A stretch of DNA of 64,000 bases, from positions 124,001 to 188,000 of the forward strand of contig JAFKFH010000009.1 of assembly GCA_017307375.1 (NCBI GenBank), in the 5' to 3' direction. A model generated the notes under the pieces. That model did no database searches. It was not told where the DNA came from and was given only the letters and a program-made list of their open reading frames with translations. A program made the position numbers and the translations under genes. Numbering within the stretch: position 1 is the first letter of the stretch; each line of letters begins with the position of its first letter. This document shows, in pieces, positions 1 to 64,000 of the stretch. The DNA is from Alphaproteobacteria bacterium. Lineage in GTDB: Bacteria; Pseudomonadota; Alphaproteobacteria; Ferrovibrionales; Ferrovibrionaceae.

Positions 1-475
1 TGATGTCGGCACCCAGCGCCAGATCGTTCTCGATGCCGACGCCGTAATAGCTGATCGCACAGTCGACACCGGCACGCGCCGCCGCCAGATAGGCGAGCTT
101 GCCGCCCAGGCAATAGCCCAGCACGCCGACCCCGCCGGCCTGGCCGGGCTGGGCGCGCAAGGCGCTGACGGTCGCCGCGATGTCGTCGACCGCGCGGCCG
201 ACATCGAGCCGCTGGTAGAGGTCGATGGCCTTGGCGAAATCGGCCTCGCCATAGCCGAGGACCACGCCCGGCTCCAACCGCCAGAACAGGTCCGGCACCA
301 GCACGACATAACCTTCCTCGGCAAAGCGGTCGGCCATCGCCTGCATGTACGGATTGATGCCAAAGATTTCCTGGGCCAGCACGAGGCCGGGGCCCGAGCC
401 CTTGGCGGGCCTGGCCATGTAGGCCTTGAACCTGCCGCCATCGGCCGCGGTGATGTCGATATAGCTGCCGGTCAT
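1..475 (-). CDS. Dienelactone hydrolase family protein (3' end beyond window)
   Basis: An alpha/beta-hydrolase of the dienelactone hydrolase (carboxymethylenebutenolidase) family, predicted to be cytosolic. Known members open lactone rings in chlorocatechol and related pathways. Visible features are an N-terminal ITAADG segment, the early VLAQEIFG strand, and the nucleophile elbow GYCLGG with Cys in place of the usual Ser, as is typical of the family. Translation starts at the ATG at 475; the C-terminal third, with the catalytic Asp and His, lies off the left edge. It is the last visible gene of the leftward ABC-transporter operon, 28 nt after the SDR gene. It probably acts on the imported compound, but the substrate is not evident. 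Confidence 0.88.
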   Translation of the reverse strand, partial: MTGSYIDITAADGGRFKAYMARPAKGSGPGLVLAQEIFGINPYMQAMADRFAEEGYVVLVPDLFWRLEPGVVLGYGEADFAKAIDLYQRLDVGRAVDDIAATVSALRAQPGQAGGVGVLGYCLGGKLAYLAAARAGVDCAISYYGVGIENDLALGADI

Positions 476-503
476 CGGTCGCTCTCCCTCAAGTGAAATG
501 CCG

Positions 504-1223
504 TCAGAGATAGTTGGCGAGTTCCGCCCGGATCGCCGCCCGGTCGCCGATCAGCCCGGCAGCCATGCCGCTGGCCATGTCGCCGGGATAGATTTCCTCG
601 GCGCCCTGCTCGACCCCGTCCAGCGCCGCGTTGGCGACGAAGGCCGGCGGCATCTTGGGCGGCGGATAATCCTTCATCATGTCGGTGTCGGTGACGCCGG
701 GCAGGACCGCCAGCACCGATACGTTCTTCGCCTTCAGCTCGGCGCGGATGCCGTCGGTCATGCGGTAGGCGGCGGCCTTGGAGGCACATAGCGATCCCAT
801 GGCCGGCAGGGTGATCCGCGCCAGCACGGACAGCACGTTGACGATGGCCCCGCCGCCATGGCCGGCGATGATCGGGGCGAAGGCACGGCACATTGCCAGC
901 GTGCCGAAATAGTTCGTCTCCATCTCGGCGCGGGCCGCGGCATCGTCGGTCTGGTCGAGGAAGCGCCGGACGCGGTTGATGCCGGCATTGTTGATCAGCA
1001 GGCGGACGTCGTTGGCGCCGATCGCGGCCTCGGCCACCGCGCTCGGGTCGGTGATGTCGAGGGCGATGACCTCGACCGGCCCGGCCGGCGCCTGGTAGCC
1101 GGCCGGATCACGCATCGCCGCGTAGATGCGGCGGGCGCCGCGCGCGGCGAGCGCTGCCACGAATTCCCTGCCGATGCCGCGGTTGGCACCGGTCACCAAA
1201 GCGACGCTGTCCTTGATCTGCAT
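504..1223 (-). CDS. SDR family protein with no Tyr at the active-site YxxxK position
   Basis: A short-chain dehydrogenase/reductase-fold protein of 239 aa. It has the NAD(P)-binding motif TGANRGIG near the N terminus and the NNAG motif. The active-site segment reads SLCASKAAAY: the Lys of YxxxK is present but the catalytic Tyr position is Leu. The start at 1223 is preferred because it lies 4 nt after the stop of the upstream ATPase gene; an in-frame ATG at 1268 would extend into that gene. Either the chemistry uses another residue (a Tyr follows four residues after the Lys) or the protein is a non-catalytic homologue. It is co-transcribed with the importer and the dienelactone hydrolase. Confidence 0.85.
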   Translation of the reverse strand: MQIKDSVALVTGANRGIGREFVAALAARGARRIYAAMRDPAGYQAPAGPVEVIALDITDPSAVAEAAIGANDVRLLINNAGINRVRRFLDQTDDAAARAEMETNYFGTLAMCRAFAPIIAGHGGGAIVNVLSVLARITLPAMGSLCASKAAAYRMTDGIRAELKAKNVSVLAVLPGVTDTDMMKDYPPPKMPPAFVANAALDGVEQGAEEIYPGDMASGMAAGLIGDRAAIRAELANYL

Positions 1224-1227
1224 GACG

Positions 1228-2052
1228 TCAGGCCTCTTCCATGGCTTCGGGATTGTCGAGCCAGCCATCGTCGATCTCCGGCAACGGGATCGCGCGGATC
1301 AGCCGGCGGGTATAGGGGTGCCGGGGATTCTCGAAGATCTCGCCGCAGGGCCCGTCCTCGACGATGCGGCCCTGCAGCATCACCGCGACCCGGTCGCACA
1401 GGACGCGCACGACCGACAGGTCATGGGCGATGAACGCCAGCGCCAATCCCATCTCGCGGGCGAGATCGCGCAGCAGGGTCAGGATCTGCGCCTGGGTCGA
1501 GACGTCGAGACCCGAGACGATCTCGTCGGCCAGGATGAATGCCGGCTCGGTCACGATCGCCCGCGCAATGCCGACGCGCTGGCGCTGGCCGCCCGAAAGC
1601 TGATGCGGATAACGCTCCTCGAACGCCCGACCGAGGCCGGCACGGGACAGGGCGGTCGTGACCCTGGTCCCGTCGTCGGGGATGCCGGCCGCGAGCAGCG
1701 GCGCGGCCACGATGTCGCGCACGCGCCGGCGCGGGTTGAGGCTGGACAGCGGGTTCTGGAAGATCATCTGCATCCGCGGCCGCAATGGCCGCAGCACCCC
1801 TTCGCCGCAGGACGTGATGTCCTGCCCGGCAAAGGTGAGCGTGCCGGCGGTGGGCTGGAGGAGGCGGATCAGCACGCGGCCGAGTGTCGTCTTGCCCGAG
1901 CCGGATTCGCCGACGATGCCGACCGCCTCGCCGGCGGCGACCTGGAAATCGACACCCCTGAGGATCTCGATCGGCGGTGCCGGCCGGAACAGCGTGCCCG
2001 GCCGGCCGCGATCCGGCAGCGACAGGCGGATGCCGCGGGCGTCGATCAGCAT
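1228..2052 (-). CDS. Oligopeptide/dipeptide-type ABC transporter ATPase (OppF/DppF-like)
   Basis: The second ATPase subunit of a peptide-family (nickel/peptide/opine) importer, 274 aa, on the cytoplasmic face of the membrane. It shows Walker A GESGSGKTT, signature LSGGQRQRVGIARA, Walker B with ADEIVSGLD, and the H-loop IAHDLSVV. The late segment GEIFENPRHPYTRRLI is the peptide-ABC C-terminal extension. The start at 2052 overlaps the end of the preceding ATPase gene by 7 nt, consistent with translational coupling. The ligand cannot be told from this subunit. Confidence 0.93.
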   Translation of the reverse strand: MLIDARGIRLSLPDRGRPGTLFRPAPPIEILRGVDFQVAAGEAVGIVGESGSGKTTLGRVLIRLLQPTAGTLTFAGQDITSCGEGVLRPLRPRMQMIFQNPLSSLNPRRRVRDIVAAPLLAAGIPDDGTRVTTALSRAGLGRAFEERYPHQLSGGQRQRVGIARAIVTEPAFILADEIVSGLDVSTQAQILTLLRDLAREMGLALAFIAHDLSVVRVLCDRVAVMLQGRIVEDGPCGEIFENPRHPYTRRLIRAIPLPEIDDGWLDNPEAMEEA

Positions 2053-2912
2053 GGCCGCCCCGCGTCGAACGCCTGCGCCGCCGCGGCGATGTCGGCCAGC
2101 ACCGCCGCCGGCACGGGCGCCAGCGCCTCGACCGGTCGGTCATAACGGGGCGTCGCGGCAAACAGGGCCCGGGTGAACGCGTGACCCGGCGCCGCCATGA
2201 TGTCGGCGACCGCGCCCTGTTCCAGCACCATGCCCTCGTGCATCACCGACATCCGTCCGCAGACCTTGGCGACGACACCGAGGTCGTGGGTGACGAACAG
2301 GATGGCGGTCCCGTGGCGGCGCTGCAAGCCGCGGATCATCACCAGGATCTGCTGCTGGACGGTGACGTCGAGCGCCGTGGTCGGTTCGTCGGCAATGATC
2401 AGGCGGGGTTCGCAGGCAAAGGAGATCGCGATCAGCACCCGCTGGCGCATGCCCCCGGACAGCTCGTGCGGGTAGCGCCGCAAGACGGCCTCGGGATCGC
2501 GGATGCGCACTTCATTGAGCAGCACCAAGGCGCGGTCGCGCGCGGCCCTGGCGGAGAGGCCGAGGTGAAGCCGCATGACGTCGGTCATCTGCGCCTCGAT
2601 CCGGCGCGATGGATTGAGGGCCGACAGCGGATCCTGCGGAATCAGCGCGATGTCGCGGCCGAGCAGCCGGCGATAGCCGCGTTCGTCCAGCCCGACGAGA
2701 TCGCGGCCCTGGAAGCGGATCGCGCCCGCGGTCAGCCGGACCGCCGCAGGCAGGATGCCCAGCACGGCACGGGCGACCATCGACTTGCCCGCGCCGCTCA
2801 TGCCGACCAGCCCGTGCACCTCGCCCTCGCCGATGACGAGCGAGACGTCGCGCAGCACCGGCCGGCCACCGTGCAGGGCAGCGCTGAGGCCTGCGATATC
2901 GAGCACTGTCAC
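2046..2912 (-). CDS. Oligopeptide/dipeptide-type ABC transporter ATPase (OppD/DppD-like)
   Basis: The first ATPase subunit of the same importer, 288 aa. It carries Walker A GMSGAGKS, signature [16 protein letters not shown], Walker B with ADEPTTALD, and the H-loop VTHDLGVV. It pairs with the following ATPase, as is usual for the Dpp/Opp group. It overlaps the upstream permease gene by 4 nt and the downstream ATPase gene by 7 nt, so the genes form a tightly coupled operon. Confidence 0.93.
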
Positions 2913-3739
2913 CGCAGCACCGGGTCGAGCTCGGCCTTCAATCCGTCGCCGAGCAGGTTGAGGCCGAGCACCAGCGCCAGCAGCGCCGCCATCGGCAGGG
3001 CGATGATCCAGGGTGCCTGATAGATCACCTGCCGCCCCTCGGCGATCATGCCGCCCCAGGTCGGCACGTCGGACGACAGCGACAGGCCGACGAACGACAG
3101 GATCGCCTCGACGATCACGGCAATGCCCATCTCCAGGGTCAGCAGCACGACGAACAGCGGCAGCACGTTGGGCAGGATTTCGCGCAGCAGGATCGCCCCG
3201 GGCTTCAATCCGCCGACGACGGCGGCATCGACATAGTCCATGTGCCGCTGCTTGAGGGTTTCGGCCCGCATCACCCGGGCGAACCGCGTCCAGTCGATGA
3301 CGACGATGGCAACGATGACCGAATGCAGGCCGGTGCCGAGCAGTGCGACGAGGATCACGGAGAGCAGCACCGGGGGAAACGACGACCAGATGTCGACGGC
3401 GCGCGAGATCAGCATGTCGGGCCAGCCGCCGAGATAGCCGGCCGCGAGACCCAGGGCCGTGCCGAGCAGGGCGGTGAGAATGCCGGCGACGAGCGCCACG
3501 GCGAGCGCCACCCGCGCACCATGGATCAGCCGCGAGAGAATGTCGCGGCCGAGGCTGTCGGTGCCCAGCAGATGCTGCGCCGAGGGGGCCTCGAGCTGCA
3601 GCATCAGATCCTGCTCCAGCGGATCGGCCGGGCTGAACCAGCCGGCGCCGAGCGCCGCGACGACGAAGACCAGCACGACGAAGCCGCCGAGCGCGACACG
3701 CCAGTTGGCGAGCAGCCGGAACATGCCCGCCCTAACCAT
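2909..3739 (-). CDS. Peptide-type ABC transporter permease (DppC-like)
   Basis: A membrane subunit of the importer of about 276 aa. It begins with the short N-terminal TM segment typical of DppC (ALGGFVVLVFVVAALGA), followed by the DPLEQDL and LLGTDSLGRDILSR motifs that mark this family, and then further TM helices. Three in-frame ATGs are possible at 3766, 3739 and 3724. The one at 3739 gives an 8-nt overlap with the upstream permease stop and is preferred. Confidence 0.92.
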   Translation of the reverse strand: MVRAGMFRLLANWRVALGGFVVLVFVVAALGAGWFSPADPLEQDLMLQLEAPSAQHLLGTDSLGRDILSRLIHGARVALAVALVAGILTALLGTALGLAAGYLGGWPDMLISRAVDIWSSFPPVLLSVILVALLGTGLHSVIVAIVVIDWTRFARVMRAETLKQRHMDYVDAAVVGGLKPGAILLREILPNVLPLFVVLLTLEMGIAVIVEAILSFVGLSLSSDVPTWGGMIAEGRQVIYQAPWIIALPMAALLALVLGLNLLGDGLKAELDPVLR

Positions 3740-4739
3740 GGCGCAGCCTGGGATTGAGGGCGGCATAGACGAGGTCGAGCCCCAGGTTGATGACGATGAA
3801 CATCAGCGCGAAGACCAGGATGAGTCCCTGGATCAGCGGCAGGTCGCGGTTGATCACCGCGTCGATGGCCAGGTTGCCGATGCCGGGGAACGAGAAGATC
3901 TTCTCGATCAGCACGGTGCCGCCGACCAGGAAGGTGAACTGCACGCCGGTGAGACTGACGGCGGGGATGGCGGCATTGCGCAACGCCTCGCCGAGGATGA
4001 TGCGCCAGCGGGAAAAGCCCTTGACCCGGGCGAGCATCACGTAGTCCTGCAGCATCTCCTCCGCCAGCGACGATTTCAGCACCCGGCCGATCATCGCGGC
4101 CAATGGCAGCGCGAGCGCCAGCGCCGGCAGCAGCAGATGGGCAACGAGATCGCCGGCGACGGCGACGCGGCCGCGCAACAACGCCTCGACGAGATAGAAG
4201 CGCGTGACAAAACCGGGATCGACCGAGGGATCGAGCCGGCCCGAAATCGGCAGCAACGGGGCCAGCACGCCGAAGACCAGCATCAACAGCAGCGCCCAGA
4301 TGAAGTCGGGCACCGACAGCGCGAAGCCGGTGGCCGCGTCGGTCGCGGCCTCGCCGAGACGACCGCGATGACGCACGCCGAACACGGCAAGCGCCGTGCC
4401 GAGGGCGATCGCGATGACCGTGGCGAACACCGCCAGTTCCAGCGTCGACGGCAGCCGCGCCAGCACCAGCGACATGACCGACTGGCGCAGCGAGATCGAC
4501 GTGCCGAAATCGCCGGCGAGCGCCCGGCCCGCCCAGATCGCGAACTGTTCCGGGATCGAGCGGTCGAGGCCATAGAGGCCGCGCAGCCGGGCGATGTCGT
4601 CGGGCGACGCGCCGGGGGCGATCATCATGGCGATCGGATCCCCCGGCACCACGCGGACCAGGACGAAGACGAGCACGGCCACGCCGACGAGCGTGGGCAG
4701 CGCCTGCAGCAGACGCGACAGAACCTGACGAACGATCAT
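3732..4739 (-). CDS. Peptide-type ABC transporter permease (DppB-like)
   Basis: The partner membrane subunit, 335 aa, close to the usual DppB length. It has the family N terminus (a TM helix followed by VVPGDP), a large periplasmic segment, and a C-terminal permease core with the EAA-type loop EALRNAAIPAVSL that contacts the ATPases. It starts 12 nt after the stop of the binding-protein gene. Confidence 0.93.
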   Translation of the reverse strand: MIVRQVLSRLLQALPTLVGVAVLVFVLVRVVPGDPIAMMIAPGASPDDIARLRGLYGLDRSIPEQFAIWAGRALAGDFGTSISLRQSVMSLVLARLPSTLELAVFATVIAIALGTALAVFGVRHRGRLGEAATDAATGFALSVPDFIWALLLMLVFGVLAPLLPISGRLDPSVDPGFVTRFYLVEALLRGRVAVAGDLVAHLLLPALALALPLAAMIGRVLKSSLAEEMLQDYVMLARVKGFSRWRIILGEALRNAAIPAVSLTGVQFTFLVGGTVLIEKIFSFPGIGNLAIDAVINRDLPLIQGLILVFALMFIVINLGLDLVYAALNPRLRHG

Positions 4740-4751
4740 GACGGCCGGCGA

Positions 4752-6281
4752 TCAGGCCGTCTTGATCGCCTGCGGTTGCAGCGAGCCCGAGACATAGGGC
4801 GTCACCGTCAGCGTATCCCTGAACACGATCGGCTGGACATATTGCAGCAGCGGGATGACCAGCCCGTTCTCGGCGATGTAGCGGTCGACCGCCTTGTAGC
4901 CGGCGATCCGCTTGGCCTCGTCCTTCTCGTCCCAGAGCGGGGCGATCCGTTCGACCGTGTCCTGCCCTTTCCAGGCGCAGTGCGGCGACGGGCCGAACAT
5001 CGCATGGCCGGTCGAGGTCGAGGGATCGCCGATCGCGTTGCCCCAGTTGTAGAAGGCCGCCGGTGCCAGCTTGTGGGCGGCGCGCAGTTCGTAGTGCTTG
5101 GCGATCTCGTAGACCTCGATGTCGGCCTCGATGCCGATGCGCCGCCACATGCCGACGATGGCCTGGACCATCTCGTAGTCCTTCGGCTTGAAACCGCGCG
5201 TGGTCTGGATCTTGAACTTGACCGGCTTGTCCTTCGAGAAGCCGGCTTCCTTCAGCATCGCTTCGGCCTTGGCGGGGTCGTAGGGCACCTTGATCGAGGC
5301 GTCGTAGGCTTCGTATTCAGGGGTCTGCAACGTGTCGAGCGGCACGCCATAACCACGCAGCAGGCGATCGACCAGCGCCTTCTTGTCGATCGAGGTGGCG
5401 GCGGCCAGGCGCACGCGCTTGTCCAGCATCGGGTCGACGTCGGTGATGAAGATCATGCCGATGTCGGAGACCGGCGTCGCCACGCCCTTCAGCCCCTTCT
5501 TGGCCTTCAGGCGGTCGTATTCCTCATAGGGGATTTCGAGGGTGACGTCGGCCGCGCCGCTTTCGATCTCGGCCACCCGGGCCGAAGCATCGGTGACGAA
5601 CTTGAAGATGACGGTATCGATCGCCGGCTTGCCACCCCAGTAGTTCGGGTTGGCCTTGAGCCGCAGGAACGCATTGCGCTCGAACTGATCGACCATGTAG
5701 GGGCCGGTGCCGATCGGCTTCTGCTCGAAGCCCTCCGCCCCGACCTTCGTGTAATACGCCTTCGGCAACACGTAGCCGGTCAGGAAGGCCATCCACTTGA
5801 ACAGCGCCGGCTCGAACTCCTTGACGTCGGCGGTGACCCGCTGGCCGTCGATGGCGAAGTTGCCGATCTTGGCCCAGACGAACTGGATCGGATTGCCGGT
5901 CTCGACCTTGCCCGCGCGTTCGAGCGACCAGACGACATCTTCCGGCGTGAACGGCGAGCCGTCATGCCAGGTCACGCCCTTGCGGACATCGAGGAAGATC
6001 TTGGTCTTGTCGTCGTTCCAACCCCATTTCTCGATCAGGCCGCCGGTGAACGACAGATCCGGCTTCTGGCCGATGTACTGGTCGAACACGCTCTGATACA
6101 GCGCCTGGATCGTCGGGTTGACCGCCGACGGACCGACCGTCGGGTCCCAGGACGGCAGATTGACGTTGAAGGCGATGGTGAGCGGCCGGCCCTGTGCCGC
6201 CGCCGAACCCAAACCGCCGAACGAACCCGCCGCCGTCAAGGCAAGCCCGCCGACTACCAGACCTCTGCGTGTCAGTTGCAT
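4752..6281 (-). CDS. Peptide-type ABC transporter periplasmic binding protein (SBP_bac_5)
   Basis: Captures the substrate in the periplasm for the importer encoded downstream; 509 aa. The N terminus carries a twin-arginine-like signal (LTRRGLVVGG, a hydrophobic stretch, then SAAAQG). The family-5 hallmark is VRKGVTWHDGSPFTPEDVVWS, given here only as a short motif. It is the first gene of the leftward operon, next to the divergent MarR-type regulator. The dienelactone hydrolase and SDR genes in the operon suggest an organic acid or ester ligand rather than a peptide, but that is inference. Confidence 0.92.
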   Translation of the reverse strand: MQLTRRGLVVGGLALTAAGSFGGLGSAAAQGRPLTIAFNVNLPSWDPTVGPSAVNPTIQALYQSVFDQYIGQKPDLSFTGGLIEKWGWNDDKTKIFLDVRKGVTWHDGSPFTPEDVVWSLERAGKVETGNPIQFVWAKIGNFAIDGQRVTADVKEFEPALFKWMAFLTGYVLPKAYYTKVGAEGFEQKPIGTGPYMVDQFERNAFLRLKANPNYWGGKPAIDTVIFKFVTDASARVAEIESGAADVTLEIPYEEYDRLKAKKGLKGVATPVSDIGMIFITDVDPMLDKRVRLAAATSIDKKALVDRLLRGYGVPLDTLQTPEYEAYDASIKVPYDPAKAEAMLKEAGFSKDKPVKFKIQTTRGFKPKDYEMVQAIVGMWRRIGIEADIEVYEIAKHYELRAAHKLAPAAFYNWGNAIGDPSTSTGHAMFGPSPHCAWKGQDTVERIAPLWDEKDEAKRIAGYKAVDRYIAENGLVIPLLQYVQPIVFRDTLTVTPYVSGSLQPQAIKTA

Positions 6282-6314
6282 GTCGCGCCCCTGTTATGTC
6301 GTTTTCTGAGGGAA

Positions 6315-6366
6315 AGCGTAGCGCCAAGTTTTCAAGAATTTCAAATAGAATTTTTATTTGAAATTC
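6315..6366. promoter_or_regulatory. Divergent promoter with 12-bp inverted repeat (probable MarR-type operator)
   Basis: A perfect inverted repeat, GAATTTCAAATA (6336-6347) and TATTTGAAATTC (6355-6366), flanks a 7-bp spacer. It lies between the binding-protein gene and the divergent MarR-type gene. Its left arm contains TTGAAA read on the minus strand, which with TACGCT (6320-6315) at 18 bp makes a plausible sigma70 promoter for the transporter operon. A bound dimer would block that promoter. The repeat is seen directly; its role is inferred. Confidence 0.7.
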
Positions 6367-6400
6367 GCTATTACGGTACCGGGGAGCTGAACGGAGACCT

Positions 6401-6916
6401 ATGACCAAGCAGGTAGCCCATCTTTCGCAGAGCGACGACGAAGCCGCGCTGACGACCCTGGAACTGACGCTCGAGCGGATGCTGCACGGCTATCACCGCT
6501 GGAAGGCGGCCTGCCTGGACACGGTCGGCGACTACCAGCTGGGCGGCGACGACATCACCATCCTGAACACGGTGCGGATGGACGATCGCCCCTGCAAACT
6601 GGTCGACATTGCCGGTTTCCTGAACCGCACCGACATCTCCAACCTGCAATATGCCGCCCGCAAGCTGGTGGCGGCCGGGCTGATCGAGAAGGTAAACGGC
6701 TCGTCGCGCAAGGATACGATGTATCAGGTGACACCGCTGGGTCGCGAGGTCACCGACCGCTATGCCGAGACGCGGCGAAGGCTGATGGTCAGCCGCACCG
6801 CGCAGGGGCTGTCGGCGGACGCGATCACCGCCGCCGGCGACCTGGCGCAGGTCCTTACCGGATATTACGAAGCTGCGGCGGGGGTTGCCCGTACTGAAAA
6901 GTTCGGCGGCAAGTAG
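6401..6916 (+). CDS. MarR-type winged-helix transcriptional regulator
   Basis: A 171-aa winged-helix protein. A helical N-terminal dimerisation segment is followed by the DNA-binding core (KLVDIAGFLNRTDISNLQYAARKLVAAGLIEKV), a wing (SSRKDTMYQVTPLGREV), and a C-terminal helix. The pattern resembles the MarR subgroup described as winged helix DNA-binding proteins, often found beside catabolic transporters. It is divergent from the ABC operon, and the inverted repeat at 6336-6366 is its likely target. The inducer is unknown and may be the imported compound. Confidence 0.85.
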   Translation: MTKQVAHLSQSDDEAALTTLELTLERMLHGYHRWKAACLDTVGDYQLGGDDITILNTVRMDDRPCKLVDIAGFLNRTDISNLQYAARKLVAAGLIEKVNGSSRKDTMYQVTPLGREVTDRYAETRRRLMVSRTAQGLSADAITAAGDLAQVLTGYYEAAAGVARTEKFGGK

Positions 6917-6946
6917 CACCGCGCGGCACAGGCGCCTCCGGGCGGG

Positions 6947-8281
6947 TCAGCTGCCGTAGCGCCGATTGAGCTCGCGATAGAGGGCGTAGGCGTCCTCGGC
7001 ACCGGACATCAGTTCGATCAGGCGGGTTGCGTGCCCGATTTCGGCCACCATCGCCTCACGCCGCTCGTCGGCACTGCCTTCGGCGGTCCTGGCCCGCCGG
7101 CCGACACCTTCCAGCAGGGCGCTGCGGATCTTGCCCGTCGCATCGTCGAGCGCGTCGGTCAGGCCGAGATCGTCGGAAATCTGGCGACAGGTGCGCAATG
7201 CCTTCGCGCGCTGCTCGGCCTCGGCCGGCTGGCCATCGGCGGTGACCACGGCAATGGCGTCGTTCAGCACGACGTCGTCGACCATGTCGCGCAGCCGGCC
7301 GCGCGCGGCGGCGACGACACCCTTCATGCTCTGCGCTGCCGCCGGCCCGACAGCGGTATCGAAGCGCCGCGCCTCGTCGAGGAAGCGGCGTCCGAGCCGC
7401 GTGACCGCCCGGTCGGTGAGGGGCGCGCCGCTGGAGATATCCTCGGCCATGCGCTCGAGCGAGCCGGCAAGCAATCGATGCGTGAATGCCATCAGCGTCG
7501 GCGCACTCGCCAGGCCGCTGGCCAGCGCCTCGCGCCCCTGCACCAGCCTGAGCACCTCGTAGGATTGCTCGAGCCGCGGCAGCACCAGCATCACGATATG
7601 CGCCAGCGCGGGCGTCCCGCGCTCGGCGGCCGCATCGAGGCGGGCGCCGACGCCCGCGACCTGGGCATCGGCGAGCTTGCCGACCGGCACCGGCGACAGC
7701 AGATCGTCGACGACCACGGCATCTTCCCAGGCGACCATCAGCCCGACGATGTCCTCGAATTCCTCGTAGAGCGCATCGGACCCCAGCTGCTCGACGACCG
7801 CCGCCCGCTCGGCCCGGTCCGACCGGCAACGGTCGCGAATCCGGACCAGCGCCTTGCTGGCGGCCGGCCAGATCACCGCGCCGGCGGCGATCGTGCGGGC
7901 GCGCTCATGCGCGCCGGACGCGTCGGCGCAAGCCTGCCGCCACTCCGCCTCGACACCCCCCTGCAAATGCGCCTGCAACAGGCTCCAGACCGGCCGAATG
8001 GTCGCACGGCTGATGCGGCCGATAATCCGCTGCTGGATCCGGTTGCCCGCCAGCAGCTGTTCGAAAGGCCAGCAGAACACGCGCAGCGGCGTGGTCACCC
8101 GGTCGGGACGCTCGATCTGCAATCGCGGGCGGATGAGATCAAGGGCTGCGTCGGCGACCTTGGCGCCGGCTGCCTGTTCACGGCTTGTCTCGAGCAGCCG
8201 TGCAAGCCTCTCGACCTTCTCCCGCTGCAGCGTGAACAGCTTCTCGGAGATTTCGCTCAGCTCGGCAGCGATGTCCGTCAT
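6947..8281 (-). CDS. Unrecognised helical protein of 444 aa
   Basis: I do not recognise this family. The protein is almost wholly alpha-helical by composition, rich in Ala, Arg, Leu and Glu. It starts with a coiled-coil-like stretch (LSEISEKLFTLQREKVERLARLLE) and then has a distinctive segment RVFCWPFEQLL followed by IGRISRATIRPVWSLL. No signal peptide, membrane segment or catalytic motif is visible. It overlaps the upstream 376-aa gene by 4 nt (ATGA), so the two are translationally coupled and probably work together. A protein with a degenerate receiver is encoded divergently upstream of the pair. Confidence 0.8.
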   Translation of the reverse strand: MTDIAAELSEISEKLFTLQREKVERLARLLETSREQAAGAKVADAALDLIRPRLQIERPDRVTTPLRVFCWPFEQLLAGNRIQQRIIGRISRATIRPVWSLLQAHLQGGVEAEWRQACADASGAHERARTIAAGAVIWPAASKALVRIRDRCRSDRAERAAVVEQLGSDALYEEFEDIVGLMVAWEDAVVVDDLLSPVPVGKLADAQVAGVGARLDAAAERGTPALAHIVMLVLPRLEQSYEVLRLVQGREALASGLASAPTLMAFTHRLLAGSLERMAEDISSGAPLTDRAVTRLGRRFLDEARRFDTAVGPAAAQSMKGVVAAARGRLRDMVDDVVLNDAIAVVTADGQPAEAEQRAKALRTCRQISDDLGLTDALDDATGKIRSALLEGVGRRARTAEGSADERREAMVAEIGHATRLIELMSGAEDAYALYRELNRRYGS

Positions 8282-9408
8282 ACCGCGGACCTCTTGTAAC
8301 GTTCCAGACGCTCGATGATGTCGTCATCGAGGGCGTCGGTCTGCCAGCCATGAAGAACGCGCACGCGCCGCTTGGTCGAGATATCCGCCGCCGCCCGCTT
8401 GGCCACGCCCGAAATTTCACCTTCGGGCAGCAACGGCAAAAGTCGAAAGATATCGGCGACCACCGACCGCTGCGCCGACCGCTCCTGGCCGGAAACCGCT
8501 TCATCCCACATTACCAGGATGAATTCCCAGCCGTCGAGTGTCCAACTAATCCGATCTACAGTATCCGAAAGGGTCAACCGAGCCGCGGTCCAGTTCCGCA
8601 AAACGCCCAGCGGTTTGGCCTGCAGCCGGTCGAGATCGGCGAGGGCGGTGTCCGCCACCGATGCGGTGAGCCGGGCGAGATCGCCGGCAAAACGGGCCAT
8701 GTAGGCCGAATCCTCATGTTCCGACTTGCTCCAGTCGGTGATGGCGCCGGCGAAATCGACAATGCGGCGATTGAGGCGGCGGAACCGCGCCGCCACCGGC
8801 GCACGCGCCAGCCCCGCCGGGGCCAGGATCTCGCCCCAGCGCTCGATCGCGTCATAGGTGCTGGCGCCGTCGAGACCGACCATGGTGGCGATGGCATCGA
8901 TGGCCGCCTTGACCCGCTGCTGGCCAGCGGGCGTCACCAGGTCGGGCAAGTCGAGCGACAGGTCGGTCTTGGCAGCTTCCAGGCAGGTAAGGATCAGGAA
9001 AAAAGTCGTAAGCAGCCGGTCGCCGTCGGCTTCCTGGATGATGCGCGCCGCGGCCTCGGCGCCTTCCGGACCGGCGAGTCCCTGACGGGCGACGTAAAGC
9101 GCGGCCGTCCGCACCTTGTCGGGCGTCGCCGCCTGCCGCCGCTCGATCTCGTCGCGCAGGACCCGGTCGTGCAGGGTCATTCCGGGAAACACGTTGAGCA
9201 GTTCGGCCCAGCGGATGATGTAGGAGCCCTTCATCCCGCCCAGGGCCGGTACCGCCAGCTCGAGCTGTTGGCGATAGTCTTCCCGCACCCGCCCCTGCGC
9301 GATCGAGGGGCTGGTGAAGGGTACTGCAGCGCCACGCTCCGCAAAGCGCTGAGGCAGGAATTCCCGCGCTGCCACCGACGGCATCGAAGACGACATGAGC
9401 CCAACCAC
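8278..9408 (-). CDS. Unrecognised helical protein of 376 aa
   Basis: I do not recognise this family. The N-terminal segment LPQRFAERGAAVPFTSP looks conserved in style, and the rest is helical with WAELLNVFPGM and a Trp-rich motif ISWTLDGWEFILVMWDEAV. No membrane segments or catalytic signature can be seen. Alternative starts exist at 9396 and 9384; 9408 is simply the longest. It is the first gene of the leftward pair, divergent from the receiver-fold gene across about 200 bp, so a shared promoter region is plausible. Confidence 0.78.
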   Translation of the reverse strand: MVGLMSSSMPSVAAREFLPQRFAERGAAVPFTSPSIAQGRVREDYRQQLELAVPALGGMKGSYIIRWAELLNVFPGMTLHDRVLRDEIERRQAATPDKVRTAALYVARQGLAGPEGAEAAARIIQEADGDRLLTTFFLILTCLEAAKTDLSLDLPDLVTPAGQQRVKAAIDAIATMVGLDGASTYDAIERWGEILAPAGLARAPVAARFRRLNRRIVDFAGAITDWSKSEHEDSAYMARFAGDLARLTASVADTALADLDRLQAKPLGVLRNWTAARLTLSDTVDRISWTLDGWEFILVMWDEAVSGQERSAQRSVVADIFRLLPLLPEGEISGVAKRAAADISTKRRVRVLHGWQTDALDDDIIERLERYKRSAV

Positions 9409-9610
9409 TCCATCGCGTACCGCGCGTGTGAGTCCGCGCTTAAAATTGATCTTTAGTCCAAATTACTGACGATTTTCCTAGTCGCCGACAGCAGCATAGA
9501 CGTAGCCGTACTAAGGTTCCATTATCGATCGAAGCAACGATACATCAAAATTTTAGCTTTCATCCGACGTCATCTTGGACGCCGACTTAATACCCTGGGG
9601 CATGTAGCGC
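9409..9610. other. AT-rich divergent intergenic region
   Basis: About 200 bp of sequence clearly more AT-rich than its surroundings separates the unknown gene pair from the divergent receiver-fold gene. It should hold both promoters. I see a short TATCG/CGATA inverted repeat near 9523-9542 but no motif I can assign to a known regulator. Confidence 0.4.
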
Positions 9611-10501
9611 ATGAGCAGTCTTCGCGATCTCAGTCTTGTCGTCGTCGATGGCGATTCACACGCGCTCGGCATTTGCGAAACGCTGCTCAAAGGCATGGGC
9701 GTGGACCGGCTGAGGCTGTTCACCGACCCCAACGAAGCCATCGCATCGATCAAGGAGCATCCGCCGTCGTTGATCCTTGCAGCCCTCGAAATGCGTGCGA
9801 TGAACGGCTTCAAGCTGGCAGAGACGCTGCGGGCGGAAACGCCCGCCGAGGAAACCCCCATACCGCTTCTGCTGATGGCCAAGGAATCGAAGCCGGAGCT
9901 GATTCAGCATGCGAAACGGGTTGGCATCGACGACTATCTGATCAAGCCGCTGTCGGCGCGCATCCTTTCACAACGCCTCACCGCCGTGCTGCAGCGGCGG
10001 GACATCGCGGCACTTACAGCGCTGGAAGGCGGAGCGACGCCGACCACGACGACCTATGCCCCGCCCGGCCTGCGCCTGCGCGAGAATTTCGGCTTCGCCA
10101 ATGCCGAGGCCGTGCTTGCCGGCCTGCGGCGGCGTTTCGGTGACGGCCTGGTCGACCAGGTCGACATGCTGCGCAGTCAGTATCAGGCGATCGAAACCGC
10201 CGCCAAGGCAGGCAAGGCCGCGCCCGATGCGCTGCGCGACCTGCATCAGCGCAGCGAGGATCTGCGCGGCATCGGGCCCGAGATGGGCTTTCCGCTGATC
10301 GGCAAGTTCAGCGACCAGCTCAGCGAGCTGACCGCCGAACGGGAGACCCTGAACGATCAGGAGCTGCGCCTGTCGCTTGCGCTGATCGACGCGATGGCCG
10401 AAGTCGCCAAGAGCCGCATCGAAGGTGATGGCGGGGCGGTCGGCCAGAACCTGCTCAACGCCGTCACCCGGACGATGAACCGGCTGCGCACCGAAGCCTA
10501 G
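9611..10501 (+). CDS. Degenerate receiver plus HPt-like helical domain protein
   Basis: A 296-aa protein with an N-terminal CheY-like fold (residues about 6-128) and a C-terminal helical domain. The acidic pocket is partly kept (VDGDS) and the switch Lys is present (YLIKPLS, Lys112), but the phosphoacceptor position in LILAALEM is Ala58 instead of Asp. The C-terminal domain has a segment DLRGIGPEMGFPL that resembles an alphaproteobacterial HPt core (HxLKGxxxxFG), but the phospho-His position is not His. It therefore looks like a non-phosphorylatable adaptor built from two-component parts. It is divergent from the unknown pair at 6947-9408, which it may serve. Confidence 0.8.
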   Translation: MSSLRDLSLVVVDGDSHALGICETLLKGMGVDRLRLFTDPNEAIASIKEHPPSLILAALEMRAMNGFKLAETLRAETPAEETPIPLLLMAKESKPELIQHAKRVGIDDYLIKPLSARILSQRLTAVLQRRDIAALTALEGGATPTTTTYAPPGLRLRENFGFANAEAVLAGLRRRFGDGLVDQVDMLRSQYQAIETAAKAGKAAPDALRDLHQRSEDLRGIGPEMGFPLIGKFSDQLSELTAERETLNDQELRLSLALIDAMAEVAKSRIEGDGGAVGQNLLNAVTRTMNRLRTEA

Positions 10502-11001
10502 AGCGACATGCGCCCGACCCGATAGGACTGGTGGCCGGCCATGGGCCGGTCCCAAAGCCGGAAGCGCATCGCGGTCCAGGTCGTCGGCTCGAACCCGGCG
10601 ATCGAGGCCAGCGCATCGTCGCCCTCGACCTCGGCGCCGTACCGCCTCCGCAGGGCGGCGATGTCGACATGCGGCTCGATCGGCACGATATCGCGCGTCG
10701 CGTGCCGCGCCGCCGCCAGATCGCCGGTCCGCCACTCCCAGACCGGCCAGATACGCACGACGGGCCAGCCGAACGAGCGGGTCAGCGCGGCAAAGCCGGG
10801 TCCTGACAGGAATTTGTTCAGACCCTCGGTGTCGCGCCACAGGTAGAAGGGCGCATAGAGATTGTCGGGTGCGCCGCGCGCCGACAGGTAAGCCTTGAAC
10901 ACGAGGCCCGGGAAGCCATCGGTCAAATGTCCCTTCTCGGCAATCCGCCGGTCGATGATCGCCATGTCGTAGTCGGCCGGCAGGGTGATCGAATATTGCA
11001 T
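10498..11001 (-). CDS. DUF4865 family protein
   Basis: A 167-aa protein that I match to DUF4865 by its start (MQYSITLPADYDMAIIDRRI), the GFPGLVFKAYL and APFYLWRDTEG segments, and its length. The family has no established function; the pattern suggests a ferredoxin-like dimeric alpha/beta-barrel related to monooxygenase-type folds. The start at 11001 is preferred over 11010. It is the last gene of the leftward operon with the CMD-like and tautomerase genes. It converges with the receiver-fold gene, and their stop codons overlap. Confidence 0.8.
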   Translation of the reverse strand: MQYSITLPADYDMAIIDRRIAEKGHLTDGFPGLVFKAYLSARGAPDNLYAPFYLWRDTEGLNKFLSGPGFAALTRSFGWPVVRIWPVWEWRTGDLAAARHATRDIVPIEPHVDIAALRRRYGAEVEGDDALASIAGFEPTTWTAMRFRLWDRPMAGHQSYRVGRMSL

Positions 11002-11006
11002 CGCGA

Positions 11007-11336
11007 TCATGGCGCCGCCTCCTCGAACAGGGCCTGGGCTCGCGTCGCTGCCGACATGGCGGCCGGCCAGCCGGCGTAGAAGGCGAGATGGGTGACGATC
11101 TCGCCGATCTCGGCGCGGGTGACGCCATTCTGCACCGCCCGGCCGAGATGGAAGGGCAATTGCTCGACCCGTGCCATCGCGATCAGCGCCGCGACGGTGA
11201 CCAGGCTGCGATCACGCGGGCTGAGGCCCGGTCGCTCCCAGATATCGGCGAACAGGACTTCCATCGAGAGATCGGCAAGCTTCGGCGCGACCGCGCCGAT
11301 CAGTTCATGCGCATCGGGCCAGGGGGCGTTGTTCAT
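11007..11336 (-). CDS. Carboxymuconolactone decarboxylase family protein
   Basis: A small all-helical protein of 109 aa in the CMD/AhpD-like family. Visible hallmarks are SPRDRSLVTVAALIAM, QLPFHLGRAVQNGVTRAEI and the FYAGWPAAMSA end. The CxxC of peroxidase-type AhpD is absent, so a decarboxylase or lyase-type role is more likely. The start at 11336 overlaps the tautomerase stop by 4 nt. With the tautomerase and the RraA-like protein it fits degradation of a small keto or lactone acid. Confidence 0.9.
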   Translation of the reverse strand: MNNAPWPDAHELIGAVAPKLADLSMEVLFADIWERPGLSPRDRSLVTVAALIAMARVEQLPFHLGRAVQNGVTRAEIGEIVTHLAFYAGWPAAMSAATRAQALFEEAAP

Positions 11337-11728
11337 GCCGCGCGCTCCTCGCTCATCGGCGCCCGGCCACCGCCGAACGACCAGTCGTCGCCGGCGGTCG
11401 TGGTGATCACCACCATCACGTCCTCGGGATCGAGGCCCGGTGCCTCGGCCAGCAGGGCGACGAGACGCCGGTAGAAGGCCTGCTTCACCGCGGTCGACCG
11501 CGGCCGGCCGGCCGTGATGGCGATCAGGACGAAATCGTCCGAACGGGGACCACCGAGATAACCTCGGTCGAAGATCAGCTCGCCGGCTTCGTGCTGGTGG
11601 ATCGCCTGGAAGCGGTCGGCGGCCGGTACCTCGAAGGCGTCGACCAGCGCCTGATGGACGCGATCGGACAAGGCCCTCAGATGGGCGGGCGGCTTGCCGC
11701 GCAGAAGAGATATTCGGGCGAAAGGCAT
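11333..11728 (-). CDS. Tautomerase family protein
   Basis: A 131-aa member of the tautomerase superfamily. After Met removal the catalytic Pro would be N-terminal (MPFARISLLRG). Later segments FVLIAITAGRPRSTAVKQAFYRRL and EDVMVVITTT fit the second beta-alpha-beta unit (only short motifs quoted). Its length suggests a fused double unit of the MSAD/cis-CaaD type rather than the 62-aa 4-OT type. It is translationally coupled to the CMD-like gene and lies 106 nt after the permease gene. Confidence 0.88.
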   Translation of the reverse strand: MPFARISLLRGKPPAHLRALSDRVHQALVDAFEVPAADRFQAIHQHEAGELIFDRGYLGGPRSDDFVLIAITAGRPRSTAVKQAFYRRLVALLAEAPGLDPEDVMVVITTTAGDDWSFGGGRAPMSEERAA

Positions 11729-11762
11729 GGCGACCTCCTGAAATGGCCGGTGCTGACGGGAC

Positions 11763-11779
11763 GGCGCCAGTCTGGCGCC
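11763..11779. other. Perfect 17-bp palindrome between permease and tautomerase genes
   Basis: GGCGCCAG, one base, then CTGGCGCC. In RNA this gives a strong GC stem in the 106-nt gap between the second permease and the tautomerase gene. There is no T-run after it on the minus strand, so it is not a standard intrinsic terminator. It could lower or stabilise the downstream part of the operon mRNA. Confidence 0.5.
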
Positions 11780-11834
11780 GCCCAGTCATCCGGAAAATCA
11801 GGAAATCTGGTAGGATGGGTTCAGAAAATCGGGA

Positions 11835-12677
11835 CTATGTCTTGACCCGGGTGACCAGCTGCGTCGGGTTGACGAAGCGCAGCGCGATCAGCAGCCAGGC
11901 GAGCGTCAGGATCATGTAGGTCACCGCCATCGCCGAAATCGACTGCCCGGCCCGGACCCCCGCCGCGAACGCCGCGTAGTAGAGCGAGACGACCAGGGTC
12001 TGGCTGTCCGGCCCGGCGGTCAGGAAGGTCAGCTCGAACATCGCGATGGTGCGCACCATCACCATCAGCGAGGCGGCGAGGATGCCCGGCGCCAGCAGCG
12101 GCACCAGCACATGGACGAAGACGCGGAAGGTATTGGCGCCGAAGACGCGCGCGGCGGCTTCGAGCTTCGGGTCGATCTGCTCGATGAACGGCGTCATCAC
12201 CATGATGACGAAGGGCACGGTCGGCACCAGGTTCGCCAGGATCACCCCGGCGAGCGAGCCGCCGAGATTGACCTTGTAGAGCACGGTGGCCAGCGGAATG
12301 CCGTAGGTGATCGGCGGCACCATCATCGGCAGCAGGAACAGCAGCTGGACGATGCGCTTGCCGGGAAATTCGGCGCGGGCCAGCGCATAGGCGGCCGGCA
12401 CCCCGATCAGGGCCGACAGCGCGACGACCGCGACGGTGACCTGCATGGTGACGAACAGGACGTCGCCCAGCTGGAATTCCGACCAGGCCGACGAATACCA
12501 TCGCGTCGTCAGCCCGGCCGGAAACCAGGTGCCGAGCCAGCGCGTGGCAAAGGAGTTGAGCAGGACGGTGGCGATCATCGCCCCGACATTGACCAGGAAG
12601 AAGATCATCACGACCCAGATCGCGATGTTCCAGGCCTGGGCGCCGGCGCGGGTCTGCGAAGCGTTGCGCATGAACAT
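11835..12677 (-). CDS. ABC transporter permease (polyamine/iron-type, PotC-like)
   Basis: A 280-aa inner-membrane permease with about six TM segments. The EAA-type loop, LEAAARVFGANTFRVFVHVLVPLL, is the ATPase contact of this importer class (short motif only). The start at 12677 follows the other permease stop by 11 nt. It pairs with the PotB-like subunit and the ATPase upstream. Confidence 0.92.
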   Translation of the reverse strand: MFMRNASQTRAGAQAWNIAIWVVMIFFLVNVGAMIATVLLNSFATRWLGTWFPAGLTTRWYSSAWSEFQLGDVLFVTMQVTVAVVALSALIGVPAAYALARAEFPGKRIVQLLFLLPMMVPPITYGIPLATVLYKVNLGGSLAGVILANLVPTVPFVIMVMTPFIEQIDPKLEAAARVFGANTFRVFVHVLVPLLAPGILAASLMVMVRTIAMFELTFLTAGPDSQTLVVSLYYAAFAAGVRAGQSISAMAVTYMILTLAWLLIALRFVNPTQLVTRVKT

Positions 12678-12688
12678 GGTGCCCTCCC

Positions 12689-13588
12689 TCAACCCTTGCC
12701 GCCGCCGACCGGGCCGCGATAGACCAGCCGCCGGCCCGACAGCACCAGGACGGTGATGGCGAGCTGGACCAGGCCCATGATCATCGCGACGGCCGAGGCC
12801 ATCGGGAAATCGTAGTTCTCGAACGCCGCTTCGTAGGCGGCGATCGAGATGACGCGGGTCGCGCCGGCCGGCGCGCCGAGCAGCACCGCCGACGGGAATA
12901 CCGAGAACGCCTGGACGAAGGTCAGGCAGAACGCGACGGCAAGGCCGGGCAGCAGCAGCGGAAAATAGATCTCCTTGAACTGCCGCCAGGGTCCGGCCCC
13001 CAGCGTACGCGCCGCCTGGGCCAGGACCGGATCGATGCCGGTGATGTAGGACAGCGTCAGCAGGAAGGTGAACGGAAAACCCGACACGACCAGCGAGAGC
13101 AGGACGCCGGTGTAGTTGTGCACCAGCCGGATCGGGCTGTCGACGAGACCGAGGCCAAGCAGGATGCGGTTCACCCAGCCCTGCGGCCCGAGATAGGTCA
13201 GCAGCCCGTCGGCGATCAGCACGGTGCCGAGGGTGATCGGAATGACCAGCAGCGTGGTGACGAAGCGCTGGCCGCCCGAAGGCACGCGCATGCGATAGGC
13301 GATCGGCACCGAGGCGCCGACATTGATCAGCGTGGCCGGCAGGGCAAGCCACAGGGTCTTGGCGATGGTCCCGTAATAGGCAGGGTCGGCGAAGAATTTC
13401 GCATAATTGGCCAGCCACCCCTGCGCCGCCTCGAGCGGCGAGAAGGACAGGACGAGGCCGTAGCCGAACGGGAAGATGAACAGCGCCAGCACGAAGATCA
13501 CGGCGGGCAGGGCCAGCCAGGCGGCACGGTCAATCCGCACCGGCTGGCGTTCGGGCAGCGTGGCCGCAGGCAGGGCGTCGACGGTCAT
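12689..13588 (-). CDS. ABC transporter permease (polyamine/iron-type, PotB-like)
   Basis: A 299-aa permease that begins with a cytoplasmic tail and a TM helix (LALPAVIFVLALFIFPFGYG). The conserved loop is QAARTLGAGPWRQFKEIYFPLL (short motif). It begins 6 nt after the ATPase stop and ends 11 nt before the PotC-like gene. It forms the heterodimeric channel with that subunit. Confidence 0.92.
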   Translation of the reverse strand: MTVDALPAATLPERQPVRIDRAAWLALPAVIFVLALFIFPFGYGLVLSFSPLEAAQGWLANYAKFFADPAYYGTIAKTLWLALPATLINVGASVPIAYRMRVPSGGQRFVTTLLVIPITLGTVLIADGLLTYLGPQGWVNRILLGLGLVDSPIRLVHNYTGVLLSLVVSGFPFTFLLTLSYITGIDPVLAQAARTLGAGPWRQFKEIYFPLLLPGLAVAFCLTFVQAFSVFPSAVLLGAPAGATRVISIAAYEAAFENYDFPMASAVAMIMGLVQLAITVLVLSGRRLVYRGPVGGGKG

Positions 13589-13594
13589 GGCACC

Positions 13595-14692
13595 CTACTC
13601 CGCCGCCGCGGCGAAACCGCGGGGCGCCGCATCGCCGCCGGCATCGAACATCAGCACCTGTTCGGGCGCGACGCCGAGCGTCAGCCGGTCGCCGACCACC
13701 ACACGCTCGCGCGAGCGGGCAAGCAACTCAACCCCGCCGGCGGTGACGCCGGTCAGATGGAATTCGCGGCCGCCATACTCGACCGCAGTCACGGTGACCG
13801 GGATGCCGTTGGCACCGGCGGCGACCGGTTCGAGGTCTTCCGGCCGGAACACGGCCACTGCCTGCCGGGTCGCGCCGGCATCGCGCCGCACGCCCTGCAG
13901 GGCGACATCGCGATGGCGAATCACGTTGCCCTCGGCCTCGCCCGCGAGTTCGTTGCGGAAACCCATGAAGCGGGCGACATCGAGATTGGCCGGGCGGTGG
14001 TAGAGGTCTTCGGGCGTACCCACCTGGCGGACCAGGCCGTCCTTCATCACCACGATCCGGTCGGCCAGGCTCAGGGCCTCCTCCTGGTCGTGGGTGACGT
14101 AGACGGTCGCGCGGCCGACCGAGGTATGGATGCGGCGGATCTCGGCCCGCATCTCCAGGCGCAACTTGGCATCGAGGTTGGACAGCGGCTCGTCCATCAG
14201 CACCAGCGGCGGTTCGATCACGATGGCGCGGGCGATGGCGACGCGCTGCTGCTGGCCGCCGGAAAGCTGGCCGGGGAGCTTGTCGGCATGCTGGCCCAGC
14301 TGGACCATCCTGATCGCCCGGTCGACCCGCTCGGCGATCTCGCGCTTGGCCACGCCGCGCATCGCCAGGCCGAAGCCGATGTTCTTGCGCACCGACATGT
14401 GCGGGAACAGGGCGTAATTCTGGAACACCATGCCGAAACCGCGCTTTTCCGACGGCAGCACGTCGATGCGCCGGTCGTCGAGCCAGATGGCGCCGCTGGA
14501 CAGCGGCAGCAACCCGGCCAGGCAGTTCAGCGCCGTGGTCTTGCCGCAGCCGGACGGGCCGAGCAGCGCGACGAACTCGCCGACCTGGATGGTCAGCGAC
14601 ATGTCGCGCAGGGCATGGTGGCTGCCGAAGGTCCGGTTGATCCGGTCCAGGCGCAGCTCGCGAAAATCGCCATGGTCGGTCCGTTGCGTCAT
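13595..14692 (-). CDS. ABC transporter ATPase (PotA/FbpC-like, with TOBE domain)
   Basis: A 365-aa ATPase that drives the importer. Walker A is GPSGCGKTT, signature [14 protein letters not shown], Walker [13 protein letters not shown], and H-loop VTHDQEEAL. The C-terminal third (from about residue 240) is a TOBE-type regulatory domain. The start at 14692 is preferred, since an upstream ATG at 14758 would put a non-conserved Cys-rich extension in front of the fold. Confidence 0.93.
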
Positions 14693-14765
14693 CGGGGTCT
14701 CCGCTTCATCACGATCGCGGGTGCCGCCGCAGAGGACGACACCCGCTCGACTGCACAATCAGGCG

Positions 14766-15953
14766 TTACTTGTTCTTGGCGGCACCGATCTCGGTGTCCC
14801 AGCGCCGGAACGCCGCCACCATCGCATCGGCCCCCAGCGGCACGGCCTTCGGATGATCGGCGATCCAGGCATCGTATTCCGGCCGCCCGAACTCCTTGAT
14901 CGCCGCCTGGCTCTTCGCCGGGGCCATCGACAGCGGCACGTCCTTGATCGCCGGACCCGGGTAGAAGTACCCCTCATCATAGGCATAGGCCTGCTGGGCC
15001 GGTTCCAGCATGAAGGCCATCATGTCGAGGACGACGGCAAGCTTCTCCGGGGCGATGCCCTTGGGCACCACCATGTAGTGGGCGTCGGTGACCCAGGTGA
15101 AATTCTTCAGCAGGCCGACCTTGACCTCCTTGGGCACGGTGCCGAGCACGCGCGGGTTGATGTCCCAGCCGGTGGTCGAGACGATGATGTCGCGCGAGCC
15201 TTCGCCCAGCTCCTTCATCGTCGGGCCGGTGCCGGCCGGATAGTATTCGATGTAGTTGCCCAGCTCCTTCAGATAGGCCCAGGTCTTGTCCCAGCCCTTT
15301 TCCGGATCCATCGGGTCCTTGTCGCCGAGGATATAGGGCAGTCCCATCAGGAAGGTGCGGCCGGGGCCGGAATTGGCCGGGCGGCCGTAGAAGAAGCGAT
15401 TCGGATTGGCCTTGGCCCAGGCCAGCAGCTCCTCGGCGGTGGTCGGCGGGGTCTTGACCTTGTCCGGATTATATTCGATCAGCGGGCCCGACGGATAATA
15501 GGTCACGACGACGCCCTTGCCCTCGGCCAGCGTCTGCATCTTGGCCGCGGGTTCGAGATAAGCCTTGGCGAAACCGGGCTTCTTCTTCTCGAGCATCGCC
15601 TCGACCGGCTGCCACAGGTCGAGCTTGATGCCGGCGGCCAGTGCGTCGGTGCCGGTCAGGATCAGGTCGATATCGACCTTGCCCGCCGATTGCTGGGCCT
15701 TGACCTTGCCGGCCAGTTCCGGCGACGGCGCCTTGGTGAAGGTGATCTTGGAGACCAGCTTCTCGTGCGTCTTGCGATAATTCTCCAACGCCTCCTGGGT
15801 CAGCGCCAGGTTGCCGGCGACGTCGACGATGTTGAGCTGGACAGGCGCGGTCGGCAGGGCGGGCACGTCCTGGGCCATCGCCGGCACGAAGCCCGCGACC
15901 AGCGACCCGGCAATGCCGGCCACCACGGCACGGCGGATGAGATCGATCTGCAT
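14766..15953 (-). CDS. Extracellular solute-binding protein (family 1 type)
   Basis: The periplasmic binding protein of the polyamine/iron-type importer, 395 aa. The signal peptide runs through AGIAGSLVAGFVPAMAQD. The body follows the family-1 pattern, with a SAGKVDIDLILTG segment in the first lobe and a Trp-rich ligand-side region. Downstream are its ATPase and two permeases, and upstream is the RraA-like gene. The ligand is probably the carboxylic or sugar acid handled by the neighbouring enzymes. Confidence 0.9.
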   Translation of the reverse strand: MQIDLIRRAVVAGIAGSLVAGFVPAMAQDVPALPTAPVQLNIVDVAGNLALTQEALENYRKTHEKLVSKITFTKAPSPELAGKVKAQQSAGKVDIDLILTGTDALAAGIKLDLWQPVEAMLEKKKPGFAKAYLEPAAKMQTLAEGKGVVVTYYPSGPLIEYNPDKVKTPPTTAEELLAWAKANPNRFFYGRPANSGPGRTFLMGLPYILGDKDPMDPEKGWDKTWAYLKELGNYIEYYPAGTGPTMKELGEGSRDIIVSTTGWDINPRVLGTVPKEVKVGLLKNFTWVTDAHYMVVPKGIAPEKLAVVLDMMAFMLEPAQQAYAYDEGYFYPGPAIKDVPLSMAPAKSQAAIKEFGRPEYDAWIADHPKAVPLGADAMVAAFRRWDTEIGAAKNK

Positions 15954-15984
15954 TTTTTCCTCCCTAGGGTTTGTCGTCGTCAGA

Positions 15985-16695
15985 TCAGAGCTTGGCCTTG
16001 TAGGCTTCGAACTCCGCCCGCGTCTTCTCGTCGGGCGGGTACAGACCGAGGATCGAACGGCCCTCGAGCACCCGGGCCTCGACCCAGTCCTCGAAGATCG
16101 TCATCGACGCCGCCTCCTCGGCGATCTCGTTGGCGATGGCGGCCGGGATGACCACCACGCCCTCGTCGTCGCCGACGATGATGTCGCCGGGATAGACCGG
16201 CGCATCGCCGCAACCGATCGGCACGTTGATGTCGATGGCATGATGGAGGGTCAGGTTCGTCGGTGCCGACGGCCGGACGCAGTAGACGGGAAAGTCGAGC
16301 CCGGCGCAGGTGCCCGAATCGCGGAAGCCGCCGTCGGTGACGACGCCGGCCGCGCCGCGCACCATCATGCGGGTGATCAGGATCCCGCCGGCCGAGGCCG
16401 CGCGCGGATCCTTGCGCGAATCGATCACCATGACATGGCCGGGCGGGATGTCCTCGACCGCCTTGCGCTGCGGATGGCTGCGATCCTCGAACACCTTGAT
16501 GTGATCGAGATCCTCGCGCGCCGGGATGTAGCGAAGCGTGAAGGCCTCGCCGACCATGCGCGCGGCCTTCGGGTTCAGCGGCAGCACGCCCTGGATGGCG
16601 GTATTGCGCAGGCCGCGCTTGAACAGCGCCGTGGTGATGGTTGCGGTGGAAACCCGGGCCAGCCGTGCCCGGTTTTCCGGCGTCAACGCACTCAT
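15985..16695 (-). CDS. RraA family protein (HMG/CHA aldolase or regulator-like)
   Basis: A 236-aa RraA-fold protein. Members either bind RNase E as regulators or act as class II aldolases or decarboxylases on 4-hydroxy-4-methyl-2-oxoglutarate-type substrates. Aldolase-like motifs are visible: GEAFTLRYIPA, VMVIDSRKD, GVVTDGGFRDS, and GCGDAPVYPGDIIVGDDEGVVVIP (short motifs). The GGxxRD segment and the downstream acidic metal-site region favour an enzyme. Placement at the head of a catabolic transport operon also favours an aldolase or lyase. The start at 16695 was chosen for the fold; the long upstream in-frame extension is intergenic. Confidence 0.87.
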   Translation of the reverse strand: MSALTPENRARLARVSTATITTALFKRGLRNTAIQGVLPLNPKAARMVGEAFTLRYIPAREDLDHIKVFEDRSHPQRKAVEDIPPGHVMVIDSRKDPRAASAGGILITRMMVRGAAGVVTDGGFRDSGTCAGLDFPVYCVRPSAPTNLTLHHAIDINVPIGCGDAPVYPGDIIVGDDEGVVVIPAAIANEIAEEAASMTIFEDWVEARVLEGRSILGLYPPDEKTRAEFEAYKAKL

Positions 16696-16729
16696 TTCGA
16701 TCCTCCCTCGGGTATGCAGATCGGCCGAC

Positions 16730-16757
16730 AGTATATTTGTCTTACAACTAAGCGCAA
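16730..16757 (-). promoter_or_regulatory. Promoter and candidate GntR/FCD operator before the rraA-like operon
   Basis: On the minus strand TTGCGC (16757-16752), a 16-bp spacer and TATACT (16735-16730) make a good sigma70 promoter about 35 nt upstream of the rraA-like start. The sequence AGTATATTTGTCTTACAAC (16730-16748, plus strand) overlaps the -10 and spacer. It contains TTGTCTTACAA, which fits the FadR-subfamily consensus TNGTNNNACNA. A 16/19 match lies upstream of the gntR gene. Confidence 0.65.
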
Positions 16758-16777
16758 GTCGCCTGACAAATAAACCG

Positions 16778-17983
16778 TCACCGCCGCCGGCCAAAGGCCG
16801 ATTCCCGGTGCAGCCGGGTCTGGACATAGACGTTTTCCTGCTCGGTGCCGGGCTCGTAGCCGCCGCCGGCGATCGAGACGTTGCGCACGCTCGGATACTG
16901 CGCCACCGCCGCCTCGTCGATGTCGACGCCGAGGCCCGGGGTGGTGGGGACGATCAGATGGCCGTTCTCCAGCACCGGCGGCGCGGAGATCACCTCGTTG
17001 CGGCCGGGCCAGTCGTTCTCGATCCGCTCCAGCATCAGGGTGTTGGGGATCGCGGCCAGCAGATGCAGCGCGGCGAACTCGGCGACCGGGCCCAGCGTGC
17101 CGGAATGCGGCGCCATCATGATGTGATGGGCCTCGGCCATGCCGGCCAGCTTCTTCATCTGGCTGATGCCGCCGGCCCGCCCGGTATCGGGCTGGATCAC
17201 GTCGACGATCTCGCGCTCGATCATCGCACGCCACCCCCAGATGGTGCCGACCCGCTCGCCCGCCGCGATCGGGATGGCGACGGCGTCGGCGACACGGGCC
17301 AGCCCCTCGATGTTCTCCGGCGCGACCGGGTCTTCCAGGAACAGCATGTTGTAGGGTTCGAGCGCCCGGCCCAGCACGATCGCGTCCTTCGGGGTCATCC
17401 AGGGCGGGCCGTGCAGGTCGGCCATGATGTCCATGTCCGGCCCGACCGCCTCGCGGATCGCGGCGACCTTGGCCAGCGGGTCGCGCACCCCGCCGGTCTT
17501 GACCGCGCCGATGCCGCACGCCTTCAGTTCCAGCGCCACCTCGGCCGTCGAGGCGTGGGCATAGATGCGGATGCGGTCGCGCACCTGGCCGCCCAGCAGG
17601 TTCCAGACCGGGGTGTTCAGCACCTTGCCCTTGATGTCCCACAGCGCCATGTCGATGCCGGTCATCGCGCCCGCCCCGACGATGCCGGTCATGCCGTGCG
17701 CCATCTGGGCCACCATCATGCGCTGCCACAGGCGCTCGATATGCGTCGGATCCTCGCCGACCAGTACGCCGGCCAGATCCTTCACCGCCGTCTCGATGAC
17801 ACGCGGCCAGCCCGAGCATTCGCCGACGCCGTAGACGCCCTCGTCCGTATAGACCTTGACGAAAAGCCAGTTGCGCGAGCCGGTCTGATGCCCCTTTCCA
17901 TCGGAGGCCCAGGCCCGGTCGGGCGGCGAGCCCGCCTGCATCAGGAAAGTCTTGATCTCGGTAATCTTCATCGCGGACGTCAC
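16778..17983 (-). CDS. Enolase superfamily dehydratase (mandelate racemase/galactonate dehydratase-like)
   Basis: A 401-aa protein with the mandelate-racemase-type barrel. Expected metal ligands are Asp189 (MADLHG), Glu217 (LFLEDPV) and Glu243 (AAGERVG). His293 in APHSGTLGP is the likely general acid/base, paired with Asp266 (QPDTGR). Lys162 sits at the end of the second barrel strand (VKTGG). This set is typical of sugar-acid dehydratases of the D-galactonate dehydratase type. It lies 34 nt downstream of the gntR gene and probably shares its promoter. The exact sugar acid cannot be read from sequence. Confidence 0.9.
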   Translation of the reverse strand: MTSAMKITEIKTFLMQAGSPPDRAWASDGKGHQTGSRNWLFVKVYTDEGVYGVGECSGWPRVIETAVKDLAGVLVGEDPTHIERLWQRMMVAQMAHGMTGIVGAGAMTGIDMALWDIKGKVLNTPVWNLLGGQVRDRIRIYAHASTAEVALELKACGIGAVKTGGVRDPLAKVAAIREAVGPDMDIMADLHGPPWMTPKDAIVLGRALEPYNMLFLEDPVAPENIEGLARVADAVAIPIAAGERVGTIWGWRAMIEREIVDVIQPDTGRAGGISQMKKLAGMAEAHHIMMAPHSGTLGPVAEFAALHLLAAIPNTLMLERIENDWPGRNEVISAPPVLENGHLIVPTTPGLGVDIDEAAVAQYPSVRNVSIAGGGYEPGTEQENVYVQTRLHRESAFGRRR

Positions 17984-18017
17984 CTGGATTGAGGTCGGAT
18001 GGGGTGGAGCGGCGGCC

Positions 18018-18755
18018 CTAGCGGCCGTCGGCGAAATAACCGGGGTTCTCGGCCATCAGCCGGTCGACCGACCGGAACAGGCCGCGCAGATGGGTGCGCA
18101 ATGCCGCCAGCGCACCGTCGCGGTCGCGATGGACGACGCGATCGACGATGGCGCCATGCTCGGCCAGGACGGACGAGAGTTTCAGTGGCAGGCGCATGGT
18201 CAGGTGGCGCACGCGGTCCATCTGGGCCTTGGCGTTCTCGACCTGGCGCCACGCCTGGGCGTGGCCGGCGATGTCCATGATGCAGGCATGCATGTCCTCG
18301 TCGGCGGCGAAGAAGCCGTCCTCCTCGCCGTCGCGATGCAGCCGCCGCTGACGATCGAGGATGCCGGCCAGGGTTGCCGCCTGGACCGCGTCGATGCGTT
18401 CGATCGCACGCTCCAGCGCCGCGCATTCCAGCGCCTCGCGCACGAACTGGCTGTCATAGACGTCGCGCAGCGTGATCGGCGCGACGAAGGATCCGTGCTG
18501 GGGATAGATCTCGACCAGGCCTTCCTCGGCCAGCTTGATCAACGCCTCGCGGATCGGGGTGCGCGACACGCCGAAGCGCTGCGACAACTCGGCTTCCGAC
18601 AGCGCCGTGCGCGGCAGGAGAACGCCGCCGATGACGTCGCGGCGCAACAGCGCATGAATCTGCTGCGCCATGGTCTGGCGCCGGATCGGCACGATGCCGG
18701 CCATCGGCTGCCCGGCGACTGCCGCCTGTTCCCGCCCGCGTCCACGCCTGATCAT
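18018..18755 (-). CDS. GntR family transcriptional regulator, FCD (FadR) subfamily
   Basis: A 245-aa regulator. The winged HTH is LSEAELSQRFGVSRTPIREALIKLAEEGLVEI (about residues 52-83), followed by the helical FCD effector domain with metal-type residues (DEDMHACIM, and later LAEHGAIVDRVVHRD). Such proteins usually bind a carboxylate and release DNA. It is encoded upstream of the enolase-superfamily gene. Likely operators occur before its own gene (18809-18827) and before the rraA-like operon (16730-16748). Confidence 0.92.
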   Translation of the reverse strand: MIRRGRGREQAAVAGQPMAGIVPIRRQTMAQQIHALLRRDVIGGVLLPRTALSEAELSQRFGVSRTPIREALIKLAEEGLVEIYPQHGSFVAPITLRDVYDSQFVREALECAALERAIERIDAVQAATLAGILDRQRRLHRDGEEDGFFAADEDMHACIMDIAGHAQAWRQVENAKAQMDRVRHLTMRLPLKLSSVLAEHGAIVDRVVHRDRDGALAALRTHLRGLFRSVDRLMAENPGYFADGR

Positions 18756-18808
18756 CGTCCCTCCCGCCGGCCTCTCTATCGGAGGCGCGAGTGGGACACT
18801 ACCATATT

Positions 18809-18827
18809 AGTATACTTGTCTGTCAAC
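18809..18827 (-). promoter_or_regulatory. Candidate GntR autoregulatory operator
   Basis: AGTATACTTGTCTGTCAAC (plus strand) matches the site before the rraA-like operon at 16 of 19 positions. It contains the palindrome AGTATACT. On the minus strand the same stretch includes TTGACA (18826-18821), a good -35 for the gntR-enolase transcript. Binding here would give autoregulation. Confidence 0.6.
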
Positions 18828-18845
18828 CACCGATGCGCCCGGACC

Positions 18846-20396
18846 TCAGCGCGAGCGGACAAGGTCGAGCACGATGTCGAGCATGCTGTTGGCCGCCTGG
18901 ATCATCTTGGCCGAGGCCTGGTAGGACTTCTGGTACGACATCAGCTTGGCCAGCTCCTCGTCGAGATTGACGCCTGTCGCCTGGCCCAGGCGGCCTTCCA
19001 GCGAACTGCGCAGCCCGGCCTGGTGGCGAAGCTCGTCCGTCCCGATGGCCCGGGTCGCCGCGACGTTGCCGACGATCGTATCGAGGTAACCGGAGAGACC
19101 GGTCGCCACGGCCCCCAGCGCCCCGGCCGAGGCGAAGGAGACCGACTTGCTGCCGATCGCCGCGGCCAGCGACTTGGCGATTCGGACGTCCATCGCGCCA
19201 GCCGTCTTCTGCAGCAGATCGGGATTGGCCATCAGGTCGGGATGAACCTGGATGGTCGCGGCATTGTCGATGTTGCCGGGACTGGCCGGCGGGCTGGGGT
19301 AGATGCCGGCAAACATCCCGTTGGCCTCGTTGACGCCGTTCGCCGGGTCGTGGGCGGGATTGCCGGCGATATCCGTCGTTGCCAGATTGGCCGCCCGCAT
19401 CGTGTTGAACAGGCCCAGGACGAACCGGTTGAGCTCGGCCGTGCGCTGTTGCAGTTCGCCTTGCGGCAGCGCCGCGCCGGCGGAATATTGGCCGCGTTGC
19501 TCGAGAAGGGCGCCGATCCTGCCGCCGCCCCGCAGCAGTTCGGCGGTCAGATCGGGGCCGGCGGCGGCACCCGGCGTGCCGATACCGATCCTCTGGGTCG
19601 GGGTGGTCGCCGTCATTGCCGTTACCGGCGCATAGTCCACCAGCCTGCCGGCGCCGTCGGCCATGCCGAGCGTCCGCGCCGTCGGCCCGTCGACCAGGGT
19701 CCGGCCTTCCCGGGTCATCACCACCATGCTGCCATCCGGCCGGGCATGGTGGCTGACCCCGGTCAGTTCGGCCATCTGGTTGATCAGTCGGTCGCGGCGA
19801 TCTTCCAGGTCGGCCGTATCGATGCCCGTGGCGCGGCCGGCCGTCACCTCGACGTTCAGGGTCGCGACCTTCCCAGCGAGGCCGTTCAGCGCGCGGACAT
19901 GTCCGGCGATCGCCTGATCCGCCTGCAGCCGCTGATCCTGAATATGCCGCGACATCGCATTCAGTTGGGTCGCCAGGGTCCGGGCCGAACCGACGACCAG
20001 GCCGGGCGGCACCGATCCGACATTGGCTGCGAGACCATCGATGTCCTTCTTCAGCCTGGCCAGGGCTTCGCCGAGCACACCGATCCCCGCCTTTCCGGTC
20101 GACGGCTTGCCGAACAGCTGCTCGACCGATGCGCGATGGCGGTCGCGCGTCTCGGCGGCCGCCCACGCCGTCGTCGTGCCGCGGTACTGGGTCGCCAGCG
20201 CCCCGCCATCGACACGGAAGGCTGGGCCGGTGTCGACGCCAGCGCCCATGCCGCCCACGGCCACGCTCGTCTGCGCGAGGATTCGCCGGCTGTAGCCGGG
20301 CGTGCTCACGTTCGCCAGATTGTGCGAGACCAGATCGAGCTGCCGCTGGCTCGCCCTCAACCCGGAAAGCGCGGTGTGGAGGATGCTGCTGGTCAT
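18846..20396 (-). CDS. flgK: Flagellar hook-associated protein FlgK
   Basis: Hook-filament junction protein, 516 aa. The N terminus carries the rod/hook signature (ALSGLRASQRQLDLVSHNLANVSTPGYSRR, short motif) and the C terminus ends with the matching helix (LDEELAKLMSYQKSYQASAKMIQAANSMLD). Both form the coiled-coil D0 domain. It is exported by the flagellar type III system. It lies 10 nt downstream of flgE in the same leftward unit. Confidence 0.93.
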   Translation of the reverse strand: MTSSILHTALSGLRASQRQLDLVSHNLANVSTPGYSRRILAQTSVAVGGMGAGVDTGPAFRVDGGALATQYRGTTTAWAAAETRDRHRASVEQLFGKPSTGKAGIGVLGEALARLKKDIDGLAANVGSVPPGLVVGSARTLATQLNAMSRHIQDQRLQADQAIAGHVRALNGLAGKVATLNVEVTAGRATGIDTADLEDRRDRLINQMAELTGVSHHARPDGSMVVMTREGRTLVDGPTARTLGMADGAGRLVDYAPVTAMTATTPTQRIGIGTPGAAAGPDLTAELLRGGGRIGALLEQRGQYSAGAALPQGELQQRTAELNRFVLGLFNTMRAANLATTDIAGNPAHDPANGVNEANGMFAGIYPSPPASPGNIDNAATIQVHPDLMANPDLLQKTAGAMDVRIAKSLAAAIGSKSVSFASAGALGAVATGLSGYLDTIVGNVAATRAIGTDELRHQAGLRSSLEGRLGQATGVNLDEELAKLMSYQKSYQASAKMIQAANSMLDIVLDLVRSR

Positions 20397-20406
20397 GCCG
20401 GCCCCG

Positions 20407-21798
20407 TCAGCGCTTGAGGTTGATGATCTCGCTCAGCATGTCGTTCACCGACTGGATGGTCTTCGAATTGGCGGAATAGGCGCGCTGGACCGTCACCATC
20501 GTGGTGAATTCCGTCGCGAGGTCGACGTTGGCCTGCTCGAGGCGGTTGGCCTGAAGCTGGCCGCTGCCGCCCTGCCCCGCCACGTTGATGCTGCCGGCGC
20601 CGGAAGCGCTGCTTTCCTGGTAGACGTTGCCGGCCCCGGCCTTCAGCCCGTCGGGATTGGTGAAGGTCACGATCGGCACCTGGTAGATGTTGCGGCGCGT
20701 CCCGTTGTCGAACAGCGCCTGGACGATGCCCTGATTGTCGATGGTGACGCCGGTGAAGGTACCGGGCGCGGCACCGTCGATCGTCGAATTGACCAGGGTC
20801 GAGGGCGCGTTCAACTGGGTGAAGCCGTCGGCCAGGCCGTTGGAGCCGAAGTTGAGCGTCAGGTTCTGCGGCGACGCGATGCCGAGCGCCGCCCCCCAGT
20901 TGATCGCCAGCGGGCTGTTGTTGCCCAGGAAGGTCGAGGCTGCGGTATCGATCGTGCCGTTGGTGTTGAAGGCGATCGACGACGCGGCGTTGGTCCGCGA
21001 GGCCGCGCTGTTCAGCAGGCTCTGCGTGCCCGACCCGTTGAGATCGGCATAGGCCTCCGCCGTCCACTGATTGGCCGCAACCTTCTTGAAGGCGATCGTG
21101 ACCCCGCGCGCCGTTCCCTGGCTGTCGTGGATCTGGAACGTCCGCTGGAAGTCCGGCGCGGTGCCGGCGGTGCCCCCGGAATTCAGATAGGTGCCCATGC
21201 TGCCGAAGACGTAGCCGGCGGTGGCGGCGGTCGATGCCTGCAGGTTGACCCGGGCGGCAAGGCTGGTGCTGGCCGTCGCATTGCCGGACAGGCCGGCGAC
21301 GTTGACGGTGCGCAGCTGCTGGACGTTCTGCGACGACGCGAAGGCGGTATTCGCCGGAGGAATCGCCGGCCAGCCCTGGAGATAGTAGCCGGCGGCATTG
21401 CGCAGATTGCCGTTGGCATCGACGACAAAATTGCCGGCGCGGGTATAGCCGACCGTCGCCCCGTTTGACGGCGAGGCCGGCCCGCCATTGCCGGGGCCGG
21501 CGACCGGCCGGCTGGAAACGACCAGAAAGCCGTTGCCCTGGATCGCCAGGTCGGTCGGGCTGGTCGAGGCGGCGAGCACGCCCTGGCTGGAAACGAACTG
21601 CCGCGGCCGTGCCTGGACGCCGCCCGCGGCATAGGTCGAGGCGGATCCCTCGTCGGTGACCAGCGTCGAGAACTGGGTGCCCGCCCGCTTGTAGCCGACG
21701 GTGTTCACGTTCGAGATATTGTCGGAGATGGCACCCATCGCCTGGGCTTGCGCCTGCAGGCCGAGAATGCCCGATATCATCGCACCGGTCAGGCTCAT
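20407..21798 (-). CDS. flgE: Flagellar hook protein FlgE
   Basis: Hook subunit, 463 aa. The N terminus has the flagellar rod motif (QAMGAISDNISNVNTVGYKR) and FLVVSSR after an LAIQGNGF segment. The C terminus has NVDLATEFTTMVTVQRAYSANSK, also as D0 helix (short motif). The middle is Ser/Thr/Gly/Ala-rich and variable, as usual for hook proteins. It is upstream of flgK. Confidence 0.92.
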   Translation of the reverse strand: MSLTGAMISGILGLQAQAQAMGAISDNISNVNTVGYKRAGTQFSTLVTDEGSASTYAAGGVQARPRQFVSSQGVLAASTSPTDLAIQGNGFLVVSSRPVAGPGNGGPASPSNGATVGYTRAGNFVVDANGNLRNAAGYYLQGWPAIPPANTAFASSQNVQQLRTVNVAGLSGNATASTSLAARVNLQASTAATAGYVFGSMGTYLNSGGTAGTAPDFQRTFQIHDSQGTARGVTIAFKKVAANQWTAEAYADLNGSGTQSLLNSAASRTNAASSIAFNTNGTIDTAASTFLGNNSPLAINWGAALGIASPQNLTLNFGSNGLADGFTQLNAPSTLVNSTIDGAAPGTFTGVTIDNQGIVQALFDNGTRRNIYQVPIVTFTNPDGLKAGAGNVYQESSASGAGSINVAGQGGSGQLQANRLEQANVDLATEFTTMVTVQRAYSANSKTIQSVNDMLSEIINLKR

Positions 21799-21810
21799 GA
21801 TCGTCGTACC

Positions 21811-22608
21811 TCAGGTAAGTTGCTGACGCAGGCGGGCGGGCTGGGCGACTTCCCGGCGGGAAGGCCTGAACAGTTCCGCCGCCGAGAGCCAGTCGGCCTC
21901 GTCCGACAGCGGCGAGCGCATCAGCAGCCAGGCCAGGGAATCCCAGATCTGCCGGTCATGAGCCGGGTGATGGGTCAGCAGCCCGAGCGGCTCGTCCCAC
22001 AGCATGCGCAGGCGCCGGTGGCGCAGGGCATGGGCAACACGCGCGGCGAGTTGTCGGCGGCCGAGCGTGCCGCCGTTCTCGCCGCCGGCGAGGCGCACAT
22101 GCGCGTCGATACGCGGAACGCCGATCAGGGCGCTCAGCATGCCGAAGCCGGACAGCCCGACAAGGCCGCTCAGGACCGCCGCCGAGGTCAGGTTGGCCGG
22201 GATCTGGACCCAGGACGGCGCATCCGGCACATCGGCCGGCACGACGTAGACCGGCAGGTAGCCGACGAAGGCATCATAGACCTGCGCCGATGCCTGCAGT
22301 TTCCTGGCCAGGGTCTCGATCCGGCAGTCCGGGTCCAGCGACTCGTTGCCGAAGCCGCCGCCCAGCTGCAGCACCGAGGCGAGCGCGGCCGGATTGAGAC
22401 AGTCGCTCAACGACATCCTGTCGCACCAGGGATCGACGGCGAGACTGACCGGAACGCCCGCCTGCCAGGACAGCGCCAGCAATCGCTGCAGCGCCGGCGT
22501 GGCCATTCGTGCGCCGTCGTCACGCCACCACAGCCGCGGCCGATGCCCGGCCTTGCGCCATGCCCGCAGCTCGAGCCAGAGCGGCAGGTGCTCCATCGTC
22601 ATGATCAT
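21811..22608 (-). CDS. Polysaccharide-deacetylase-like protein
   Basis: A 265-aa protein. The N-terminal segment RLWWRDDGARMATPALQRLL and then VPVSLAVDP match the first strand and metal-site region of polysaccharide deacetylase-like (NodB-fold) proteins, where WWRDDDA is typical. The expected second metal-binding His pair is not clear, so activity is uncertain. The start at 22608 is preferred; the in-frame extension to 22812 has a Cys/Arg-rich non-conserved sequence. It lies 12 nt upstream of flgE and may be transcribed with the flagellar genes. Confidence 0.65.
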   Translation of the reverse strand: MIMTMEHLPLWLELRAWRKAGHRPRLWWRDDGARMATPALQRLLALSWQAGVPVSLAVDPWCDRMSLSDCLNPAALASVLQLGGGFGNESLDPDCRIETLARKLQASAQVYDAFVGYLPVYVVPADVPDAPSWVQIPANLTSAAVLSGLVGLSGFGMLSALIGVPRIDAHVRLAGGENGGTLGRRQLAARVAHALRHRRLRMLWDEPLGLLTHHPAHDRQIWDSLAWLLMRSPLSDEADWLSAAELFRPSRREVAQPARLRQQLT

Positions 22609-22752
22609 CGGACACGCCTTTCCAATCCGCTTTCGGGTGCCGAGCGAGCGACACGGCGAACAACGGATCGACCGTATGGCGCGAGCGTGGATGGCGGATG
22701 GGCCGATGATCGAGATTGTGCAGGGACGCTTCGCGCCCGGCTGCCGAACCCG

Positions 22753-22770
22753 GATATACGAAGGTATATC
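22753..22770. promoter_or_regulatory. 7-bp inverted repeat upstream of the mgtA leader ORFs
   Basis: GATATAC, GAAG, GTATATC form a perfect dyad about 110 bp before the first leader ORF. It is AT-rich within GC-rich DNA, which suits an operator or promoter element. The binding protein is unknown. Confidence 0.4.
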
Positions 22771-22881
22771 GACGATGGCCAAACTCAGCCCGAATCGATC
22801 CACCTTTCCCACTGGGCGACGCGGGCGCCCGGTGATACTCGATCGTCGCCGTCCGCAGGACGGCTGAAAGAGGAACGGACG

Positions 22882-22938
22882 ATGCCAAGCGACAGTAGTC
22901 GAGGGCGCGTGCCGTCTGGGCTGGCCCGCGCGGACTGA
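22882..22938 (+). CDS. Candidate leader peptide 1 of mgtA (18 aa)
   Basis: The peptide is MPSDSSRGRVPSGLARAD. AGAGGA lies 7 nt before the ATG. It is the first of two small ORFs upstream of mgtA; its stop is 6 nt before the large hairpin at 22945. No homologue is known to me. It may couple translation to leader folding. Confidence 0.4.
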   Translation: MPSDSSRGRVPSGLARAD

Positions 22939-22944
22939 ATCCCG

Positions 22945-22974
22945 CCGTGACGGCCGCAGACGGCTGCGTCACGG
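22945..22974 (+). promoter_or_regulatory. Hairpin overlapping the ribosome-binding site of leader ORF 2
   Basis: CCGTGACG (22945-22952) pairs with CGTCACGG (22967-22974); an inner stem GCCG/CGGC encloses the loop CAGA. The 3' arm overlaps GGAGGTGAG, the ribosome-binding site of the 26-codon ORF. There is no T-run, so it is not an intrinsic terminator. It would control access to the leader ORF. Confidence 0.55.
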
Positions 22975-22983
22975 AGGTGAGAG

Positions 22984-23064
22984 ATGAAAAACCGGATTCG
23001 TGTCTGGTTCGCGGTCCTGGTCCATTTGCTTGCGGACTATGAACGGGGCCGTGGCGCCACCTGA
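22984..23064 (+). CDS. Candidate leader peptide 2 of mgtA (26 aa)
   Basis: ATG at 22984 with GGAGG 6 nt upstream; 26 codons, stop at 23062-23064. The peptide starts MKNRIRVWFAVLVHLLADY and ends ERGRGAT, so it has a basic start and a hydrophobic core, and could be a small membrane peptide or a stalling leader. It lies 71 nt before mgtA. Confidence 0.5.
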   Translation: MKNRIRVWFAVLVHLLADYERGRGAT

Positions 23065-23107
23065 GCGGGGCGCGCGCAAAACCAAGTCATTCGTTGACGA
23101 CCATCAG

Positions 23108-23125
23108 CCGGGCTGTCACGCCCGG
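23108..23125 (+). promoter_or_regulatory. Hairpin at the mgtA ribosome-binding site
   Basis: CCGGGC, loop TGTCAC, GCCCGG form a perfect 6-bp stem. The purine-rich GGGGGAAAAA just after it is the mgtA ribosome-binding site, 10 nt before the ATG. The stem edge borders the site and may limit ribosome loading. Confidence 0.5.
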
Positions 23126-23135
23126 GGGAAAAATC

Positions 23136-25841
23136 ATGAGCACCATGGAAAAGGATGTCGCGGCGCGCGGGCGCCGCGACACGCGCAAGCTGTCGACGCG
23201 GGCCATCCGCGAGGCCGGCAACACGCTCGACCTCACCTTCCTCAATGTCGACGGCGATCCCGACGGGCTGACCGAGGCCGATGCCGGGCGGCGCCTCGCC
23301 AAGGACGGCCCGAACGATGTGGCACGCGAGCGCCGGCTGCCCGCGCTCGTCCAGCTGGCACTGGCCTTCCGGAATCCCTTCATCGCCGTGCTGGCCGCGC
23401 TGGCGGCGGTCAGCACCTTCACCGACATCTGGCTGCCGGTCGAGCGGGGGGAAGACGCCGATCCGACCAAGGTAGTGATCATCGCCGTCATGGTGCTGCT
23501 CAGCGGCCTAATGCGCTTCTTCCAGGAGTATCGCTCGGCCCGCGCGGCCGAGGCGCTGAAGGCCATGGTCGGCACGACGGCAACCGTTATCCGCCGGGGC
23601 TCGCCGCAGGAAGGCCCGGTCGCCCGCGAGATCCCGATGCGCGACCTGGTGGTCGGCGATATCGTGACGCTCGCGGCCGGCGACATGGTTCCCGCCGACC
23701 TCAGGCTCATCCGGTCCCGCGATCTCTTCGTCAGCCAGGCAGCGCTGACCGGCGAGGCCATTCCGGTCGAGAAATACGACACCCTCGGCGCCGTGGCAGC
23801 CAAGTCCGCGACCATGACCGGCGGCGGCGAAGCCGAGGCGCTGGACACGTCGAACATCTGTTTCATGGGCACCAGCGTCGTCAGCGGGACGGCGCAGGCC
23901 GTCGTCGTCGCGACGGGTGCGCGCACCTATTTCGGTTCGCTGGCCAAGGCGATCGTCGGATCACGCGCGCAGACCGCGTTCGACCGCGGCATCAACAGCG
24001 TCTCGTGGCTGCTGATCCGCTTCATGCTGGTGATGGTGCCGGTCGTTTTCGTGATCAACGGCGTGACCAAGGGCGACTGGCTCGAGGCGATGCTGTTCGG
24101 CCTTGCCGTGGCGGTCGGGCTGACCCCCGAAATGCTGCCGATGATCGTCTCCTCGAACCTCGCCAAGGGGGCGGTGGCGATGGCGCGCCAGAAGGTCGTC
24201 GTCAAGCGGCTGAACGCCATCCAAAACTTCGGTGCGATGGACGTGCTCTGCACCGACAAGACCGGTACCCTGACGATGGACAAGGTCCTGCTCGAACGTC
24301 ATCTCGACGCCGACGGCCGGGATGACGAGTCGGTGCTGGGATTGGCGTGGCTGAACAGCCATCACCAGACTGGTGGCCGCAACCTCATGGATCAGGCGGT
24401 CCTGCATTGCGCCGCCGGCCGGCCGGCCCTTGCCGGCGCGCCCGCCGTCAAGATCGACGAGCTGCCGTTCGATTTCGCCCGCCGCCGCCTGTCGGTCGTG
24501 GTGGAGGGGGCCGGGGGCGGTCACCGCCTGATCTGCAAGGGCGCCGTCGAGGAGATGCTGTCGATCGCGACCCGCGTTCGACGGGGGACAGAGGACGTGC
24601 CGCTCGATCGGGCCGAGCGCGAGCGGATCGCCGCGCTTACGCGATCCTGGAACGAGGATGGCTTCCGCGTCCTCGTGGTCGCCACGCGCGACATCCCGGC
24701 GGACCTGGCCCGGCCCCGCTACACGGTCGATGACGAGATTGCGCTGACCATCCGCGGCTTCCTGACCTTCCTCGATCCCCCGAAGGAGACCGCCGCGCCG
24801 GCACTGGCCGCACTGGCCGCCCATGGCGTCAAGGTCAAGGTCCTGACCGGCGACAATGCGATCGTCACCGCGCGGATCTGCCGCGAGGTCGGCATCGACC
24901 CGGGCAAGCCGGTCCTGGGGCGCGAGATCGAGGTGATGGACGAGGCCGTACTGCGCCGCACGGTCGAGGAATGCACCGTCTTCGCCAAGCTCGCCCCGCT
25001 TCAGAAATCACGCGTGCTGCGCGCGCTGCAGGCGAACGGACATACCGTCGGCTTCCTGGGCGACGGCATCAACGATGCGGCCGCGCTGCGCGATGCCGAT
25101 GTCGGCATTTCGGTCGACAGCGGCGCCGACATCGCCAAGGAGTCGGCCGACATCATCCTGCTGGAAAAGAGCCTGCTGGTCCTGGAACTGGGGGTCGTGA
25201 AGGGGCGGGAAACCTTCGGCAACATCCTCAAGTACCTGAACCTGACGGCTTCTTCCAACTTCGGCAACGTCTTCTCGGTACTGGTGGCCAGTGCTTTCCT
25301 GCCGTTCCTGCCGATGTTGTCGATCCATCTGCTGGTCCAGAACCTGATGTACGACATCTCGCAGCTTGCCTTGCCCTGGGACCGGATGGACGAGGAATTC
25401 CTGAGCCGCCCGCGCAAGTGGGACGCCGGAAACATCGGCCGGTTCATGCTGTGGATCGGGCCGACCTCGTCGATCTTCGACGTGACGACTTTTGCCCTGA
25501 TGTGGTTCGTCTTCGGCGCCAACGCGCCCGAGCATCAGGCCTTGTTCCAGTCCGGCTGGTTTGTCGAAGGATTGCTGTCCCAGACCCTGGTCGTCCACAT
25601 GCTGCGCACCCGGAAGATCCCGTTCGTGCAGAGCACGGCGGCCCTGCCGGTGCTGCTGATGTCGGTCCTGGTCAGCGTTCTCGGCATCTGGCTGCCGTTC
25701 TCCGGCATCGGGGCGGATATCGGCCTGCAGCCGTTGCCGTGGGCGTACTTTCCCTGGCTGGTCGCGACCCTGGTCGGCTACTGCCTGGTCGCGCAGACGA
25801 TGAAGCAGGTCTACATGCGCCGCTTCGGCAGGTGGTTCTGA
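23136..25841 (+). CDS. mgtA: Magnesium-translocating P-type ATPase MgtA
   Basis: Imports Mg2+ across the inner membrane using ATP; 901 aa, the usual MgtA/MgtB size. The phosphorylation motif DKTGT is at Asp374. The actuator motif ALTGEAIPVEK and hinge GDGINDAAALRDADVGISVDSG (short motif) are present, as are C-terminal TM segments with LPFLPMLSIHLLVQNL (short motif). The start at 23136 has a strong GGGGGAAAAA ribosome-binding site; an upstream in-frame ATG at 23094 would overlap the leader hairpin. It is co-transcribed with mgtC, whose ATG is 2 nt after its stop. Confidence 0.93.
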   Translation: MSTMEKDVAARGRRDTRKLSTRAIREAGNTLDLTFLNVDGDPDGLTEADAGRRLAKDGPNDVARERRLPALVQLALAFRNPFIAVLAALAAVSTFTDIWLPVERGEDADPTKVVIIAVMVLLSGLMRFFQEYRSARAAEALKAMVGTTATVIRRGSPQEGPVAREIPMRDLVVGDIVTLAAGDMVPADLRLIRSRDLFVSQAALTGEAIPVEKYDTLGAVAAKSATMTGGGEAEALDTSNICFMGTSVVSGTAQAVVVATGARTYFGSLAKAIVGSRAQTAFDRGINSVSWLLIRFMLVMVPVVFVINGVTKGDWLEAMLFGLAVAVGLTPEMLPMIVSSNLAKGAVAMARQKVVVKRLNAIQNFGAMDVLCTDKTGTLTMDKVLLERHLDADGRDDESVLGLAWLNSHHQTGGRNLMDQAVLHCAAGRPALAGAPAVKIDELPFDFARRRLSVVVEGAGGGHRLICKGAVEEMLSIATRVRRGTEDVPLDRAERERIAALTRSWNEDGFRVLVVATRDIPADLARPRYTVDDEIALTIRGFLTFLDPPKETAAPALAALAAHGVKVKVLTGDNAIVTARICREVGIDPGKPVLGREIEVMDEAVLRRTVEECTVFAKLAPLQKSRVLRALQANGHTVGFLGDGINDAAALRDADVGISVDSGADIAKESADIILLEKSLLVLELGVVKGRETFGNILKYLNLTASSNFGNVFSVLVASAFLPFLPMLSIHLLVQNLMYDISQLALPWDRMDEEFLSRPRKWDAGNIGRFMLWIGPTSSIFDVTTFALMWFVFGANAPEHQALFQSGWFVEGLLSQTLVVHMLRTRKIPFVQSTAALPVLLMSVLVSVLGIWLPFSGIGADIGLQPLPWAYFPWLVATLVGYCLVAQTMKQVYMRRFGRWF

Positions 25842-25843
25842 TC

Positions 25844-26542
25844 ATGGACTGGCAGGCACTTCTTCATACCGCGCTGGCGCTTGGCGGGGCTTTCCTGCTG
25901 GGCGGACTGATCGGCTTCGAGCGCCAGTGGCGCCAGCGCCTGGCCGGGCTGCGGACGAATACGCTGGTGGCGCTCGGGGCCGCCACCTTCGTCCTTTTTG
26001 CCGGGCTGTTCCCGGGCGAGCAGAGCCCGACCCGGATCGCCGCCCAGATCGTTTCCGGCATCGGCTTTCTCGGGGCGGGCATCATCTTCAAGGAGGGGCT
26101 GAACGTGCGCGGCCTGAACACGGCCGCAACCCTCTGGTGCTCGGCGGCGATCGGGGCGATGTGCGGGGCCGGCTTCTTCCTGCACGCGCTGGTGGCCACC
26201 CTGTTCGTCATCGTGGTCAATGCGCTGCTGCGTCCCCTGGTCCGGCTGATCGGCGATCGGCCGATGGCACAGTCCGAGCTCGACGGTGCCTATTCGATTA
26301 CCATCGTCTGCCTCGCCCAGGCCGAAGCGCATGTCCGCGCGCTGCTGCTGCGCGATCTCGGCACGGCGTTGCATATCCGCGAACTGGAAAGCGCCGATAT
26401 CGACGAGGGCACCCGCGTCACGGTCAGCGCGACCGTGCGGGCGGAGGAGCGGCAGGACCGGCTGCTCGAACAGATCATCGGCCGCCTCAGCCTCGAACCG
26501 ACGGTCTCGGCGGCGCGCTGGCGCTTCGAGGCCGGGGATTGA
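25844..26542 (+). CDS. mgtC: MgtC/SapB family protein
   Basis: An inner-membrane protein of 232 aa. The N-terminal MgtC domain has about four to five TM segments with LLGGLIGFERQWRQRLAGLRTN and IGFLGAGIIFKEGLNVRGLNTAATLW (short motifs), followed by a C-terminal ACT-like cytosolic domain (about residues 145-230). Known MgtC proteins lower F-ATPase activity and aid growth at low Mg2+. The start at 25844, 2 nt after the mgtA stop, shows tight coupling. Same leader control as mgtA is expected. Confidence 0.92.
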   Translation: MDWQALLHTALALGGAFLLGGLIGFERQWRQRLAGLRTNTLVALGAATFVLFAGLFPGEQSPTRIAAQIVSGIGFLGAGIIFKEGLNVRGLNTAATLWCSAAIGAMCGAGFFLHALVATLFVIVVNALLRPLVRLIGDRPMAQSELDGAYSITIVCLAQAEAHVRALLLRDLGTALHIRELESADIDEGTRVTVSATVRAEERQDRLLEQIIGRLSLEPTVSAARWRFEAGD

Positions 26543-26604
26543 ATTTCGGGCGCGCCGGGCCGCCGGCTGGCATAAGGTTAAGAACCCCTGTCCCGGGTTG
26601 CGAG

Positions 26605-27675
26605 ATGCTGTCGATGACCATTCTGCGAAGCCGCACCAGGCTGCGTTCACCGCTTCCGCCCGTGGCCTGTGCCGTGGCGATGGCCGCAATCTTCGCCGTC
26701 GATACCCTGACCGACTATGCGATCGCGGCGGCGGTGTTCTATACGGCCGTGATCCTCGCGGCGACCCCGCTGCTGTCGGGCCGGGCCGTCATCGTGCTGG
26801 CAGCCGGCTGCGTCGCGCTGACCCTGCTGAGCTTCTTCATGACGCGTGGCGGCAGCTACGAAGTCGGCGTGATCAATACCGGGATCAGCATCTTCGCCAT
26901 CGCCGTGACGGCCTATCTCGGTTCGCGGATGATGGCCGCGGAAGCCGCCGCCCGCGAAGCGCAGGACCGCCTGTCGCGCATCGCCAGGGTCACCAGCGTC
27001 GGGGCGCTGATGGCGGCGATCGCCCATGAAATCAACCAGCCGCTTGCCGCAATCGCGGCGAGCGGGGGGGCCGGCATCCGCTGGCTCGGCCAGTCCCCGC
27101 CGAACCTCGAACGCGCCCGCCGGACGCTCGAGCGCATTGTCGACGACGCCGAACGCGCCAGCGCCGTGGTCGGACGCCTGCGGTCGCTGGCACGGGGCGA
27201 AGCGCCGCGGCGCGAGCCGTTCGATCTGGGTGCCGCCGTCGGCGAAATCATCGCCCTCAGCCGGGACGAGATCGAGCGCGCGGGAATCCGGCTCGACCTG
27301 TCGATCGACGAAGCCCTGCCGCCGGTGCTGGCCGACCGCGTGCAGATCCAGCAAGTCGTGCGCAACCTGGTGCTCAACGCCGTCGAGGCGATGGCCGGAA
27401 CGGCGGCGGCGCGGACACTCGCCGTCGCCGTGGCCTGCCGGCCGCCGCAGGGGGTCACGTTATGCGTGGCCGATACCGGGCCAGGCCTGTCGGCCGTGGC
27501 GCCAGAGCATCTTTTCGCCGCCTTCTGGACCACCAAGGCCGAGGGGCTCGGCCTGGGCCTGGCAATCAGCCGGACCCTCGTCGAGGCCAATGGCGGCCAG
27601 ATCGCGGCAGAGGCGGGAAGCGGCGGCGGTGCCCTGTTCCGCGTCACCTTGCCAGTCGCCGGCGGAGCCTCGTGA
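26605..27675 (+). CDS. Membrane sensor histidine kinase
   Basis: A 356-aa kinase with three to four N-terminal TM segments and almost no periplasmic loop, so it probably senses within the membrane. The HisKA box is AHEINQPLAAIAASGGA with phospho-His (about residue 142). Then come N-box LVLNAVEAM, G1 ADTGPGLS and G2 GLGLGLAIS motifs of the HATPase_c domain. The type resembles FixL/TodS-family kinases (HEINQPL). The start is at 26605 or 26614. It overlaps its response regulator gene by one base. Confidence 0.9.
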   Translation: MLSMTILRSRTRLRSPLPPVACAVAMAAIFAVDTLTDYAIAAAVFYTAVILAATPLLSGRAVIVLAAGCVALTLLSFFMTRGGSYEVGVINTGISIFAIAVTAYLGSRMMAAEAAAREAQDRLSRIARVTSVGALMAAIAHEINQPLAAIAASGGAGIRWLGQSPPNLERARRTLERIVDDAERASAVVGRLRSLARGEAPRREPFDLGAAVGEIIALSRDEIERAGIRLDLSIDEALPPVLADRVQIQQVVRNLVLNAVEAMAGTAAARTLAVAVACRPPQGVTLCVADTGPGLSAVAPEHLFAAFWTTKAEGLGLGLAISRTLVEANGGQIAAEAGSGGGALFRVTLPVAGGAS

Positions 27676-28310
27676 TGCAGGCGGCAAAGCCGGTCGTCTA
27701 CGTCGTCGACGACGACCGGTCGGTCCGCGATGCCCTGGAGGACCTGCTCGCCTCGGTCGGAATCGAGGTGCGCACCTTCGCCTCGGTCCGCGATTTTCTC
27801 GATCAGGGAATGGCCGCCGCCCCGGGCTGCCTGGTGCTCGATGTCCGCATGCCCGGCCAGGGCGGCCTCGACTTCCATCGCCAGATGGCCGAGCTGGGCT
27901 TGCGCCTGCCGACGATCTTCATCACCGGCCATGGCGATATCGCGATGGGTGTGAACGCGGTCAAGGCCGGTGCCATCGACTTCCTGGCCAAGCCGTTCCG
28001 CGATCAGGAGCTGATCGATGCGATCCAGCGCGGTATCGCGCTGGACGAGACCCGAAGGCGCGAGGAAGCGGACGCCGAGGAACTGGCACGCCGGTGGGCA
28101 ACCCTCAACCCGGGCGAGCAGGATGTCCTCAGGCTGATTGCCAGGGGCCTGCTCAACAAGCAGGTCGCCGGCGAGCTCGGCGTCAGCGAGATCACGGTGA
28201 AGGTGCGCCGCGGCCGCGTGATGCGCAAGATGGGTGCCCGGACCCTCGTCGATCTGGTGCGCATGGCTGACCGGTTGCATCCACCCGACGGTCCGACGCG
28301 CGAACGCTGA
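27675..28310 (+). CDS. FixJ/TtrR-type response regulator
   Basis: A 211-aa regulator. The receiver has VVDDD, phospho-Asp56 (LVLDVRMPG), and Lys near residue 106 (FLAKPF). The C-terminal LuxR-type HTH is LNPGEQDVLRLIARGLLNKQVAGELGVSEITVKVRRGRVMRKM (short motif). The start at 27675 overlaps the kinase stop (TGATG). It most likely receives phosphate from the kinase just upstream. Confidence 0.93.
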   Translation: MQAAKPVVYVVDDDRSVRDALEDLLASVGIEVRTFASVRDFLDQGMAAAPGCLVLDVRMPGQGGLDFHRQMAELGLRLPTIFITGHGDIAMGVNAVKAGAIDFLAKPFRDQELIDAIQRGIALDETRRREEADAEELARRWATLNPGEQDVLRLIARGLLNKQVAGELGVSEITVKVRRGRVMRKMGARTLVDLVRMADRLHPPDGPTRER

Positions 28311-28337
28311 GCGTCGGGCAGATTCGGGGGCGCGCAG

Positions 28338-28660
28338 CTATCGCACGAGGGTCGCGCCGATCCGGGCCAGGACCCGATCGAGCAGGACGGTATTGATCGG
28401 CTTGCTGAGATGATCGTCCATCCCCGCCTCCCTGCACGCCCTGACCTGCTCGGCGAAGGCGTCGGCGGTGAGCGCGACGATCGGGATCGCCGCGGTCGAG
28501 GTGGGCAGCGCGCGGATCGCCCGGGTCGCCGAGATGCCGTCGAGGACGGGCATCTGCACATCCATCAGCACGAGGTCGTAGGGCGCGGCCTGCACCGCCT
28601 CGATCGCCGCCTGTCCGTTCTCGGCGACCTCGCAACGATGGCCCGCCCCCTTGAGCAGGG
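28338..28660 (-). pseudogene. 3' stump of a receiver-domain gene interrupted by the prophage
   Basis: The host part encodes the C-terminal portion of a receiver (LLKGAGHRCEVAENGQAAIE onward, then LVLMDVQMPVLDG with the phospho-Asp, and the late Lys segment HLSKPINT). The first strand and helix, with the acidic pair, are missing; upstream codons run into the prophage end at 28661. The style (AGHRCEVAENG, QMPVLDG) is that of a C-terminal receiver in a hybrid histidine kinase, whose 5' part should lie past the right end of the prophage. The fragment converges with the FixJ-like gene. Confidence 0.85.
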
Positions 28661-28738
28661 TGAAGCGCCGCGCGAAATTCGAGCGCGCAGAAGCGCGATA
28701 AATCACTTCGCTAAACGATTTCCAAGATCGAAAACGAA
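28661..28738. other. Right end of the Mu-like prophage with transposase-binding-like sites
   Basis: TGAAGCGCCGCGCGAAA (28661-28677) matches the start of the Mu right end, TGAAGCGGCGCACGAAA, at 15 of 17 positions. CGATAAAT (28696-28703) matches the second Mu site at similar spacing, and CGATTTCCAAGATCGAAAAC (28716-28735) is a third MuA-site-like element. The terminal TG fits Mu-type ends. The adjacent host pentamer CAGGG (28656-28660) should be the target duplication and recur at the other end. Confidence 0.8.
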
Positions 28739-28740
28739 TT

Positions 28741-29034
28741 TCAGTTTGTGCCTGCGGCCTGGTCGGCGAGTTGTCCGGCAGCCTCGACGCCGGGCGGGGC
28801 ATAGACCAAGACGCCAGCCGGCGAGTAGAACGCGCCGCGACATAGGATAAATCCGGGGCCGACCGGCAGGATTGTGCCGTCCGCCGCCTCGCCGTTCACG
28901 TAGTAGGAAGACATAGGGCCACCGGCCGGCGCCAGCGGCGACGGCGGCGCGTCGACCGGCCAGACTTCGACGTTTGCAACGGTCTCGACGGACGAGCCGA
29001 CGTTCAGAACTTTAATCCATCGGTGCGCGGTCAT
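28741..29034 (-). CDS. Small phage protein at the end of the fibre module
   Basis: A 97-aa protein of unknown role. It begins MTAHRWIKVLNVGSS, is rich in Gly, Pro and Ala, and has no recognised domain. It is the last phage gene before the prophage end. Similar positions in other phages hold fibre-assembly or host-range accessory proteins. Confidence 0.6.
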   Translation of the reverse strand: MTAHRWIKVLNVGSSVETVANVEVWPVDAPPSPLAPAGGPMSSYYVNGEAADGTILPVGPGFILCRGAFYSPAGVLVYAPPGVEAAGQLADQAAGTN

Positions 29035-29064
29035 CGCTCAATAGCTCCGGTTGTGTTGGTCAGA

Positions 29065-29880
29065 TCAGGTGAATTGCACATAGGCACAGCCGTAACCGGA
29101 TGACTGAGGAAGCCCGTTGGCGTAGGCGCCACCACCACCGCCCCCGCACGCACCGTCAGCCGAGGAGTTGATCCACGAGTTCTGGGCGTAGGAGACGCCT
29201 TGGTTTCCAGGCCCTCGCACGCCAGCATCAGGCGGGTTGCCAACTTGCACGGTCGGACTTAGCGACGCGTTGACCACAAAACCGCCGAACGCGCCGATAC
29301 CACCTCCGCCGGCCGGAAATGCGTTATGTGATGCAGTATTCCCGTTGGCGCCGTTGCCACCGGCACCGAATTCCAAACCGCCAGCGGCACCGCCCCCGCC
29401 ACCATCGTAACCGCTGCCCCCCGCCGACCCGGTCTTGCCCGTATTGTTGACCTGGCCCCCGGTCGCTGGCACGCCAACCGCGCCGGCGCTACTGGTCGGC
29501 GATGTCCCCCCCGGCCCGGTCAACGTCAAACCAGCGGCCGGCCAGGAAATCGTCGTTGTACCACCGGCCGCGCCAGGCGCCCCCGCGGCCCCGACCGTCC
29601 AACTGATCGTGGTCCCCCATAGGTCGGGCGTGACGTCATAAACGCCGGAGGCATTTGAACCACCAGACGCGCCGCCGCTGCTGAGGTTCACGCCGTTCCG
29701 AGGGCCGCCACCACCTCCGACGCTCATCAATCTGACCTTGCGAGCCCCAACGGGTACGGTCGTAGACCCGCTAAGCGTGGCGATTGTCGTTGTCGGAGCG
29801 ATAGCTGAAGAGGCGACGCGGACGCCGTTCACCGGCCCGGACCGCCGTCGCGTGGCGCGCAGACCTACATTGTTCGGCAT
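29065..29880 (-). CDS. Glycine-rich tail tip/receptor-binding-like protein
   Basis: A 271-aa protein. After an N-terminal attachment-like segment (to about residue 60) it is dominated by long glycine runs (SVGGGGGPR, GYDGGGGGAAGG, ACGGGGGGAYANG). Such Gly-rich segments occur in phage adhesins and in proteins that fold as polyglycine-helix tips. It is placed after the fibre genes, so receptor recognition is likely. A fold-only inference. Confidence 0.7.
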   Translation of the reverse strand: MPNNVGLRATRRRSGPVNGVRVASSAIAPTTTIATLSGSTTVPVGARKVRLMSVGGGGGPRNGVNLSSGGASGGSNASGVYDVTPDLWGTTISWTVGAAGAPGAAGGTTTISWPAAGLTLTGPGGTSPTSSAGAVGVPATGGQVNNTGKTGSAGGSGYDGGGGGAAGGLEFGAGGNGANGNTASHNAFPAGGGGIGAFGGFVVNASLSPTVQVGNPPDAGVRGPGNQGVSYAQNSWINSSADGACGGGGGGAYANGLPQSSGYGCAYVQFT

Positions 29881-29883
29881 CGC

Positions 29884-30201
29884 CTAGAACTCCGTCACCG
29901 AGACCCAGGCGTACAGCTTGTTGGCCGTCGGGCAGCTCCCCGAAATCGTCACGCCCGCCCCCAGGATGACGGGCGGCAGCACTTGGTACGGCCCCGCCAG
30001 CTTCTCGACCTTGATGACGCCGATCGTTACGCCGCCCTCGATCAGCGACAGGTTGTAGTCGTTCGCCGCGTCGCTGTTCATGACCACGATCGACAGCTCG
30101 GTTTTGACCGAGGCGCGGGCCGTATGCAGGGTGGTTGCCGCCGTCCCGATCGCGATCGGCGCACCACTAGCGGACACGGACGGAAATGCGAGGTTCGGCA
30201 T
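29884..30201 (-). CDS. Small beta-rich phage protein (fibre module)
   Basis: A 105-aa protein with alternating hydrophobic strands (LSIVVMNSDAANDYNLSLIEGG, short motif) and no TM helix. No domain recognised. It lies between the 303-aa fibre-like gene and the Gly-rich gene, separated by only a few bases from each, so it is probably a virion or fibre component. Confidence 0.6.
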   Translation of the reverse strand: MPNLAFPSVSASGAPIAIGTAATTLHTARASVKTELSIVVMNSDAANDYNLSLIEGGVTIGVIKVEKLAGPYQVLPPVILGAGVTISGSCPTANKLYAWVSVTEF

Positions 30202-30213
30202 TCAACGCTCCCC

Positions 30214-31125
30214 TTAGATGAACGCCCGCGACCACAGGACCTGGTCGGTCGATGGCGCGGCCGCCTGGTCGATGGACAGGCGTAGTTGTTCGTCACCGCC
30301 TGGGTTGATGGTCGTCTTCACCAGCGGCGAAAGAACCGTGAGTGCGCTGTTGAGGACCGAGGGCGTGGTATCGGCCGCAGTTACCTTCACGCCGCCGACC
30401 GCTGCGAGGGCAGCGGCAGCGCTGTTTGCCGCGTTGGTCGCGCTGACGCCCGCCGCGGTCTCCGAGGCGCCGGCCGCCAGGGCGCTGGCGGCTGCTTGCC
30501 CGGCCTTGGTGATCGCGGTCCCGGCCGAGGTCACCGCCGTGTCCCGCGCGGCCTCGGCGGCGGCTTTCGCGGCCTGGGCATCCGTCTTTGCGGTCACGGT
30601 TTGCGAGAGCATGTCGATCTGCGCGACGGTGCTGCCGGCGACGGCCGCGACGACGACGTCCGCATGCGGCCCGGCCGGGCCGTTGGCGCTGACGATGTCG
30701 TAGGCCAGAACGCCCGAGACGGGATCGTAGGACAGCCGGCGAGCGACCGCCCAGCCGACCGAGGTGGTCGAGCGGGTCAGGATGACGAAGGGCGAGGGAC
30801 TGAATAACTCGCGCTGGTCACCGGCGGCCACGACGAGCGCCCCGGCGCCGACAGTGAACGATACGCCCGGCGCCGCCTCGGCCGAGGCGATGAGGAAGCC
30901 GAGCGAAGCGAGTGCCTGGACACGCTCGTAGGCCGGCACCAGCACATCGTTGATTCTGCCGAGACCGACCGTGATGAGGTCACGGGTAGCGGCCAGCCAA
31001 TCACGCTCGATCGATTCCTGCCGGCGCAGGCGCTGATCAATGTCCCCGAAAATCCCGTTCAGAACCGTCGAGGAAAGATCCGTGACGCCGTCCTTGAAGC
31101 GGTATTTCTCGGGCAGGTCAGCCAT
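30214..31125 (-). CDS. Tail fibre-like protein with Ala-rich coiled-coil
   Basis: A 303-aa protein. Residues about 1-170 form an N-terminal attachment-like region (LPEKYRFKDGVTDLSSTVLN), followed by an Ala-rich helical repeat (AAKAAAEAARDTAVTSAGTA) and a short beta-rich C terminus (SIDQAAAPSTDQVLWSRAFI). The Ala-coil pattern is typical of phage fibre shafts. It overlaps the 54-aa gene upstream by 8 nt. Confidence 0.7.
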   Translation of the reverse strand: MADLPEKYRFKDGVTDLSSTVLNGIFGDIDQRLRRQESIERDWLAATRDLITVGLGRINDVLVPAYERVQALASLGFLIASAEAAPGVSFTVGAGALVVAAGDQRELFSPSPFVILTRSTTSVGWAVARRLSYDPVSGVLAYDIVSANGPAGPHADVVVAAVAGSTVAQIDMLSQTVTAKTDAQAAKAAAEAARDTAVTSAGTAITKAGQAAASALAAGASETAAGVSATNAANSAAAALAAVGGVKVTAADTTPSVLNSALTVLSPLVKTTINPGGDEQLRLSIDQAAAPSTDQVLWSRAFI

Positions 31126-31282
31126 GACGCTCGACCAGCTCGACGGCGTCCCGGTGTTCCTCGACCAGGTGGCCGCGCAACTCGATCTCCTGACCCGGCC
31201 AAAGCTTGGTGCCGATGATCTCCACAGGCTGGGTCACGAGGACGCGGTAAAGCGCATTGGGGTCGATGGCGGTACTGGTCAT
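31118..31282 (-). CDS. Small phage protein of 54 aa
   Basis: ATG at 31282, stop at 31118-31120; the protein starts MTSTAIDPNALYRVLVTQP and contains KLWPGQEIELRGHL. It fills the gap between the 718-aa gene and the fibre-like gene, overlapping the latter by 8 nt, which supports it as real. It looks like a small beta-barrel. Function unknown; perhaps a connector of the tail tip. Confidence 0.65.
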   Translation of the reverse strand: MTSTAIDPNALYRVLVTQPVEIIGTKLWPGQEIELRGHLVEEHRDAVELVERHG

Positions 31283-31289
31283 GGTGTCC

Positions 31290-33446
31290 TCAGAGGGCTG
31301 CGTCGGTGCGGCGAAGACAGTAGGTCGGCGTCCCGACCCCGGTGCGGGTCAGGGCCGTCTTGATGCGGTAGGTGGTCAGGCCAGGGCTGGGCGCGAACTT
31401 GAACGTCTTGCGCGTGACGTTGGCGTTGATCGCCTCGGTCGTGACCAGCGAGGCCGTTACCTCGGTCGTGTCGGCCTTGCGCAGGGTGACGGTCGCGCCA
31501 TGCCGGGCCGCGTCGAATCGGACAAGGTCGAGGATGACGCGGATATCGGTGGACGCCGTCGCCAGCGTCCGCGCGGCCGAATAGTGGGTGAGATTGAGGG
31601 CCGGCCTGGATGCGGTGATCACGTCCTCACCTTCCCAGACCGCCGGGGCGAGGTCGCGGCTGCCGAGGAAGACGGCGCGCAACTGGACCACCGGCGGCAG
31701 CGGCGAGGGCAAGTCGGGCGAGCCCAGCAGATACCAGCGGCCCGCGGTGAACACTTCCAAGGCGAGTTCGCAACCATCGGGCACGAGGCGGCGGACATCG
31801 GCGGCGATATCCACGACGCCGCCGGCCAGGTCGATCGGCATCAGCGCGACTTCGGTCCGCGGCGTCGTGAAGGCAGCGCCATAGAGGTCGAAGAACAGGT
31901 CGCGGGTCAGATCGCCCGTTACGTAGGCGCCATCGGAACCGGTGAAGAGGGTCCCGTCGCTGAATGCGTTCCCGCCGACGACGCCGAGGCGGTGATCGCC
32001 CTGGGTGATTACAACGAGGGCGTAGCGCCGGCCGGCGTCGAGCATCACCGGCTCCAGCGGGAACGGGGTCTTGTCCGGCGCCCGCTTCAGAGCCGCCTGC
32101 GCGACAGTCGTTCGGGTCAGCACCCGGGCGAGGTCGGGCTTGCCGTTGCTGGTCTCGACCACCAGCAGGACCACGTCCCCCGTCGCGCCGACCTGAGTGA
32201 AGGACAGGGCGACCCGGGTGGCCCACATGCTGCTCGGTGCAACGAAGGTCTGCGCGACCAACATGCCGTTGAAGTTCGTTGTGGTCGCGACCTGCTCGTA
32301 ACGCGTGACCGGCACATACTCGATATAGCTTTCCGTGCCGGCGTAGTGGGGGATCGAGCCAAACGTGCCGTCGGCATTGGCCACCGTCTCGTACCAATAG
32401 CCCGCCCGGTAGCGGGTTTGGGCTTCCACCACGGTGATGGCGCGGGTGGTCCAGGTTGCGACCTGCAGGGCCGAGGCCGACATGTCGCTGTTGGCCACGC
32501 CCGACGTCAGCCGCAGAACCTCATCGTACTTGGGCAGAATCAACCCCGCGGCCGAGCGCTTGACCGAGGCATCGTTCGGGTTGAACAGGGCCAGATCGAA
32601 CGTACCGGCGGCTGCAGGCGGAAACAGCAAGCCGCGATCGACCAGGGCGTTCGCGCCGGTGAGGCCGGTGTCGGTCAGGCTGTTGCTGCTGAAATCGTCG
32701 GTTTCCGAGGACATCGCGCCGGCCGGCAGCTTCAGCTTGCGTTCGGCATCGGCCAGGCGGATCGAGAGATCGGCAACCAGCTCGATACCGGCCTTGCCGG
32801 CGGTAGCATCGGCCAGGGCGAGCTGCTGGGTGGTGAGGGTATCGACGCGAGGCGAGATCGAGGCGCGCCAGGCCCGCAGATCATCGACCCCCTGGGCCGC
32901 GGCGGCGACGGTCGGCAAGCGGGTCTGCCCTTCCTGCTCGATCAGCGCCACGCCCGCCGGCGTAAGGGTCACGACGGCGAGCAACAGGGCAGTGGGCGGC
33001 ACGGCCGGGGTCGGCGGGTCGGCGGCCTCGCTGCCGGCGATGTCGCCGATCTGGGCCTGGCGCAGGGCGGTCAGCGCGACCGAGCGGGGTTCGGTGGCGC
33101 CCGTGTTGACGTCGACCAGGAAATCGCGGGGCTCGATATCGGTTTCGAAGTCCTGGCCCCAAACGACGATGGCCAGCTTGCGCTTGGCCACGGCGGGCAG
33201 GCGCGCGAGCAACGTCATGGTGGTGGCGGCCTCGGCGACATAGGCGAGGCCGGCCGAGTAGAAGCGGCCGGGCGAGATCGAGATCTCGGTGGCGCTGTTC
33301 TGCGTGACCACGAAGCCCGAGTAGCCCCGCCCGTCGGTCACCGCGTCCGCCAGAGCGGTCGTGAGTGCCTCGTCACGATACTGCTGGAGACGGTTCAGAT
33401 CCTCGAACGGCAGTTCCTGGCCGAGGCGGAAGATGCGCTGCTTCAT
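31290..33446 (-). CDS. Large baseplate/fibre-region protein (718 aa)
   Basis: Starts at 33446 (MKQRIFRLGQELPFEDLNRLQQY), 4-nt overlap with the gpI-like gene. N-terminal part resembles tail-attached proteins (RDEALTTALADAVTDG), then coiled segment (LADAERKLKLPAG), then a long beta-rich region with Trp/Tyr-rich strands. No domain firmly recognised. By position after gpI it should be a fibre or baseplate-anchored receptor-recognition protein. The long in-frame extension to 33779 is a shadow of gpI. Confidence 0.7.
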   Translation of the reverse strand: MKQRIFRLGQELPFEDLNRLQQYRDEALTTALADAVTDGRGYSGFVVTQNSATEISISPGRFYSAGLAYVAEAATTMTLLARLPAVAKRKLAIVVWGQDFETDIEPRDFLVDVNTGATEPRSVALTALRQAQIGDIAGSEAADPPTPAVPPTALLLAVVTLTPAGVALIEQEGQTRLPTVAAAAQGVDDLRAWRASISPRVDTLTTQQLALADATAGKAGIELVADLSIRLADAERKLKLPAGAMSSETDDFSSNSLTDTGLTGANALVDRGLLFPPAAAGTFDLALFNPNDASVKRSAAGLILPKYDEVLRLTSGVANSDMSASALQVATWTTRAITVVEAQTRYRAGYWYETVANADGTFGSIPHYAGTESYIEYVPVTRYEQVATTTNFNGMLVAQTFVAPSSMWATRVALSFTQVGATGDVVLLVVETSNGKPDLARVLTRTTVAQAALKRAPDKTPFPLEPVMLDAGRRYALVVITQGDHRLGVVGGNAFSDGTLFTGSDGAYVTGDLTRDLFFDLYGAAFTTPRTEVALMPIDLAGGVVDIAADVRRLVPDGCELALEVFTAGRWYLLGSPDLPSPLPPVVQLRAVFLGSRDLAPAVWEGEDVITASRPALNLTHYSAARTLATASTDIRVILDLVRFDAARHGATVTLRKADTTEVTASLVTTEAINANVTRKTFKFAPSPGLTTYRIKTALTRTGVGTPTYCLRRTDAAL

Positions 33447-34681
33447 GATGTTGCCTTCGTGGTGGCGCCGGCCTTGATCTCGCCGGCCTTGGCTTGCCCT
33501 GCCCGGATCGGGCGGCGGGTGGTGGTGGTCAACAGCAACCTGGCGCTGGCCGGGCGGCCGAGGTTGAGGATTTCGAGCAACTGGCGGCGGTCGGCCTGGC
33601 CCCGCTCGGCGCTGGTCGCAAAGCCTCCGACATATCGCTGGCGCGGCGGCATCGGTTGCCCGGCAACCTGGACCGTCAGCACCGCCTGCCGGGGCGGCAG
33701 GCCAAGCCGTCCATAGCCGCACCACAGGCGCAGGCCATTGCGTCGCGCGGCTGGCCGGCGCTGCGGGTCGTGCAGCCATAGCCGGTCGTAAAGTCGGTCA
33801 CCGGCCGAGCTGAAGCCGAGAAACATCCGGCGCGGCGCGGCATCGAGAGCGGCGCCGTGGCCGATCGTTCCCCGGGTCGCGACCTGCTCGGGCACCACCG
33901 TCAGCGGTTCGAGCGACGGCCGAGCCTCGCGCAACGCCGCGCGATAGTCGGTCTCGGTGGCGTCGGCCCGGGTGGTGACGCGATAGATGCGCGTTGCCGC
34001 ATCGCTGGCCCGAAGATGCAGCCCGGTGAGGAAACGGCCCGCAGCGGGCTGGCGCCCGATCGAGCCGGGCAAGCGCACCTCGGCCGACTGCTCGACCACT
34101 GCGCGCCGCTCGCTGGCCAGCAGCTCGACGGTGGTGAGCGCCGTCACCCGGCCGCGGTCGACCAGTTCGGCCCGGCGGCCGAGGCGGGCGGCAGCATCCG
34201 ACAGGTGGCAGAACCGGCGGGCCAGCATGTCCCCGGCAAAGATGCGGCCGGCCCGCGTGCCACGCGTGCGGAAGCGATAGAGGCGCAGTTCGGGCATCAG
34301 CGCCCGGAAGGCCGCCAGCTCGGCGGCGGAGGGCGCCGTGCCGAGGAATTGCTTGAGCGGCGGTTCCTCGATCCTGAGAACCTCGGCGTCGACCAGGCCC
34401 GCCAGCCGCCGCAGACCGGCGGGTGAGCCGTACTGTTCGTGCAGCTCGTAGGAGGCGGCGACGCGGGCGCGCAACTCGGGCTCGGACAGCGGCCGGCGGG
34501 AGATCAGCGGCGCGTCCAGCCCGGCCGCCAGGTGCGGCAGCGCCGAGGGCACCACCTGGCTGAACCGCCAGACCAGCAGGCGGGTGAGATCGACGTCGTC
34601 GATCCGGTCGACCAGCCCGGCCAGCGCCAGCGATCGTTCGTCGCGGATCGATGCAGGCAGCAGTTCGGCGGTCGGGGTCAT
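33443..34681 (-). CDS. Tail protein I-like (P2 gpI family) with long C-terminal extension
   Basis: N-terminal 200 aa follow the P2 gpI pattern (LLPASIRDERSLALAGLVDRI, short motif, then PSALPHLAAGLD). Total 412 aa is about twice the P2 gpI length; the C-terminal part (YDRLWLHDPQRRPAARRNG on) is unassigned. gpI is a baseplate wedge-tip component. Start at 34681 gives a 4-nt overlap with gpJ. Confidence 0.75.
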   Translation of the reverse strand: MTPTAELLPASIRDERSLALAGLVDRIDDVDLTRLLVWRFSQVVPSALPHLAAGLDAPLISRRPLSEPELRARVAASYELHEQYGSPAGLRRLAGLVDAEVLRIEEPPLKQFLGTAPSAAELAAFRALMPELRLYRFRTRGTRAGRIFAGDMLARRFCHLSDAAARLGRRAELVDRGRVTALTTVELLASERRAVVEQSAEVRLPGSIGRQPAAGRFLTGLHLRASDAATRIYRVTTRADATETDYRAALREARPSLEPLTVVPEQVATRGTIGHGAALDAAPRRMFLGFSSAGDRLYDRLWLHDPQRRPAARRNGLRLWCGYGRLGLPPRQAVLTVQVAGQPMPPRQRYVGGFATSAERGQADRRQLLEILNLGRPASARLLLTTTTRRPIRAGQAKAGEIKAGATTKATS

Positions 34682-35769
34682 GGGGCCGCCTCGACCAGCG
34701 CGATGGCCGTGCAATCGGCCCATTGATGCGGTTCCAGGACCAGTTCGGCCGGACTGTCGAGGACGACACGATGGACGCCGGGAACAGACAAGGCGGCGAT
34801 GAACTGGCTGGGCACCACCTCGCCCCCGAGCTGCCGGCGGAGACGGGCCGCCAGACCGGCCGCAGCGGCCTCGGCCTGAGCCATCACGGTGGCGGCCGAC
34901 GCCCCGGCGACGAGGGTGATCCGGGCCGCGACGACGAAGGGCCGCGGGGTCGCGGCGCGCACCTCGACCACGTCCGTGACCATGCGATAGCGATCGTCGC
35001 CCAGCACCGCCAGCACGTCGGCCAGCAACCGGGCCGACGCCACGCCGCCATCGGCCAGCACATGGACACGCACGACGCCCGACCCGGGCTCGGGGGAAAC
35101 GACGGCGACATCGGCGATCGACTGATCGACGCCCATGGCGAGTTCCCGGTACCGGGCCGGCGTCCCGACCGACGCGCGGTTGGTACCGGCCATGATCCGG
35201 GCGCGATAGCGATCGTCGTCCTCGGCATCGGCGCCGCCATAGCTTGTTGCCGTCGTCGCCACCTCGGCCACGCCGACGACGGCCGTTTGCAGGGCGGCGG
35301 CAGCGGCCACGAACCCATTCCCCGCCGCGCCGGTTTCAACGGCGGTGGCCAGCACCTCGGCTGACGTCGCCGAGGCGGCGATCGTCGCGTCCCGGTCGGT
35401 CGCGAACAGCCGGCCGCCGCCGATCTCGACCACCGTCCCGGCCGGGACGATGACAGCCCCGGCGACAGCGGTATCGCGGATGAACAGGATCCGGGTGATC
35501 GAGGCGCGGGCGGGAAGCCGGGCGACGCCGATGTTCGAACCGAGGTGATCGAGCATCACGCCGCGGGCATAGGTCACCAGGTTGAGCTTGGCCGCTTCCT
35601 GGACGGCGACGCGATAGAGGCTTTCACGGTAGGCGACAACGTCGATCAACAGCCGCTCGACCTGGGCCGGGTGCAGCGTCCGGCCGGTCGCGGCCTCGAA
35701 ATCGGCCACCATCTCGGAAACGATGGCGCTGGGGTCGCGGGCGACGAAGTCGGGTTCGGCGAGCGTCAC
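34678..35769 (-). CDS. Baseplate assembly protein J (P2 gpJ family)
   Basis: A 363-aa baseplate wedge protein. The N-terminal VSEMVADFEAATGRTLHPAQ and RESLYRVAVQEAAKLNLV (short motifs) and the central RARIMAGTNRASVGTPARYRELA (short motif) are gpJ-like. It starts with GTG at 35769, and GTGA overlaps the gpW-like stop by 4 nt. It forms the baseplate with gpW, gpI and gpV. Confidence 0.9.
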   Translation of the reverse strand: MTLAEPDFVARDPSAIVSEMVADFEAATGRTLHPAQVERLLIDVVAYRESLYRVAVQEAAKLNLVTYARGVMLDHLGSNIGVARLPARASITRILFIRDTAVAGAVIVPAGTVVEIGGGRLFATDRDATIAASATSAEVLATAVETGAAGNGFVAAAAALQTAVVGVAEVATTATSYGGADAEDDDRYRARIMAGTNRASVGTPARYRELAMGVDQSIADVAVVSPEPGSGVVRVHVLADGGVASARLLADVLAVLGDDRYRMVTDVVEVRAATPRPFVVAARITLVAGASAATVMAQAEAAAAGLAARLRRQLGGEVVPSQFIAALSVPGVHRVVLDSPAELVLEPHQWADCTAIALVEAAP

Positions 35770-36125
35770 AGCGCCACCTCGGTGACCGACTGGACGCCGG
35801 CCCGCCGCCACACCACCGTCAGGACCGCGTGGCCCGGCTGTTCACCGGCCGAAGGGGTGATCCGCACCAGTTGCGCCCGCGGCTCCCAGGCTTCGATAGC
35901 ACCCCAGGCTTCGCGCACCATGTGGGGCAGCGCCGTCGTGAGCGGCTGGTCGAGATAGCGCCAGACGTTCGACCCGAATTCGGGGCGCAGCGGATCGGCG
36001 CCCTTGGGCGTGCCCAGGATGATCCGGATGCACTGGCCGATATCCTCCGCGTCGGTCACGACGTCGCCGAACCGGCCCAAGGCCGGCTGCCAGTCCTGAT
36101 CGGTGATGGAGGTCAAGGGCGTCAT
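35766..36125 (-). CDS. Baseplate wedge protein (GPW/gp25 family)
   Basis: A 119-aa gp25-like protein. The mark is DIGQCIRIILGTPKGADPLRPEFGSNVWRYLDQP (only short motif), which is the family EPR-like core with PLRPEFGSNVW. It joins the wedge to the sheath start. It overlaps gpJ by 4 nt; 53 bp separate it from the PAAR-like gene. Confidence 0.92.
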   Translation of the reverse strand: MTPLTSITDQDWQPALGRFGDVVTDAEDIGQCIRIILGTPKGADPLRPEFGSNVWRYLDQPLTTALPHMVREAWGAIEAWEPRAQLVRITPSAGEQPGHAVLTVVWRRAGVQSVTEVAL

Positions 36126-36160
36126 GGCGGGCAGCTTCGCCGCCCGGCGCCCCCCGCGAT

Positions 36161-36178
36161 ACTAAAGCGAATGAATAA
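36161..36178. other. AT-rich intergenic element resembling the late-operon motif
   Basis: ACTAAAGCGAATGAATAA lies in the 53-bp gap between the PAAR-like and gpW-like genes. It is a weaker, inverted relative of the 19-bp repeat at 47686 and 55576. AT-rich islands of this kind are rare in this otherwise gap-free late region. Role unknown. Confidence 0.3.
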
Positions 36179-36442
36179 TCAGCCGGCGAAGACGTCGCCC
36201 GAGCCGGTCGCGGGATGGCCGCAGGATGCTTCGTCACCGGCGCGGCAGATGGGACGGCCGGCGGCGAACACCGTAGCGCTGGCGCCGACCATCACCGGCC
36301 CGCCATGCTCGCCCGGCCCATGCCCTTCGACCACGGCGCCGCGTACCGCGACCGGCGCGCCATCGACACGCACGGACGGGGCCAGGTTGCCGACGATGGT
36401 GCCACCGGCGGAATCGACACCGACGCGCGCGACCCCCGGCAT
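36179..36442 (-). CDS. PAAR-like spike-tip protein
   Basis: An 87-aa protein with the PAAR pattern: VARVGVDSAGGTIVG, VRVDGAPVAV, GEHGGPVMVGASATVFAAGRPICRAGDEASCGH (short motifs). His and Cys residues near the end can bind the tip metal. It caps the gpV spike, sharpening it for membrane puncture. Its start abuts the gpV stop. Confidence 0.85.
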   Translation of the reverse strand: MPGVARVGVDSAGGTIVGNLAPSVRVDGAPVAVRGAVVEGHGPGEHGGPVMVGASATVFAAGRPICRAGDEASCGHPATGSGDVFAG

Positions 36443-36843
36443 CAGTTCAGATCGATCCGGCTGGCGATGAGCTGGATCTTTCCGGCCGCCCGGATCTCGA
36501 CATCACCGGCGCAATCAACCGTCAGCTTGTGCCCCTTGCGGTCATACTCGATGACGGTGCCATCCTCGAACCGGCGGTGGAACTTGTCCGGGTCGGAGAT
36601 CGGCGGGGGGTCGGCCGCGGAATAGATCGCGCAGAGAATCACCCCGGTCTCGGCCGCATCGTCGAGCAGCACGGCGACCTGCTCGCCGGGATCGGGCATC
36701 CAATAGTCCCGATCCTTGAGGCTTTTCCTGACGCCGACCGGGATCATCGCCGTTTCCAGGCCGTCGAGATCGTCGAAGCGGACCCGGGCATAGGCCCGGG
36801 CGGGGTCGACGGCGGTCACGACACCGATGCGAAAGATCGTCAT
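36442..36843 (-). CDS. Baseplate assembly protein V (P2 gpV-like spike)
   Basis: A 133-aa central spike protein. The OB-fold region is RIGVVTAVDPARAYARVRFDD with PDPGEQVAVLLDD; the C terminus (TVDCAGDVEIRAAGKIQLIA) is the start of the beta-helix. It is shorter than P2 gpV (211 aa), so the needle should be short. It overlaps gpD by 4 nt. Confidence 0.9.
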   Translation of the reverse strand: MTIFRIGVVTAVDPARAYARVRFDDLDGLETAMIPVGVRKSLKDRDYWMPDPGEQVAVLLDDAAETGVILCAIYSAADPPPISDPDKFHRRFEDGTVIEYDRKGHKLTVDCAGDVEIRAAGKIQLIASRIDLN

Positions 36844-37943
36844 CCCTTCACCACCTGACCGTCCTTCAGCCCATAGACCACCAGTTGCTTCTTCGCCTTG
36901 GCCGTCTTCGCCTTCGCGGCCGGCGTACGCTCGACCCGGCGGATATCGACATCGGACACATAGCCGCCGCTGCGGGTGATCGCGTGGCGCGATGCCTTGA
37001 TTTGCCAGCGCCCGTCGAACACGCCGAAGCCGCTCAGCGCCAGGTTGTTCCCCGCGACCAGGCGCGGATCGCCCGACAGCGTCAGACCGCCCGTCGTCGC
37101 CTCGTCGTCGTCACGGCGCTGCCGCGCCTCGGCCTTGGCCTTCGCCTGGGCCTTGCTTTCCACCCGGCCGGTCAACTTCGCCGTGTCGGCCGAAGGCGCC
37201 GAGACCAGCTCGCCGTCGCCGCCCAGCGAATAGGTGACCAGCGCCTTCTTGGCGGGGTCGTGGTAGGCGACGGTGGTGTTCTTGGGCGTGCCCTTGATCT
37301 TGTCGCGAAACGTGTACCGCGACAGGTCGCCAGGCTTGAGCGTGGCGACGGGCGCGGCGGCGCGCAGTTCGTCGAGCTTCTGGAAGACGAGCTGGTCGCC
37401 GCGTACCGAGAAGGCGTGCCCGTAGTCGCGGGCGAGGCGCTGCAGGAACTTCAGATCGTCCTGCTTCATCTGGGTTACCCGCTCGATCTCGACCGGGGCA
37501 ATGCTCCCGGTGACGGTCAGGCCGTGCCGCCCGGCGATCTCGCGGGCGATGGCGGCAAGCGTCGTCTTCTCGAAGGCCCGGTTGTTCTCGGTGCGCAGGG
37601 GCTTCGATACCGCGGCCGACAAGGCACGGATGCGGACGGTCGAGGGCGGGCCGTCGACGTCGATCTCATCGATCTCGAACAGGCCGCAATCGAGCAGCGC
37701 GGCGCCCTGGTAACCCATGCGCAGCCGCAGGCGGTCGGTCAGGCCGGGGTACCAGTCGCCGAGCCATCGCCCGTCGACATCCTCCAACTGAACCTCGATC
37801 GAGTCGGCCTCATCGCCGTCGAGATTGTCGGTATAGGTCAGGGACAGCAGGAACGGGGTGACGGCGACGGTGATATTGCGCCGCTCATAGTCGAGTTCGA
37901 AGCTCGGCGCCGGGACATTGCCGGCCGGGATCAGCGCTTCCAT
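36840..37943 (-). CDS. Late control protein D / tail hub (P2 gpD-like)
   Basis: A 367-aa hub protein of the VgrG/gp27 type. Visible are DGRWLGDWYPGLTDRLRLRMGY, the QMKQDDLKFLQRLARDYG motif typical of gpD, and a basic C-terminal end. It makes the trimeric ring that carries the spike. It overlaps gpX by 13 nt. Confidence 0.9.
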   Translation of the reverse strand: MEALIPAGNVPAPSFELDYERRNITVAVTPFLLSLTYTDNLDGDEADSIEVQLEDVDGRWLGDWYPGLTDRLRLRMGYQGAALLDCGLFEIDEIDVDGPPSTVRIRALSAAVSKPLRTENNRAFEKTTLAAIAREIAGRHGLTVTGSIAPVEIERVTQMKQDDLKFLQRLARDYGHAFSVRGDQLVFQKLDELRAAAPVATLKPGDLSRYTFRDKIKGTPKNTTVAYHDPAKKALVTYSLGGDGELVSAPSADTAKLTGRVESKAQAKAKAEARQRRDDDEATTGGLTLSGDPRLVAGNNLALSGFGVFDGRWQIKASRHAITRSGGYVSDVDIRRVERTPAAKAKTAKAKKQLVVYGLKDGQVVKG

Positions 37944-38155
37944 GGCGGTAGAGCCTCCGGGGGCAGGACGGGGACGGTCTCGGTCGGCAGCGGCACCCGG
38001 ACCACCAGGCCGCCGGGCAGAATGCCGAGGATCCGGATATGCGGGTTGGCAGCGATGATGCCCTCGATGGCCGATGCCGATCCGTAATAGGTCCAGGCGA
38101 TCAGGTCCCAGCGATCGCCATCGATCGTGACATGCTCGATGAAGGCAGCCATCAC
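37931..38155 (-). CDS. Tail protein X (P2 gpX-like, LysM-type)
   Basis: A 74-aa protein with the gpX/LysM pattern (DGDRWDLIAWTYYGSASAIEGIIAANPH; short motif). The end VLPPEALPPWKR is the usual Pro-Trp tail. It holds the hub and tube together. An alternative start is Met2. Confidence 0.9.
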   Translation of the reverse strand: MMAAFIEHVTIDGDRWDLIAWTYYGSASAIEGIIAANPHIRILGILPGGLVVRVPLPTETVPVLPPEALPPWKR

Positions 38156-38703
38156 AGCCTCACCAGCCGCCGGCCCTCGGGATCGGGCGTATAGGTCTGC
38201 GGCGGTTCGGCCACCTCGCCGGGGCGCGGGCGGGGAACGGGCGGGTTCGGGTCGGATTTCCAGGGCAGCGAGCGGCGCTTCTTGGCCGCTTCGGCCTGGG
38301 CGCGGCGACGTTCGGCCTCGGCCGGGTCATCCTCGATCTGTTCGCGAAGCGTCATGCTGGCATCGAGGGCGATCAGCGTACCGACCTTGTCGGTCTGCCG
38401 GCTGGTCGCGGTCAGTTGGGTGATCACGAAACGGCCCTTGTAGTCGCCATTGCCCAGCACCAGCGGGAGCACGTCGCGCAACGTCATCGCATCGCGCAGC
38501 TTCAGCAGCTCGGCTTCCGGGTCGCAGAACGACATGTGGAAGGTGAGCTGGATGGAGACCTCGTCCAGCTTCTCGCCGACCCATTGCAGGCGCGGCTTCA
38601 GGCCGATCCGCGCATGCTCGGCATAGTCGACGCCGAACCGGGTCTCGACACCGTCGAAATAGGTGATCAGGTCGAAGCCGACCTCGCCGATGACCGCGTA
38701 CAT
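38152..38703 (-). CDS. Tail protein U-like (P2 gpU family)
   Basis: A 183-aa protein. The N-terminal two thirds follow gpU (YFDGVETRFGVDYAEHARIGLKP, LTFHMSFCDPEAELLKLRDA); a charged tail rich in Pro and Arg follows. It terminates or couples the tail tube. Its ATG overlaps the tape-measure stop. Confidence 0.88.
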   Translation of the reverse strand: MYAVIGEVGFDLITYFDGVETRFGVDYAEHARIGLKPRLQWVGEKLDEVSIQLTFHMSFCDPEAELLKLRDAMTLRDVLPLVLGNGDYKGRFVITQLTATSRQTDKVGTLIALDASMTLREQIEDDPAEAERRRAQAEAAKKRRSLPWKSDPNPPVPRPRPGEVAEPPQTYTPDPEGRRLVRL

Positions 38704-41252
38704 CAGAACGCCCGCCGTTCCTGGCCGGCGGTAACGCGCCGGATCAGGCGTTCGAGTTCGTCGAGGGTCAGGCGGGCCGCGTCGACCACGGCGCCGCGCA
38801 GCTCGCCCGGATCGCCGGGCGTCCCGGCAACCGTGATGGTCGGGTTGAAGTGGATGACCATGCCGCCCGCCCCGCCCGGTCCGGCCCCGACGCGTGGCCC
38901 GGCACGTCCGGCGACCGGCCCGGCCTCGGCCGAGCCCTCGGCAGCGGCGGCCATCGCGGCAGCGGCGCGGGCGGCGAGCGGGCCGGTGCGGGTGATGCCG
39001 ATGGCGGCGCCCTCGGCGATATCATCGCCGAAGGCCATGAACACCCGGCTGGGCGACCTGATGCCGAGCGTGTCGGCAAACCATCCCTTGACGCCGCTGG
39101 CGATGCCGACGATGGCGTCTCGGGCCACCGTAAACTTGTTCCTGATGCCGTCGACCAGGCCGTCCACCAGGTTCTCGCCGAAGGCCCGGAATTCGCGGGG
39201 CAGCTCGGTGCCGAGCAACTGGACGACGGACGAAAACATCCCGGTGACGGTGCCGATGACGGACTGGGCAAAGGCCAGGCCGCCCTGCAGGCCGGCGACC
39301 AGGTTCCCGCCAATGGCGGCAAAGGCCCGGCCGACCCGCCGGCCGGTGTTCTCGGCTGCGCCGCCGACGTCTTCCACCGGCTCGATCAGGCGGGCAAACC
39401 ACCCGGACATGTCGCGCGCCACGCCGATCACAGAGGTGAAGGCGCCCTCGACCCGGGCAAAGGCCGGCGCCAGTGGCGCGGCGCCTTCCCGCAATCCTTC
39501 CCAAAAGCCGATGACGAACGCCTTCAGCGGCTGCCAATACTTGTAGATCGCCAGGGCCAGAACCGCGACCGCGGCGACGATCGCGCCGATCACCAGGCCG
39601 ATGGGGTTGGCGAGCATTGCCAGATTCAACGCTCGAAATCCGGCCGTCGTGCCGGCCAGCCCGCTTGTGGTCGCGATGGACTTGCCCTGCAGCACCAACA
39701 AGGCGGTGCCGAAGCTGTTGAGCGCGCCTAAGCCGGCGAACAGGCCGAAGCGCAACAACGCGACCGCCGTCCATGCACCGATAAGTCCAGCGGCCAAGCC
39801 AACGGTCCAACGCACCACGGCCGGGTTTACTTCCGCCCAGCGCTGGAAGCCCGACACGAGCGGCATGATTGCCTCGGTCGCCCGGACCAGGGGCGGCAGG
39901 AACACATTGCCGATGGTCAAGCCGATGTCGGTAAGCAGGATGCCGAGGGTTTTCGTATGCTCATTGGCCGTCTCGATGCGACGCTTGAAATCCTCGCCGA
40001 TAATGTCGCGCTCACCCGCTTGTGCGGTCTCCTTCTTCAAGTCTCGGAACTTGGGCATGTTGGCGAGGGTGGGGAGGATGAAAGACCGAGCTTGCATATC
40101 CTGAAACAGTGTGCCGAGGGCGCCGGATTCGGCCAGGCCGCGAACGACCTTCTCCCTCTCGCCCAGATCGTCGATCTTCATGGCGCGCTTCAACTCGGCG
40201 ACCGCCTCGGGGGCTTTCGTCTTCAGATAGTCCTGAAGGATCGTCATCATGCCTTCGACGGGCGTTAGCCCTTGCGCAGCGAGACGCATGAGGCTGCCTT
40301 CGAGGTTGATTCCCGCCTTCTCGAAATCCTTCTTCGTGTCCTCAGACGTAATCTTGGTCATGAAGTTTTTGAAGTTGTTCGCAGCTTCGTCGGCAGTGCC
40401 GGCACCCATGCGCGCGATCTGCAACGCGGCTCCTATCTCGGCGACGGCCTCAGAACCCGTCACGCCGAGGGATTGGTACAACGGGGCGAGCTGCGCCGCC
40501 CATTTGGCCATGTTGTTGAACTCGAACTGACCGGCTTTGCCGGCATGGGTCAACATATTGAGGGCGGCATCCGTGTCGCGAGCCTGGATGCCCAGGTTGT
40601 TCGAAAATGCGACGATGATCGACCCGATATCCTGCATGCTGGCCCGGGTAGCGGTTGCGGTCTTCGCCATCAGCGGCGCGTACCGGTTCAACTCCGCTGC
40701 ATCCTGGATGCCGCCGCGGACCAGTTCGCCGATACCGAGCGCGATTTGAGATTGGGTCTGGTTCCAGTCCCGGGCCGACTGCCGGATGGTGGCGCCCAGG
40801 CCGGCCTCCTGCGATCCGTTCATGTCGCCGGTGATGGCAATGTCGCGCATCTGGTCCTGGAAGTCGGCGGCGACGCGAACCGACTGGACTACCGGGGCGC
40901 CCACGCCCAGCCCCATGGCGATGCCGGAGCGGACATCCGCGCCGGCATTGCTGCGCATCTCGGACAGCCTGGCGCCCCGTTCCATGGCGACGTTCAGGGC
41001 CAGGGCATTGGCCTTCAGCGCCGTGATCGTCTTCCCCAGGCGGTCATATTCGCGGTTCAGCTTCTGCAGCTCGGCCTGGGGGCGCCTGGCGCCGTCGGTC
41101 AGCTTGTCGAGCGCCTGGTCCTGGCGCCTGGTCAGCGCCTCGACCGTCTTGCCGAGCTGGCTGACGGTGGCACGCGCGCCGGTGAAGGCGGCGGCGAAAC
41201 CCGAGGTCAGGGTGGCCCCGATGGCGAGGCCGACGATCATCTCTTTCGCCAC
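38703..41252 (-). CDS. Tail tape measure protein
   Basis: An 849-aa protein that sets tail length; at about 1.5 angstrom per residue this predicts a tail of roughly 125 nm. The N-terminal third is coiled coil (LGKTVEALTRRQDQALDKLT). A TP901-1-type core, hydrophobic helices (GLAAGLIGAWTAVALL, IGAIVAAVAVLALAIYKYW) and a C-terminal helical/Gly-rich region follow. It starts with GTG at 41252 behind AAGGGA. The central part has lower GC than the ends, suggesting mosaic exchange. Confidence 0.93.
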   Translation of the reverse strand: MAKEMIVGLAIGATLTSGFAAAFTGARATVSQLGKTVEALTRRQDQALDKLTDGARRPQAELQKLNREYDRLGKTITALKANALALNVAMERGARLSEMRSNAGADVRSGIAMGLGVGAPVVQSVRVAADFQDQMRDIAITGDMNGSQEAGLGATIRQSARDWNQTQSQIALGIGELVRGGIQDAAELNRYAPLMAKTATATRASMQDIGSIIVAFSNNLGIQARDTDAALNMLTHAGKAGQFEFNNMAKWAAQLAPLYQSLGVTGSEAVAEIGAALQIARMGAGTADEAANNFKNFMTKITSEDTKKDFEKAGINLEGSLMRLAAQGLTPVEGMMTILQDYLKTKAPEAVAELKRAMKIDDLGEREKVVRGLAESGALGTLFQDMQARSFILPTLANMPKFRDLKKETAQAGERDIIGEDFKRRIETANEHTKTLGILLTDIGLTIGNVFLPPLVRATEAIMPLVSGFQRWAEVNPAVVRWTVGLAAGLIGAWTAVALLRFGLFAGLGALNSFGTALLVLQGKSIATTSGLAGTTAGFRALNLAMLANPIGLVIGAIVAAVAVLALAIYKYWQPLKAFVIGFWEGLREGAAPLAPAFARVEGAFTSVIGVARDMSGWFARLIEPVEDVGGAAENTGRRVGRAFAAIGGNLVAGLQGGLAFAQSVIGTVTGMFSSVVQLLGTELPREFRAFGENLVDGLVDGIRNKFTVARDAIVGIASGVKGWFADTLGIRSPSRVFMAFGDDIAEGAAIGITRTGPLAARAAAAMAAAAEGSAEAGPVAGRAGPRVGAGPGGAGGMVIHFNPTITVAGTPGDPGELRGAVVDAARLTLDELERLIRRVTAGQERRAF

Positions 41253-41278
41253 GCGACAATCCCTTCTAGAATTCGGCC

Positions 41279-41551
41279 ATGAGCAAGCCCGACGCGACCC
41301 TGGTCAGCGATACCGTGTTCCTGGCGGTCAGCCGCGGGCTGTTCGCCGCCGCCATGGCCGGGCTGTTGTGGTTCCTGATCGCCCTGCACCCGCCGGCCTG
41401 GTGGGCGGCGGTCGCGCTGTGGGTGGTGCTGGCCGTGCCCGCCGCGCTGCTGGTGGCCCCGCTCGCTGGCGCCATCGCGCTGCTGGCAGGGACGGCGGCC
41501 TGGGTCGTGACCCTTGCCGCCGCGGCTGTCACCCGCCGTTCTCGCGCCTGA
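41279..41551 (+). CDS. Two-helix membrane protein on the opposite strand
   Basis: A 90-aa rightward ORF within the leftward late region. It has two or three TM segments (GLFAAAMAGLLWFLIAL, AAVALWVVLAVPAALLV, then AIALLAGTAAWVVTLAA) and a basic C terminus (RRSRA). The 276-bp gap between the GpE-like and tape-measure genes holds no credible leftward gene, so this is its only candidate content. The ribosome-binding site is weak. It could be a lysogenic-conversion gene with its own expression, such as an exclusion protein. Not recognised. Confidence 0.5.
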   Translation: MSKPDATLVSDTVFLAVSRGLFAAAMAGLLWFLIALHPPAWWAAVALWVVLAVPAALLVAPLAGAIALLAGTAAWVVTLAAAAVTRRSRA

Positions 41552-41651
41552 CCTGCCGGGCGGCCTGCTCGATCCACATCACGAAATCCTCGATCGTCAA
41601 GGCGTCGATCTCGCTGGGCTGAAAGCGGAACCATCGGGCGAGCAAGCCCAT
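41529..41651 (-). CDS. GpE-like tail protein, second frame of the tail assembly chaperone
   Basis: The 40-aa stretch from the ATG at 41651 (MGLLARWFRFQPSEIDALTI...) has the GpE look of P2-type phages. The same frame is open upstream to about 41765 and overlaps the end of the preceding gene in the +1 (or -2) frame. In contractile phages the pair is joined by programmed frameshifting to make a G-GT-like chaperone. Either that or internal initiation can express it. Just 22 nt separate the first-frame stop from this ATG. Confidence 0.65.
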   Translation of the reverse strand: MGLLARWFRFQPSEIDALTIEDFVMWIEQAARQVRRENGG

Positions 41652-41673
41652 GCCGTCGGCGATATCGGCGGGC

Positions 41674-41934
41674 CTACATCCCGAGGAAATCGCGAAATCG
41701 AAGCTGGATCTTGCGGAAGTCGGCGGCGTCGATCTCGTCGAAGTCCTCGGGCACCAGGCCGGCAAGATGGGCCATCAGCCCGAGTTCCTGGGAGAGATCA
41801 TCCGATCCGAAATCCTTCATGCGGCGCAGGTCGCGGACCTTGGCCCGGCGCATGGTCACGCTGGTGAGCTGGACCCCGGCCGCGGTGGTGATCGGCCGGG
41901 TCAGGGAGATCGGGGTATCGGTGGCGTCGGTCAT
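41674..41934 (-). CDS. Phage tail assembly chaperone, first frame (gp41/TAC-like)
   Basis: An 86-aa protein. The N-terminal SLTRPITTAAGVQLTSVTMR and the middle KVRDLRRMKDFGSDDLSQ are typical of tail assembly chaperones placed between the tail tube and tape measure. The start at 41934 is preferred over 41964. Its 3' end overlaps the GpE-like frame. It protects the tape measure protein before tube assembly. Confidence 0.85.
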   Translation of the reverse strand: MTDATDTPISLTRPITTAAGVQLTSVTMRRAKVRDLRRMKDFGSDDLSQELGLMAHLAGLVPEDFDEIDAADFRKIQLRFRDFLGM

Positions 41935-41991
41935 CTGGGGCTCCGGGTTGAGGTGGCGCCTCATCCTGGCCCGGCCCGGCCCGGCCGACAG

Positions 41992-42010
41992 CTAAACGGG
42001 TTTACGAAAG
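41992..42010. other. AT-rich palindromic element between tube and chaperone genes
   Basis: In the 129-bp gap between the tail tube and chaperone genes lies GCTAAACGGGTTTACGAAA, with the near palindrome TAAACGGGTTTA. It resembles the other TAAA-CGG-TTTA elements in this phage, and could be a promoter or processing site for the tape measure transcript. Weak evidence. Confidence 0.3.
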
Positions 42011-42063
42011 CAAGACGCCCCGGGGAACCGGGGCGCCTGGTCGCGATCGAGAATGGCGGGCGA

Positions 42064-42585
42064 TCAGCCGCCGATATTGGTCCGGTACTGGTCGAGCAGG
42101 TCGACGCCGCGGACCTTGAAGATGTTGGCGAGGTAGTCGAGTTCGAGCACGTCCTGGCCGTCGATCACCTGCTTGATATAGGTCGCGGTGAAGGTGGAAG
42201 CGAACTCGGCGTTGTCGTGCTGCTTGTAGGTGCCGAGCGGGTTCTTCTTGAACATGACGGTCAGGAAGGTGGCAAGCGCGGTCTGGGCCGTCCGGCCGCC
42301 CGAGCCATAGGTCTCGATCGACGAACGGCACTGAAGCTGCACCGCCTGGAACGGGTTGGCCATCGCGCGGGCCGCTTCCTCGTAGAGCGAGTTCCATTTG
42401 ATCTCGCCTTCGAGCTTGTCGAAGCCGGCCGGCAGTTCGATCTTGCCGACCATGCCGATGGCCTTGTGCTCCTGCATGATCGCCGAGATGTCCGGCAGCT
42501 TCACTTCCTCGGCCCGGCCGAGCAGGTTGGCGCCGTCGATGTAGATGTTGGCATTGACGATCCGGTTGACCTGGATCTTGGCCAT
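42064..42585 (-). CDS. Major tail tube protein (P2 FII-like)
   Basis: A 173-aa tube subunit. Family features are the N terminus NRIVNANIYIDGANLLGRAEEVKLPDI and GYVGKIELP-like VGKIELPAGFDKLEGEIKW (short motifs), and LGTYKQHDNAEF. It builds the inner tube inside the sheath. It is 16 nt downstream of the sheath gene. Confidence 0.93.
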   Translation of the reverse strand: MAKIQVNRIVNANIYIDGANLLGRAEEVKLPDISAIMQEHKAIGMVGKIELPAGFDKLEGEIKWNSLYEEAARAMANPFQAVQLQCRSSIETYGSGGRTAQTALATFLTVMFKKNPLGTYKQHDNAEFASTFTATYIKQVIDGQDVLELDYLANIFKVRGVDLLDQYRTNIGG

Positions 42586-42601
42586 GGGGCGGTTCTCCCG
42601 T

Positions 42602-44023
42602 TCAGGTGGCGAGCTGGCGCAGCAGCTCGATATCGATGAAGCTTTCGAAGCTGATGCGCTCGGCCGGGGGCGGCGGCATGAAGGCGACGCTGAAGGTCAG
42701 ATGGCCGAGCGCCACTTCGGTCGGGGGGTTCCGGGCCGCGTCGTAGGTGCAACTGCCGTCGATCAGGGCACCGCGGCCGATCAGGGTGCGGATGAAGGCG
42801 TTGACCGATTCGGTGATCGCGTCGATCAGCGCCCGGGTGATCGGACGGTCCATGAACTGCAGCATCGCGTACTCGACCGACTCATGCAGGATGTCGGCGG
42901 TGCGCCGGACGCTGATGAAGTTCTTGGGGTGGCTGACGCTGGGCCAGGCCGCCGACCGGTTGCCCCAGGTGCGGACGCCGGTGCCGAACGAGTTGAAGAC
43001 GGTGACCACACCCGCCTCGTTGAGCAGGTTGGCTTCCGACTGCGGATCGTTGATGCCGGCGGTCAACAACCGCTCGACCCCGACGATGCCCTTGATCTCT
43101 GTGTTCGAGGGCGACCACCAGTAGCCGTTCTCATTGTCCTTGGCCGCCATCACCCCGGCGAGGCGCTGCGAGTAGGGTTCGAGGCGATCCTGGCCGGTCG
43201 CGGTGTCGTAGACCTTGAGATGCGGATAGCAGAGGATCGCCCGCTCGGACGAGGTGTTGAAGTTGATGGTACCGCTGGGGCCGCGACCGGCGAGAACCTG
43301 GGCGACCGTGGCGCCGACAGGCGCGTCCACCAGAGCGACGGCCCGAAGCCTGGCGGCAACCGCGATCAGCTCGGCCGACACCGCGGCCTGGGTCGCATAG
43401 CCCGGCGCAATCAGGATCTTGGCCGAGAAGCCGAACAGATTGTGGGTGTCCAGCAGCGCCTTCAGCCCGGTCCGCCGCCCGGCGCCGTCGATCGCGCCGA
43501 TGATCTCGGCCGTCGTCACCTTGGACGGATCGGCATAGGCGTAGGTCACCTTCAGCGCCGCCCCCGCCGCGATCGTGCCCGAGGCGATGCGGCTGATCTT
43601 GCCGGTCGCGGGATCGGCGGTGTAGTCTGTGCCGAGGACATAGGTCACGGTGCCCCCGGTGTTCGTGACCGTCGCGGCGCCGACCCAATAGGGCTTCGCG
43701 GTCTGCCCGACGTCGCCAGTCAGCGTCACCGCCTCGGCCGCCACGCTCGTCTTGTGGACGGACGGGTCGAGGACATTCACCACGATCACGGTCCCGGCGC
43801 CCTGGTCGAAGATCGCGTCGAGCGCCTGGGGAATCGAGAAGCCCGGGACGGCGCTGCCGAAAGTCGCGGCGTCGCGGTCGGAAAGCGCCAGGGTGGCCGT
43901 GTTGACCGGCCCCAGGGGGGCGGTGCCGACCAGCCCGATCACCGCGCTCTTGACCTCGCGGATGGGACGGGCGCCGCGCTCGATCTCGATGGTTTCGACG
44001 CCATGCAGGAAGTTCGCCGCCAT
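42602..44023 (-). CDS. Contractile tail sheath protein (P2 FI-like)
   Basis: A 473-aa sheath protein. The N-terminal HGVETIEIERGARPIREVKSAVIGLVGTAP and the C-terminal RTADILHESVEYAMLQFMDRPIT (short motifs) are the conserved sheath handle and core. The middle contains an inserted Ig-like region (VTYVLGTDYTADPATGKIS). Contraction drives the tube into the host. It is 3 nt downstream of the 62-aa gene. Confidence 0.94.
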   Translation of the reverse strand: MAANFLHGVETIEIERGARPIREVKSAVIGLVGTAPLGPVNTATLALSDRDAATFGSAVPGFSIPQALDAIFDQGAGTVIVVNVLDPSVHKTSVAAEAVTLTGDVGQTAKPYWVGAATVTNTGGTVTYVLGTDYTADPATGKISRIASGTIAAGAALKVTYAYADPSKVTTAEIIGAIDGAGRRTGLKALLDTHNLFGFSAKILIAPGYATQAAVSAELIAVAARLRAVALVDAPVGATVAQVLAGRGPSGTINFNTSSERAILCYPHLKVYDTATGQDRLEPYSQRLAGVMAAKDNENGYWWSPSNTEIKGIVGVERLLTAGINDPQSEANLLNEAGVVTVFNSFGTGVRTWGNRSAAWPSVSHPKNFISVRRTADILHESVEYAMLQFMDRPITRALIDAITESVNAFIRTLIGRGALIDGSCTYDAARNPPTEVALGHLTFSVAFMPPPPAERISFESFIDIELLRQLAT

Positions 44024-44026
44024 GGA

Positions 44027-44215
44027 TCAATCCTTCTTCTTGGCCGGCTTGTGCTCGGCGCTGGCGATGGGGGTCAGGTGGCCGAGCGCAACCAGGGTGC
44101 GGACGTAATCGGCGTCCGCGGGCAAGTCGACCTCGCCGCCAGGGTTCAGCACGACGTCGCCGGCATCGGCGATCGTCACGGACGCCAGCGGCCCGTCGTA
44201 GCGAAACTTCGTCAT
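44027..44215 (-). CDS. Small phage protein (Mu gp38-like position)
   Basis: A 62-aa protein, MTKFRYDGPLASVTI..., acidic middle and Lys-rich end (HKPAKKKD). In Mu a small protein gp38 is encoded between gp37 and the sheath gene; this has the same position and size. Its start overlaps the gp37-like stop by 4 nt. Function unknown. Confidence 0.7.
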   Translation of the reverse strand: MTKFRYDGPLASVTIADAGDVVLNPGGEVDLPADADYVRTLVALGHLTPIASAEHKPAKKKD

Positions 44216-44739
44216 AGGGGAACCTCGTCATGGGTGATGGTGCCGTCCGGCTGCCGGACGTATTCATGCCGGCCAAGGCCGTCATCGACGGTGGCGTGAA
44301 CCAGCGTGATGCCGGTCTCGCCATCGGCGTCCTCGACCAGTACCGACCCGCATTCCAGGTCGAAGGTGTACTGCCAAAGTCCGGCGGTCTCGCCGAGGAA
44401 CTGTTCCGCAACAGCCCGGGTCTTGGTCGCGGCACCTGGCGCCCGCCATCCGACAAGGGCCTTGCGCAACCGGGTCAGCACCACCAGCGCCCCGTCGCGG
44501 CCGTTGAGCTGCCGCAGGATCAGGGTGATGGTCACCTTGACCAGCCCCTCCTGCGCGACCAGGTCGAGATCGACCGGCGAACTGAAGCGGGTCCCTGCAT
44601 AGGAGATCAGCAGGGCGCCCTTGGGGTGGTTCAGCCGGTATGTCTCGGGCTCGTCCGGAAAGAACTCGACCGCAAAATCCGGAAACGCCTGGACCAGCCG
44701 GTTGCGGTAGGCGGTGAACAGCTCGACGGTGGCCGACAT
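44212..44739 (-). CDS. Gp37 family tail-terminator-like protein (Mu gp37)
   Basis: A 175-aa protein. The pattern SYAGTRFSSPVDLDLVAQEGLVKVTITLILRQLNG (short motif) is that of the Gp37/tail-terminator family, with the ATG at 44739 overlapping the gp36-like stop (ATGA). It should close the tail tube at the head side. The in-frame extension to 45168 is a shadow. Confidence 0.85.
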   Translation of the reverse strand: MSATVELFTAYRNRLVQAFPDFAVEFFPDEPETYRLNHPKGALLISYAGTRFSSPVDLDLVAQEGLVKVTITLILRQLNGRDGALVVLTRLRKALVGWRAPGAATKTRAVAEQFLGETAGLWQYTFDLECGSVLVEDADGETGITLVHATVDDGLGRHEYVRQPDGTITHDEVPL

Positions 44740-45176
44740 CAGTAGCGGTCCAGGACGTCGCGGTCGAAGCGGCGCGTCGGGGCACGCATCTTGACCTCGC
44801 CCGGCTCGGGCGCCGCCGGGCCGCCGGGCGAGACGCCCAGGGTGACCTTGCCGTCCCGGATCGCGACCAGCGTTTCCAGGCCCGCCTTGTAGGTGCGGGT
44901 TACAGCCTCGGGAAAGCCGTTGCCTTCCGGGCGCCGGCTGTAAAGCCAGTGGCGCGCCAGGTTCACCGCGATGTCGCGCAGCACGCCGGGAACCGGGGCC
45001 AGCGGCAGGGTATAACGACCGCGCAGATGGGCATCGATCAGCTCGTCCGCCTGGTCGACGGCGCGGGTGATGACGGCTTCGTCCGGATCGACCGCAAGGG
45101 GATCGTCGGACGAGAGGTTCACCAGCGTCGTCAGGGGGATGGACTGGCCGATGTCGGCGCGGTCGCAATAGCGCAT
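44739..45176 (-). CDS. Gp36 family head-tail protein (DUF1320)
   Basis: A 145-aa helical protein starting MRYCDRADIGQSIPLTTL. The pattern AVDQADELIDAHLRGRYTLPL and LRDIAVNLARHWLYSRR is that of the Mu gp36/DUF1320 family, a head completion or connector protein. It overlaps gp37 by one base. Confidence 0.88.
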   Translation of the reverse strand: MRYCDRADIGQSIPLTTLVNLSSDDPLAVDPDEAVITRAVDQADELIDAHLRGRYTLPLAPVPGVLRDIAVNLARHWLYSRRPEGNGFPEAVTRTYKAGLETLVAIRDGKVTLGVSPGGPAAPEPGEVKMRAPTRRFDRDVLDRY

Positions 45177-45192
45177 GATGGCCCCCCGCGCG

Positions 45193-45519
45193 TCAGCGCC
45201 AGATGCGGATGATGTCGCCGGCCGCCGCCGCGGCATCGAGGGCGAAGCCGTTCGACTTGCCCGCGGCCAGGGTGATCGCCCGCCCGGAGCCATCCGACTG
45301 CACCTCGGCCTCGACGGCGATGGCGGCGCCCGCTTCGACCAGCAGGATGCCCGACACATTGACCGACGCGGCCTCACCGCTATCGGCCTCGGTCTCGGCG
45401 ACGCCGAGCGCCTTGGCGCCGGCCGCGCAGGTCGCGCCGGTGAAGCCGGTGAAGCGGAAGCGGGCGAGCGCGGCCGTCGCCATGATGGTGGTGGTCAGGG
45501 TCGGCTGTTGCGTCTTCAC
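45193..45519 (-). CDS. Capsid decoration/cement-like protein (DUF2190-like)
   Basis: A 108-aa beta-rich protein. The pattern GVAETEADSGEAASVNVSGILLVEAGAAIAVEAEV and AITLAAGKSNGFALDAAAAAGDIIRIWR (short motifs) matches DUF2190-type capsid cement proteins. It sits just after the capsid gene, the usual place. The start at 45519 overlaps the 63-aa gene by 4 nt. Confidence 0.7.
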   Translation of the reverse strand: MKTQQPTLTTTIMATAALARFRFTGFTGATCAAGAKALGVAETEADSGEAASVNVSGILLVEAGAAIAVEAEVQSDGSGRAITLAAGKSNGFALDAAAAAGDIIRIWR

Positions 45520-45707
45520 TTCTTGGCGCCCTTCTTCCTGGTGACGGTGGTTTCATCGGCCAGTCCGTCGAGATACGTGCCGAGTTCGTCGGCCGCGTCG
45601 TCGTCGAGCTGAATGGCCGTGCCCGGCTGGTAGGTCTCGCCGTCGTGCATGATCGGCGTGTCGCCGACGCGCCACAGCCGCGCCTGGGATGCGGTGGTCT
45701 CGGTCAT
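45516..45707 (-). CDS. Small phage head-module protein of 63 aa
   Basis: Starts MTETTASQARLWRVGDTP, contains YQPGTAIQLDDDAADELGTYL and ends in Lys-rich TRKKGAKK. Not recognised. It lies 7 nt after the capsid gene and overlaps the cement-like gene. A decoration or head-completion role is possible. Confidence 0.6.
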   Translation of the reverse strand: MTETTASQARLWRVGDTPIMHDGETYQPGTAIQLDDDAADELGTYLDGLADETTVTRKKGAKK

Positions 45708-45714
45708 CGTGTCC

Positions 45715-46638
45715 TCACACGTTTGTATCGGCGATCAGGAACCCGGCATCCGGCCCGAGCAGATAGGGCCGGAAGATGTCGGTGTTGCGGATCAGTTCGA
45801 GCTTGCCGTCCTCGGTGCGGGTGTCGACCGCAGGCATGCCCCGGCGCCGGATGGTGTAGCCGTAGGCCGGCTCGTAGGGCGTGCGGCCCTCGCCGCCCCG
45901 CGCCTCGGGGACGTAGGCCAGAACGATGTTGTCGCCCCAGATATCCTTGAAGACATCCTGATCGTCGGCATAGACCGCGTTGCCGACGGCGATGTTCTTG
46001 ATCTCGAACAGCTCGCGCATCAGGTCGATGGTGACGACACCCTTCGCCGCGTACTTGATGCGGTCGAGCAGCTTGCCGTGGTTCTTCAGCACCGAATACG
46101 AGCTGGCGCCGATGATGGCGGTGTTCGGCTTGCGGCCGATCCTGGCCCGGACGGCTTCCTTGCCGGCCTCGATCACCGCGATCGGGTCCGAGGACGGATC
46201 GGTGAAGCGCGACGCGCCGGACAGCACCACCTTGTTGGATGCCGCATAGCTGGCCGGGTTCTGCGCGATGTCGGCCACCATCTTCTCGCGCCGAAGCTGA
46301 ATGCCTTCGGTCGTGACGTGGGTGGCATTCGCCTGCAGCGGGAAGGCGCTTTCCGCGTCCTCGCGATAGTCGATCGGATATTCCAGGTCGTGTTCGTCCA
46401 GCACGACATCGATACTGCCGACGCCGTCAGGACTGATGCGGTTCGACCGGGTGCGCAAGGCGCGCTCGGTATTGTAGAGGCGGAAGGCTTCCTTGCCGAA
46501 CTTGGGGATCTTCCCCCCTTCCTTCTCGACCGTGGCAATGGGCATCAGCACTTCGCTGACATAGTCGGCATTGGAGTAGCCGATGGCGAGCTGGGTCAGG
46601 ACCGGATCGACGACGCGCAGTTTGGACAGGCGGCTCAT
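45715..46638 (-). CDS. Major capsid protein
   Basis: A 307-aa capsid subunit with an HK97-like profile. Features are LPIATVEKEGGKIPKFG-type N-arm (LMPIATVEKEGGKIPKFGKE), the E-loop side DVVLDEHDLEYPIDYRED, and a C-terminal RRRGMPAVDTRTEDGKLELIR region (short motifs). It follows the protease/scaffold gene by 21 nt. Its short N terminus suggests no long cleaved arm. Confidence 0.9.
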   Translation of the reverse strand: MSRLSKLRVVDPVLTQLAIGYSNADYVSEVLMPIATVEKEGGKIPKFGKEAFRLYNTERALRTRSNRISPDGVGSIDVVLDEHDLEYPIDYREDAESAFPLQANATHVTTEGIQLRREKMVADIAQNPASYAASNKVVLSGASRFTDPSSDPIAVIEAGKEAVRARIGRKPNTAIIGASSYSVLKNHGKLLDRIKYAAKGVVTIDLMRELFEIKNIAVGNAVYADDQDVFKDIWGDNIVLAYVPEARGGEGRTPYEPAYGYTIRRRGMPAVDTRTEDGKLELIRNTDIFRPYLLGPDAGFLIADTNV

Positions 46639-46659
46639 GGTGGTTCCTCTTCTGGGGTG

Positions 46660-47139
46660 CTACTTGGCGACGCGGGCCGCCGCGACGGCGTAGGTCACCT
46701 TGTGTTCGCTGGCATAGGCGCGGATACGCTTGTCGAGCGCGATCCGCTCGGGGTCGGTGCCTTCGGCATACGAGACTTCGTCGTCGGCACCGCCGGCCGC
46801 GCGATCCTTGGTGGCCGTGTCACGAAGGGCGACGATCTCCGGCTGGTCCGAGAGGAACGACTTCAACGCCTCGGCCATCGGCTTCTTGTCGTTGCCTTCG
46901 CCGAACGACAGCGTCTCGCCGTCGCCGGCCGGGGTGGCGAGATGGTCGAGCACGGCGACGACGACATCGCGATGCTTGGGCGCCAGCTTGGCTTCCCGGG
47001 TCAGCCCCTCGGCGAATGCCAGGTTGACGTCGTGCCGCAGCGCGGCTTCCTTCGCCGCGACATCGGCGGTCATGGCCTTCAGTCGTTCCTGCAGCGTCTT
47101 GTTCTCGGCTTCGAGCCGGGCGGCTTCTTCCGGGGTCAC
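46660..47139 (-). CDS. Candidate internal scaffold start (gpZ-like)
   Basis: In frame with the protease gene. GTG at 47139 opens VTPEEAARLEAENKT, with AAGGAA ending 7 nt before it. The 159-aa product is the coiled-coil scaffold region without the protease domain. Mu gene Z uses the same internal-start arrangement. It is a prediction. Confidence 0.45.
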   Translation of the reverse strand: MTPEEAARLEAENKTLQERLKAMTADVAAKEAALRHDVNLAFAEGLTREAKLAPKHRDVVVAVLDHLATPAGDGETLSFGEGNDKKPMAEALKSFLSDQPEIVALRDTATKDRAAGGADDEVSYAEGTDPERIALDKRIRAYASEHKVTYAVAAARVAK

Positions 47140-47652
47140 GGTGGTTTCCTTCACGGGTGAGGTTGTGGGGGGCTCGGGTGACGGTGCGGGGGGCGCGGGC
47201 GGCGGCACCGCCTCGCTGAATTCGAGGACGTCGCTGTCGGCTTCGGTCTCGGCGAATTCGACGGGGCGCAGGCCCTTCACGGCCGGCGGTTCGGCGCCAA
47301 GGAAGCCGACATGGCGCAGGTAGTAGGCGCCCGGCTTGGGGTTGCGCGGCGAGGTCGGGGAATAGAACGACGGCGAAATCTTCTTGTACCGGCCGGCATC
47401 GACCACCTCGGCGAAGGCCGGGTCGACCTGGTGGACCTCGGCTTCAAGGCCACCATCGGCGCCGACACGCAACCCCTGGACCCAGCCGAAGGCCGGATCG
47501 TCGGTCTTGGGGTGGCCGATCACCAGCGGCGCTTCGTGGACGGCCGGGTCGTAACCCGCGGCGATGGCTGCAAGGTCTGCCGCGCTGAACGCGACTTCGC
47601 GACCGCTGATGTCGGTATGGGTGCCGGTGCGGAAGATGTGAACGGGCTTCAT
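46660..47652 (-). CDS. Mu-like prohead protease with C-terminal scaffold (gpI-like)
   Basis: A 330-aa protein. The N-terminal half is a Mu gpI protease: APLVIGHPKTDDPAFGWVQGL with probable catalytic His, and ISPSFYSP with the Ser. After a Pro-rich linker (VPPPAPPAPSPEPPTTSP), a coiled coil (EEAARLEAENKTLQERLKAM) begins the scaffold part. An internal GTG at 47139 could give the scaffold alone, as gene Z does in Mu. Confidence 0.9.
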   Translation of the reverse strand: MKPVHIFRTGTHTDISGREVAFSAADLAAIAAGYDPAVHEAPLVIGHPKTDDPAFGWVQGLRVGADGGLEAEVHQVDPAFAEVVDAGRYKKISPSFYSPTSPRNPKPGAYYLRHVGFLGAEPPAVKGLRPVEFAETEADSDVLEFSEAVPPPAPPAPSPEPPTTSPVKETTVTPEEAARLEAENKTLQERLKAMTADVAAKEAALRHDVNLAFAEGLTREAKLAPKHRDVVVAVLDHLATPAGDGETLSFGEGNDKKPMAEALKSFLSDQPEIVALRDTATKDRAAGGADDEVSYAEGTDPERIALDKRIRAYASEHKVTYAVAAARVAK

Positions 47653-47685
47653 GCCGCCGAGGATGGCGGCGACACCCGGCCCGCG

Positions 47686-47704
47686 CTTTTAATCCGCTTT
47701 AGGG
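47686..47704 (-). repeat. 19-bp motif, copy before the protease operon
   Basis: CTTTTAATCCGCTTTAGGG on the plus strand. It matches the copy at 55576-55594 at 18 of 19 positions in the same orientation. It is 34 bp before the protease start and overlaps the stop of the HNH-like gene. It is the best candidate for a phage late promoter or activator site. Weaker relatives lie in other late-region gaps. Confidence 0.65.
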
Positions 47705-48060
47705 TTTCCCGGCGCGGCGGGTTGCTGCTGAAGCCGGCAACCCTGCTGCTTGCAGCCGAGGGCGCGGTTCTCGCTGGCGTCGATCACCCGCAGGTTGGCG
47801 GGCGCGGCGCATTCGTCGACGGTCATCCGGCGCAGCCAGCAGACCTTGACGGCGATGACGTGGTCAAGATCCTTCGACCCGGCCCGGCCGCGCTGGCGGC
47901 GCGGATCGATGACGTCGCGGTGGCGGCGATAGTTGCGTTCCGTCTCGGCGCGGACGGCACGGGCATAGGCCCGATATTCGGCGCTGCTGGCCGGCAGCGA
48001 TGGCGCAGGCGCCAGACCGATGAGCAAGACGACGAGGGCGGCAATCGCGTGACGGATCAC
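47689..48060 (-). CDS. Exported HNH-like protein inserted between head genes
   Basis: A 123-aa protein with a signal peptide (MIRHAIAALVVLLIGLAPAP, then ASSAEY). The mature part has a basic helix, then DLDHVIAVKVCWLRRMTVDE and NLRVIDASENRALG, which fit the His, Asn and Asn pattern of small HNH nuclease-like domains. Two Cys residues in a CKQQGC tail are also seen. In Mu no such gene lies between gpG and gpI, so this is an accessory gene. A nuclease acting in the periplasm is possible but the motif is incomplete. Confidence 0.6.
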   Translation of the reverse strand: MIRHAIAALVVLLIGLAPAPSLPASSAEYRAYARAVRAETERNYRRHRDVIDPRRQRGRAGSKDLDHVIAVKVCWLRRMTVDECAAPANLRVIDASENRALGCKQQGCRLQQQPAAPGNPKAD

Positions 48061-48102
48061 CGCGCCCCCCGCACGTCGCCCGAGGCCCGGGCCGCGACCG
48101 CC

Positions 48103-48121
48103 GACGTAAACCGTTTATAAA
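48103..48121. other. AT-rich palindromic element upstream of the HNH-like gene
   Basis: ACGTAAACCGTTTATAAAC lies in the 145-bp gap between the gpG-like and HNH-like genes. It contains the palindrome TAAACCGTTTA. It resembles the other TAAA-CGG-TTTA elements of this late region. The rest of the gap (48061-48205) holds no gene that I can support. Confidence 0.35.
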
Positions 48122-48205
48122 CCGCGCCCAGCGCCATGGCGGCCGATCCGGCTATGCCCGGGCCTGCCGGCCGCCTGCGGAGCCCCTGGGCGCGCCGTTC
48201 TGAAG

Positions 48206-48778
48206 TCATCGCGCGGCCGTCCGCATGTGGCGCAGGACGGCGTCCAGCACGGACCCGCGTGCCGCCGGTTGCAGGGTGCCGTCAGGCTCGACCGGCAGGA
48301 ACGGCCGGGCGGGCATCTCGAACGCGCGCTCGCCGATATTGAGCACGCCGATCCGCGTGCCGCGCCTGGCGCCGATCTTGCCGTCCTTGCGGCCGAGCTT
48401 GGCGAACCGGTTGCCCTTGAACCGCGCGAATTGCTGGCGCGCCGGCTGCCGGATGGTGCCGCCGAACTGGTGGATGGCGGCATAGACCGCGTTGGAGCCG
48501 ATGATGGCGCGCCGCGGCTCGACCCGCGTGGTGACGGACGCGGCCAAGCGCCCGGTGTCCTGCAGGATCATGCCGCCCTGGCGGCGCTCGGGCGGATTGC
48601 GCAGGGCGGCCCATTTCGGGCGGCCCTGCAGACTGAAGTTTCTCTCGGTCTCGCGGGCCAGCGCCCCGGCAATGGCGCGCATCGCCGGGGTGAGATCGGA
48701 CAGGCGCAGTTCCAGCGCCTTCAGCCCGGCCGCGACCTGCCGGTCATTGATGGTGATCTTCGCGAATGAATCGGTCAT
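48206..48778 (-). CDS. Virion morphogenesis protein (Mu gpG / P2 gpS-like)
   Basis: A 190-aa protein. Hallmarks are SFAKITINDRQVAAGLKALELRLSDL, ETERNFSLQGRPKWAAL and IHQFGGTIRQPARQQF (short motifs). It is needed for tail-head completion in Mu-like phages. The start at 48778 gives a 4-nt overlap with the gpF-like gene. Confidence 0.9.
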   Translation of the reverse strand: MTDSFAKITINDRQVAAGLKALELRLSDLTPAMRAIAGALARETERNFSLQGRPKWAALRNPPERRQGGMILQDTGRLAASVTTRVEPRRAIIGSNAVYAAIHQFGGTIRQPARQQFARFKGNRFAKLGRKDGKIGARRGTRIGVLNIGERAFEMPARPFLPVEPDGTLQPAARGSVLDAVLRHMRTAAR

Positions 48779-49605
48779 CGCAATTCGTCCCTCGCCAATG
48801 CCGCCAGGTCCCCGCCATAGGGGCCGGGTCGATTGGCGGCGGCGCCGGGATTGTAGGACCACCCGGGATCGGTCGCGACGGTGATTTGCTTCCGGCGATC
48901 GTCGGGATCGGGCAAGACGAGCGTGGCGACGGGGCGGACCTCGCCGGAGCGCCCGACCGGCACGTCCCTGCTGCCGAGGCGGCCGATGGACGTGTCCGGC
49001 TTGATCTTCCCATCGCGCATCTCACCCGCGGTCAAGGTGGTGACGCGACAGCGGCAGCCCCAGCCGTTCGGCGGATAGAAGGCGCGCCAGACCGGATCGT
49101 CGAAGCGGAACACCCGGCCATGCAGCGCCCGATGCGTCGGCCGGGTGCGGCGATCGAGGATGGCGACATACTGCCAGTAGGGCCGGTCATCAGCGTTGGC
49201 GAGCTGCTCGGCGTGGCGGCCGGCCATATAGGCGGTCTGCAGGTTGGTGCGGAAGATGATCTTGAGGCGCCGGGCGCTGCCGAGCTGGACGACTTCCTCG
49301 GCGCCGGTGTCCGGGTTCGTCATCAGGCGCCGGCCCCACCACCCCTTTGCCCGCAAGGTCTCGGTCAATTCCTTCTCGAACCAGCGTTCGGTCAGCCCGC
49401 CATCGAGGGCGGCCTGAACCGCCTGCCGGATGTCTTCGAGGATGTCGAGCCGGGTCACCTTGGCGACGGTGAAGGCTTTGGCCTGGGCGCCCTGCCAGAC
49501 GTCTTCCCAATCCCAAGAGATCGCGTAGCCCTTGCCCTGCAGATAGGCGACGGCTTCGGCAGGTTCGAGCGACATGCAGTAGGCGAGATCGACCGGGGCC
49601 GCCAT
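48775..49605 (-). CDS. Minor head protein (Mu gpF / SPP1 gp7-like)
   Basis: A 276-aa minor capsid protein. Hallmarks are IIFRTNLQTAYMAGRHAEQL and then TRPTHRALHGRVFRFDDPVWRAFYPPNGWGCRCRV (short motif), with the conserved GCRC. It is probably packed in the head and linked to the portal. The start abuts the portal stop by one base. Confidence 0.92.
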   Translation of the reverse strand: MAAPVDLAYCMSLEPAEAVAYLQGKGYAISWDWEDVWQGAQAKAFTVAKVTRLDILEDIRQAVQAALDGGLTERWFEKELTETLRAKGWWGRRLMTNPDTGAEEVVQLGSARRLKIIFRTNLQTAYMAGRHAEQLANADDRPYWQYVAILDRRTRPTHRALHGRVFRFDDPVWRAFYPPNGWGCRCRVTTLTAGEMRDGKIKPDTSIGRLGSRDVPVGRSGEVRPVATLVLPDPDDRRKQITVATDPGWSYNPGAAANRPGPYGGDLAALARDELR

Positions 49606-51105
49606 CTAGCGCCCCGCCTCGCGCGCGGCCGACAGGCGGCCCCACAGGTCGGCCACGAACAGCGCCCGGGCAAGCTGCCGCTGCAGGCCGGTCGCGTCCA
49701 TGTCGGGATAGGTACCAGCCAGCGCGCCCAGCAGTTCGTCGGGCGTCGCGCCGCCCTTCACCAGCTCGACCAGCGGGGCAAGCAAGGCCGCCTCGGCGTC
49801 CCCGAAGCCTTCCTGGTCGAACGCCCGCATCGCCTGGTCCAGCGCAACCTGGTCATGGGGCTCGTCCCGGCCCTCGGCAAAGGCGGGGTCGGCGGGCGCT
49901 TCCGCCGGCGGATCGGTCATGACCAGGTCCCCGTCCTGCAGGCTGTAGGCCCGCATGAAATAGGCGGGGGTCAGCCGAGCCCCGGCCTCGACCAGCGTCT
50001 TGTCGCGCTGGGCCTGGACCTGATCGACCTCCTCCTGTTCCCACAGCGAGAACGATGGCCGGTCAGCCCCGTCGAAGTTGAGGTCGCAAATCCAGCGGAT
50101 CAACTGGTTCAGCGGTTCGGCGATCAGCGCGGCGTCGCCGTCGCGGATCTCGCGGGTGACCTCCAAGCCGGCGGTCGCGGACGCCTTGTTCGCGCTGGCC
50201 TCGGTGGTCTGGTTCTGGCCGAGCAAGGCGATCGACACCTCGGAGCGGCAGAAATGCAAAAGCCTTTCATAGACCTCGGACGACGCGGCCTTGCCGGCCG
50301 CTTCCTTGATCTCGACCGAGGAATCGTCGGGGATCACCGCGACGGCGTCCTGGATCATCGCTTCGAGCTGGTCGGCGAACTTCTCGGTCTCGGCCGAGGT
50401 CGTGCCCCGAGGCTGCTTGCCGATAACGAAGGCGCTGCCGTACTTCTCGGTGAAGGTGACCCAGAACTTCAACCCGCCCTTCTTGAAGGTCGTCGGCCAG
50501 AACACCATCGAGAGATCGGGGAAGCCGTAGGGGTTGTCATAGGTCGCGTCCTGGGCCGCCACCAGGAACTTGCGTGGCGGCAACACCTCGCCCTCGGTCG
50601 AGCCACGCACGCGGAAACGAAGCTGGTTGGCCGGATCGAACTGGAACCAGTCGGCGGGCTTGGCGATCACGTCGACCGGGACGAGGTAGCGGCCGACCTT
50701 GCCCCACATGATTTCCAGCGGCTGATAGCCGTAGAGCGCCGCATCGAGCATCTCGCCGATGATCCGGTCGATGGGCAAGTCGGCGAAGATGTCCTCGATC
50801 GACTTGGCCACGCGTGATTTGGCCTGGCCGCGATCGAGGCCCCATTCCATCGCCTTGACGGCTGCCTTGCGGCGGCGGATGCAGCCGCCGACATGCGCGT
50901 CCGAGCGCAGTTCGCGATAGACCTTGATGTCCCGGCCGAGCCGCTTCAGCACGGGATCGGGGTTCGGCAGGACGTTGGACAGGCCGAGATAGTCGATCGA
51001 CCGCGACCGCGTGGCGATCTCGGCCGAGAGCGACCTGGCCTCGCCGAAGCTCACGAAATCATCAGGCGTGACCCAAAGGCCCTTGCCCCGGTTGACCGGT
51101 GTCAT
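49606..51105 (-). CDS. Portal protein (Mu gp29-like, DUF935)
   Basis: A 499-aa portal. Hallmarks are YRELRSDAHVGGCIRRRKAAVKAMEW, ALYGYQPLEIMWGK and the LGQNQTTEA motif (short motifs). It forms the dodecameric DNA gate. Start at 51105 gives a 4-nt overlap with the terminase stop; the long extension to 51204 is intergenic shadow. Confidence 0.93.
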   Translation of the reverse strand: MTPVNRGKGLWVTPDDFVSFGEARSLSAEIATRSRSIDYLGLSNVLPNPDPVLKRLGRDIKVYRELRSDAHVGGCIRRRKAAVKAMEWGLDRGQAKSRVAKSIEDIFADLPIDRIIGEMLDAALYGYQPLEIMWGKVGRYLVPVDVIAKPADWFQFDPANQLRFRVRGSTEGEVLPPRKFLVAAQDATYDNPYGFPDLSMVFWPTTFKKGGLKFWVTFTEKYGSAFVIGKQPRGTTSAETEKFADQLEAMIQDAVAVIPDDSSVEIKEAAGKAASSEVYERLLHFCRSEVSIALLGQNQTTEASANKASATAGLEVTREIRDGDAALIAEPLNQLIRWICDLNFDGADRPSFSLWEQEEVDQVQAQRDKTLVEAGARLTPAYFMRAYSLQDGDLVMTDPPAEAPADPAFAEGRDEPHDQVALDQAMRAFDQEGFGDAEAALLAPLVELVKGGATPDELLGALAGTYPDMDATGLQRQLARALFVADLWGRLSAAREAGR

Positions 51106-52724
51106 GCGTAACCTTCCGTGATCCGGCCGGCCTGGCGAGGACGGCGCGAGGCGGTGACCACCGGCCCCTTGTCGATTTCCAGCGTGGCGTACCACCCCAG
51201 GCAAAGCGCCACGGCGGCGTCGCCATGGCGGTAGAGATCGGGGTCCTTGACGTCGGCGGTGCGCGCCTTCTGCACCATGGGGATGCCGTCGACTTCCTCG
51301 ATCGCCCGGAGATCGTTGGCCAGGTTGTCGTCACGCGGCAGATCGATGGCGCCGTCCTCGAAGCCTTCGATGAACTTCGGCATGTACTGGCCGTACCAGG
51401 CCCGGCTGAGATTGACCTGATGGATACGGCTATGGCCGAACTTGTCGGCCGTGTACTCGGCGAGGGTCTGGCCCGAGCCCGTCGCGTCCATCGCCCCGCC
51501 ACCGAAGCGCGGCAGCCCGCCGATCAGCGTCCACAGGATCTGTTCCTGTTGGCGCGCCGGAACCTTGTGCATCTCGATGACGAAGGGCACCCGGCGGCGC
51601 CTGTCCGCGGCGATCTCATAGGGCGTGATCACCGAGAAATCGCGATGCCGGGCGAAGTCCTGGCCGAAGACGTGGCGGCGTTCGGTGTCGAGTTGCTTGA
51701 GCAGCGGCGCCAGGTTGCGGGCAATCCAGTCCTCGACCCAGGCGCGGCGCTCGCCATCCGGCCGGGCGGTGAAGTCGTCGTCCAGCACCAGGCGCAGGAC
51801 CGGGCGAGCCTCGGCCATCGCCGCGTCAATCCAGATGCCGGGCAGCGCCAGGCCGGAGCCGGCGCGGGGGATGGCGTCCAGTTCCTCGCGCATCGCCGCC
51901 TTGCGCGGGCCGTAGGCGGTGCGGATGCGGGTGTACCACTTCTTCTTGCCCTCGGCCGAGGGCGTCCAGCGGTTGACGAAGCAGACCCGCTCGTAAAGTC
52001 CGTTGCCAACCGCATCGTCGAAGGTGGCGGTGAAGACGGCTGCATCGGTGGTCGGACCGTAAAGGCCCTTCTCGATATCAATGATGAGCTGATTGAACGG
52101 GTTGGCCCGGCCATTGTGGCTGGAAATGATGGCGATGCGGCCACCCCAGATCAGCAGGGCGGTGGCGGCATCAAGGACGGCCTGGACGTCGCCATGGAAG
52201 GCGGCTTCGTCAATCACCACCTTGCCCTGCAGGCCGCGCAGCGACGCCGGCCGGGATGACAGCGCGACGATCTTGAAGCCCGAGGCGAAGCGGATGCGCC
52301 AGGCGGTGATCTTGCGGGTGTTCCCCTTCTCGTCCTGATCGTCGAACAGGAACTGTTCGATGTTGGACAGGCCCTGTCCCTGCGCCTCGGCGATCACGCG
52401 GGCGAAGGTCGCCGCGTAGCCGATGAATTCCAGGCCCTTGTCCTTCACGTCGGGGATGTAGAAGACGTCCATGCCGCCGGCCGCGCGCTTGGCACCCGCA
52501 ACCAACGTGTCGTCGAGCGCCTCGGCGAAGGTGATGCCGGTCCGCCGGCCCTTGGCGCAGACCTTCAGCACCGCGTCGATCCGCAGCCATTGTGCCTGGT
52601 GGCGCATCAGCACGCCTTCGGCAAGCGGGTCGAACTTGTCGGGCAGGCGGCGGACGGTGTCGGGCAGCTCGTCCCACTCGATCAGCCGCTCGGTATCCTT
52701 CAGGGGGGGCAGGGGCGCGGCCAT
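51102..52724 (-). CDS. Terminase large subunit (Mu gp28-like)
   Basis: A 540-aa ATPase-nuclease for headful packaging. Residues SRPASLRGLQGKVVIDEAAFHG show Walker B-like VVIDEAAF, and IISSHNGRANPFNQLI the coupling region; the nuclease part has FVIEMHKVPAR and GAMDATGSGQTLAEY (short motifs). Start at 52724 overlaps the small terminase stop by one base. Confidence 0.93.
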   Translation of the reverse strand: MAAPLPPLKDTERLIEWDELPDTVRRLPDKFDPLAEGVLMRHQAQWLRIDAVLKVCAKGRRTGITFAEALDDTLVAGAKRAAGGMDVFYIPDVKDKGLEFIGYAATFARVIAEAQGQGLSNIEQFLFDDQDEKGNTRKITAWRIRFASGFKIVALSSRPASLRGLQGKVVIDEAAFHGDVQAVLDAATALLIWGGRIAIISSHNGRANPFNQLIIDIEKGLYGPTTDAAVFTATFDDAVGNGLYERVCFVNRWTPSAEGKKKWYTRIRTAYGPRKAAMREELDAIPRAGSGLALPGIWIDAAMAEARPVLRLVLDDDFTARPDGERRAWVEDWIARNLAPLLKQLDTERRHVFGQDFARHRDFSVITPYEIAADRRRRVPFVIEMHKVPARQQEQILWTLIGGLPRFGGGAMDATGSGQTLAEYTADKFGHSRIHQVNLSRAWYGQYMPKFIEGFEDGAIDLPRDDNLANDLRAIEEVDGIPMVQKARTADVKDPDLYRHGDAAVALCLGWYATLEIDKGPVVTASRRPRQAGRITEGYA

Positions 52725-53242
52725 CAGCGAACACCCAACACTTTCTCGCGCCAGAACATGACCTGGTCCTCGTCCATGCCCTGCGCCCGCGCTTCCTTCT
52801 CGACGTTGTCAGCCGCGTCATCGAGCGCGCGGCGAACCTCGGCGGCCCACTTCTTCTGCACCACCGTCGCCTTGCCCAGCTCGGCAACGGCCTTGGCGGC
52901 GCTGGCGAGGTTGAGCTTGGCCGGATCCACTTCGAGTTCCATCAGCGCGCCGAACAGCTTCTCCTGCACCAGGCGGGTCAAAGCCTCGTTCACAGCCCCT
53001 TCTTCGTCGGGCGCGGCCTGGACCATGACGCGCGCCTGCTCACTGGCGAGCTTGAGCGCGTCCAGGCGCCGTTCGAAGCTTTGGCCGTATCGCTGCAGGG
53101 CGGACTTGGAGATGTCGAAGCCGCGCGCCGACAGTTCCTCCTGCAGTGCCCGATAGCCGGAGAAATTCCCGTCGACCAGGGCGCGGTCGAGCCATTCCTT
53201 GACCGCCCGCGGCAGGTTGACGGCCTTGGCCCGGGGCGGCAT
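52724..53242 (-). CDS. Small terminase-like protein (Mu gp27-like, DUF3486)
   Basis: A 172-aa helical protein with MPPRAKAVNLPRAVKEWLDRAL and ARGFDISKSALQRYGQSFERR (short motifs), the DUF3486 pattern of Mu gp27, thought to recognise pac DNA. The start at 53242 overlaps the gp26-like stop by one base. Confidence 0.88.
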   Translation of the reverse strand: MPPRAKAVNLPRAVKEWLDRALVDGNFSGYRALQEELSARGFDISKSALQRYGQSFERRLDALKLASEQARVMVQAAPDEEGAVNEALTRLVQEKLFGALMELEVDPAKLNLASAAKAVAELGKATVVQKKWAAEVRRALDDAADNVEKEARAQGMDEDQVMFWREKVLGVR

Positions 53243-53556
53243 CAGCCACCCCAATACTTGGTCGGGCGGCTGATGCCCGGCGCGCAATCGACCGTGTATT
53301 CGGCGATGTCGATGCCGTAGCGGGTCAGGTCGCAGAACCAGCGGCCGGACGGTTCCTTCTTGACGTCCAGCAAGCGGCGGTCGGCGAGGTAGTCAATTTC
53401 CCGGCGCATCTCCAGCGCTGTCGCATCGGGGTAGAGGCCCTGAATCGTGATCAGCACCACTTCCTCGTAAGCGCCGACCGGGCGGGCATTGTTGAGGGTC
53501 AACAGGATGAACCAGCGGATCGCCTCGCGGCGCGCCTTGGCCTGATCGATGTGCAT
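53242..53556 (-). CDS. Mu gp26-like protein
   Basis: A 104-aa protein starting MHIDQAKARREAIRWFILL. It has a winged-helix-like middle (DATALEMRREIDYLADRRLLDVKKEPSGRW, short motif) that is like Mu gp26. Function unknown; its place before the terminase suggests a role in packaging. Its start abuts the DUF2730 stop. Confidence 0.82.
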   Translation of the reverse strand: MHIDQAKARREAIRWFILLTLNNARPVGAYEEVVLITIQGLYPDATALEMRREIDYLADRRLLDVKKEPSGRWFCDLTRYGIDIAEYTVDCAPGISRPTKYWGG

Positions 53557-53921
53557 TACGCGATTCCCCGGAGCTGGAGGTTTTCGAGCTTCAGCGCGAG
53601 CGCGTCGAGCTTGGCCTCGATTATGGTCTGGTTGCGGATGAAGTCCTCGCGGCGGACGTAGCCGAGCGGCAGATCGGCGCGCAGGTCGGACAAAGCGAGG
53701 GCGAGTTCGTGCAGGCTGTTGGCGCTGGGCAGCGCCTCGACCCGGGTTTCGGTGGCGATGAAGCGCGCTTCGAGCCCGGCGATCCGGGCCGCGATCTCCT
53801 CGAACATCGCCCGGGTGGCGAAGACGGCGCGGGCGCGCAGCATCACCACGGTGGTGAAGGCCGAGGTGATCAGCGACAGCACCCCGCCGGCATAGTAGGC
53901 GTAGCCAACCCATTCCATCAC
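53556..53921 (-). CDS. DUF2730 family protein (Mu gp25-like)
   Basis: A 121-aa protein with one N-terminal TM helix (YAYYAGGVLSLITSAFTTVVML) and a coiled-coil tail (EEIAARIAGLEARFIATETRVEAL). DUF2730 proteins occur in the lysis/packaging junction of Mu-like phages and may act as spanin- or holin-associated proteins. It overlaps the holin-like gene by 4 nt. Confidence 0.82.
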   Translation of the reverse strand: MMEWVGYAYYAGGVLSLITSAFTTVVMLRARAVFATRAMFEEIAARIAGLEARFIATETRVEALPSANSLHELALALSDLRADLPLGYVRREDFIRNQTIIEAKLDALALKLENLQLRGIA

Positions 53922-54349
53922 TGGCCACCCCCACGGACCACCTTCATGGTCTCGACACCCTTGAACTTCTCGGCGGTGCGCAGGCTACCGATGCCGAGCA
54001 TGGCGAACATCAGCTCCCACAGATCGCCGTCGAGCGACGGCATCGGCGGGGTGCTGATGTTCAGCAGGTGCAGGACCCAGGTTGCCAGCGGCACGAAAAG
54101 ATAGGTGTAGCCGAAGGCCGCAACACCGACCCAGCCGAGGGCGGGACGCCAGCCGGCGACAAACACCGAGGGATGTTCGGCTTCCTGCAGGTTGATGGCG
54201 CGTTGCTCGGCCTCGGCCTTCGCCGCCAGGTCGATCGCGGCGCGGCGCAGCTCGGCTTCCTGCCGCGCACGCTCGTTGGGGTCGGGGATCAGGTCGAGAA
54301 CCTTCCTGATGACCGGCCCGCCGAGAAAACCCAGGATCGTTTCCAGCAT
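53918..54349 (-). CDS. Holin-like membrane protein (3TM holin type)
   Basis: A 143-aa protein. After a helical N part (ERARQEAELRRAAIDLAAKAEAEQRAINLQEAEH, short motif) come two hydrophobic segments (GWRPALGWVGVAAFGYTYLFVPL and LWELMFAMLGIGSL), as in the phage 3TM holin family (GWRP motif). It would open the membrane for the lysins. Start at 54349, 2 nt from the SleB-like gene stop. Confidence 0.82.
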   Translation of the reverse strand: MLETILGFLGGPVIRKVLDLIPDPNERARQEAELRRAAIDLAAKAEAEQRAINLQEAEHPSVFVAGWRPALGWVGVAAFGYTYLFVPLATWVLHLLNISTPPMPSLDGDLWELMFAMLGIGSLRTAEKFKGVETMKVVRGGGQ

Positions 54350-54351
54350 GA

Positions 54352-54825
54352 TCAGCCCCTCGGCCCTACGGGCGCATAGAAGACGTGGTGGCCGATGGTC
54401 GCGACCCGGTTCATCGGCGCGGTCCAGCGCGGCGGCCACACTTCGACCACCGGCGGGGCCTTGACGGCGTGATAGTGGGTGGCGCCGCCGGTCGGGTCGG
54501 TCTCGGCCGGGGCGTCGAACACGGCCGACACGATGCTGGCGATGGCGCGATAGCTGGAATCTTCCGGCATCAGCGCGGCAAGGCGGACGGCATTCGGGTC
54601 GCTCGCATTCCAGCAACTGAATTGCATCGGCATGCGGCAGGCGCTGGCCGGGGTGCCGTCCCCGAACAGCGGGTGCTGCATCCGGCGCCGCGCGACGAAC
54701 CGCGCCGCGACGGCCGCCCGGTTGCGGATTACCCAGGCAACGGCGGCCTGGCCCTCGGCCTCCTCGCCGCGGGCCTCGCCGAAGACAGTGCGGGTGACGG
54801 TCGAGAGATCGTCGACGGTCAGCAT
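54352..54825 (-). CDS. Cell wall hydrolase (SleB/Hydrolase_2-like)
   Basis: A 157-aa lysin-like protein. The pattern TRTVFGEARGEEAEGQAAVAWVIRNRA with the likely catalytic Glu is that of SleB-type hydrolases, and ATHYHA is also typical. It has no export signal; the holin would release it. It is one of two peptidoglycan enzymes in the lysis module. Its start overlaps the small acidic gene stop. Confidence 0.85.
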   Translation of the reverse strand: MLTVDDLSTVTRTVFGEARGEEAEGQAAVAWVIRNRAAVAARFVARRRMQHPLFGDGTPASACRMPMQFSCWNASDPNAVRLAALMPEDSSYRAIASIVSAVFDAPAETDPTGGATHYHAVKAPPVVEVWPPRWTAPMNRVATIGHHVFYAPVGPRG

Positions 54826-54986
54826 CAGCCGTTCTCCTCTTCGGCTTCGAGCCAGCCATCGTTCCACGCCGCGTTCATGTCCGGCGCGTCCTCGGGATCG
54901 TAGGGATTGGCGTCGATACCCTTGCCGGCCAGATAGGCGTCATAGCCTTCCGACTGGGGATCATCGTCGGCCTCGAAATCGTCCAT
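54825..54986 (-). CDS. Small acidic protein resembling ribosome modulation factor
   Basis: A 53-aa protein from ATG at 54986. The pattern GYDAYLAGKGIDANPYDPED then AAWNDGW is like the Rmf family (GY-x-AG-x-G, NPY, W-x-x-GW). It is much more acidic than E. coli Rmf, which is basic. It lies between the amidase and SleB-type genes and overlaps the latter (ATGA). Confidence 0.6.
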   Translation of the reverse strand: MDDFEADDDPQSEGYDAYLAGKGIDANPYDPEDAPDMNAAWNDGWLEAEEENG

Positions 54987-54988
54987 CG

Positions 54989-55513
54989 TCAGGCCCCCGC
55001 GAACACGTTGCGCGGCAGCGGGGTCATGCCGTTGGCCAGCCAGCCGGCGACGTCGAAGCCGGGGCATGTCTTGGTCCACTCGTTCGGCGTGACCCGGCCA
55101 TCGCCGTTGCGGTCGGGCGAGAAGTCGCGATGGCCGCAGATGCGCGCGGCGGGCCAGCGGCGGCGATAGTCTGCCACGACCGCCTGCAACGCGGACCATT
55201 GGGCCGGGGTGAAGGCATCGGTGCCGGCCATGCACACGCCGACCGAATTCTGGTTGAAGCCGGCGGCATGCGCCCCGACCTCGTCCAGGTGACGGCCGGT
55301 CGCGATGACGCCCGCGGTGTCGATGACCGTGTGATAGCCGATGGCCGATAGCATCGGGTTCTGCTGCTGGCGCCAGTAGATTTCGCGGCGGAAGCCGCGG
55401 GCTTCATGCCAGCCGTCGATGACGGCGGCGATGCTGGCAGAGCCGTGCGACAAGGCGCGGCCATTCGGCGTGGCCGAGCAGTGGATGACGATAAGGCGGA
55501 TGTCGCGGGGCAT
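54989..55513 (-). CDS. N-acetylmuramoyl-L-alanine amidase (endolysin)
   Basis: A 174-aa Amidase_2 enzyme that cuts the muramic acid-peptide bond. Likely zinc ligands are His11 (VIHCSAT), His128 (ICGHRD) and Cys150 (KTCPGFD), with GYH at 59-61. Between the last two lies an EF-hand-like loop, DRNGDGRVTPNE. It is the first gene of the late operon and follows the 19-bp motif. No signal peptide. Confidence 0.92.
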   Translation of the reverse strand: MPRDIRLIVIHCSATPNGRALSHGSASIAAVIDGWHEARGFRREIYWRQQQNPMLSAIGYHTVIDTAGVIATGRHLDEVGAHAAGFNQNSVGVCMAGTDAFTPAQWSALQAVVADYRRRWPAARICGHRDFSPDRNGDGRVTPNEWTKTCPGFDVAGWLANGMTPLPRNVFAGA

Positions 55514-55673
55514 TCCCCCCTCCCTCGACGATGGTCAATGTCGAGGGCGACGCTACCGGTCGCTAACGAGGCGGTCTTTTAATCCGATTTAGGGAGCTGA
55601 GTATCCGCATACATGTGCCGATGCCGGCAGGTTCGCGGACGAAAAACGACAGCGCGTCGTATTTAGAATAATT
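55514..55673. promoter_or_regulatory. Gap upstream of the lysis operon
   Basis: About 160 bp with no gene. It holds the second copy of the 19-bp motif and a 17-bp palindrome at its left-hand gene border. The transcript for lysis and packaging genes should start here. The rest shows nothing I can assign. Confidence 0.5.
55576..55594 (-). repeat. 19-bp motif, copy before the lysis operon
   Basis: CTTTTAATCCGATTTAGGG on the plus strand, 18/19 identical to 47686-47704. It lies 63 bp before the amidase start, in front of the first late operon, in the same orientation. A late promoter or late-activator site is the simplest reading. Confidence 0.65.
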
Positions 55674-55678
55674 CTAAA
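55662..55678. other. 17-bp AT-rich palindrome at the 3' end of the accessory gene
   Basis: TTTAGAAT, A, ATTCTAAA: a perfect dyad that overlaps the stop codon of the 155-aa gene. It is AT-rich so a weak hairpin; an operator is more likely than a terminator. It marks the border of the lower-GC block. Confidence 0.4.
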
Positions 55679-56141
55679 AGCGCAGCGTCTGCGTTTTTGA
55701 CTCTATCCCTGCCGCCTTCATGCACGATGCCTGCCTTTGCTGGAACGTGTTCCATGCGTCACGACCAGAGTTCGGGATTGCTTCCTTCCCCCCTCTCGCC
55801 GCTGCATCCACTTGAGTTTGCCACCAGTGCTGAATAGCAACGCCGGTAGCAAAACAGGAACCGTATGGTGCATCGAATATTGAAGAACCGAACATTTGGC
55901 CGCGCTTGGCTATCGCGTTGAACTGGCGGCTTTGTTGAGAGATACGAGACATGCTGCCACTTTTCAGCGCCTCTACCGCTTTCGGCAGTTCGGCGTTCAA
56001 GGCGGTCAGGTACTCAAAAACATCGTCGTCGGTAGCCGCTTCTGCGCCAGCGGTGCCACAGATAGTAATGATCGCAACCGGTATTGCGACCATTACTCTG
56101 TGAAGTCGGCAAAGCATCAGCGCGATCCAGTTCGCAGGCAT
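55674..56141 (-). CDS. Accessory exported protein beside the repressor (155 aa)
   Basis: Not recognised. An N-terminal signal peptide (MVAIPVAIITICGTAGAEA within the first 45 residues) precedes a helical mature part with two Cys (GSCFATG, ASCMKAAG) that could form a disulfide. Start at 56141 is preferred because AGGA lies 8 nt upstream; 56156 is the longest. Its base composition looks lower in GC than its neighbours. Located between lysis and repressor, it could be a lysogenic-conversion or superinfection-exclusion protein. Confidence 0.65.
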   Translation of the reverse strand: MPANWIALMLCRLHRVMVAIPVAIITICGTAGAEAATDDDVFEYLTALNAELPKAVEALKSGSMSRISQQSRQFNAIAKRGQMFGSSIFDAPYGSCFATGVAIQHWWQTQVDAAARGGKEAIPNSGRDAWNTFQQRQASCMKAAGIESKTQTLRF

Positions 56142-56180
56142 TCTGATCGTCCTCATTGCGTGTCAGTAGGCGCGCGCCAG

Positions 56181-56705
56181 CTACGCCTTTTTGCCCATCA
56201 CGTACACTTTGGTTTTCCGCAACTCATCGTCGGTGAGTTCGGTCAACGACGATTTATCAAACCGGGTTTGGATGTATGGTTTGTAAGCATCGGAATCGCC
56301 GAGCTGGTTCTTGCAGCGTGCCTTGATGGCTGAGATTGCCTTCGGCCGCCAATCTGGCAGAGCCTTAGACGCGCTCTTCATGCCATTGATGATCGCCAAT
56401 TGACGACGCAGCCAAGCGCACGCTTCGCCAAAGCGCTCCATAGGCAGTTCAGCGTAACTATTGATCGAAAAATTAGCGTTGAAAGCCGACCAGGCAGCGC
56501 CGTACGTCGATCGCGACTTTCTGACCCGACTACGGGCATCCACCCATTCGCCAACCAAGCGTTTCAACTCAGCCTTCTGCTTGGCATCGACGACGCCATC
56601 ACCCGTCTTGACGATCACGCGCGGGCGCAGCACCGGGTTAATGTTGATGATATTGCCACCCGCGACCTGACCGACCGGGCCTTCAAACTTCTGCTTCATC
56701 GTCAC
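56181..56705 (-). CDS. ORF6C-like helical protein with a short Gly/Asn/Ile motif
   Basis: A 174-aa protein. A start at the GTG at 56705 is suggested by GGGGGAG 8 nt upstream (ATG at 56699 is possible). N-terminal segment is GPVGQVAGGNIININP. The C-terminal region from about residue 60 (AAWSAFNANFSINSYAELPMERFGEACAWL, short motif) resembles ORF6C domains of phage antirepressors. It is downstream of the repressor, which also has a GPV-Q-type motif. It may interact with or modulate the repressor. Confidence 0.6.
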   Translation of the reverse strand: MTMKQKFEGPVGQVAGGNIININPVLRPRVIVKTGDGVVDAKQKAELKRLVGEWVDARSRVRKSRSTYGAAWSAFNANFSINSYAELPMERFGEACAWLRRQLAIINGMKSASKALPDWRPKAISAIKARCKNQLGDSDAYKPYIQTRFDKSSLTELTDDELRKTKVYVMGKKA

Positions 56706-56730
56706 GCTACTCGCTCCCCCAAGCACTAAG

Positions 56731-57213
56731 CTACTTCTTGCGGCGCCCACCCCGGTTGCCGCCAACATTGATGACCAAATCCCTTTGCGTAACCGGGCCG
56801 TTTATCGCTTGCGTTACATGGCCGTGAAATGTCTGCCCCGCTGCAACCGGCCTATCGGCGGGCTGCGGGTGGCCAGGTCCCCCGCTCGCCGAACCGACGT
56901 GGCTGGCCGCAAGAGCCGCCCGCGCAGCGGCTCGGCCTGGAGCTGAAGAGTTTCGATAGAGCACCAATAGTTCGCGTTCATCATCGGTAAGCGTCGCACG
57001 GACGCCTGACCCGGTTAGCACCCAGGCCGGGTCGACACCGAACTCATCCATCAGCCGAACTAGTGCCTGCGCGTCCGGGGCACGTTCGCCTGTCTCATAT
57101 CTGGCAATGCTCTTATAGGTCAGCCCCAGTCTCTCCCCGAATGCTGACTGGCTCAATTTGCCTCTCAATGTGCGCAAGCGCAGTCCTATGGCTACAGCGT
57201 CGACATCAGCCAT
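56731..57213 (-). CDS. Phage repressor (XRE HTH)
   Basis: A 160-aa lysogenic regulator. HTH: LRGKLSQSAFGERLGLTYKSIARYETGERAPDAQALVRL (short motif) within residues about 10-60. A middle helical region (DERELLVLYR) resembles the C-terminal of C repressor types. Its end, HVTQAINGPVTQRDLVINVGG, echoes the motif of the following protein. Start is 57213; an in-frame ATG at 57234 exists. It is divergent from the early genes; palindromes at 57220 and 57245 are likely operators. Confidence 0.85.
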   Translation of the reverse strand: MADVDAVAIGLRLRTLRGKLSQSAFGERLGLTYKSIARYETGERAPDAQALVRLMDEFGVDPAWVLTGSGVRATLTDDERELLVLYRNSSAPGRAAARAALAASHVGSASGGPGHPQPADRPVAAGQTFHGHVTQAINGPVTQRDLVINVGGNRGGRRKK

Positions 57214-57219
57214 GGCGGG

Positions 57220-57262
57220 ACCAATTGGGGCCATTGACTATTAGACCGAATGGTCCTATTTT
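57220..57262 (+). promoter_or_regulatory. Early phage promoter with repressor operators
   Basis: TTGACT (57234-57239), 17 bp, TATTTT (57257-57262) is a strong sigma70 promoter toward the early genes. The near palindrome ACCGAATGGT (57245-57254) sits in its spacer. A related site, ACCAATTGGG (57220-57229), centred 25 bp away, is 7 nt before the repressor start. The repressor could thus shut the early promoter and control itself. Confidence 0.7.
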
Positions 57263-57305
57263 GTGTCTCACATCAACCTGCCTTCTTCGGATCACGAGAG
57301 GACAT

Positions 57306-57515
57306 ATGAAGCCGCTCACTCCCACCCAGGTTAAGGAACGTTTCCGCCGCAGGGGCGAGACGATGAAAAGTTGGGCCGATGCCCACGGCTATCCGTTGCG
57401 GGAGGTCTACAAAGTCTTGAACGGCCAATCGAAGGCGTACTTCGGCCAAGGCCACGAGATCGCGGTGAAGCTGGGGCTGAAATGCCCCGAGGATCAGCAG
57501 CAGGTGGCAGCGTGA
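57306..57515 (+). CDS. BcepMu gp16-like early regulator
   Basis: A 69-aa protein, MKPLTPTQVKERFRRRG then WADAHGYPLREVYKVLNGQSKAYFG and IAVKLGLK, the BcepMu gp16 family of small HTH proteins in Mu-like phages. First gene of the early operon, opposite the repressor, as Ner is in Mu. It probably represses or switches the early promoter. Confidence 0.9.
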   Translation: MKPLTPTQVKERFRRRGETMKSWADAHGYPLREVYKVLNGQSKAYFGQGHEIAVKLGLKCPEDQQQVAA

Positions 57516-57517
57516 TC

Positions 57518-57895
57518 ATGCTGTCCCCCTTCGCCCGCCGCAACGGCCGACGCCTCATCCCCGTTTGGATGGAACTTGAACTCGGCATCCCGGCGCCAAT
57601 CGAGCAGGCGATCAGCGACCAGCCCGAGCCGACCGAGGAACTGCTGGCGAATTTCACTGAGCGGTCCCCGGTGGAACGCTGGAACGGCAAGCGTCTCATG
57701 TCGCGTGCCCAGGAAGCTGAAGCGATGCGGCTTTCGCTGCTTGATTCCTCCAGGCCCGCAGACGTTCGGACGCGGCTAAGCCAAGTTCAAGCCGCTCTTC
57801 CGCCAAGCCCGCGATGCTCCGATCGAGCGCCGTCACGAATTGAGCCGCCCGCTCCGGTTCCAGCACCCGCACCAGCGCGTCAATCGCCACGCTGA
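57518..57895 (+). CDS. Hypothetical early phage protein (125 aa)
   Basis: Begins MLSPFARRNGRRLIPVWMELELG, or at GTG 57512, which overlaps the preceding stop (GTGA). N-terminal 90 aa look protein-like; the C-terminal 35 are Pro/Arg-rich and overlap an antisense ORF. No domain recognised. Confidence 0.5.
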   Translation: MLSPFARRNGRRLIPVWMELELGIPAPIEQAISDQPEPTEELLANFTERSPVERWNGKRLMSRAQEAEAMRLSLLDSSRPADVRTRLSQVQAALPPSPRCSDRAPSRIEPPAPVPAPAPARQSPR

Positions 57896-57989
57896 TCACC
57901 AGCGTGTTGTCGAACAACTGGTCCATGTTCCGGTCCAACTCTTTCACCAGAGCGTCGTCCACCATGCCCTCCAACCCAGGTTCAATCAT
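57696..57989 (-). CDS. Antisense helical ORF in the early region
   Basis: A 97-aa leftward ORF against the rightward early genes. Its sequence (DDALVKELDRNMDQLFDNTLVISVAIDALVRVLEPERAAQFVTAL, short motifs) looks like a real amphipathic helical protein, more so than the overlapping end of the forward ORF. No clear ribosome-binding site. Either it or the last 200 bp of the forward ORF is a shadow. Confidence 0.4.
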   Translation of the reverse strand: MIEPGLEGMVDDALVKELDRNMDQLFDNTLVISVAIDALVRVLEPERAAQFVTALDRSIAGLAEERLELGLAASERLRAWRNQAAKAASLQLPGHAT

Positions 57990-58087
57990 GTGCCGTCAGC
58001 GTCGGGCAGCATTCTATCCGGTGAAAGCGGTTTGCGAAGGCGCAAAATTGCCGCTTGTTTGGATCCGTGAAGCCTGGGGTTGTTCCA

Positions 58088-58561
58088 ATGGCTAAGCGCT
58101 GTTGGAAACGAGTGGCCCCAACCAGCCTGCGCCACGCGCTCGAACTCTGCAAAGAGCATGGCCGGGAGCGGCGCAACCTCTCGGTCGAGCGCATCGCCGA
58201 GCGCATGGGGCTGACCGACCACTGGACCGTCTACAAATGGGTCCAGAACGGGCGCATCCCCGCCAACATGATCAGGCCGTTCGAGGAAGTGTGCGGGGTC
58301 GACTTCGTTACCCGCTGGCTCGCCGCCTCGGCCGGGCGCCTGGTCATCAACATCCCCACCGGCCGCAACGTCACCCCGACCGACATCGCCGAGCTGCAGG
58401 CGCGGCTGAACGACGCGGTCGGCTCGCTGCTCACCTTTCACGCCGGTCAGGCCGGCGCCACCGAAACACTGGCGGCGGTCGAACAGGCGATGGCCGGGCT
58501 GGCCTGGCATCGCGGCACCGTCGCCAAGCATCTGCAACCGGAACTGGAGTTCCAATCATGA
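58088..58561 (+). CDS. CII-like phage regulatory protein
   Basis: A 157-aa protein: SLRHALELCKEHGRERRNLSVERIAERMGLTDHWTVYKWVQNGRIPANMIRPFEEVCG (short motif) resembles the CII-like HTH of phage regulatory proteins, and VDFVTRWLAASAG follows. Then a helical C half. Early gene; controls expression or replication start. It overlaps the next gene (ATGA). Confidence 0.7.
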   Translation: MAKRCWKRVAPTSLRHALELCKEHGRERRNLSVERIAERMGLTDHWTVYKWVQNGRIPANMIRPFEEVCGVDFVTRWLAASAGRLVINIPTGRNVTPTDIAELQARLNDAVGSLLTFHAGQAGATETLAAVEQAMAGLAWHRGTVAKHLQPELEFQS

Positions 58562-58845
58562 CGACGATGACCGAGGTGCAGCGCCGGCCGGCCGACCGGG
58601 CCGAGGGTGCAGCCCTTCGCAAGATGGTCAATGCCCTGATCGCGACCTGGGCGAAGGCCGGCGATCAGGATGAGACGTTGTTCGATCCGAATATCGCCGT
58701 CACCGCGGCAATCGAGTTCACCGCCCTGGTGCTGGTGCAGGCCGGTGAGCCGCGTGTCGGTTACGACGCGGCGGCGCGTGCCATCGGCGAAGAACTGGCA
58801 CGGCTGATCGCCGTCTACCAGGCGCAGACCACCAGCAAGCACTGA
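58558..58845 (+). CDS. Hypothetical early phage protein (95 aa)
   Basis: Starts at the ATGA overlap at 58558. Helical, contains FDPNIAVTAAIEFTALVLVQ and ARAIGEELARLIAVYQAQ. No domain recognised. Probably early operon accessory. Confidence 0.6.
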   Translation: MTTMTEVQRRPADRAEGAALRKMVNALIATWAKAGDQDETLFDPNIAVTAAIEFTALVLVQAGEPRVGYDAAARAIGEELARLIAVYQAQTTSKH

Positions 58846-58864
58846 GCGGCAAGGAAAGCCAGCC

Positions 58865-59284
58865 ATGACGATGACCACGACACGAACCGAGATCGGCCGC
58901 ATTGAGCGGGTGACGGTCGAAGGCGACCGGCAATGGAGTGAAAGCGCCCATGTCATCGCCTGGATCCAGGACGGCCTGCGCTTTCATGTCACCTGCGATT
59001 TCCTGGCCCCGGCGCTGGCGGTCGCGGCCGACCTGGTCACCGCAACGAACCTGATCTGGTCCGACGACGGGCGAGATGCGGAGACGCGGGAGATGCTGGC
59101 CGAAGTGATCGCCGGTATCGCAGAGACCATCGAACTCGACCGCCCTTACAACCTGTCTCTCTCGATCGATGGCAGCGAGGTCGCGGCCGACCAGGTTGAG
59201 CCGACGGTTCGCGCCGGCATCGCGGCGCGGTCGCAGGCGGTCGAGCCGGCCAGTCCGGCGCCCACCACCGAGGTGGCATCGTGA
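58865..59284 (+). CDS. Hypothetical early phage protein (139 aa)
   Basis: ATG at 58865 behind AAGGAAAGCC. N part is beta-rich (SAHVIAWIQDGLRFHVTCDF), C part helical and acidic, ending Pro/Ala-rich. Not recognised. It overlaps the next gene by 4 nt. Confidence 0.6.
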   Translation: MTMTTTRTEIGRIERVTVEGDRQWSESAHVIAWIQDGLRFHVTCDFLAPALAVAADLVTATNLIWSDDGRDAETREMLAEVIAGIAETIELDRPYNLSLSIDGSEVAADQVEPTVRAGIAARSQAVEPASPAPTTEVAS

Positions 59285-59598
59285 AGGCCGCGTCCACCCG
59301 CCCCGATGCCCGGATCTCGGAAAGCGCCGCCAAGGTGCTGGACGTGCTGAATGTCCTGCTTGGCCATTTCGCCCACGGCCTGGCGCCCGGCGAGCTGGCC
59401 AAGGCCACCGGCCTGCAGCCTTCGGCGATCACCCGCTATGTCGCTACGCTGGAAGAGAAGGGGTTCGCCGAGCGCATCGCCGAAACCGGGCGCATCCGTC
59501 CCTCGCATCGCCTGGGCAAACAGGCTGTCGGCATCCTGCGTTCGCTCGAAGCGGCCCGCGCCCGCGTCGACGAGACCATCACCCGCCTTTCGCACTGA
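59281..59598 (+). CDS. Winged-helix regulator, IclR-like HTH only
   Basis: A 105-aa protein. HTH: LNVLLGHFAHGLAPGELAKATGLQPSAITRYVATLEEKGFAERIAETGRIRPSHRLG (short motif), the IclR-type N-terminal domain without the effector domain. It is frequently seen upstream of transposase in Mu-like phages. Confidence 0.8.
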   Translation: MKAASTRPDARISESAAKVLDVLNVLLGHFAHGLAPGELAKATGLQPSAITRYVATLEEKGFAERIAETGRIRPSHRLGKQAVGILRSLEAARARVDETITRLSH

Positions 59599-59618
59599 CC
59601 GTTCAGGAGCAAGTACCC

Positions 59619-60533
59619 ATGGCACGCAAGCCGCGCGAAACCCAGACCAAGGCCGAAGTCGTCACCGACGAGGAGTTGCCGAAACTGCCCGAGGCCGTGG
59701 CCGCCGCGAACGTCCTGGCCGTGCGGGGACAGCAGGTCACCGAGCAGTACGGCGACGGCCTGCCCTACGAGCGCGAGAGGGTGGTTACTGAGTGCCGGTT
59801 CTTCATGGCATCGGCAACGGAAGCGATGTTCGAGATCGGCAAACGACTAATCCTGATTAAGGAGAGCGAACCCCACGGGGATTTCATCAATATCGTCGAA
59901 TCCCGGCTCGGCATGACCCCACGCACAGCACAACGGTTCATGCTGGCAACGGCAAAGCTGACGTCGCCGAAGCTGGCTTCAAAAGCGCGGGCGCTTGCGC
60001 ATTTGGGAAAGAGCAAGCTTTGCGATCTGGTGGCTGAAGACGACGATGAATTGGCAGAGCTGGCAGATGGTGGAACCATCGCCGGTCTCAAGCTTGAAGA
60101 CATCGACCGGATGACGTCGCGCGAGTTGCGCGCCGCCCTGCGCGAGGCTCGCGAGGATGCCGAAGCCAAGAACAAGCTGATCGCCGACAAGAACGAGAAG
60201 ATCGACACGCTCGACGCCAAGTTGAACGCGGCGAAGAAGCGCGTCAAGGCGACGCCGCCGGACGAAGAGGGCGAAGAGCTGCGCAAGGAAGCTGGCCTTG
60301 CAGCCTTCGCCGTCGAGGCCGACATCTCCGGCCGCCTGCGCCCCTGCTTTCAGGCATTGATCGACCATGCGGGGGCCCATGGGTCGAACCATGACGATGT
60401 CATGGCCGGCATGGTCTGCCAGATCGAACGGACGCTGGCCGGCCTGCGCGAAGAGTTCGGCATCAAGGCGCGGCCCGAGGGCGACGAAATGCCCGAGTGG
60501 GCGCGGAACTATCAGCAAGAAGCCGCCGAGTAA
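59619..60533 (+). CDS. DUF3102 domain protein
   Basis: A 304-aa protein. DUF3102 core: FMASATEAMFEIGKRLILIKESEPHGDFINIVESRLGMTPRTAQRFM (short motif), as in ICE/plasmid maintenance proteins. Then a coiled coil (LREAREDAEAKNKLIADKNEKIDTLDAKL) and an Glu-rich end. The core has lower GC than the flanks, suggesting a recombined domain. Role in Mu-like phages unknown, perhaps DNA replication or partition. Confidence 0.82.
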   Translation: MARKPRETQTKAEVVTDEELPKLPEAVAAANVLAVRGQQVTEQYGDGLPYERERVVTECRFFMASATEAMFEIGKRLILIKESEPHGDFINIVESRLGMTPRTAQRFMLATAKLTSPKLASKARALAHLGKSKLCDLVAEDDDELAELADGGTIAGLKLEDIDRMTSRELRAALREAREDAEAKNKLIADKNEKIDTLDAKLNAAKKRVKATPPDEEGEELRKEAGLAAFAVEADISGRLRPCFQALIDHAGAHGSNHDDVMAGMVCQIERTLAGLREEFGIKARPEGDEMPEWARNYQQEAAE

Positions 60534-60539
60534 GACCGC

Positions 60540-62315
60540 GTGTCGGCGGCTTTGAACGAAAGGCTGGTCGCCCTGGCGCGGTCATTGCGCGAGGCCCCGC
60601 ACGGGGCGAAGGGCGCGCTGATCGGCAAGGCGGCGGAAGAGTTGGGCCTGTCCCGCGCGACGATCGCGCGGAAGCTGAAGGAGGTCACAGTGACCAAACC
60701 GCGAAAACAGCGTGCCGATGCGGGCAGCACCGCCCTGACGCGGGCGGAGGCCGAGAAGCTGGCGGCATTGCTGATCGTGACGATCCGCAAGAACGGCAAG
60801 CGGATCCTGTCGGTCGAACAGGCGGTCGAGATCCTGCGCTCGAACGGCCAGATCGAAGCCGAACGGGTTCACCCGGAAACCGGCGAGTGCGTCGGCCTGT
60901 CCGCCTCGGCGATCGGCCGGGCGCTGCGAGCGCACGGCCTGCATCCCGACCAGTTGCTGGCCCCGGCGCCGGCCACGGCGCTGCGCAGCCCGCACCCGAA
61001 CCATTGCTGGCAGATCGACGCTTCGCTGTGCGTCCTCTACTACCTGGACAACGGGCGGCGCCAGGCGCCCGGCCTGCAGGTGATGGGCGAGGCCGAGTTC
61101 TACAAGAACAAGCCCCGCAACCTCGCCCGGATCGAGCGCCAACGGGTCTGGCGCTATGCGGTCACCGATCACGCTTCGGGCGCGCTGTATGTCGAATACG
61201 TGCTGGGCGCGGAGAGCGGCGAGAACCTGGCCGGCTGCTTCATCAATGCCATGCAGAAGCGCCACGACCACGACCCTTTCCACGGCGTGCCGCGCATGGT
61301 GATGCTCGATCCGGGGTCGGCCACCACCGGCGCGCTGTTCCGCAACCTTTGCCACTCGCTCGGGGTCGAGCTGATCGTCAACGAGCCCGGCAACCCGCGC
61401 GCCAAGGGCCAGGTCGAAAACGCGCACAACATCATCGAGCGGCAGTTCGAAAGCGGGTTGAAGCTGCTGCACGTCAACGACCTGCCGCACCTGAACGGTC
61501 TGGCCGGCGCCTGGATGCGCAACTTCAATGGACGGGCCATCCATAGCCGGCATGGCCTGACCCGCTATGGCGCCTGGCTCAAGATCACACCCGAGCAATT
61601 GGTGATCGCGCCCGATGTCGCCGTCTGCCGCAACCTGGCGGTTTCGGCGCCGATCTCGCGCAAGGTCAGCGACAAGCTCACCATCAGCTTCGGCGGCAGC
61701 CTGTTCGATGTCTCGACCCTGCCCGGCGTGATGGTCGGCGAGACCGTGATGGTGACCCGCAACCCCTGGCATGACGACCGCGCGCAGATCGTCATCGTCG
61801 GCGAGGATGGCCGGGAAACCTTCCACCTGGTCCCCCGCCTCGAACGCGACGACTTCGGGTTCGTCTCGAACGCGGCCGAGATCGGCACCGAGTACAAGCG
61901 GCACGCCGACACCCCGGCGCAGACGGCCGCCAAGGCAGTCGAGCAGGTTGCCATGGGGGTCGATACCGCGGCGGCGATCGAAGCCGCCCGCAAGGCCGGC
62001 GCGCTGCCCTTCGCCGGCCGCATCGACCCCTACAAGCCGATCAGCGACACCGCCTTGCCCCACTATCTGCCGCGTCGCGGCCAGGCGCATGGCCTGGTGC
62101 CCCCGGTGGTGGTGCCGGTGAAGCTCGGCCATGTCGAGGCGGCGCGCCGAATCAAGGAGCGGGTCGGCGACGCGTGGACGGCGGACCGGTTCCGCATGCT
62201 GACCGACCGCTTTCCGGACGGCGTACCGGAAGACGCGATCGACATGCTCACCGCCGAGGTCACCGGGCCGGAACGGGTCGGCCGGCCGGCGCTGGCCCTG
62301 GTCAAGAGCGCGTGA
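60540..62315 (+). CDS. MuA-type DDE transposase
   Basis: A 591-aa transposase that inserts and replicates the phage. N-terminal HTH (LGLSRATIARKLKEV); catalytic Asp160 (WQIDASL), Asp257 (MLDPGSA) and Glu293 (GQVENAHN), with 35 residues between the last two. The C-terminal region (LPHYLPRRGQ onward) should bind MuB. It starts with GTG at 60540. Resembles the BcepMu transposase more than Mu A in length. Confidence 0.94.
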   Translation: MSAALNERLVALARSLREAPHGAKGALIGKAAEELGLSRATIARKLKEVTVTKPRKQRADAGSTALTRAEAEKLAALLIVTIRKNGKRILSVEQAVEILRSNGQIEAERVHPETGECVGLSASAIGRALRAHGLHPDQLLAPAPATALRSPHPNHCWQIDASLCVLYYLDNGRRQAPGLQVMGEAEFYKNKPRNLARIERQRVWRYAVTDHASGALYVEYVLGAESGENLAGCFINAMQKRHDHDPFHGVPRMVMLDPGSATTGALFRNLCHSLGVELIVNEPGNPRAKGQVENAHNIIERQFESGLKLLHVNDLPHLNGLAGAWMRNFNGRAIHSRHGLTRYGAWLKITPEQLVIAPDVAVCRNLAVSAPISRKVSDKLTISFGGSLFDVSTLPGVMVGETVMVTRNPWHDDRAQIVIVGEDGRETFHLVPRLERDDFGFVSNAAEIGTEYKRHADTPAQTAAKAVEQVAMGVDTAAAIEAARKAGALPFAGRIDPYKPISDTALPHYLPRRGQAHGLVPPVVVPVKLGHVEAARRIKERVGDAWTADRFRMLTDRFPDGVPEDAIDMLTAEVTGPERVGRPALALVKSA

Positions 62316-62322
62316 GGGCATC

Positions 62323-63543
62323 GTGCTGCAGCTCAAAGCCATCCTGCAGGCCCGCGGCATCGAACAGGTAAGGCTGGCGCGCCATCTCGGCCTGTCGAAA
62401 TCGGCAGTCGCCCAGCTCGTCAACCACGGCCTGTGGCCGCGCCGCATCAACACATGCGGCCTGCGGTCGCGGATCGGGAAGTTCCTCGCCGAAAACGACG
62501 TGACGGCGGCGGAAATCGCGGTGGCGTTCGAGGACCAGCCCCAGGTCCAGGAAGCCGCCCCTATCGAGAAGGCGGGGCCGCCGGTCGCAACGGCGACCCC
62601 GCCGGAAGTCCCAGGAAAACCTGAAACTCACGAGGACACCATGTTACTGCGCAAACAGACGCTCAATCAATCGGCCCGCAAGCATTTCGGCCTGTTCCGC
62701 GATCCGTTCGCCGACGACGTGCAGAGCCGCGACGACATGTTCGTGTCGGCCGATATCCGCTACGTCCGCGAGGCGATGTTCCAGGTGGCCCGGCATGGCG
62801 GCTTCCTCGCCGTCGTCGGCGAAAGCGGCGCGGGCAAGACGACGCTGGTCCGCGATCTCGAAGACCGCCTGGTCGCCGAGAACCACCCGGTATCGCTGGT
62901 CCGGCCCTATGTGCTGGCCATGGAAGACAACGACGTCCGCGGCAAGACGTTGAAGAGCACCCATATCGCCGAGGCGATCCTGGCCACCGTGGCACCACAG
63001 GAAAAGGCCAAGCGCAGCCCGGAGGCGCGGTTCCGCCAGTTGCACCAGGCCCTCAAGGCCAGCCATGAGGCGGGCTATCGCCATTGCCTGCTGATCGACG
63101 AGGCGCACTCGCTGCCGATCCCGACGCTCAAGCACCTCAAGCGGTTCCACGAGTTGGAGATCGGCTTTACCAAGCTCTTGTCGATCATCCTGGTCGGCCA
63201 GCCCGAGCTGAAGGCGAAGCTGTCCGAGCGCAACCAGGACGTCCGCGAGGTGGTGCAGCGGATCGAGGTGGTCGAACTGGCGCCGCTCGACGGCGGGCGC
63301 CTCGACGACTACTTGCGCCATCGCTTCGAGCGGGCCGGCAAGGCGATTTCCGGGGTGGTCGACGCGTCGGCGGTAGACGCCATTCGCGACCGCCTGACTG
63401 TCGCGGCGCGCGGCAGGGACCGGGCCGAGGCGATATCGCTGCTGCACCCGCTCGCGGTCGGCAACCTGCTTACCGCCGCCATGAACTTCGCGGCCGGGCT
63501 GGGGGTGCCGATGGTCAATGCCGACGTCGTGCGCGGGGTGTGA
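62323..63543 (+). CDS. MuB/ExeA-type AAA ATPase
   Basis: A 406-aa target-selecting ATPase. N-terminal HTH (VRLARHLGLSKSAVAQLVNHG), a Pro-rich linker, Walker A GESGAGKTT (residues 166-174), Walker B LLIDEAH (Glu260) and sensor-1 LIILVGQPEL region. Starts with GTG at 62323. ExeA-like ATPases replace MuB in BcepMu-type phages and deliver target DNA to the transposase. Confidence 0.92.
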   Translation: MLQLKAILQARGIEQVRLARHLGLSKSAVAQLVNHGLWPRRINTCGLRSRIGKFLAENDVTAAEIAVAFEDQPQVQEAAPIEKAGPPVATATPPEVPGKPETHEDTMLLRKQTLNQSARKHFGLFRDPFADDVQSRDDMFVSADIRYVREAMFQVARHGGFLAVVGESGAGKTTLVRDLEDRLVAENHPVSLVRPYVLAMEDNDVRGKTLKSTHIAEAILATVAPQEKAKRSPEARFRQLHQALKASHEAGYRHCLLIDEAHSLPIPTLKHLKRFHELEIGFTKLLSIILVGQPELKAKLSERNQDVREVVQRIEVVELAPLDGGRLDDYLRHRFERAGKAISGVVDASAVDAIRDRLTVAARGRDRAEAISLLHPLAVGNLLTAAMNFAAGLGVPMVNADVVRGV

Positions 63544-63545
63544 CG

Positions 63546-63794
63546 ATGTTGAGCGCCGATCTTGCTCACCTTGCCAACCAGCTCGATCACTTCCGCCGGC
63601 TCGGCGTGCGGCTCGGGCCGGACGCACTCGGCCCTTTCGCGCGGGCGATCGAGAAGGCGGCCGACGAAGCCCGGGCGATGGAAGCCGGCATCGTGCCGGC
63701 CGGCGCCCGGCCCGTGTTCGGCGAAAAGGTGGTGCCGCTTCGTCGGCCGGCGGCCGGGGTAAGGCCCTCGGCCCCTGGGGGGGACGCAGCATGA
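63546..63794 (+). CDS. Hypothetical early phage protein (82 aa)
   Basis: Starts at 63546, 2 nt after the ATPase stop. Helical with LAHLANQLDHFRRLGVRLGPDAL, then a Pro-rich end. Not recognised. Overlaps the next gene by 4 nt. Confidence 0.65.
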   Translation: MLSADLAHLANQLDHFRRLGVRLGPDALGPFARAIEKAADEARAMEAGIVPAGARPVFGEKVVPLRRPAAGVRPSAPGGDAA

Positions 63795-64000
63795 AACCCT
63801 GGTCTCCTTTCCCCGACCTGGTCGAGCTGGTTGCCGTCCGTCATCAGGTCTCGGCGGCAAGCCTGCTCGGCCGGCCGCGCGATGCGAAGCTCGTGCGGGC
63901 GCGCTGGGAGTTGGTATGGCTCGCCACCAGGTTGACGGGCGAAAGCGTCACCAGCGTGGCGCGGCGCATGGGGCGCGATCACACGACGTTGCTGCATGGT
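63791..64000 (+). CDS. DnaA domain IV-like protein (partial, continues past edge)
   Basis: The 70 residues visible, starting MKPWSPFPDLVELVAVRHQV, match the DnaA C-terminal DNA-binding domain: ARWELVWLATRLTGESVTSVARRMGRDHTTLLHG, whose GRDHTTLLHG end is the DnaA signature (short motif). Stand-alone domain IV proteins occur in phages. It would bind DnaA boxes and may alter replication. The 3' end is beyond the window. Confidence 0.85.
   Translation, partial: MKPWSPFPDLVELVAVRHQVSAASLLGRPRDAKLVRARWELVWLATRLTGESVTSVARRMGRDHTTLLHG

Follow-up and report, generated by a model that had tools for sequence, protein, structure and literature searches.

The window, by which we mean the whole stretch of 64,000 nucleotides analysed here, encodes a receiver–Hpt fusion in which the phosphoacceptors of both domains are lost, and which, judged by alignment and phylogeny, is a fast-evolving paralogue of an intact receiver–Hpt protein, as its greater divergence from the reference fusion of genome G015 (27% identity, compared to 39% for the intact copy of the same genome) indicates. 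The pattern of dead receiver/Hpt pairs that we found across the family is of more interest than the window gene itself, a divergent dead paralogue.

Both phosphoacceptors are lost in the fusion

Residues 10–123 match PF00072 (Response_reg, Pfam) with 55.4 bits against a cut-off of 30.2 (E = 8.1e-15). The alignment places Ala58, within LILAALEM, in the phospho-Asp column, as the preliminary description had it, and the second metal Asp and the Thr/Ser are replaced by Gly14 and Met89, leaving two of the five active-site residues (Asp13 and Lys112 in the set D13 G14 A58 M89 K112). The domain has the PF00072 fold and lacks the full complement of acidic pair, phospho-Asp, Thr/Ser and Lys that marks an active receiver, and the protein fits the definition of a pseudo-receiver in the accessible text of Bourret et al. 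2025 (PMC12632262).

In the C-terminal half, the motif AHxxKGQGxxFGYPL around the His column of the homologues reads SEDLRGIGPEMGFPL, with Glu216 in place of the phospho-accepting His of an active Hpt. The absence of a His from DLRGIGPEMGF had been pointed out before, and the preliminary description was correct in its observations wherever their details could be checked. Pfam PF01627 (Hpt) gave no match in this half up to E = 1. Among nine homologues scanned against the Pfam Hpt profile, five passed the cut-off (L031, L032, L033, L034 and L035, the first three with E values of 1e-6, 1e-7 and 6e-7) and four matched below it. Since the window protein is similar over its full length to L031 (E = 5.7e-33) and L032 (E = 2.0e-31), whose C-terminal halves pass the Hpt cut-off, its C-terminal domain is by homology an Hpt. 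A receiver score far over threshold, together with the full-length match to the paralogue (E = 5.7e-33), puts these sequence similarities beyond chance. Asp and His are both present in 26 of the 26 non-redundant intact relatives, a count that describes only that set, which was picked for having both. Beside the lost His the window copy still has R219-G220, and elsewhere K112-P113 as well as a number of structural glycines.

A single-sequence model of the window protein was poor, with a mean pLDDT of 54.9. Adding 34 receiver rows gave a confident receiver (block means mostly 92–98), while the Hpt part still stood at about 48–61, and the six helices predicted for residues 165–295 are at this level only. 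The receiver model resembles CheY structures, with a TM score by target of about 0.9 in the top rows, among them the CheY D57A mutant 1e6m, which is also the best PDB sequence match. The fold searches with the window model were dominated by receivers and carry no information on the Hpt half. Taken together, the confident receiver model and the Hpt homology support the earlier view that both domains are kept as folds only.

Table 1. Features of the fusion gene, its surroundings and two related loci (positions are those of the window unless a locus or contig is named)
Feature	Position	Strand	Remarks
Pseudo-receiver/pseudo-Hpt fusion gene	9611..10501	+	ORF exact, 296 aa, stop included
Pseudo-receiver domain	9611..10015	+	residues 1-135 in the alignment; D13 and K112 retained, G14 in place of Asp, M89 in place of Thr
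Ala58 codon, phospho-Asp position	9782..9784	+	
Linker	10016..10087	+	residues 136-159, model confidence mostly low
Pseudo-Hpt domain	10088..10498	+	residues 160-296; R219-G220, G222, P228-L229, G272, G274-G275, G278 kept
Glu216 codon, phospho-His position	10256..10258	+	
Intergenic region shared with divergent pair, 202 bp	9409..9610	.	
Divergent neighbour, 376 aa	8278..9408	-	no Pfam match; paralogue at G000:C41
Second gene of divergent pair, 444 aa	6947..8281	-	no Pfam match; paralogue at G000:C41
C-terminal (receiver) half of split hybrid kinase	28338..28802	-	context
Other half of split kinase	L403 4156-6087, G000:C13 near 190155-192086	-	
His-to-Trp Hpt and Asp-to-Glu receiver	L307 (G003:C1:2119000-2138900), 12192-12782 and 15524-16075	- and +	

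Relationship to an intact receiver–Hpt protein

The genome to which the window belongs (G000, 7.54 Mb) contains one full-length homologue of the fusion, at C16:155912-156769 (33% identical, E = 5.7e-33). This homologue has retained the Asp as well as the His, and a PAS-HisKA-HATPase-receiver hybrid kinase is encoded immediately upstream of it. Another intact receiver–Hpt fusion stands behind a hybrid kinase in G015 (C71). Trees built from concatenated receiver and Hpt columns group the window protein with the intact fusions of C16 and G015, with a support of 96 for 69 rows and of 97 for 99 rows with the trait columns left out. Its exact place is unsure because of its long branch (2.11 compared to 0.89 for the intact own-genome paralogue in the 99-row tree). 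The Hpt-only tree gives its placement without resolution, and constraining it into the dead clade described below costs 23.2 log-likelihood units, with an AU p of 0.086, in the 69-row analysis.

The genus is represented by one genome. A viral-contig scan with the window protein revealed no relative, a plasmid search with the Hpt half no match, and a scan of named genomes, which may omit the own genome and very near ones, no close orthologue; in the best 80 of the 96 relatives from this last scan, no match reaches the Hpt His region. Since these searches brought to light no orthologue of the gene, a direct sign of selection on it is absent. The preliminary description had held that orthologues with Asp and His would mean local decay. 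The C16 and G015 proteins do keep both residues, but they are paralogues or distant relatives, not orthologues.

Such decay, in which an unneeded duplicate of the receiver–Hpt gene drifts to loss in one lineage and the missing residues are without function, agrees with the occurrence of the gene in a single genome, with its long branch and with its lower identity to G015. Outside the acceptor and metal sites there are 41 conserved positions, of which the window protein keeps 23, fewer than any other row compared (26 intact rows: median 36.5, range 24–40). Of the four positions of the acceptor set whose conservation among the intact rows is 75% or higher, it keeps one. With only 23 of these 41 positions kept, its divergence is general and extends beyond the active sites, which makes local decay a serious rival. 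By the same count, a loss selective for the active sites is not shown by the window copy, the protein being diverged throughout.

The kinase next to the intact paralogue has its closest own-genome relative on the contig of the window, about 18 kb from the window gene and not adjacent to it, and this relative is itself broken. A Mu-like prophage, which carries Mu portal, tail sheath and minor tail genes and an integrase-type transposase, interrupts the kinase gene within the part for the receiver domain. The two halves lie about 37 kb apart and are 59–63% identical to the C16 kinase. The arrangement may at most hint at a once-paired duplicate made up of the window gene and the split kinase, and the breakage adds to the case for decay. 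On the other side, the 296-codon frame of the window gene is open with a clear codon-position bias (GC 0.70/0.45/0.80), and the protein still has its core glycines, the Pro-Leu pair and the GDGG motif. On balance we consider decay of this copy unlikely, though far from negligible.

Doubly dead receiver/Hpt pairs recur in relatives

Receiver and Hpt genes were collected from the 18 genomes of the family (f1) and a class sample. The 119 unique Hpt domains, a sample dominated by orthologues of genus g4 and weighted to one family, so that its rows are not independent, comprise 53 with the His and 66 without it. The replacements are Phe (22), Leu (22), Trp (9), Val (5), Met (3), Ser (2), Ala (1), Tyr (1) and Glu (1), the last being the window protein. 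In the 69 rows with a fused or adjacent receiver, all 21 Glu receivers are accompanied by a His-less Hpt and all six Asn receivers by an Hpt with His, the 41 Asp receivers divide into 30 with a His Hpt and 11 without, and the sole Ala receiver is that of the window. Another 74 Hpt rows, taken from L332-L402 and overlapping in part with the places of the first set, gave a similar picture: Glu receivers with His-less Hpt, 15 of 15; Asn receivers with His, 8 of 8; Asp receivers, 24 with a His Hpt and 14 with a His-less one; a single Ala receiver, with His; and, among 12 rows that lack a receiver letter, six with His and six without. Counting dead and intact members together, the Hpt family occurs at E ≤ 1e-10 in 136 of the 385 class genomes.

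The pairs of Glu receiver and His-less Hpt occur in eight family codes (f1, f57, f96, f107, f125, f128, f135 and f156). Among 99 rows below 85% identity, all 18 non-redundant Glu-receiver pairs are His-less and form one clade with a support of 100, in which the receiver Asp has become Glu and the Hpt His has become Phe, Leu, Tyr or Ile; with its fused domains, the window protein appears to stand apart from this dead operon clade. The presence of His changes at least five times on well-supported branches of the 99-row tree, and about 9–10 times on the best tree. Counted row by row, rows that have lost the Asp are His-less in 11 of 11 cases compared to 7 of 33 (Fisher 4e-6, for 44 of 48 non-redundant rows, four Asn rows being excluded), but when descent is counted the linkage comes down to three independent contrasts only and is not significant (median p 0.5). 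An intact Asp goes with a His-less Hpt in 18 of the 99 rows, and L381 (G382:C151:46400-48700; 810-1364, + strand) is a counter-example to joint loss, with an intact-His Hpt beside a receiver in which Ala replaces the Asp and Met replaces the Lys. Niveispirillum cyanobacteriorum offers a named example of a His-less Hpt on its 1.0-Mb replicon NZ_CP025613.1, with Asp in place of the His and a receiver that retains its Asp. A separate group of receivers has Asn at the phospho-Asp position (SNWQM-like) with an intact-His Hpt adjoining (L018, L036, L037, L038, L203, L210, L218 and others).

The main chemotaxis cluster of G003, which encodes CheA, CheW and CheD, also includes a dead Hpt of the Trp type and a dead receiver of the Glu type. 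The Glu is found in eight of eight chemotaxis-cluster receivers, from eight g4 genomes, and the Trp-type Hpt in nine g4 genomes. A single origin of the dead receivers of the chemotaxis cluster and of the operons has a tree support of 19. Caulobacter CheYIII/CheE is a conceivable counterpart of this chemotaxis-cluster pair.

The loss of the acceptors in these relatives leaves much of the remaining sequence in place. The dead operon clade (10 non-redundant rows) keeps none of three acceptor/metal positions and a median of 32.5 of the 41 other conserved positions; its second metal Asp is usually lost, and the remaining Hpt signature is kept. Nine aligned dead Hpts show no variation in the KG adjacent to the lost His or in the PL that follows later. 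We estimated dN/dS between close g4 orthologues by a simple counting method, with four to seven loci per group. Two dead Hpts of the operon type came out at medians of 0.21 and 0.32, the Hpt from the chemotaxis cluster at 0.22 and the dead Hpts that stand alone at 0.07 and 0.12; dead receivers had medians of 0.16, 0.25 and 0.07. As controls, an intact His Hpt gave 0.35 and an intact Asp receiver 0.095. By this measure the dead receiver and Hpt genes of the relatives are maintained under purifying selection, which speaks against decay as the explanation for the window gene as well; the recurrence and conservation of the dead pairs make a reading as nothing but local decay less compelling in general. 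Eight of ten dead Hpts scanned fall below the Pfam cut-off, and the dead class is therefore easily overlooked.

The unfused dead Hpts share an N-terminal LKRKAVN...G motif just before the bundle (L146, L123, L194, L195, L205, L259, L265, L251 and L302), which is possibly a candidate binding motif. The window fusion has no motif of this type by inspection.

A broader proposal would be that the Alphaproteobacteria possess old, conserved pseudo-phosphorelays, in which an Asp-less receiver and a His-less Hpt are co-encoded, co-inherited and kept under purifying selection to act by docking only, the window protein being an independent, single-chain version. We put this forward as possible, though somewhat doubtful.

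The divergent neighbours form a pair conserved within family f1

The two genes divergent from the fusion had been described as unrecognised, and both indeed lack a Pfam match; the pair has no NCBIfam or convincing PHROG match either, and for the 376-aa protein no PDB profile match was better than E = 0.1. The 376-aa gene is found in 13 of the 18 f1 genomes and in none of the 43 others searched, and the 444-aa gene in 12 of the 18 and weakly in 3 of the 43. The pair (6947-9408, - strand) is a conserved two-gene unit of family f1, with a second copy in the own genome at G000:C41:50579-53100.

The divergent layout, with its shared intergenic region, and the duplication of both the pair and the receiver–Hpt gene elsewhere in the genome would fit with the three genes being one unit, in which control would run from the dead relay protein to the pair or the other way round. 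At five other loci (own C41, G003, G015, G008 and G013), however, the pair stands without an adjoining receiver–Hpt gene, which makes such a private partnership improbable. The link of the dead relay protein to both neighbours that the preliminary description had drawn is not borne out by these loci.

A possible role as a decoy or adaptor

A receiver without the Asp and a complete metal site, joined to an Hpt without the His, cannot relay phosphate, so docking is what can remain to the window protein. The HxxKG motif has a role in receiver docking, and the kept R219-G220, K112-P113 and glycines of the fusion may form a working docking face. We tentatively favour, at a little below an even chance, the reading that the window protein is a duplicated receiver–Hpt protein which has lost its phosphate chemistry and serves as a phosphorylation-independent competitor or tether, that is a decoy or adaptor, of the paralogous hybrid-kinase relay, acting, if at all, by docking. 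A receiver–Hpt gene would have been duplicated and one copy would have lost phosphate chemistry in both domains, with the face of the dead Hpt, of the dead receiver or of both still binding partners of the paralogous relay. Candidate partners would be the C16 hybrid kinase and receiver–Hpt pair, or a related hybrid kinase, with which the docked window protein would compete or which it would tether, passing no phosphate. Function, binding and the choice of partner are our inference for the window copy. The scaffold or sequestering adaptor that the preliminary description had proposed is likewise a conjecture.

Two precedents favour the competitor or tether reading. The receiver-like protein Osp binds and inhibits the hybrid kinase CckA while unphosphorylated, according to the accessible text of PMC9430884, and the plant pseudo-Hpt AHP6 is a proposed competitor of working Hpts in the available portion of PMC7402358.

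Glu216 could instead imitate a charged or phosphorylated Hpt and keep the protein permanently 'on' towards its target, given that an acidic residue occupies the His site of the window protein and that the change of the receiver Asp to Glu is the rule in the dead operon clade. However, Glu216 is unique among the 119 Hpts, the other replacements being mostly hydrophobic (the Phe, Leu and Trp counted above: 22, 22 and 9), and the receiver of the window has Ala, not Glu. We regard a constitutive mimic as highly improbable.

Comparison with known systems

The Hpt family studied here is mostly His-less (66 of the 119 surveyed) and its partner receiver is often dead, which would make it a natural system for examining a relay pair minus its chemistry; the conserved dead pairs suggest that these proteins work by partner binding and not by phosphate transfer. 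In the accessible text of PMC12632262, the His is missing in 90 of 10,312 Hpt domains (0.9%), phosphotransfer cannot bypass the Hpt His, and pseudo-receivers are common, with the switching of bacterial pseudo-receivers still a mystery. Pseudo-receivers have been described before, as has a pseudo-Hpt; in the open-access listings searched, we found no report on bacterial genes that are conserved although both acceptors are gone.

The closest counterparts of the window protein are the intact fused receiver–Hpt proteins (own C16; C71 and C116 of G015), which have the same domains in the same order and a similar length, but keep Asp and His, those of C16 and G015 C71 lying directly behind a hybrid kinase. 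The dead operon pairs share with the window protein the joint loss of both acceptors, whereas they are encoded by two separate genes, carry Asp to Glu and His to Phe, Leu, Tyr or Ile, and form a clade of their own (support 100). Pseudo-receivers or aspartate-less receivers, as described in the accessible parts of PMC12632262 and PMC4395418, are likewise PF00072 domains without the phosphotransfer residues, and DD2 is lost more often than DD1, as in the window protein, which differs from them in being fused to an Hpt that is also dead. In AHP6, the phospho-His of the Hpt is replaced as in the window protein, but AHP6 is a plant protein with His to Asn and no receiver attached, as far as the available text of PMC7402358 goes. 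HmrX of Caulobacter, compared by description only from the accessible part of PMC11481889, is likewise alphaproteobacterial, a putative Hpt that stands alone and is predicted to fold as a four-helix bundle; unlike the window protein, it has a candidate His, H81. Finally, Osp of Rhodobacter sphaeroides, likened by its description in the accessible text of PMC9430884, is an alphaproteobacterial receiver-like protein that acts on a hybrid kinase while unphosphorylated, and it differs from the window protein in being a single domain that keeps Asp51 and is without the two acidic residues.

Follow-up and report, generated by a model that had tools for sequence, protein, structure and literature searches.

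A leader peptide gene and two competing RNA helices upstream of mgtA form a putative translation-controlled switch in Alpha- and Betaproteobacteria

Here we describe the leader of an mgtA gene in a 64,000-nt stretch of an alphaproteobacterial contig (JAFKFH010000009.1; hereafter, the window). The leader is 524 bp long and holds two small ORFs, uORF1 and ORF2, each with a Shine-Dalgarno (SD) sequence. The RNA can form two competing helices: region 1, which spans codon 8 to the stop of uORF1, is complementary to the first ~34 nt past that stop (region 2), which can pair also with the segment that holds the SD of ORF2 (region 3). Both helices, 1:2 and 2:3, have lineage-specific sequences, and their pairing is kept by compensating changes. 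Conservation of both pairings in this manner shows that folding of the leader RNA is under selection, and the movement of ribosomes over codons 8-18 must bear on the choice of helix. The leader is probably an attenuator controlled by translation, where ribosomes on uORF1 choose between 1:2 and 2:3, and where their drop-off at low Mg2+ turns on ORF2 and mgtA. The features of the locus are as follows.

22754-22769, no strand: perfect palindrome ATATAC-GAAG-GTATAT, likely bound by the FixJ-like response regulator of the operon
22868-22875, forward: SD-like sequence of uORF1, AAGAGGAA, 7 nt upstream of the ATG (from sequence)
22882-22938, forward: uORF1, ATG start, 18 codons, MPSDSSRGRVPSGLARAD, leader peptide conserved in relatives
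22904-22933, forward: region 1, uORF1 codons 8-18, 5′ arm of helix 1:2
22942-22970, forward: region 2, 3′ arm of helix 1:2; its 5′ part doubles as the left arm of hairpin 2:3
22940-22980, forward: hairpin 2:3 (arms 22940-22956 and 22961-22980), which buries the ORF2 SD (folding and swap test)
22973-22977, forward: region 3, ORF2 SD GGAGG (from sequence; AGG core invariant in 11 sequences)
22984-23064, forward: ORF2, 26 codons, MKNRIRVWFAVLVHLLADYERGRGAT, shortened counterpart of a PA4826-like small protein of 60-106 aa in relatives
23108-23125, forward: small hairpin (23108-23113 with 23120-23125) beside the weak mgtA SD (folding; not above chance)
23136-25841, forward: mgtA, Mg2+-translocating P-type ATPase of the MgtB-like subfamily, 901 aa (TIGR01524, 1337 bits; PRK15122, 1609 bits)
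25844-26542, forward: MgtC/SapB family protein (PF02308, E = 8e-40)
26614-27675, forward: membrane histidine kinase, start approximate (HisKA, HATPase_c)
27675-28310, forward: FixJ/NarL-type response regulator (Response_reg and GerE)

An earlier note on this DNA had named the pump gene mgtA, and both TIGR01524 and PRK15122 identify its product as a Mg2+ P-type ATPase. Helix 1:2, the palindrome at 22754-22769 and the mgtC, kinase and regulator genes downstream were absent from that note. Presumably, mgtC is co-transcribed with mgtA. An mgtA gene at this level of similarity was missing from the 17 genomes of the same family that were searched (best 44%), which suggests that the operon was acquired by transfer. 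Related mgtA copies occur on plasmids of Paracoccus, Shinella, Phyllobacterium, and Ochrobactrum.

Direct DNA searches with the leader returned no relatives in genomes of the same family or class or in plasmids. Relatives were reached only through similarity of the MgtA protein, and 80 loci whose MgtA proteins are most similar were taken. Many of these carry a short M-x-x-D-S-S-R ORF upstream of mgtA. Examples include Sphingomonas (MQCDSSRETAPLSPSGRS and MSCDSSRKSASLPPSGRD), Bradyrhizobium (MPSDSSRASVPLRSFSRV), Ochrobactrum/Brucella (MPSDSSRKLSPLGLFGES and similar), and the betaproteobacterium Alcaligenes (L096; MSSDDSRRKMLHRPLRRY). Plasmids added copies of Shinella (MPSDSSRESTPLRPAGRA) and Paracoccus (MPDDSRRCRRRMRGRG). 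Length, N-terminus, and a spacing of 101-109 nt from the uORF1 ATG to that of the next ORF are common to all these lineages. Nearly always, uORF1 has 18 codons and begins with MPSDSSR; among ten compared loci, all of them found via MgtA similarity, nine have exactly this length.

Codons 4-7 of uORF1 (GAC-AGT-AGT-CGA) are nearly invariant across the compared loci. Two of these codons are rare, AGT accounting for 1 of 44 serine codons and CGA for 2 of 68 arginine codons in mgtA of the window. Asp stands at codon 4 in the compared peptides (positions 3-4 in L106) and is the single acidic residue in the N-terminal stretch of the window's peptide. Since synonymous positions in codons 4-7 hardly vary, and CGAC and GTCG are kept even where the intervening loop differs (L096 and L106), one might read the conserved CGAC-N4-GTCG as an RNA mini-hairpin or a protein-binding site for which the peptide is irrelevant. 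This explanation is rather improbable: the frame, start, SD, and 18-codon length of uORF1 are all kept, and distant uORFs that lie next to mgtA, described below, retain [DE]..SR without the CGAC/GTCG stem. A separate hairpin before uORF1 (22839-22892) was rejected as an element, as its stability was not above chance (z = -0.84).

Helix 1:2 of the window (22904-22933 with 22942-22970) has a folding energy of -44.5 kcal/mol (z = -3.5). For hairpin 2:3, the corresponding values are -24.4 kcal/mol and z = -3.8, and none of 200 shuffles was as stable, in keeping with the earlier proposal of a hairpin over the second ribosome-binding site. A MAFFT alignment gave a weak RNAalifold consensus (-4 kcal/mol), since the 3′ arm was misaligned, and alignment-free swap tests were used in its place. 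In these, duplex energies of a lineage's own regions were compared with those of cross-lineage combinations over all permutations, with row and column means removed. The borders of region 1 and of regions 2 and 3 combined were fixed by ORF limits, and the cut between 2 and 3 was picked after inspection. Kinship among lineages should improve the swapped pairs, so the test is conservative. With eight lineages, own 1:2 pairs averaged -40.6 kcal/mol vs. -30.0 for swapped pairs, and only 2 of 40,320 permutations were as good (p = 5e-5); for 2:3, 65 of 40,320 were as good (p = 1.6e-3). Five unrelated region pairs that served as controls gave p values of 0.13-0.78. With 11 lineages, the means were -40.9 vs. 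-32.6 kcal/mol for 1:2 (0 of 200,000 permutations, p = 5e-6) and -27.0 vs. -20.1 kcal/mol for 2:3 (9 of 200,000, p = 5e-5). Moreover, the real codons 8-18 of uORF1 pair better than random synonymous recodings (Fisher p = 8e-11, eight lineages), and thus the 1:2 complementarity is no by-product of the peptide. In two copies, L111 (p = 0.25) and a second copy in the window's own genome (p = 0.36), the 1:2 duplex was no better than shuffles. The high GC content of the region raises the question of whether these are chance hairpins and fortuitous ORFs, and the hairpin next to mgtA is indeed not significant; conservation and covariation across classes refute this explanation for uORF1 and both helices, leaving it with a negligible probability overall.

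In the mechanism that we favor, ribosomes in cells with enough Mg2+ would read through uORF1 and cover region 1, and the 2:3 hairpin would hide the SD of ORF2 (off). At low Mg2+, they would drop off at the N-terminal D-S-S-R, which combines an acidic residue with the rare AGT-AGT-CGA codons. Region 1 would thereby be freed, helix 1:2 would form, and the SD of ORF2 would be exposed; coupling or escape from Rho could then allow expression of ORF2 and, after it, of mgtA. An untranslated uORF1 should free this SD because it sits in 2:3, which 1:2 destroys, and because 1:2 is the more stable helix. We infer the direction of switching, with 1:2 as the on state, and gene context alone points to Mg2+ as the signal.

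The logic could also be the opposite, with 1:2 as the off state and with translating or stalled ribosomes on uORF1 turning on ORF2 and mgtA for example by keeping Rho away or by re-initiation. ORF2 starts 46 nt past the uORF1 stop, which is near enough for coupling, and equilibrium folding of the window's leader does not clearly favor the 1:2 state: no clean release of the SD was seen, its openness being 0.21 with 1:2 formed vs. 0.20 with region 1 covered. Averaged over 11 sequences, modelled openness was ~0.44 vs. 0.26 for the same two states. Against the opposite logic stand the position of the ORF2 SD inside a hairpin that 1:2 destroys and the energies of the two helices (-44.5 vs. -24.4 kcal/mol), and we regard it as unlikely.

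Downstream of the switch, the conserved feature is initiation at ORF2 and not its product, since the window and L087 keep little past the start. In relatives, ORF2 encodes a protein of 60-106 aa with the motif W[RHY][VI]-x-P-x-G-[RK]-[LV]-E-C-[RH]-W, for which no Pfam match and no significant NCBIfam match were found. Of this gene, the window retains only the SD, the start, and a short N-terminal part, and it lacks the motif; L087 retains three codons past the Met. In L020, a one-T difference in a homopolymer (T7 vs. T6) shifts the frame of ORF2; in the near-identical L021-L023, ORF2 is intact. The earlier note had rightly recognized two small ORFs with ribosome-binding sites, which are AAGAGGAA for uORF1 and a strong GGAGG for ORF2, and had proposed to look for their conservation and that of the stems among relatives; the 18-codon ORF and the stems with compensating changes are conserved, whereas ORF2 as a 26-codon peptide is not. 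Its hairpin at the mgtA site exists, but its stability is not above the chance level (z = -1.36), which 16 of 200 shuffles reached, and it was dropped as an element. L087 and L095 showed no counterpart at their mgtA starts.

Transcription of the operon may be subject to a second layer of control. TATAC-N4-GTATA occurs once in the window and at four places in the 7.5-Mb genome. Among ~95 mgtA-type loci, it is confined to those that bear uORF1, where it lies 111-143 nt upstream of this ORF. In uORF1 loci, genes for a histidine kinase and a LuxR/FixJ-type regulator come after mgtA, and the window and Paracoccus pAMI6 have an MgtC gene in between; the kinase gene lies downstream of mgtA in eight uORF1 loci and of corA in one (L164). 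Loci without uORF1 had no palindrome and, apart from one weak case on the opposite strand, no kinase/regulator pair. In the Bradyrhizobium-type loci L020-L023, the palindrome is present and no such pair lies within 3 kb; in L095, the palindrome is degenerate. TodT and other FixJ-type regulators bind palindromes with this 6-4-6 layout. We infer that the FixJ-like pair, whose genes close the operon, switches transcription through the palindrome.

Further cassettes were sought by pattern search in 398 Pseudomonadota genomes and then in one genus and one family. The cassette precedes mgtA in most loci, corA in one, an ABC transporter in one, and a small membrane protein gene across one genus; at mgtA and corA loci, it is usually joined by the TATAC-N4-GTATA palindrome and the FixJ-like pair. 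The corA locus (L164; G1141 contig C5, reverse strand) has the palindrome, uORF1, and ORF2, and behind them genes for a small membrane protein, for CorA (PF01544), and for the kinase/regulator pair. A second palindrome there precedes a PilZ-like gene, so called by its resemblance to the protein from contig C9 of the window's genome. That contig carries the second uORF1 copy of the genome (MPNDGSRQLTPPRTFRRA, 18 codons; L124:6523-6580, G000 contig C9:31522), which has a palindrome and an SD hairpin and lies directly ahead of ABC permease/ATPase genes (PF00528, PF09821). Beside it are genes for a paralogous kinase and regulator (39 and 47% identity), for an Nramp protein, and for a CsoR-like repressor. 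The region has three TATAC-N4-GTATA sites, and a palindrome also precedes a PilZ gene there.

The core motif was found in 46 of 111 genomes of one alphaproteobacterial genus. All 30 inspected copies have uORF1 with a downstream SD and ORF, and in 28 of the 30 the product of that ORF is a small membrane protein (roughly 65-130 aa); no mgtA was found near the cassette in the stretches examined. In loci L126-L155, L160, L161, and L166-L179, the protein is roughly 65-110 aa long and has a single transmembrane segment, a conserved ...VALIxxVMMSLVFxPVIGxHL... segment, and no Pfam match. Helix 1:2 covaries again in this genus (swap test p = 7e-4). Because its copies were found by means of the motif, their codons 4-7 are no independent evidence of conservation; the 1:2 pairing is. 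Since the cassette here stands ahead of a small membrane protein with no mgtA near, Mg2+ may not be the signal everywhere.

The same 1:2/2:3 switch might indeed answer to another signal, such as acid stress, another divalent cation, or a shortage of charged tRNA at the rare AGT/CGA codons or at the Pro/Leu codons 11-14. The near invariance of the AGT and CGA codons would fit such a signal, as would the small membrane protein in place of a Mg2+ transporter in one genus and the second copy ahead of an ABC transporter of unassigned substrate, beside Nramp and CsoR-like repressor genes. MgtC, too, is tied to acid as well as to low Mg2+. On the other hand, the cassette is common to two unrelated families of Mg2+ transporters (MgtA and CorA), and the nearest relatives known from experiment respond to Mg2+ limitation or ribosome instability, so that we count another signal as a lesser, though real, possibility. 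More broadly, we tentatively propose, as an idea about as apt to fail as to hold, that the D-S-S-R uORF and its switch form a self-contained sensor cassette of Alpha- and Betaproteobacteria, which has been shuffled widely and placed before MgtA, CorA, an ABC system, and a small membrane protein, and that with the FixJ-like two-component system and the TATAC-N4-GTATA operator it would define a Mg2+ (or ribosome-stability) regulon. Because it fronts such different genes, the cassette offers a route to undiscovered members of the Mg2+/cation response, as well as a test of ribosome drop-off induced by the nascent peptide as a general Mg2+ sensor.

A second kind of uORF, M-[DE]-[DE]..S-R with a hairpin directly 3′, immediately precedes mgtA in Rhizobiales, Pseudomonas, and Burkholderia, and its hairpin covaries strongly (swap p = 5e-6). 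Loci with this proximal uORF include L024, L026, L029, L033, L043, L053, L070, L107, and others, where it lies ~190-290 nt before the mgtA match. None was found in the window; it is present separately in Ochrobactrum, Phyllobacterium, and Pseudomonas. An ORF in the mgtQ position of Serratia (MDDDPGRKMIPAWLTG) is nearer to the proximal uORFs of Rhizobiales and Pseudomonas than to uORF1, and the proximal uORF is likely the counterpart of mgtQ outside enterics. Distal leaders of Pseudomonas, enterics, and Burkholderia also carry uORFs (MDTVSSR.., MNTDASCSW..; L029, L031, L063, and L107), ~550-800 nt before the mgtA match, and those of Pseudomonas share a conserved GCTAGAGCTTGATGCTCCACCGT-like segment that is not in Rfam.

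Detailed knowledge of Mg2+-responsive leader peptides comes from enterics, and the Alpha- and Betaproteobacteria have here a distinct, sequence-defined switch with strong covariation that is absent from Rfam and, as far as we found, from the open literature. Rfam searches gave no gathering-level match in the whole window, no match to Mg2+ leader families up to E = 10 in 22500-23300, and none in eight relatives; therefore, the leader is not a catalogued Mg_sensor or M-box. Likewise, literature on uORFs before mgtA outside enterics yielded no description of the uORF1 element. The earlier suggestion of an alphaproteobacterial magnesium sensor unlike mgtL or the M-box thus holds as far as the lack of an Rfam match and the unrelated sequence of mgtL are concerned, but the element also occurs in Alcaligenes and is not restricted to mgtA. 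The M-box (ykoK) riboswitch shares with our proposal a Mg2+-linked control upstream of Mg2+ transporter genes, and classical M-boxes switch without a translated ORF. The enteric mgtA gene is controlled by folding of a leader with a peptide gene of 17-18 codons, mgtL. Peptide length and control by leader folding are similar to those of uORF1, whereas the peptide and RNA sequences differ, and uORF1 is not proline-rich as mgtL is: its two prolines stand singly, at codons 2 and 11, and are replaced in some relatives (L087, L095, and L096).

In Pseudomonas aeruginosa, expression of PA4824-PA4826 responds to Mg2+, and deletion of PA4826 has no effect on fitness (PMC11218974). PA4826 is a small ORF upstream of mgtA to which the ORF2 of relatives corresponds by position; the window's ORF2 has lost the conserved domain. 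The Salmonella mgtCBR operon is driven by PhoP and has tandem attenuators, mgtM and mgtP, with alternative stem-loops; of the two peptides, the second (mgtP) is conserved and rich in proline, and that of mgtM is not conserved (PMC3641672). Tandem small ORFs, alternative stem-loops, and an operon with mgtC and a MgtB-type pump are common to mgtM/mgtP and the window, but in the window it is the first peptide that is conserved, and the operon encodes a FixJ-like pair. Also in Salmonella, mgtQ is an 8-aa uORF of the mgtC-mgtB intergenic region with early acidic residues, and alternative stems hide or free the next SD (PMC8092293). Like mgtQ, uORF1 is a short ORF ahead of a MgtB-type Mg2+ ATPase with SD-hiding alternative helices; its N-terminal stretch has one early acidic residue, fewer than reported for mgtQ. 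It differs in being distal, in its 18 codons, in its D-S-S-R with rare codons, and in the putative control of an intermediate gene, ORF2, which separates it from mgtA where mgtQ directly precedes the pump gene; there is no obvious sequence homology. Taken together, the uORF1 element belongs with the leader-peptide attenuators of Mg2+ transporters and is distinct from mgtL, mgtQ, and the M-box; by analogy, its mechanism would be nearest to those of Salmonella mgtQ and mgtL, and also to that of mgtM/mgtP.
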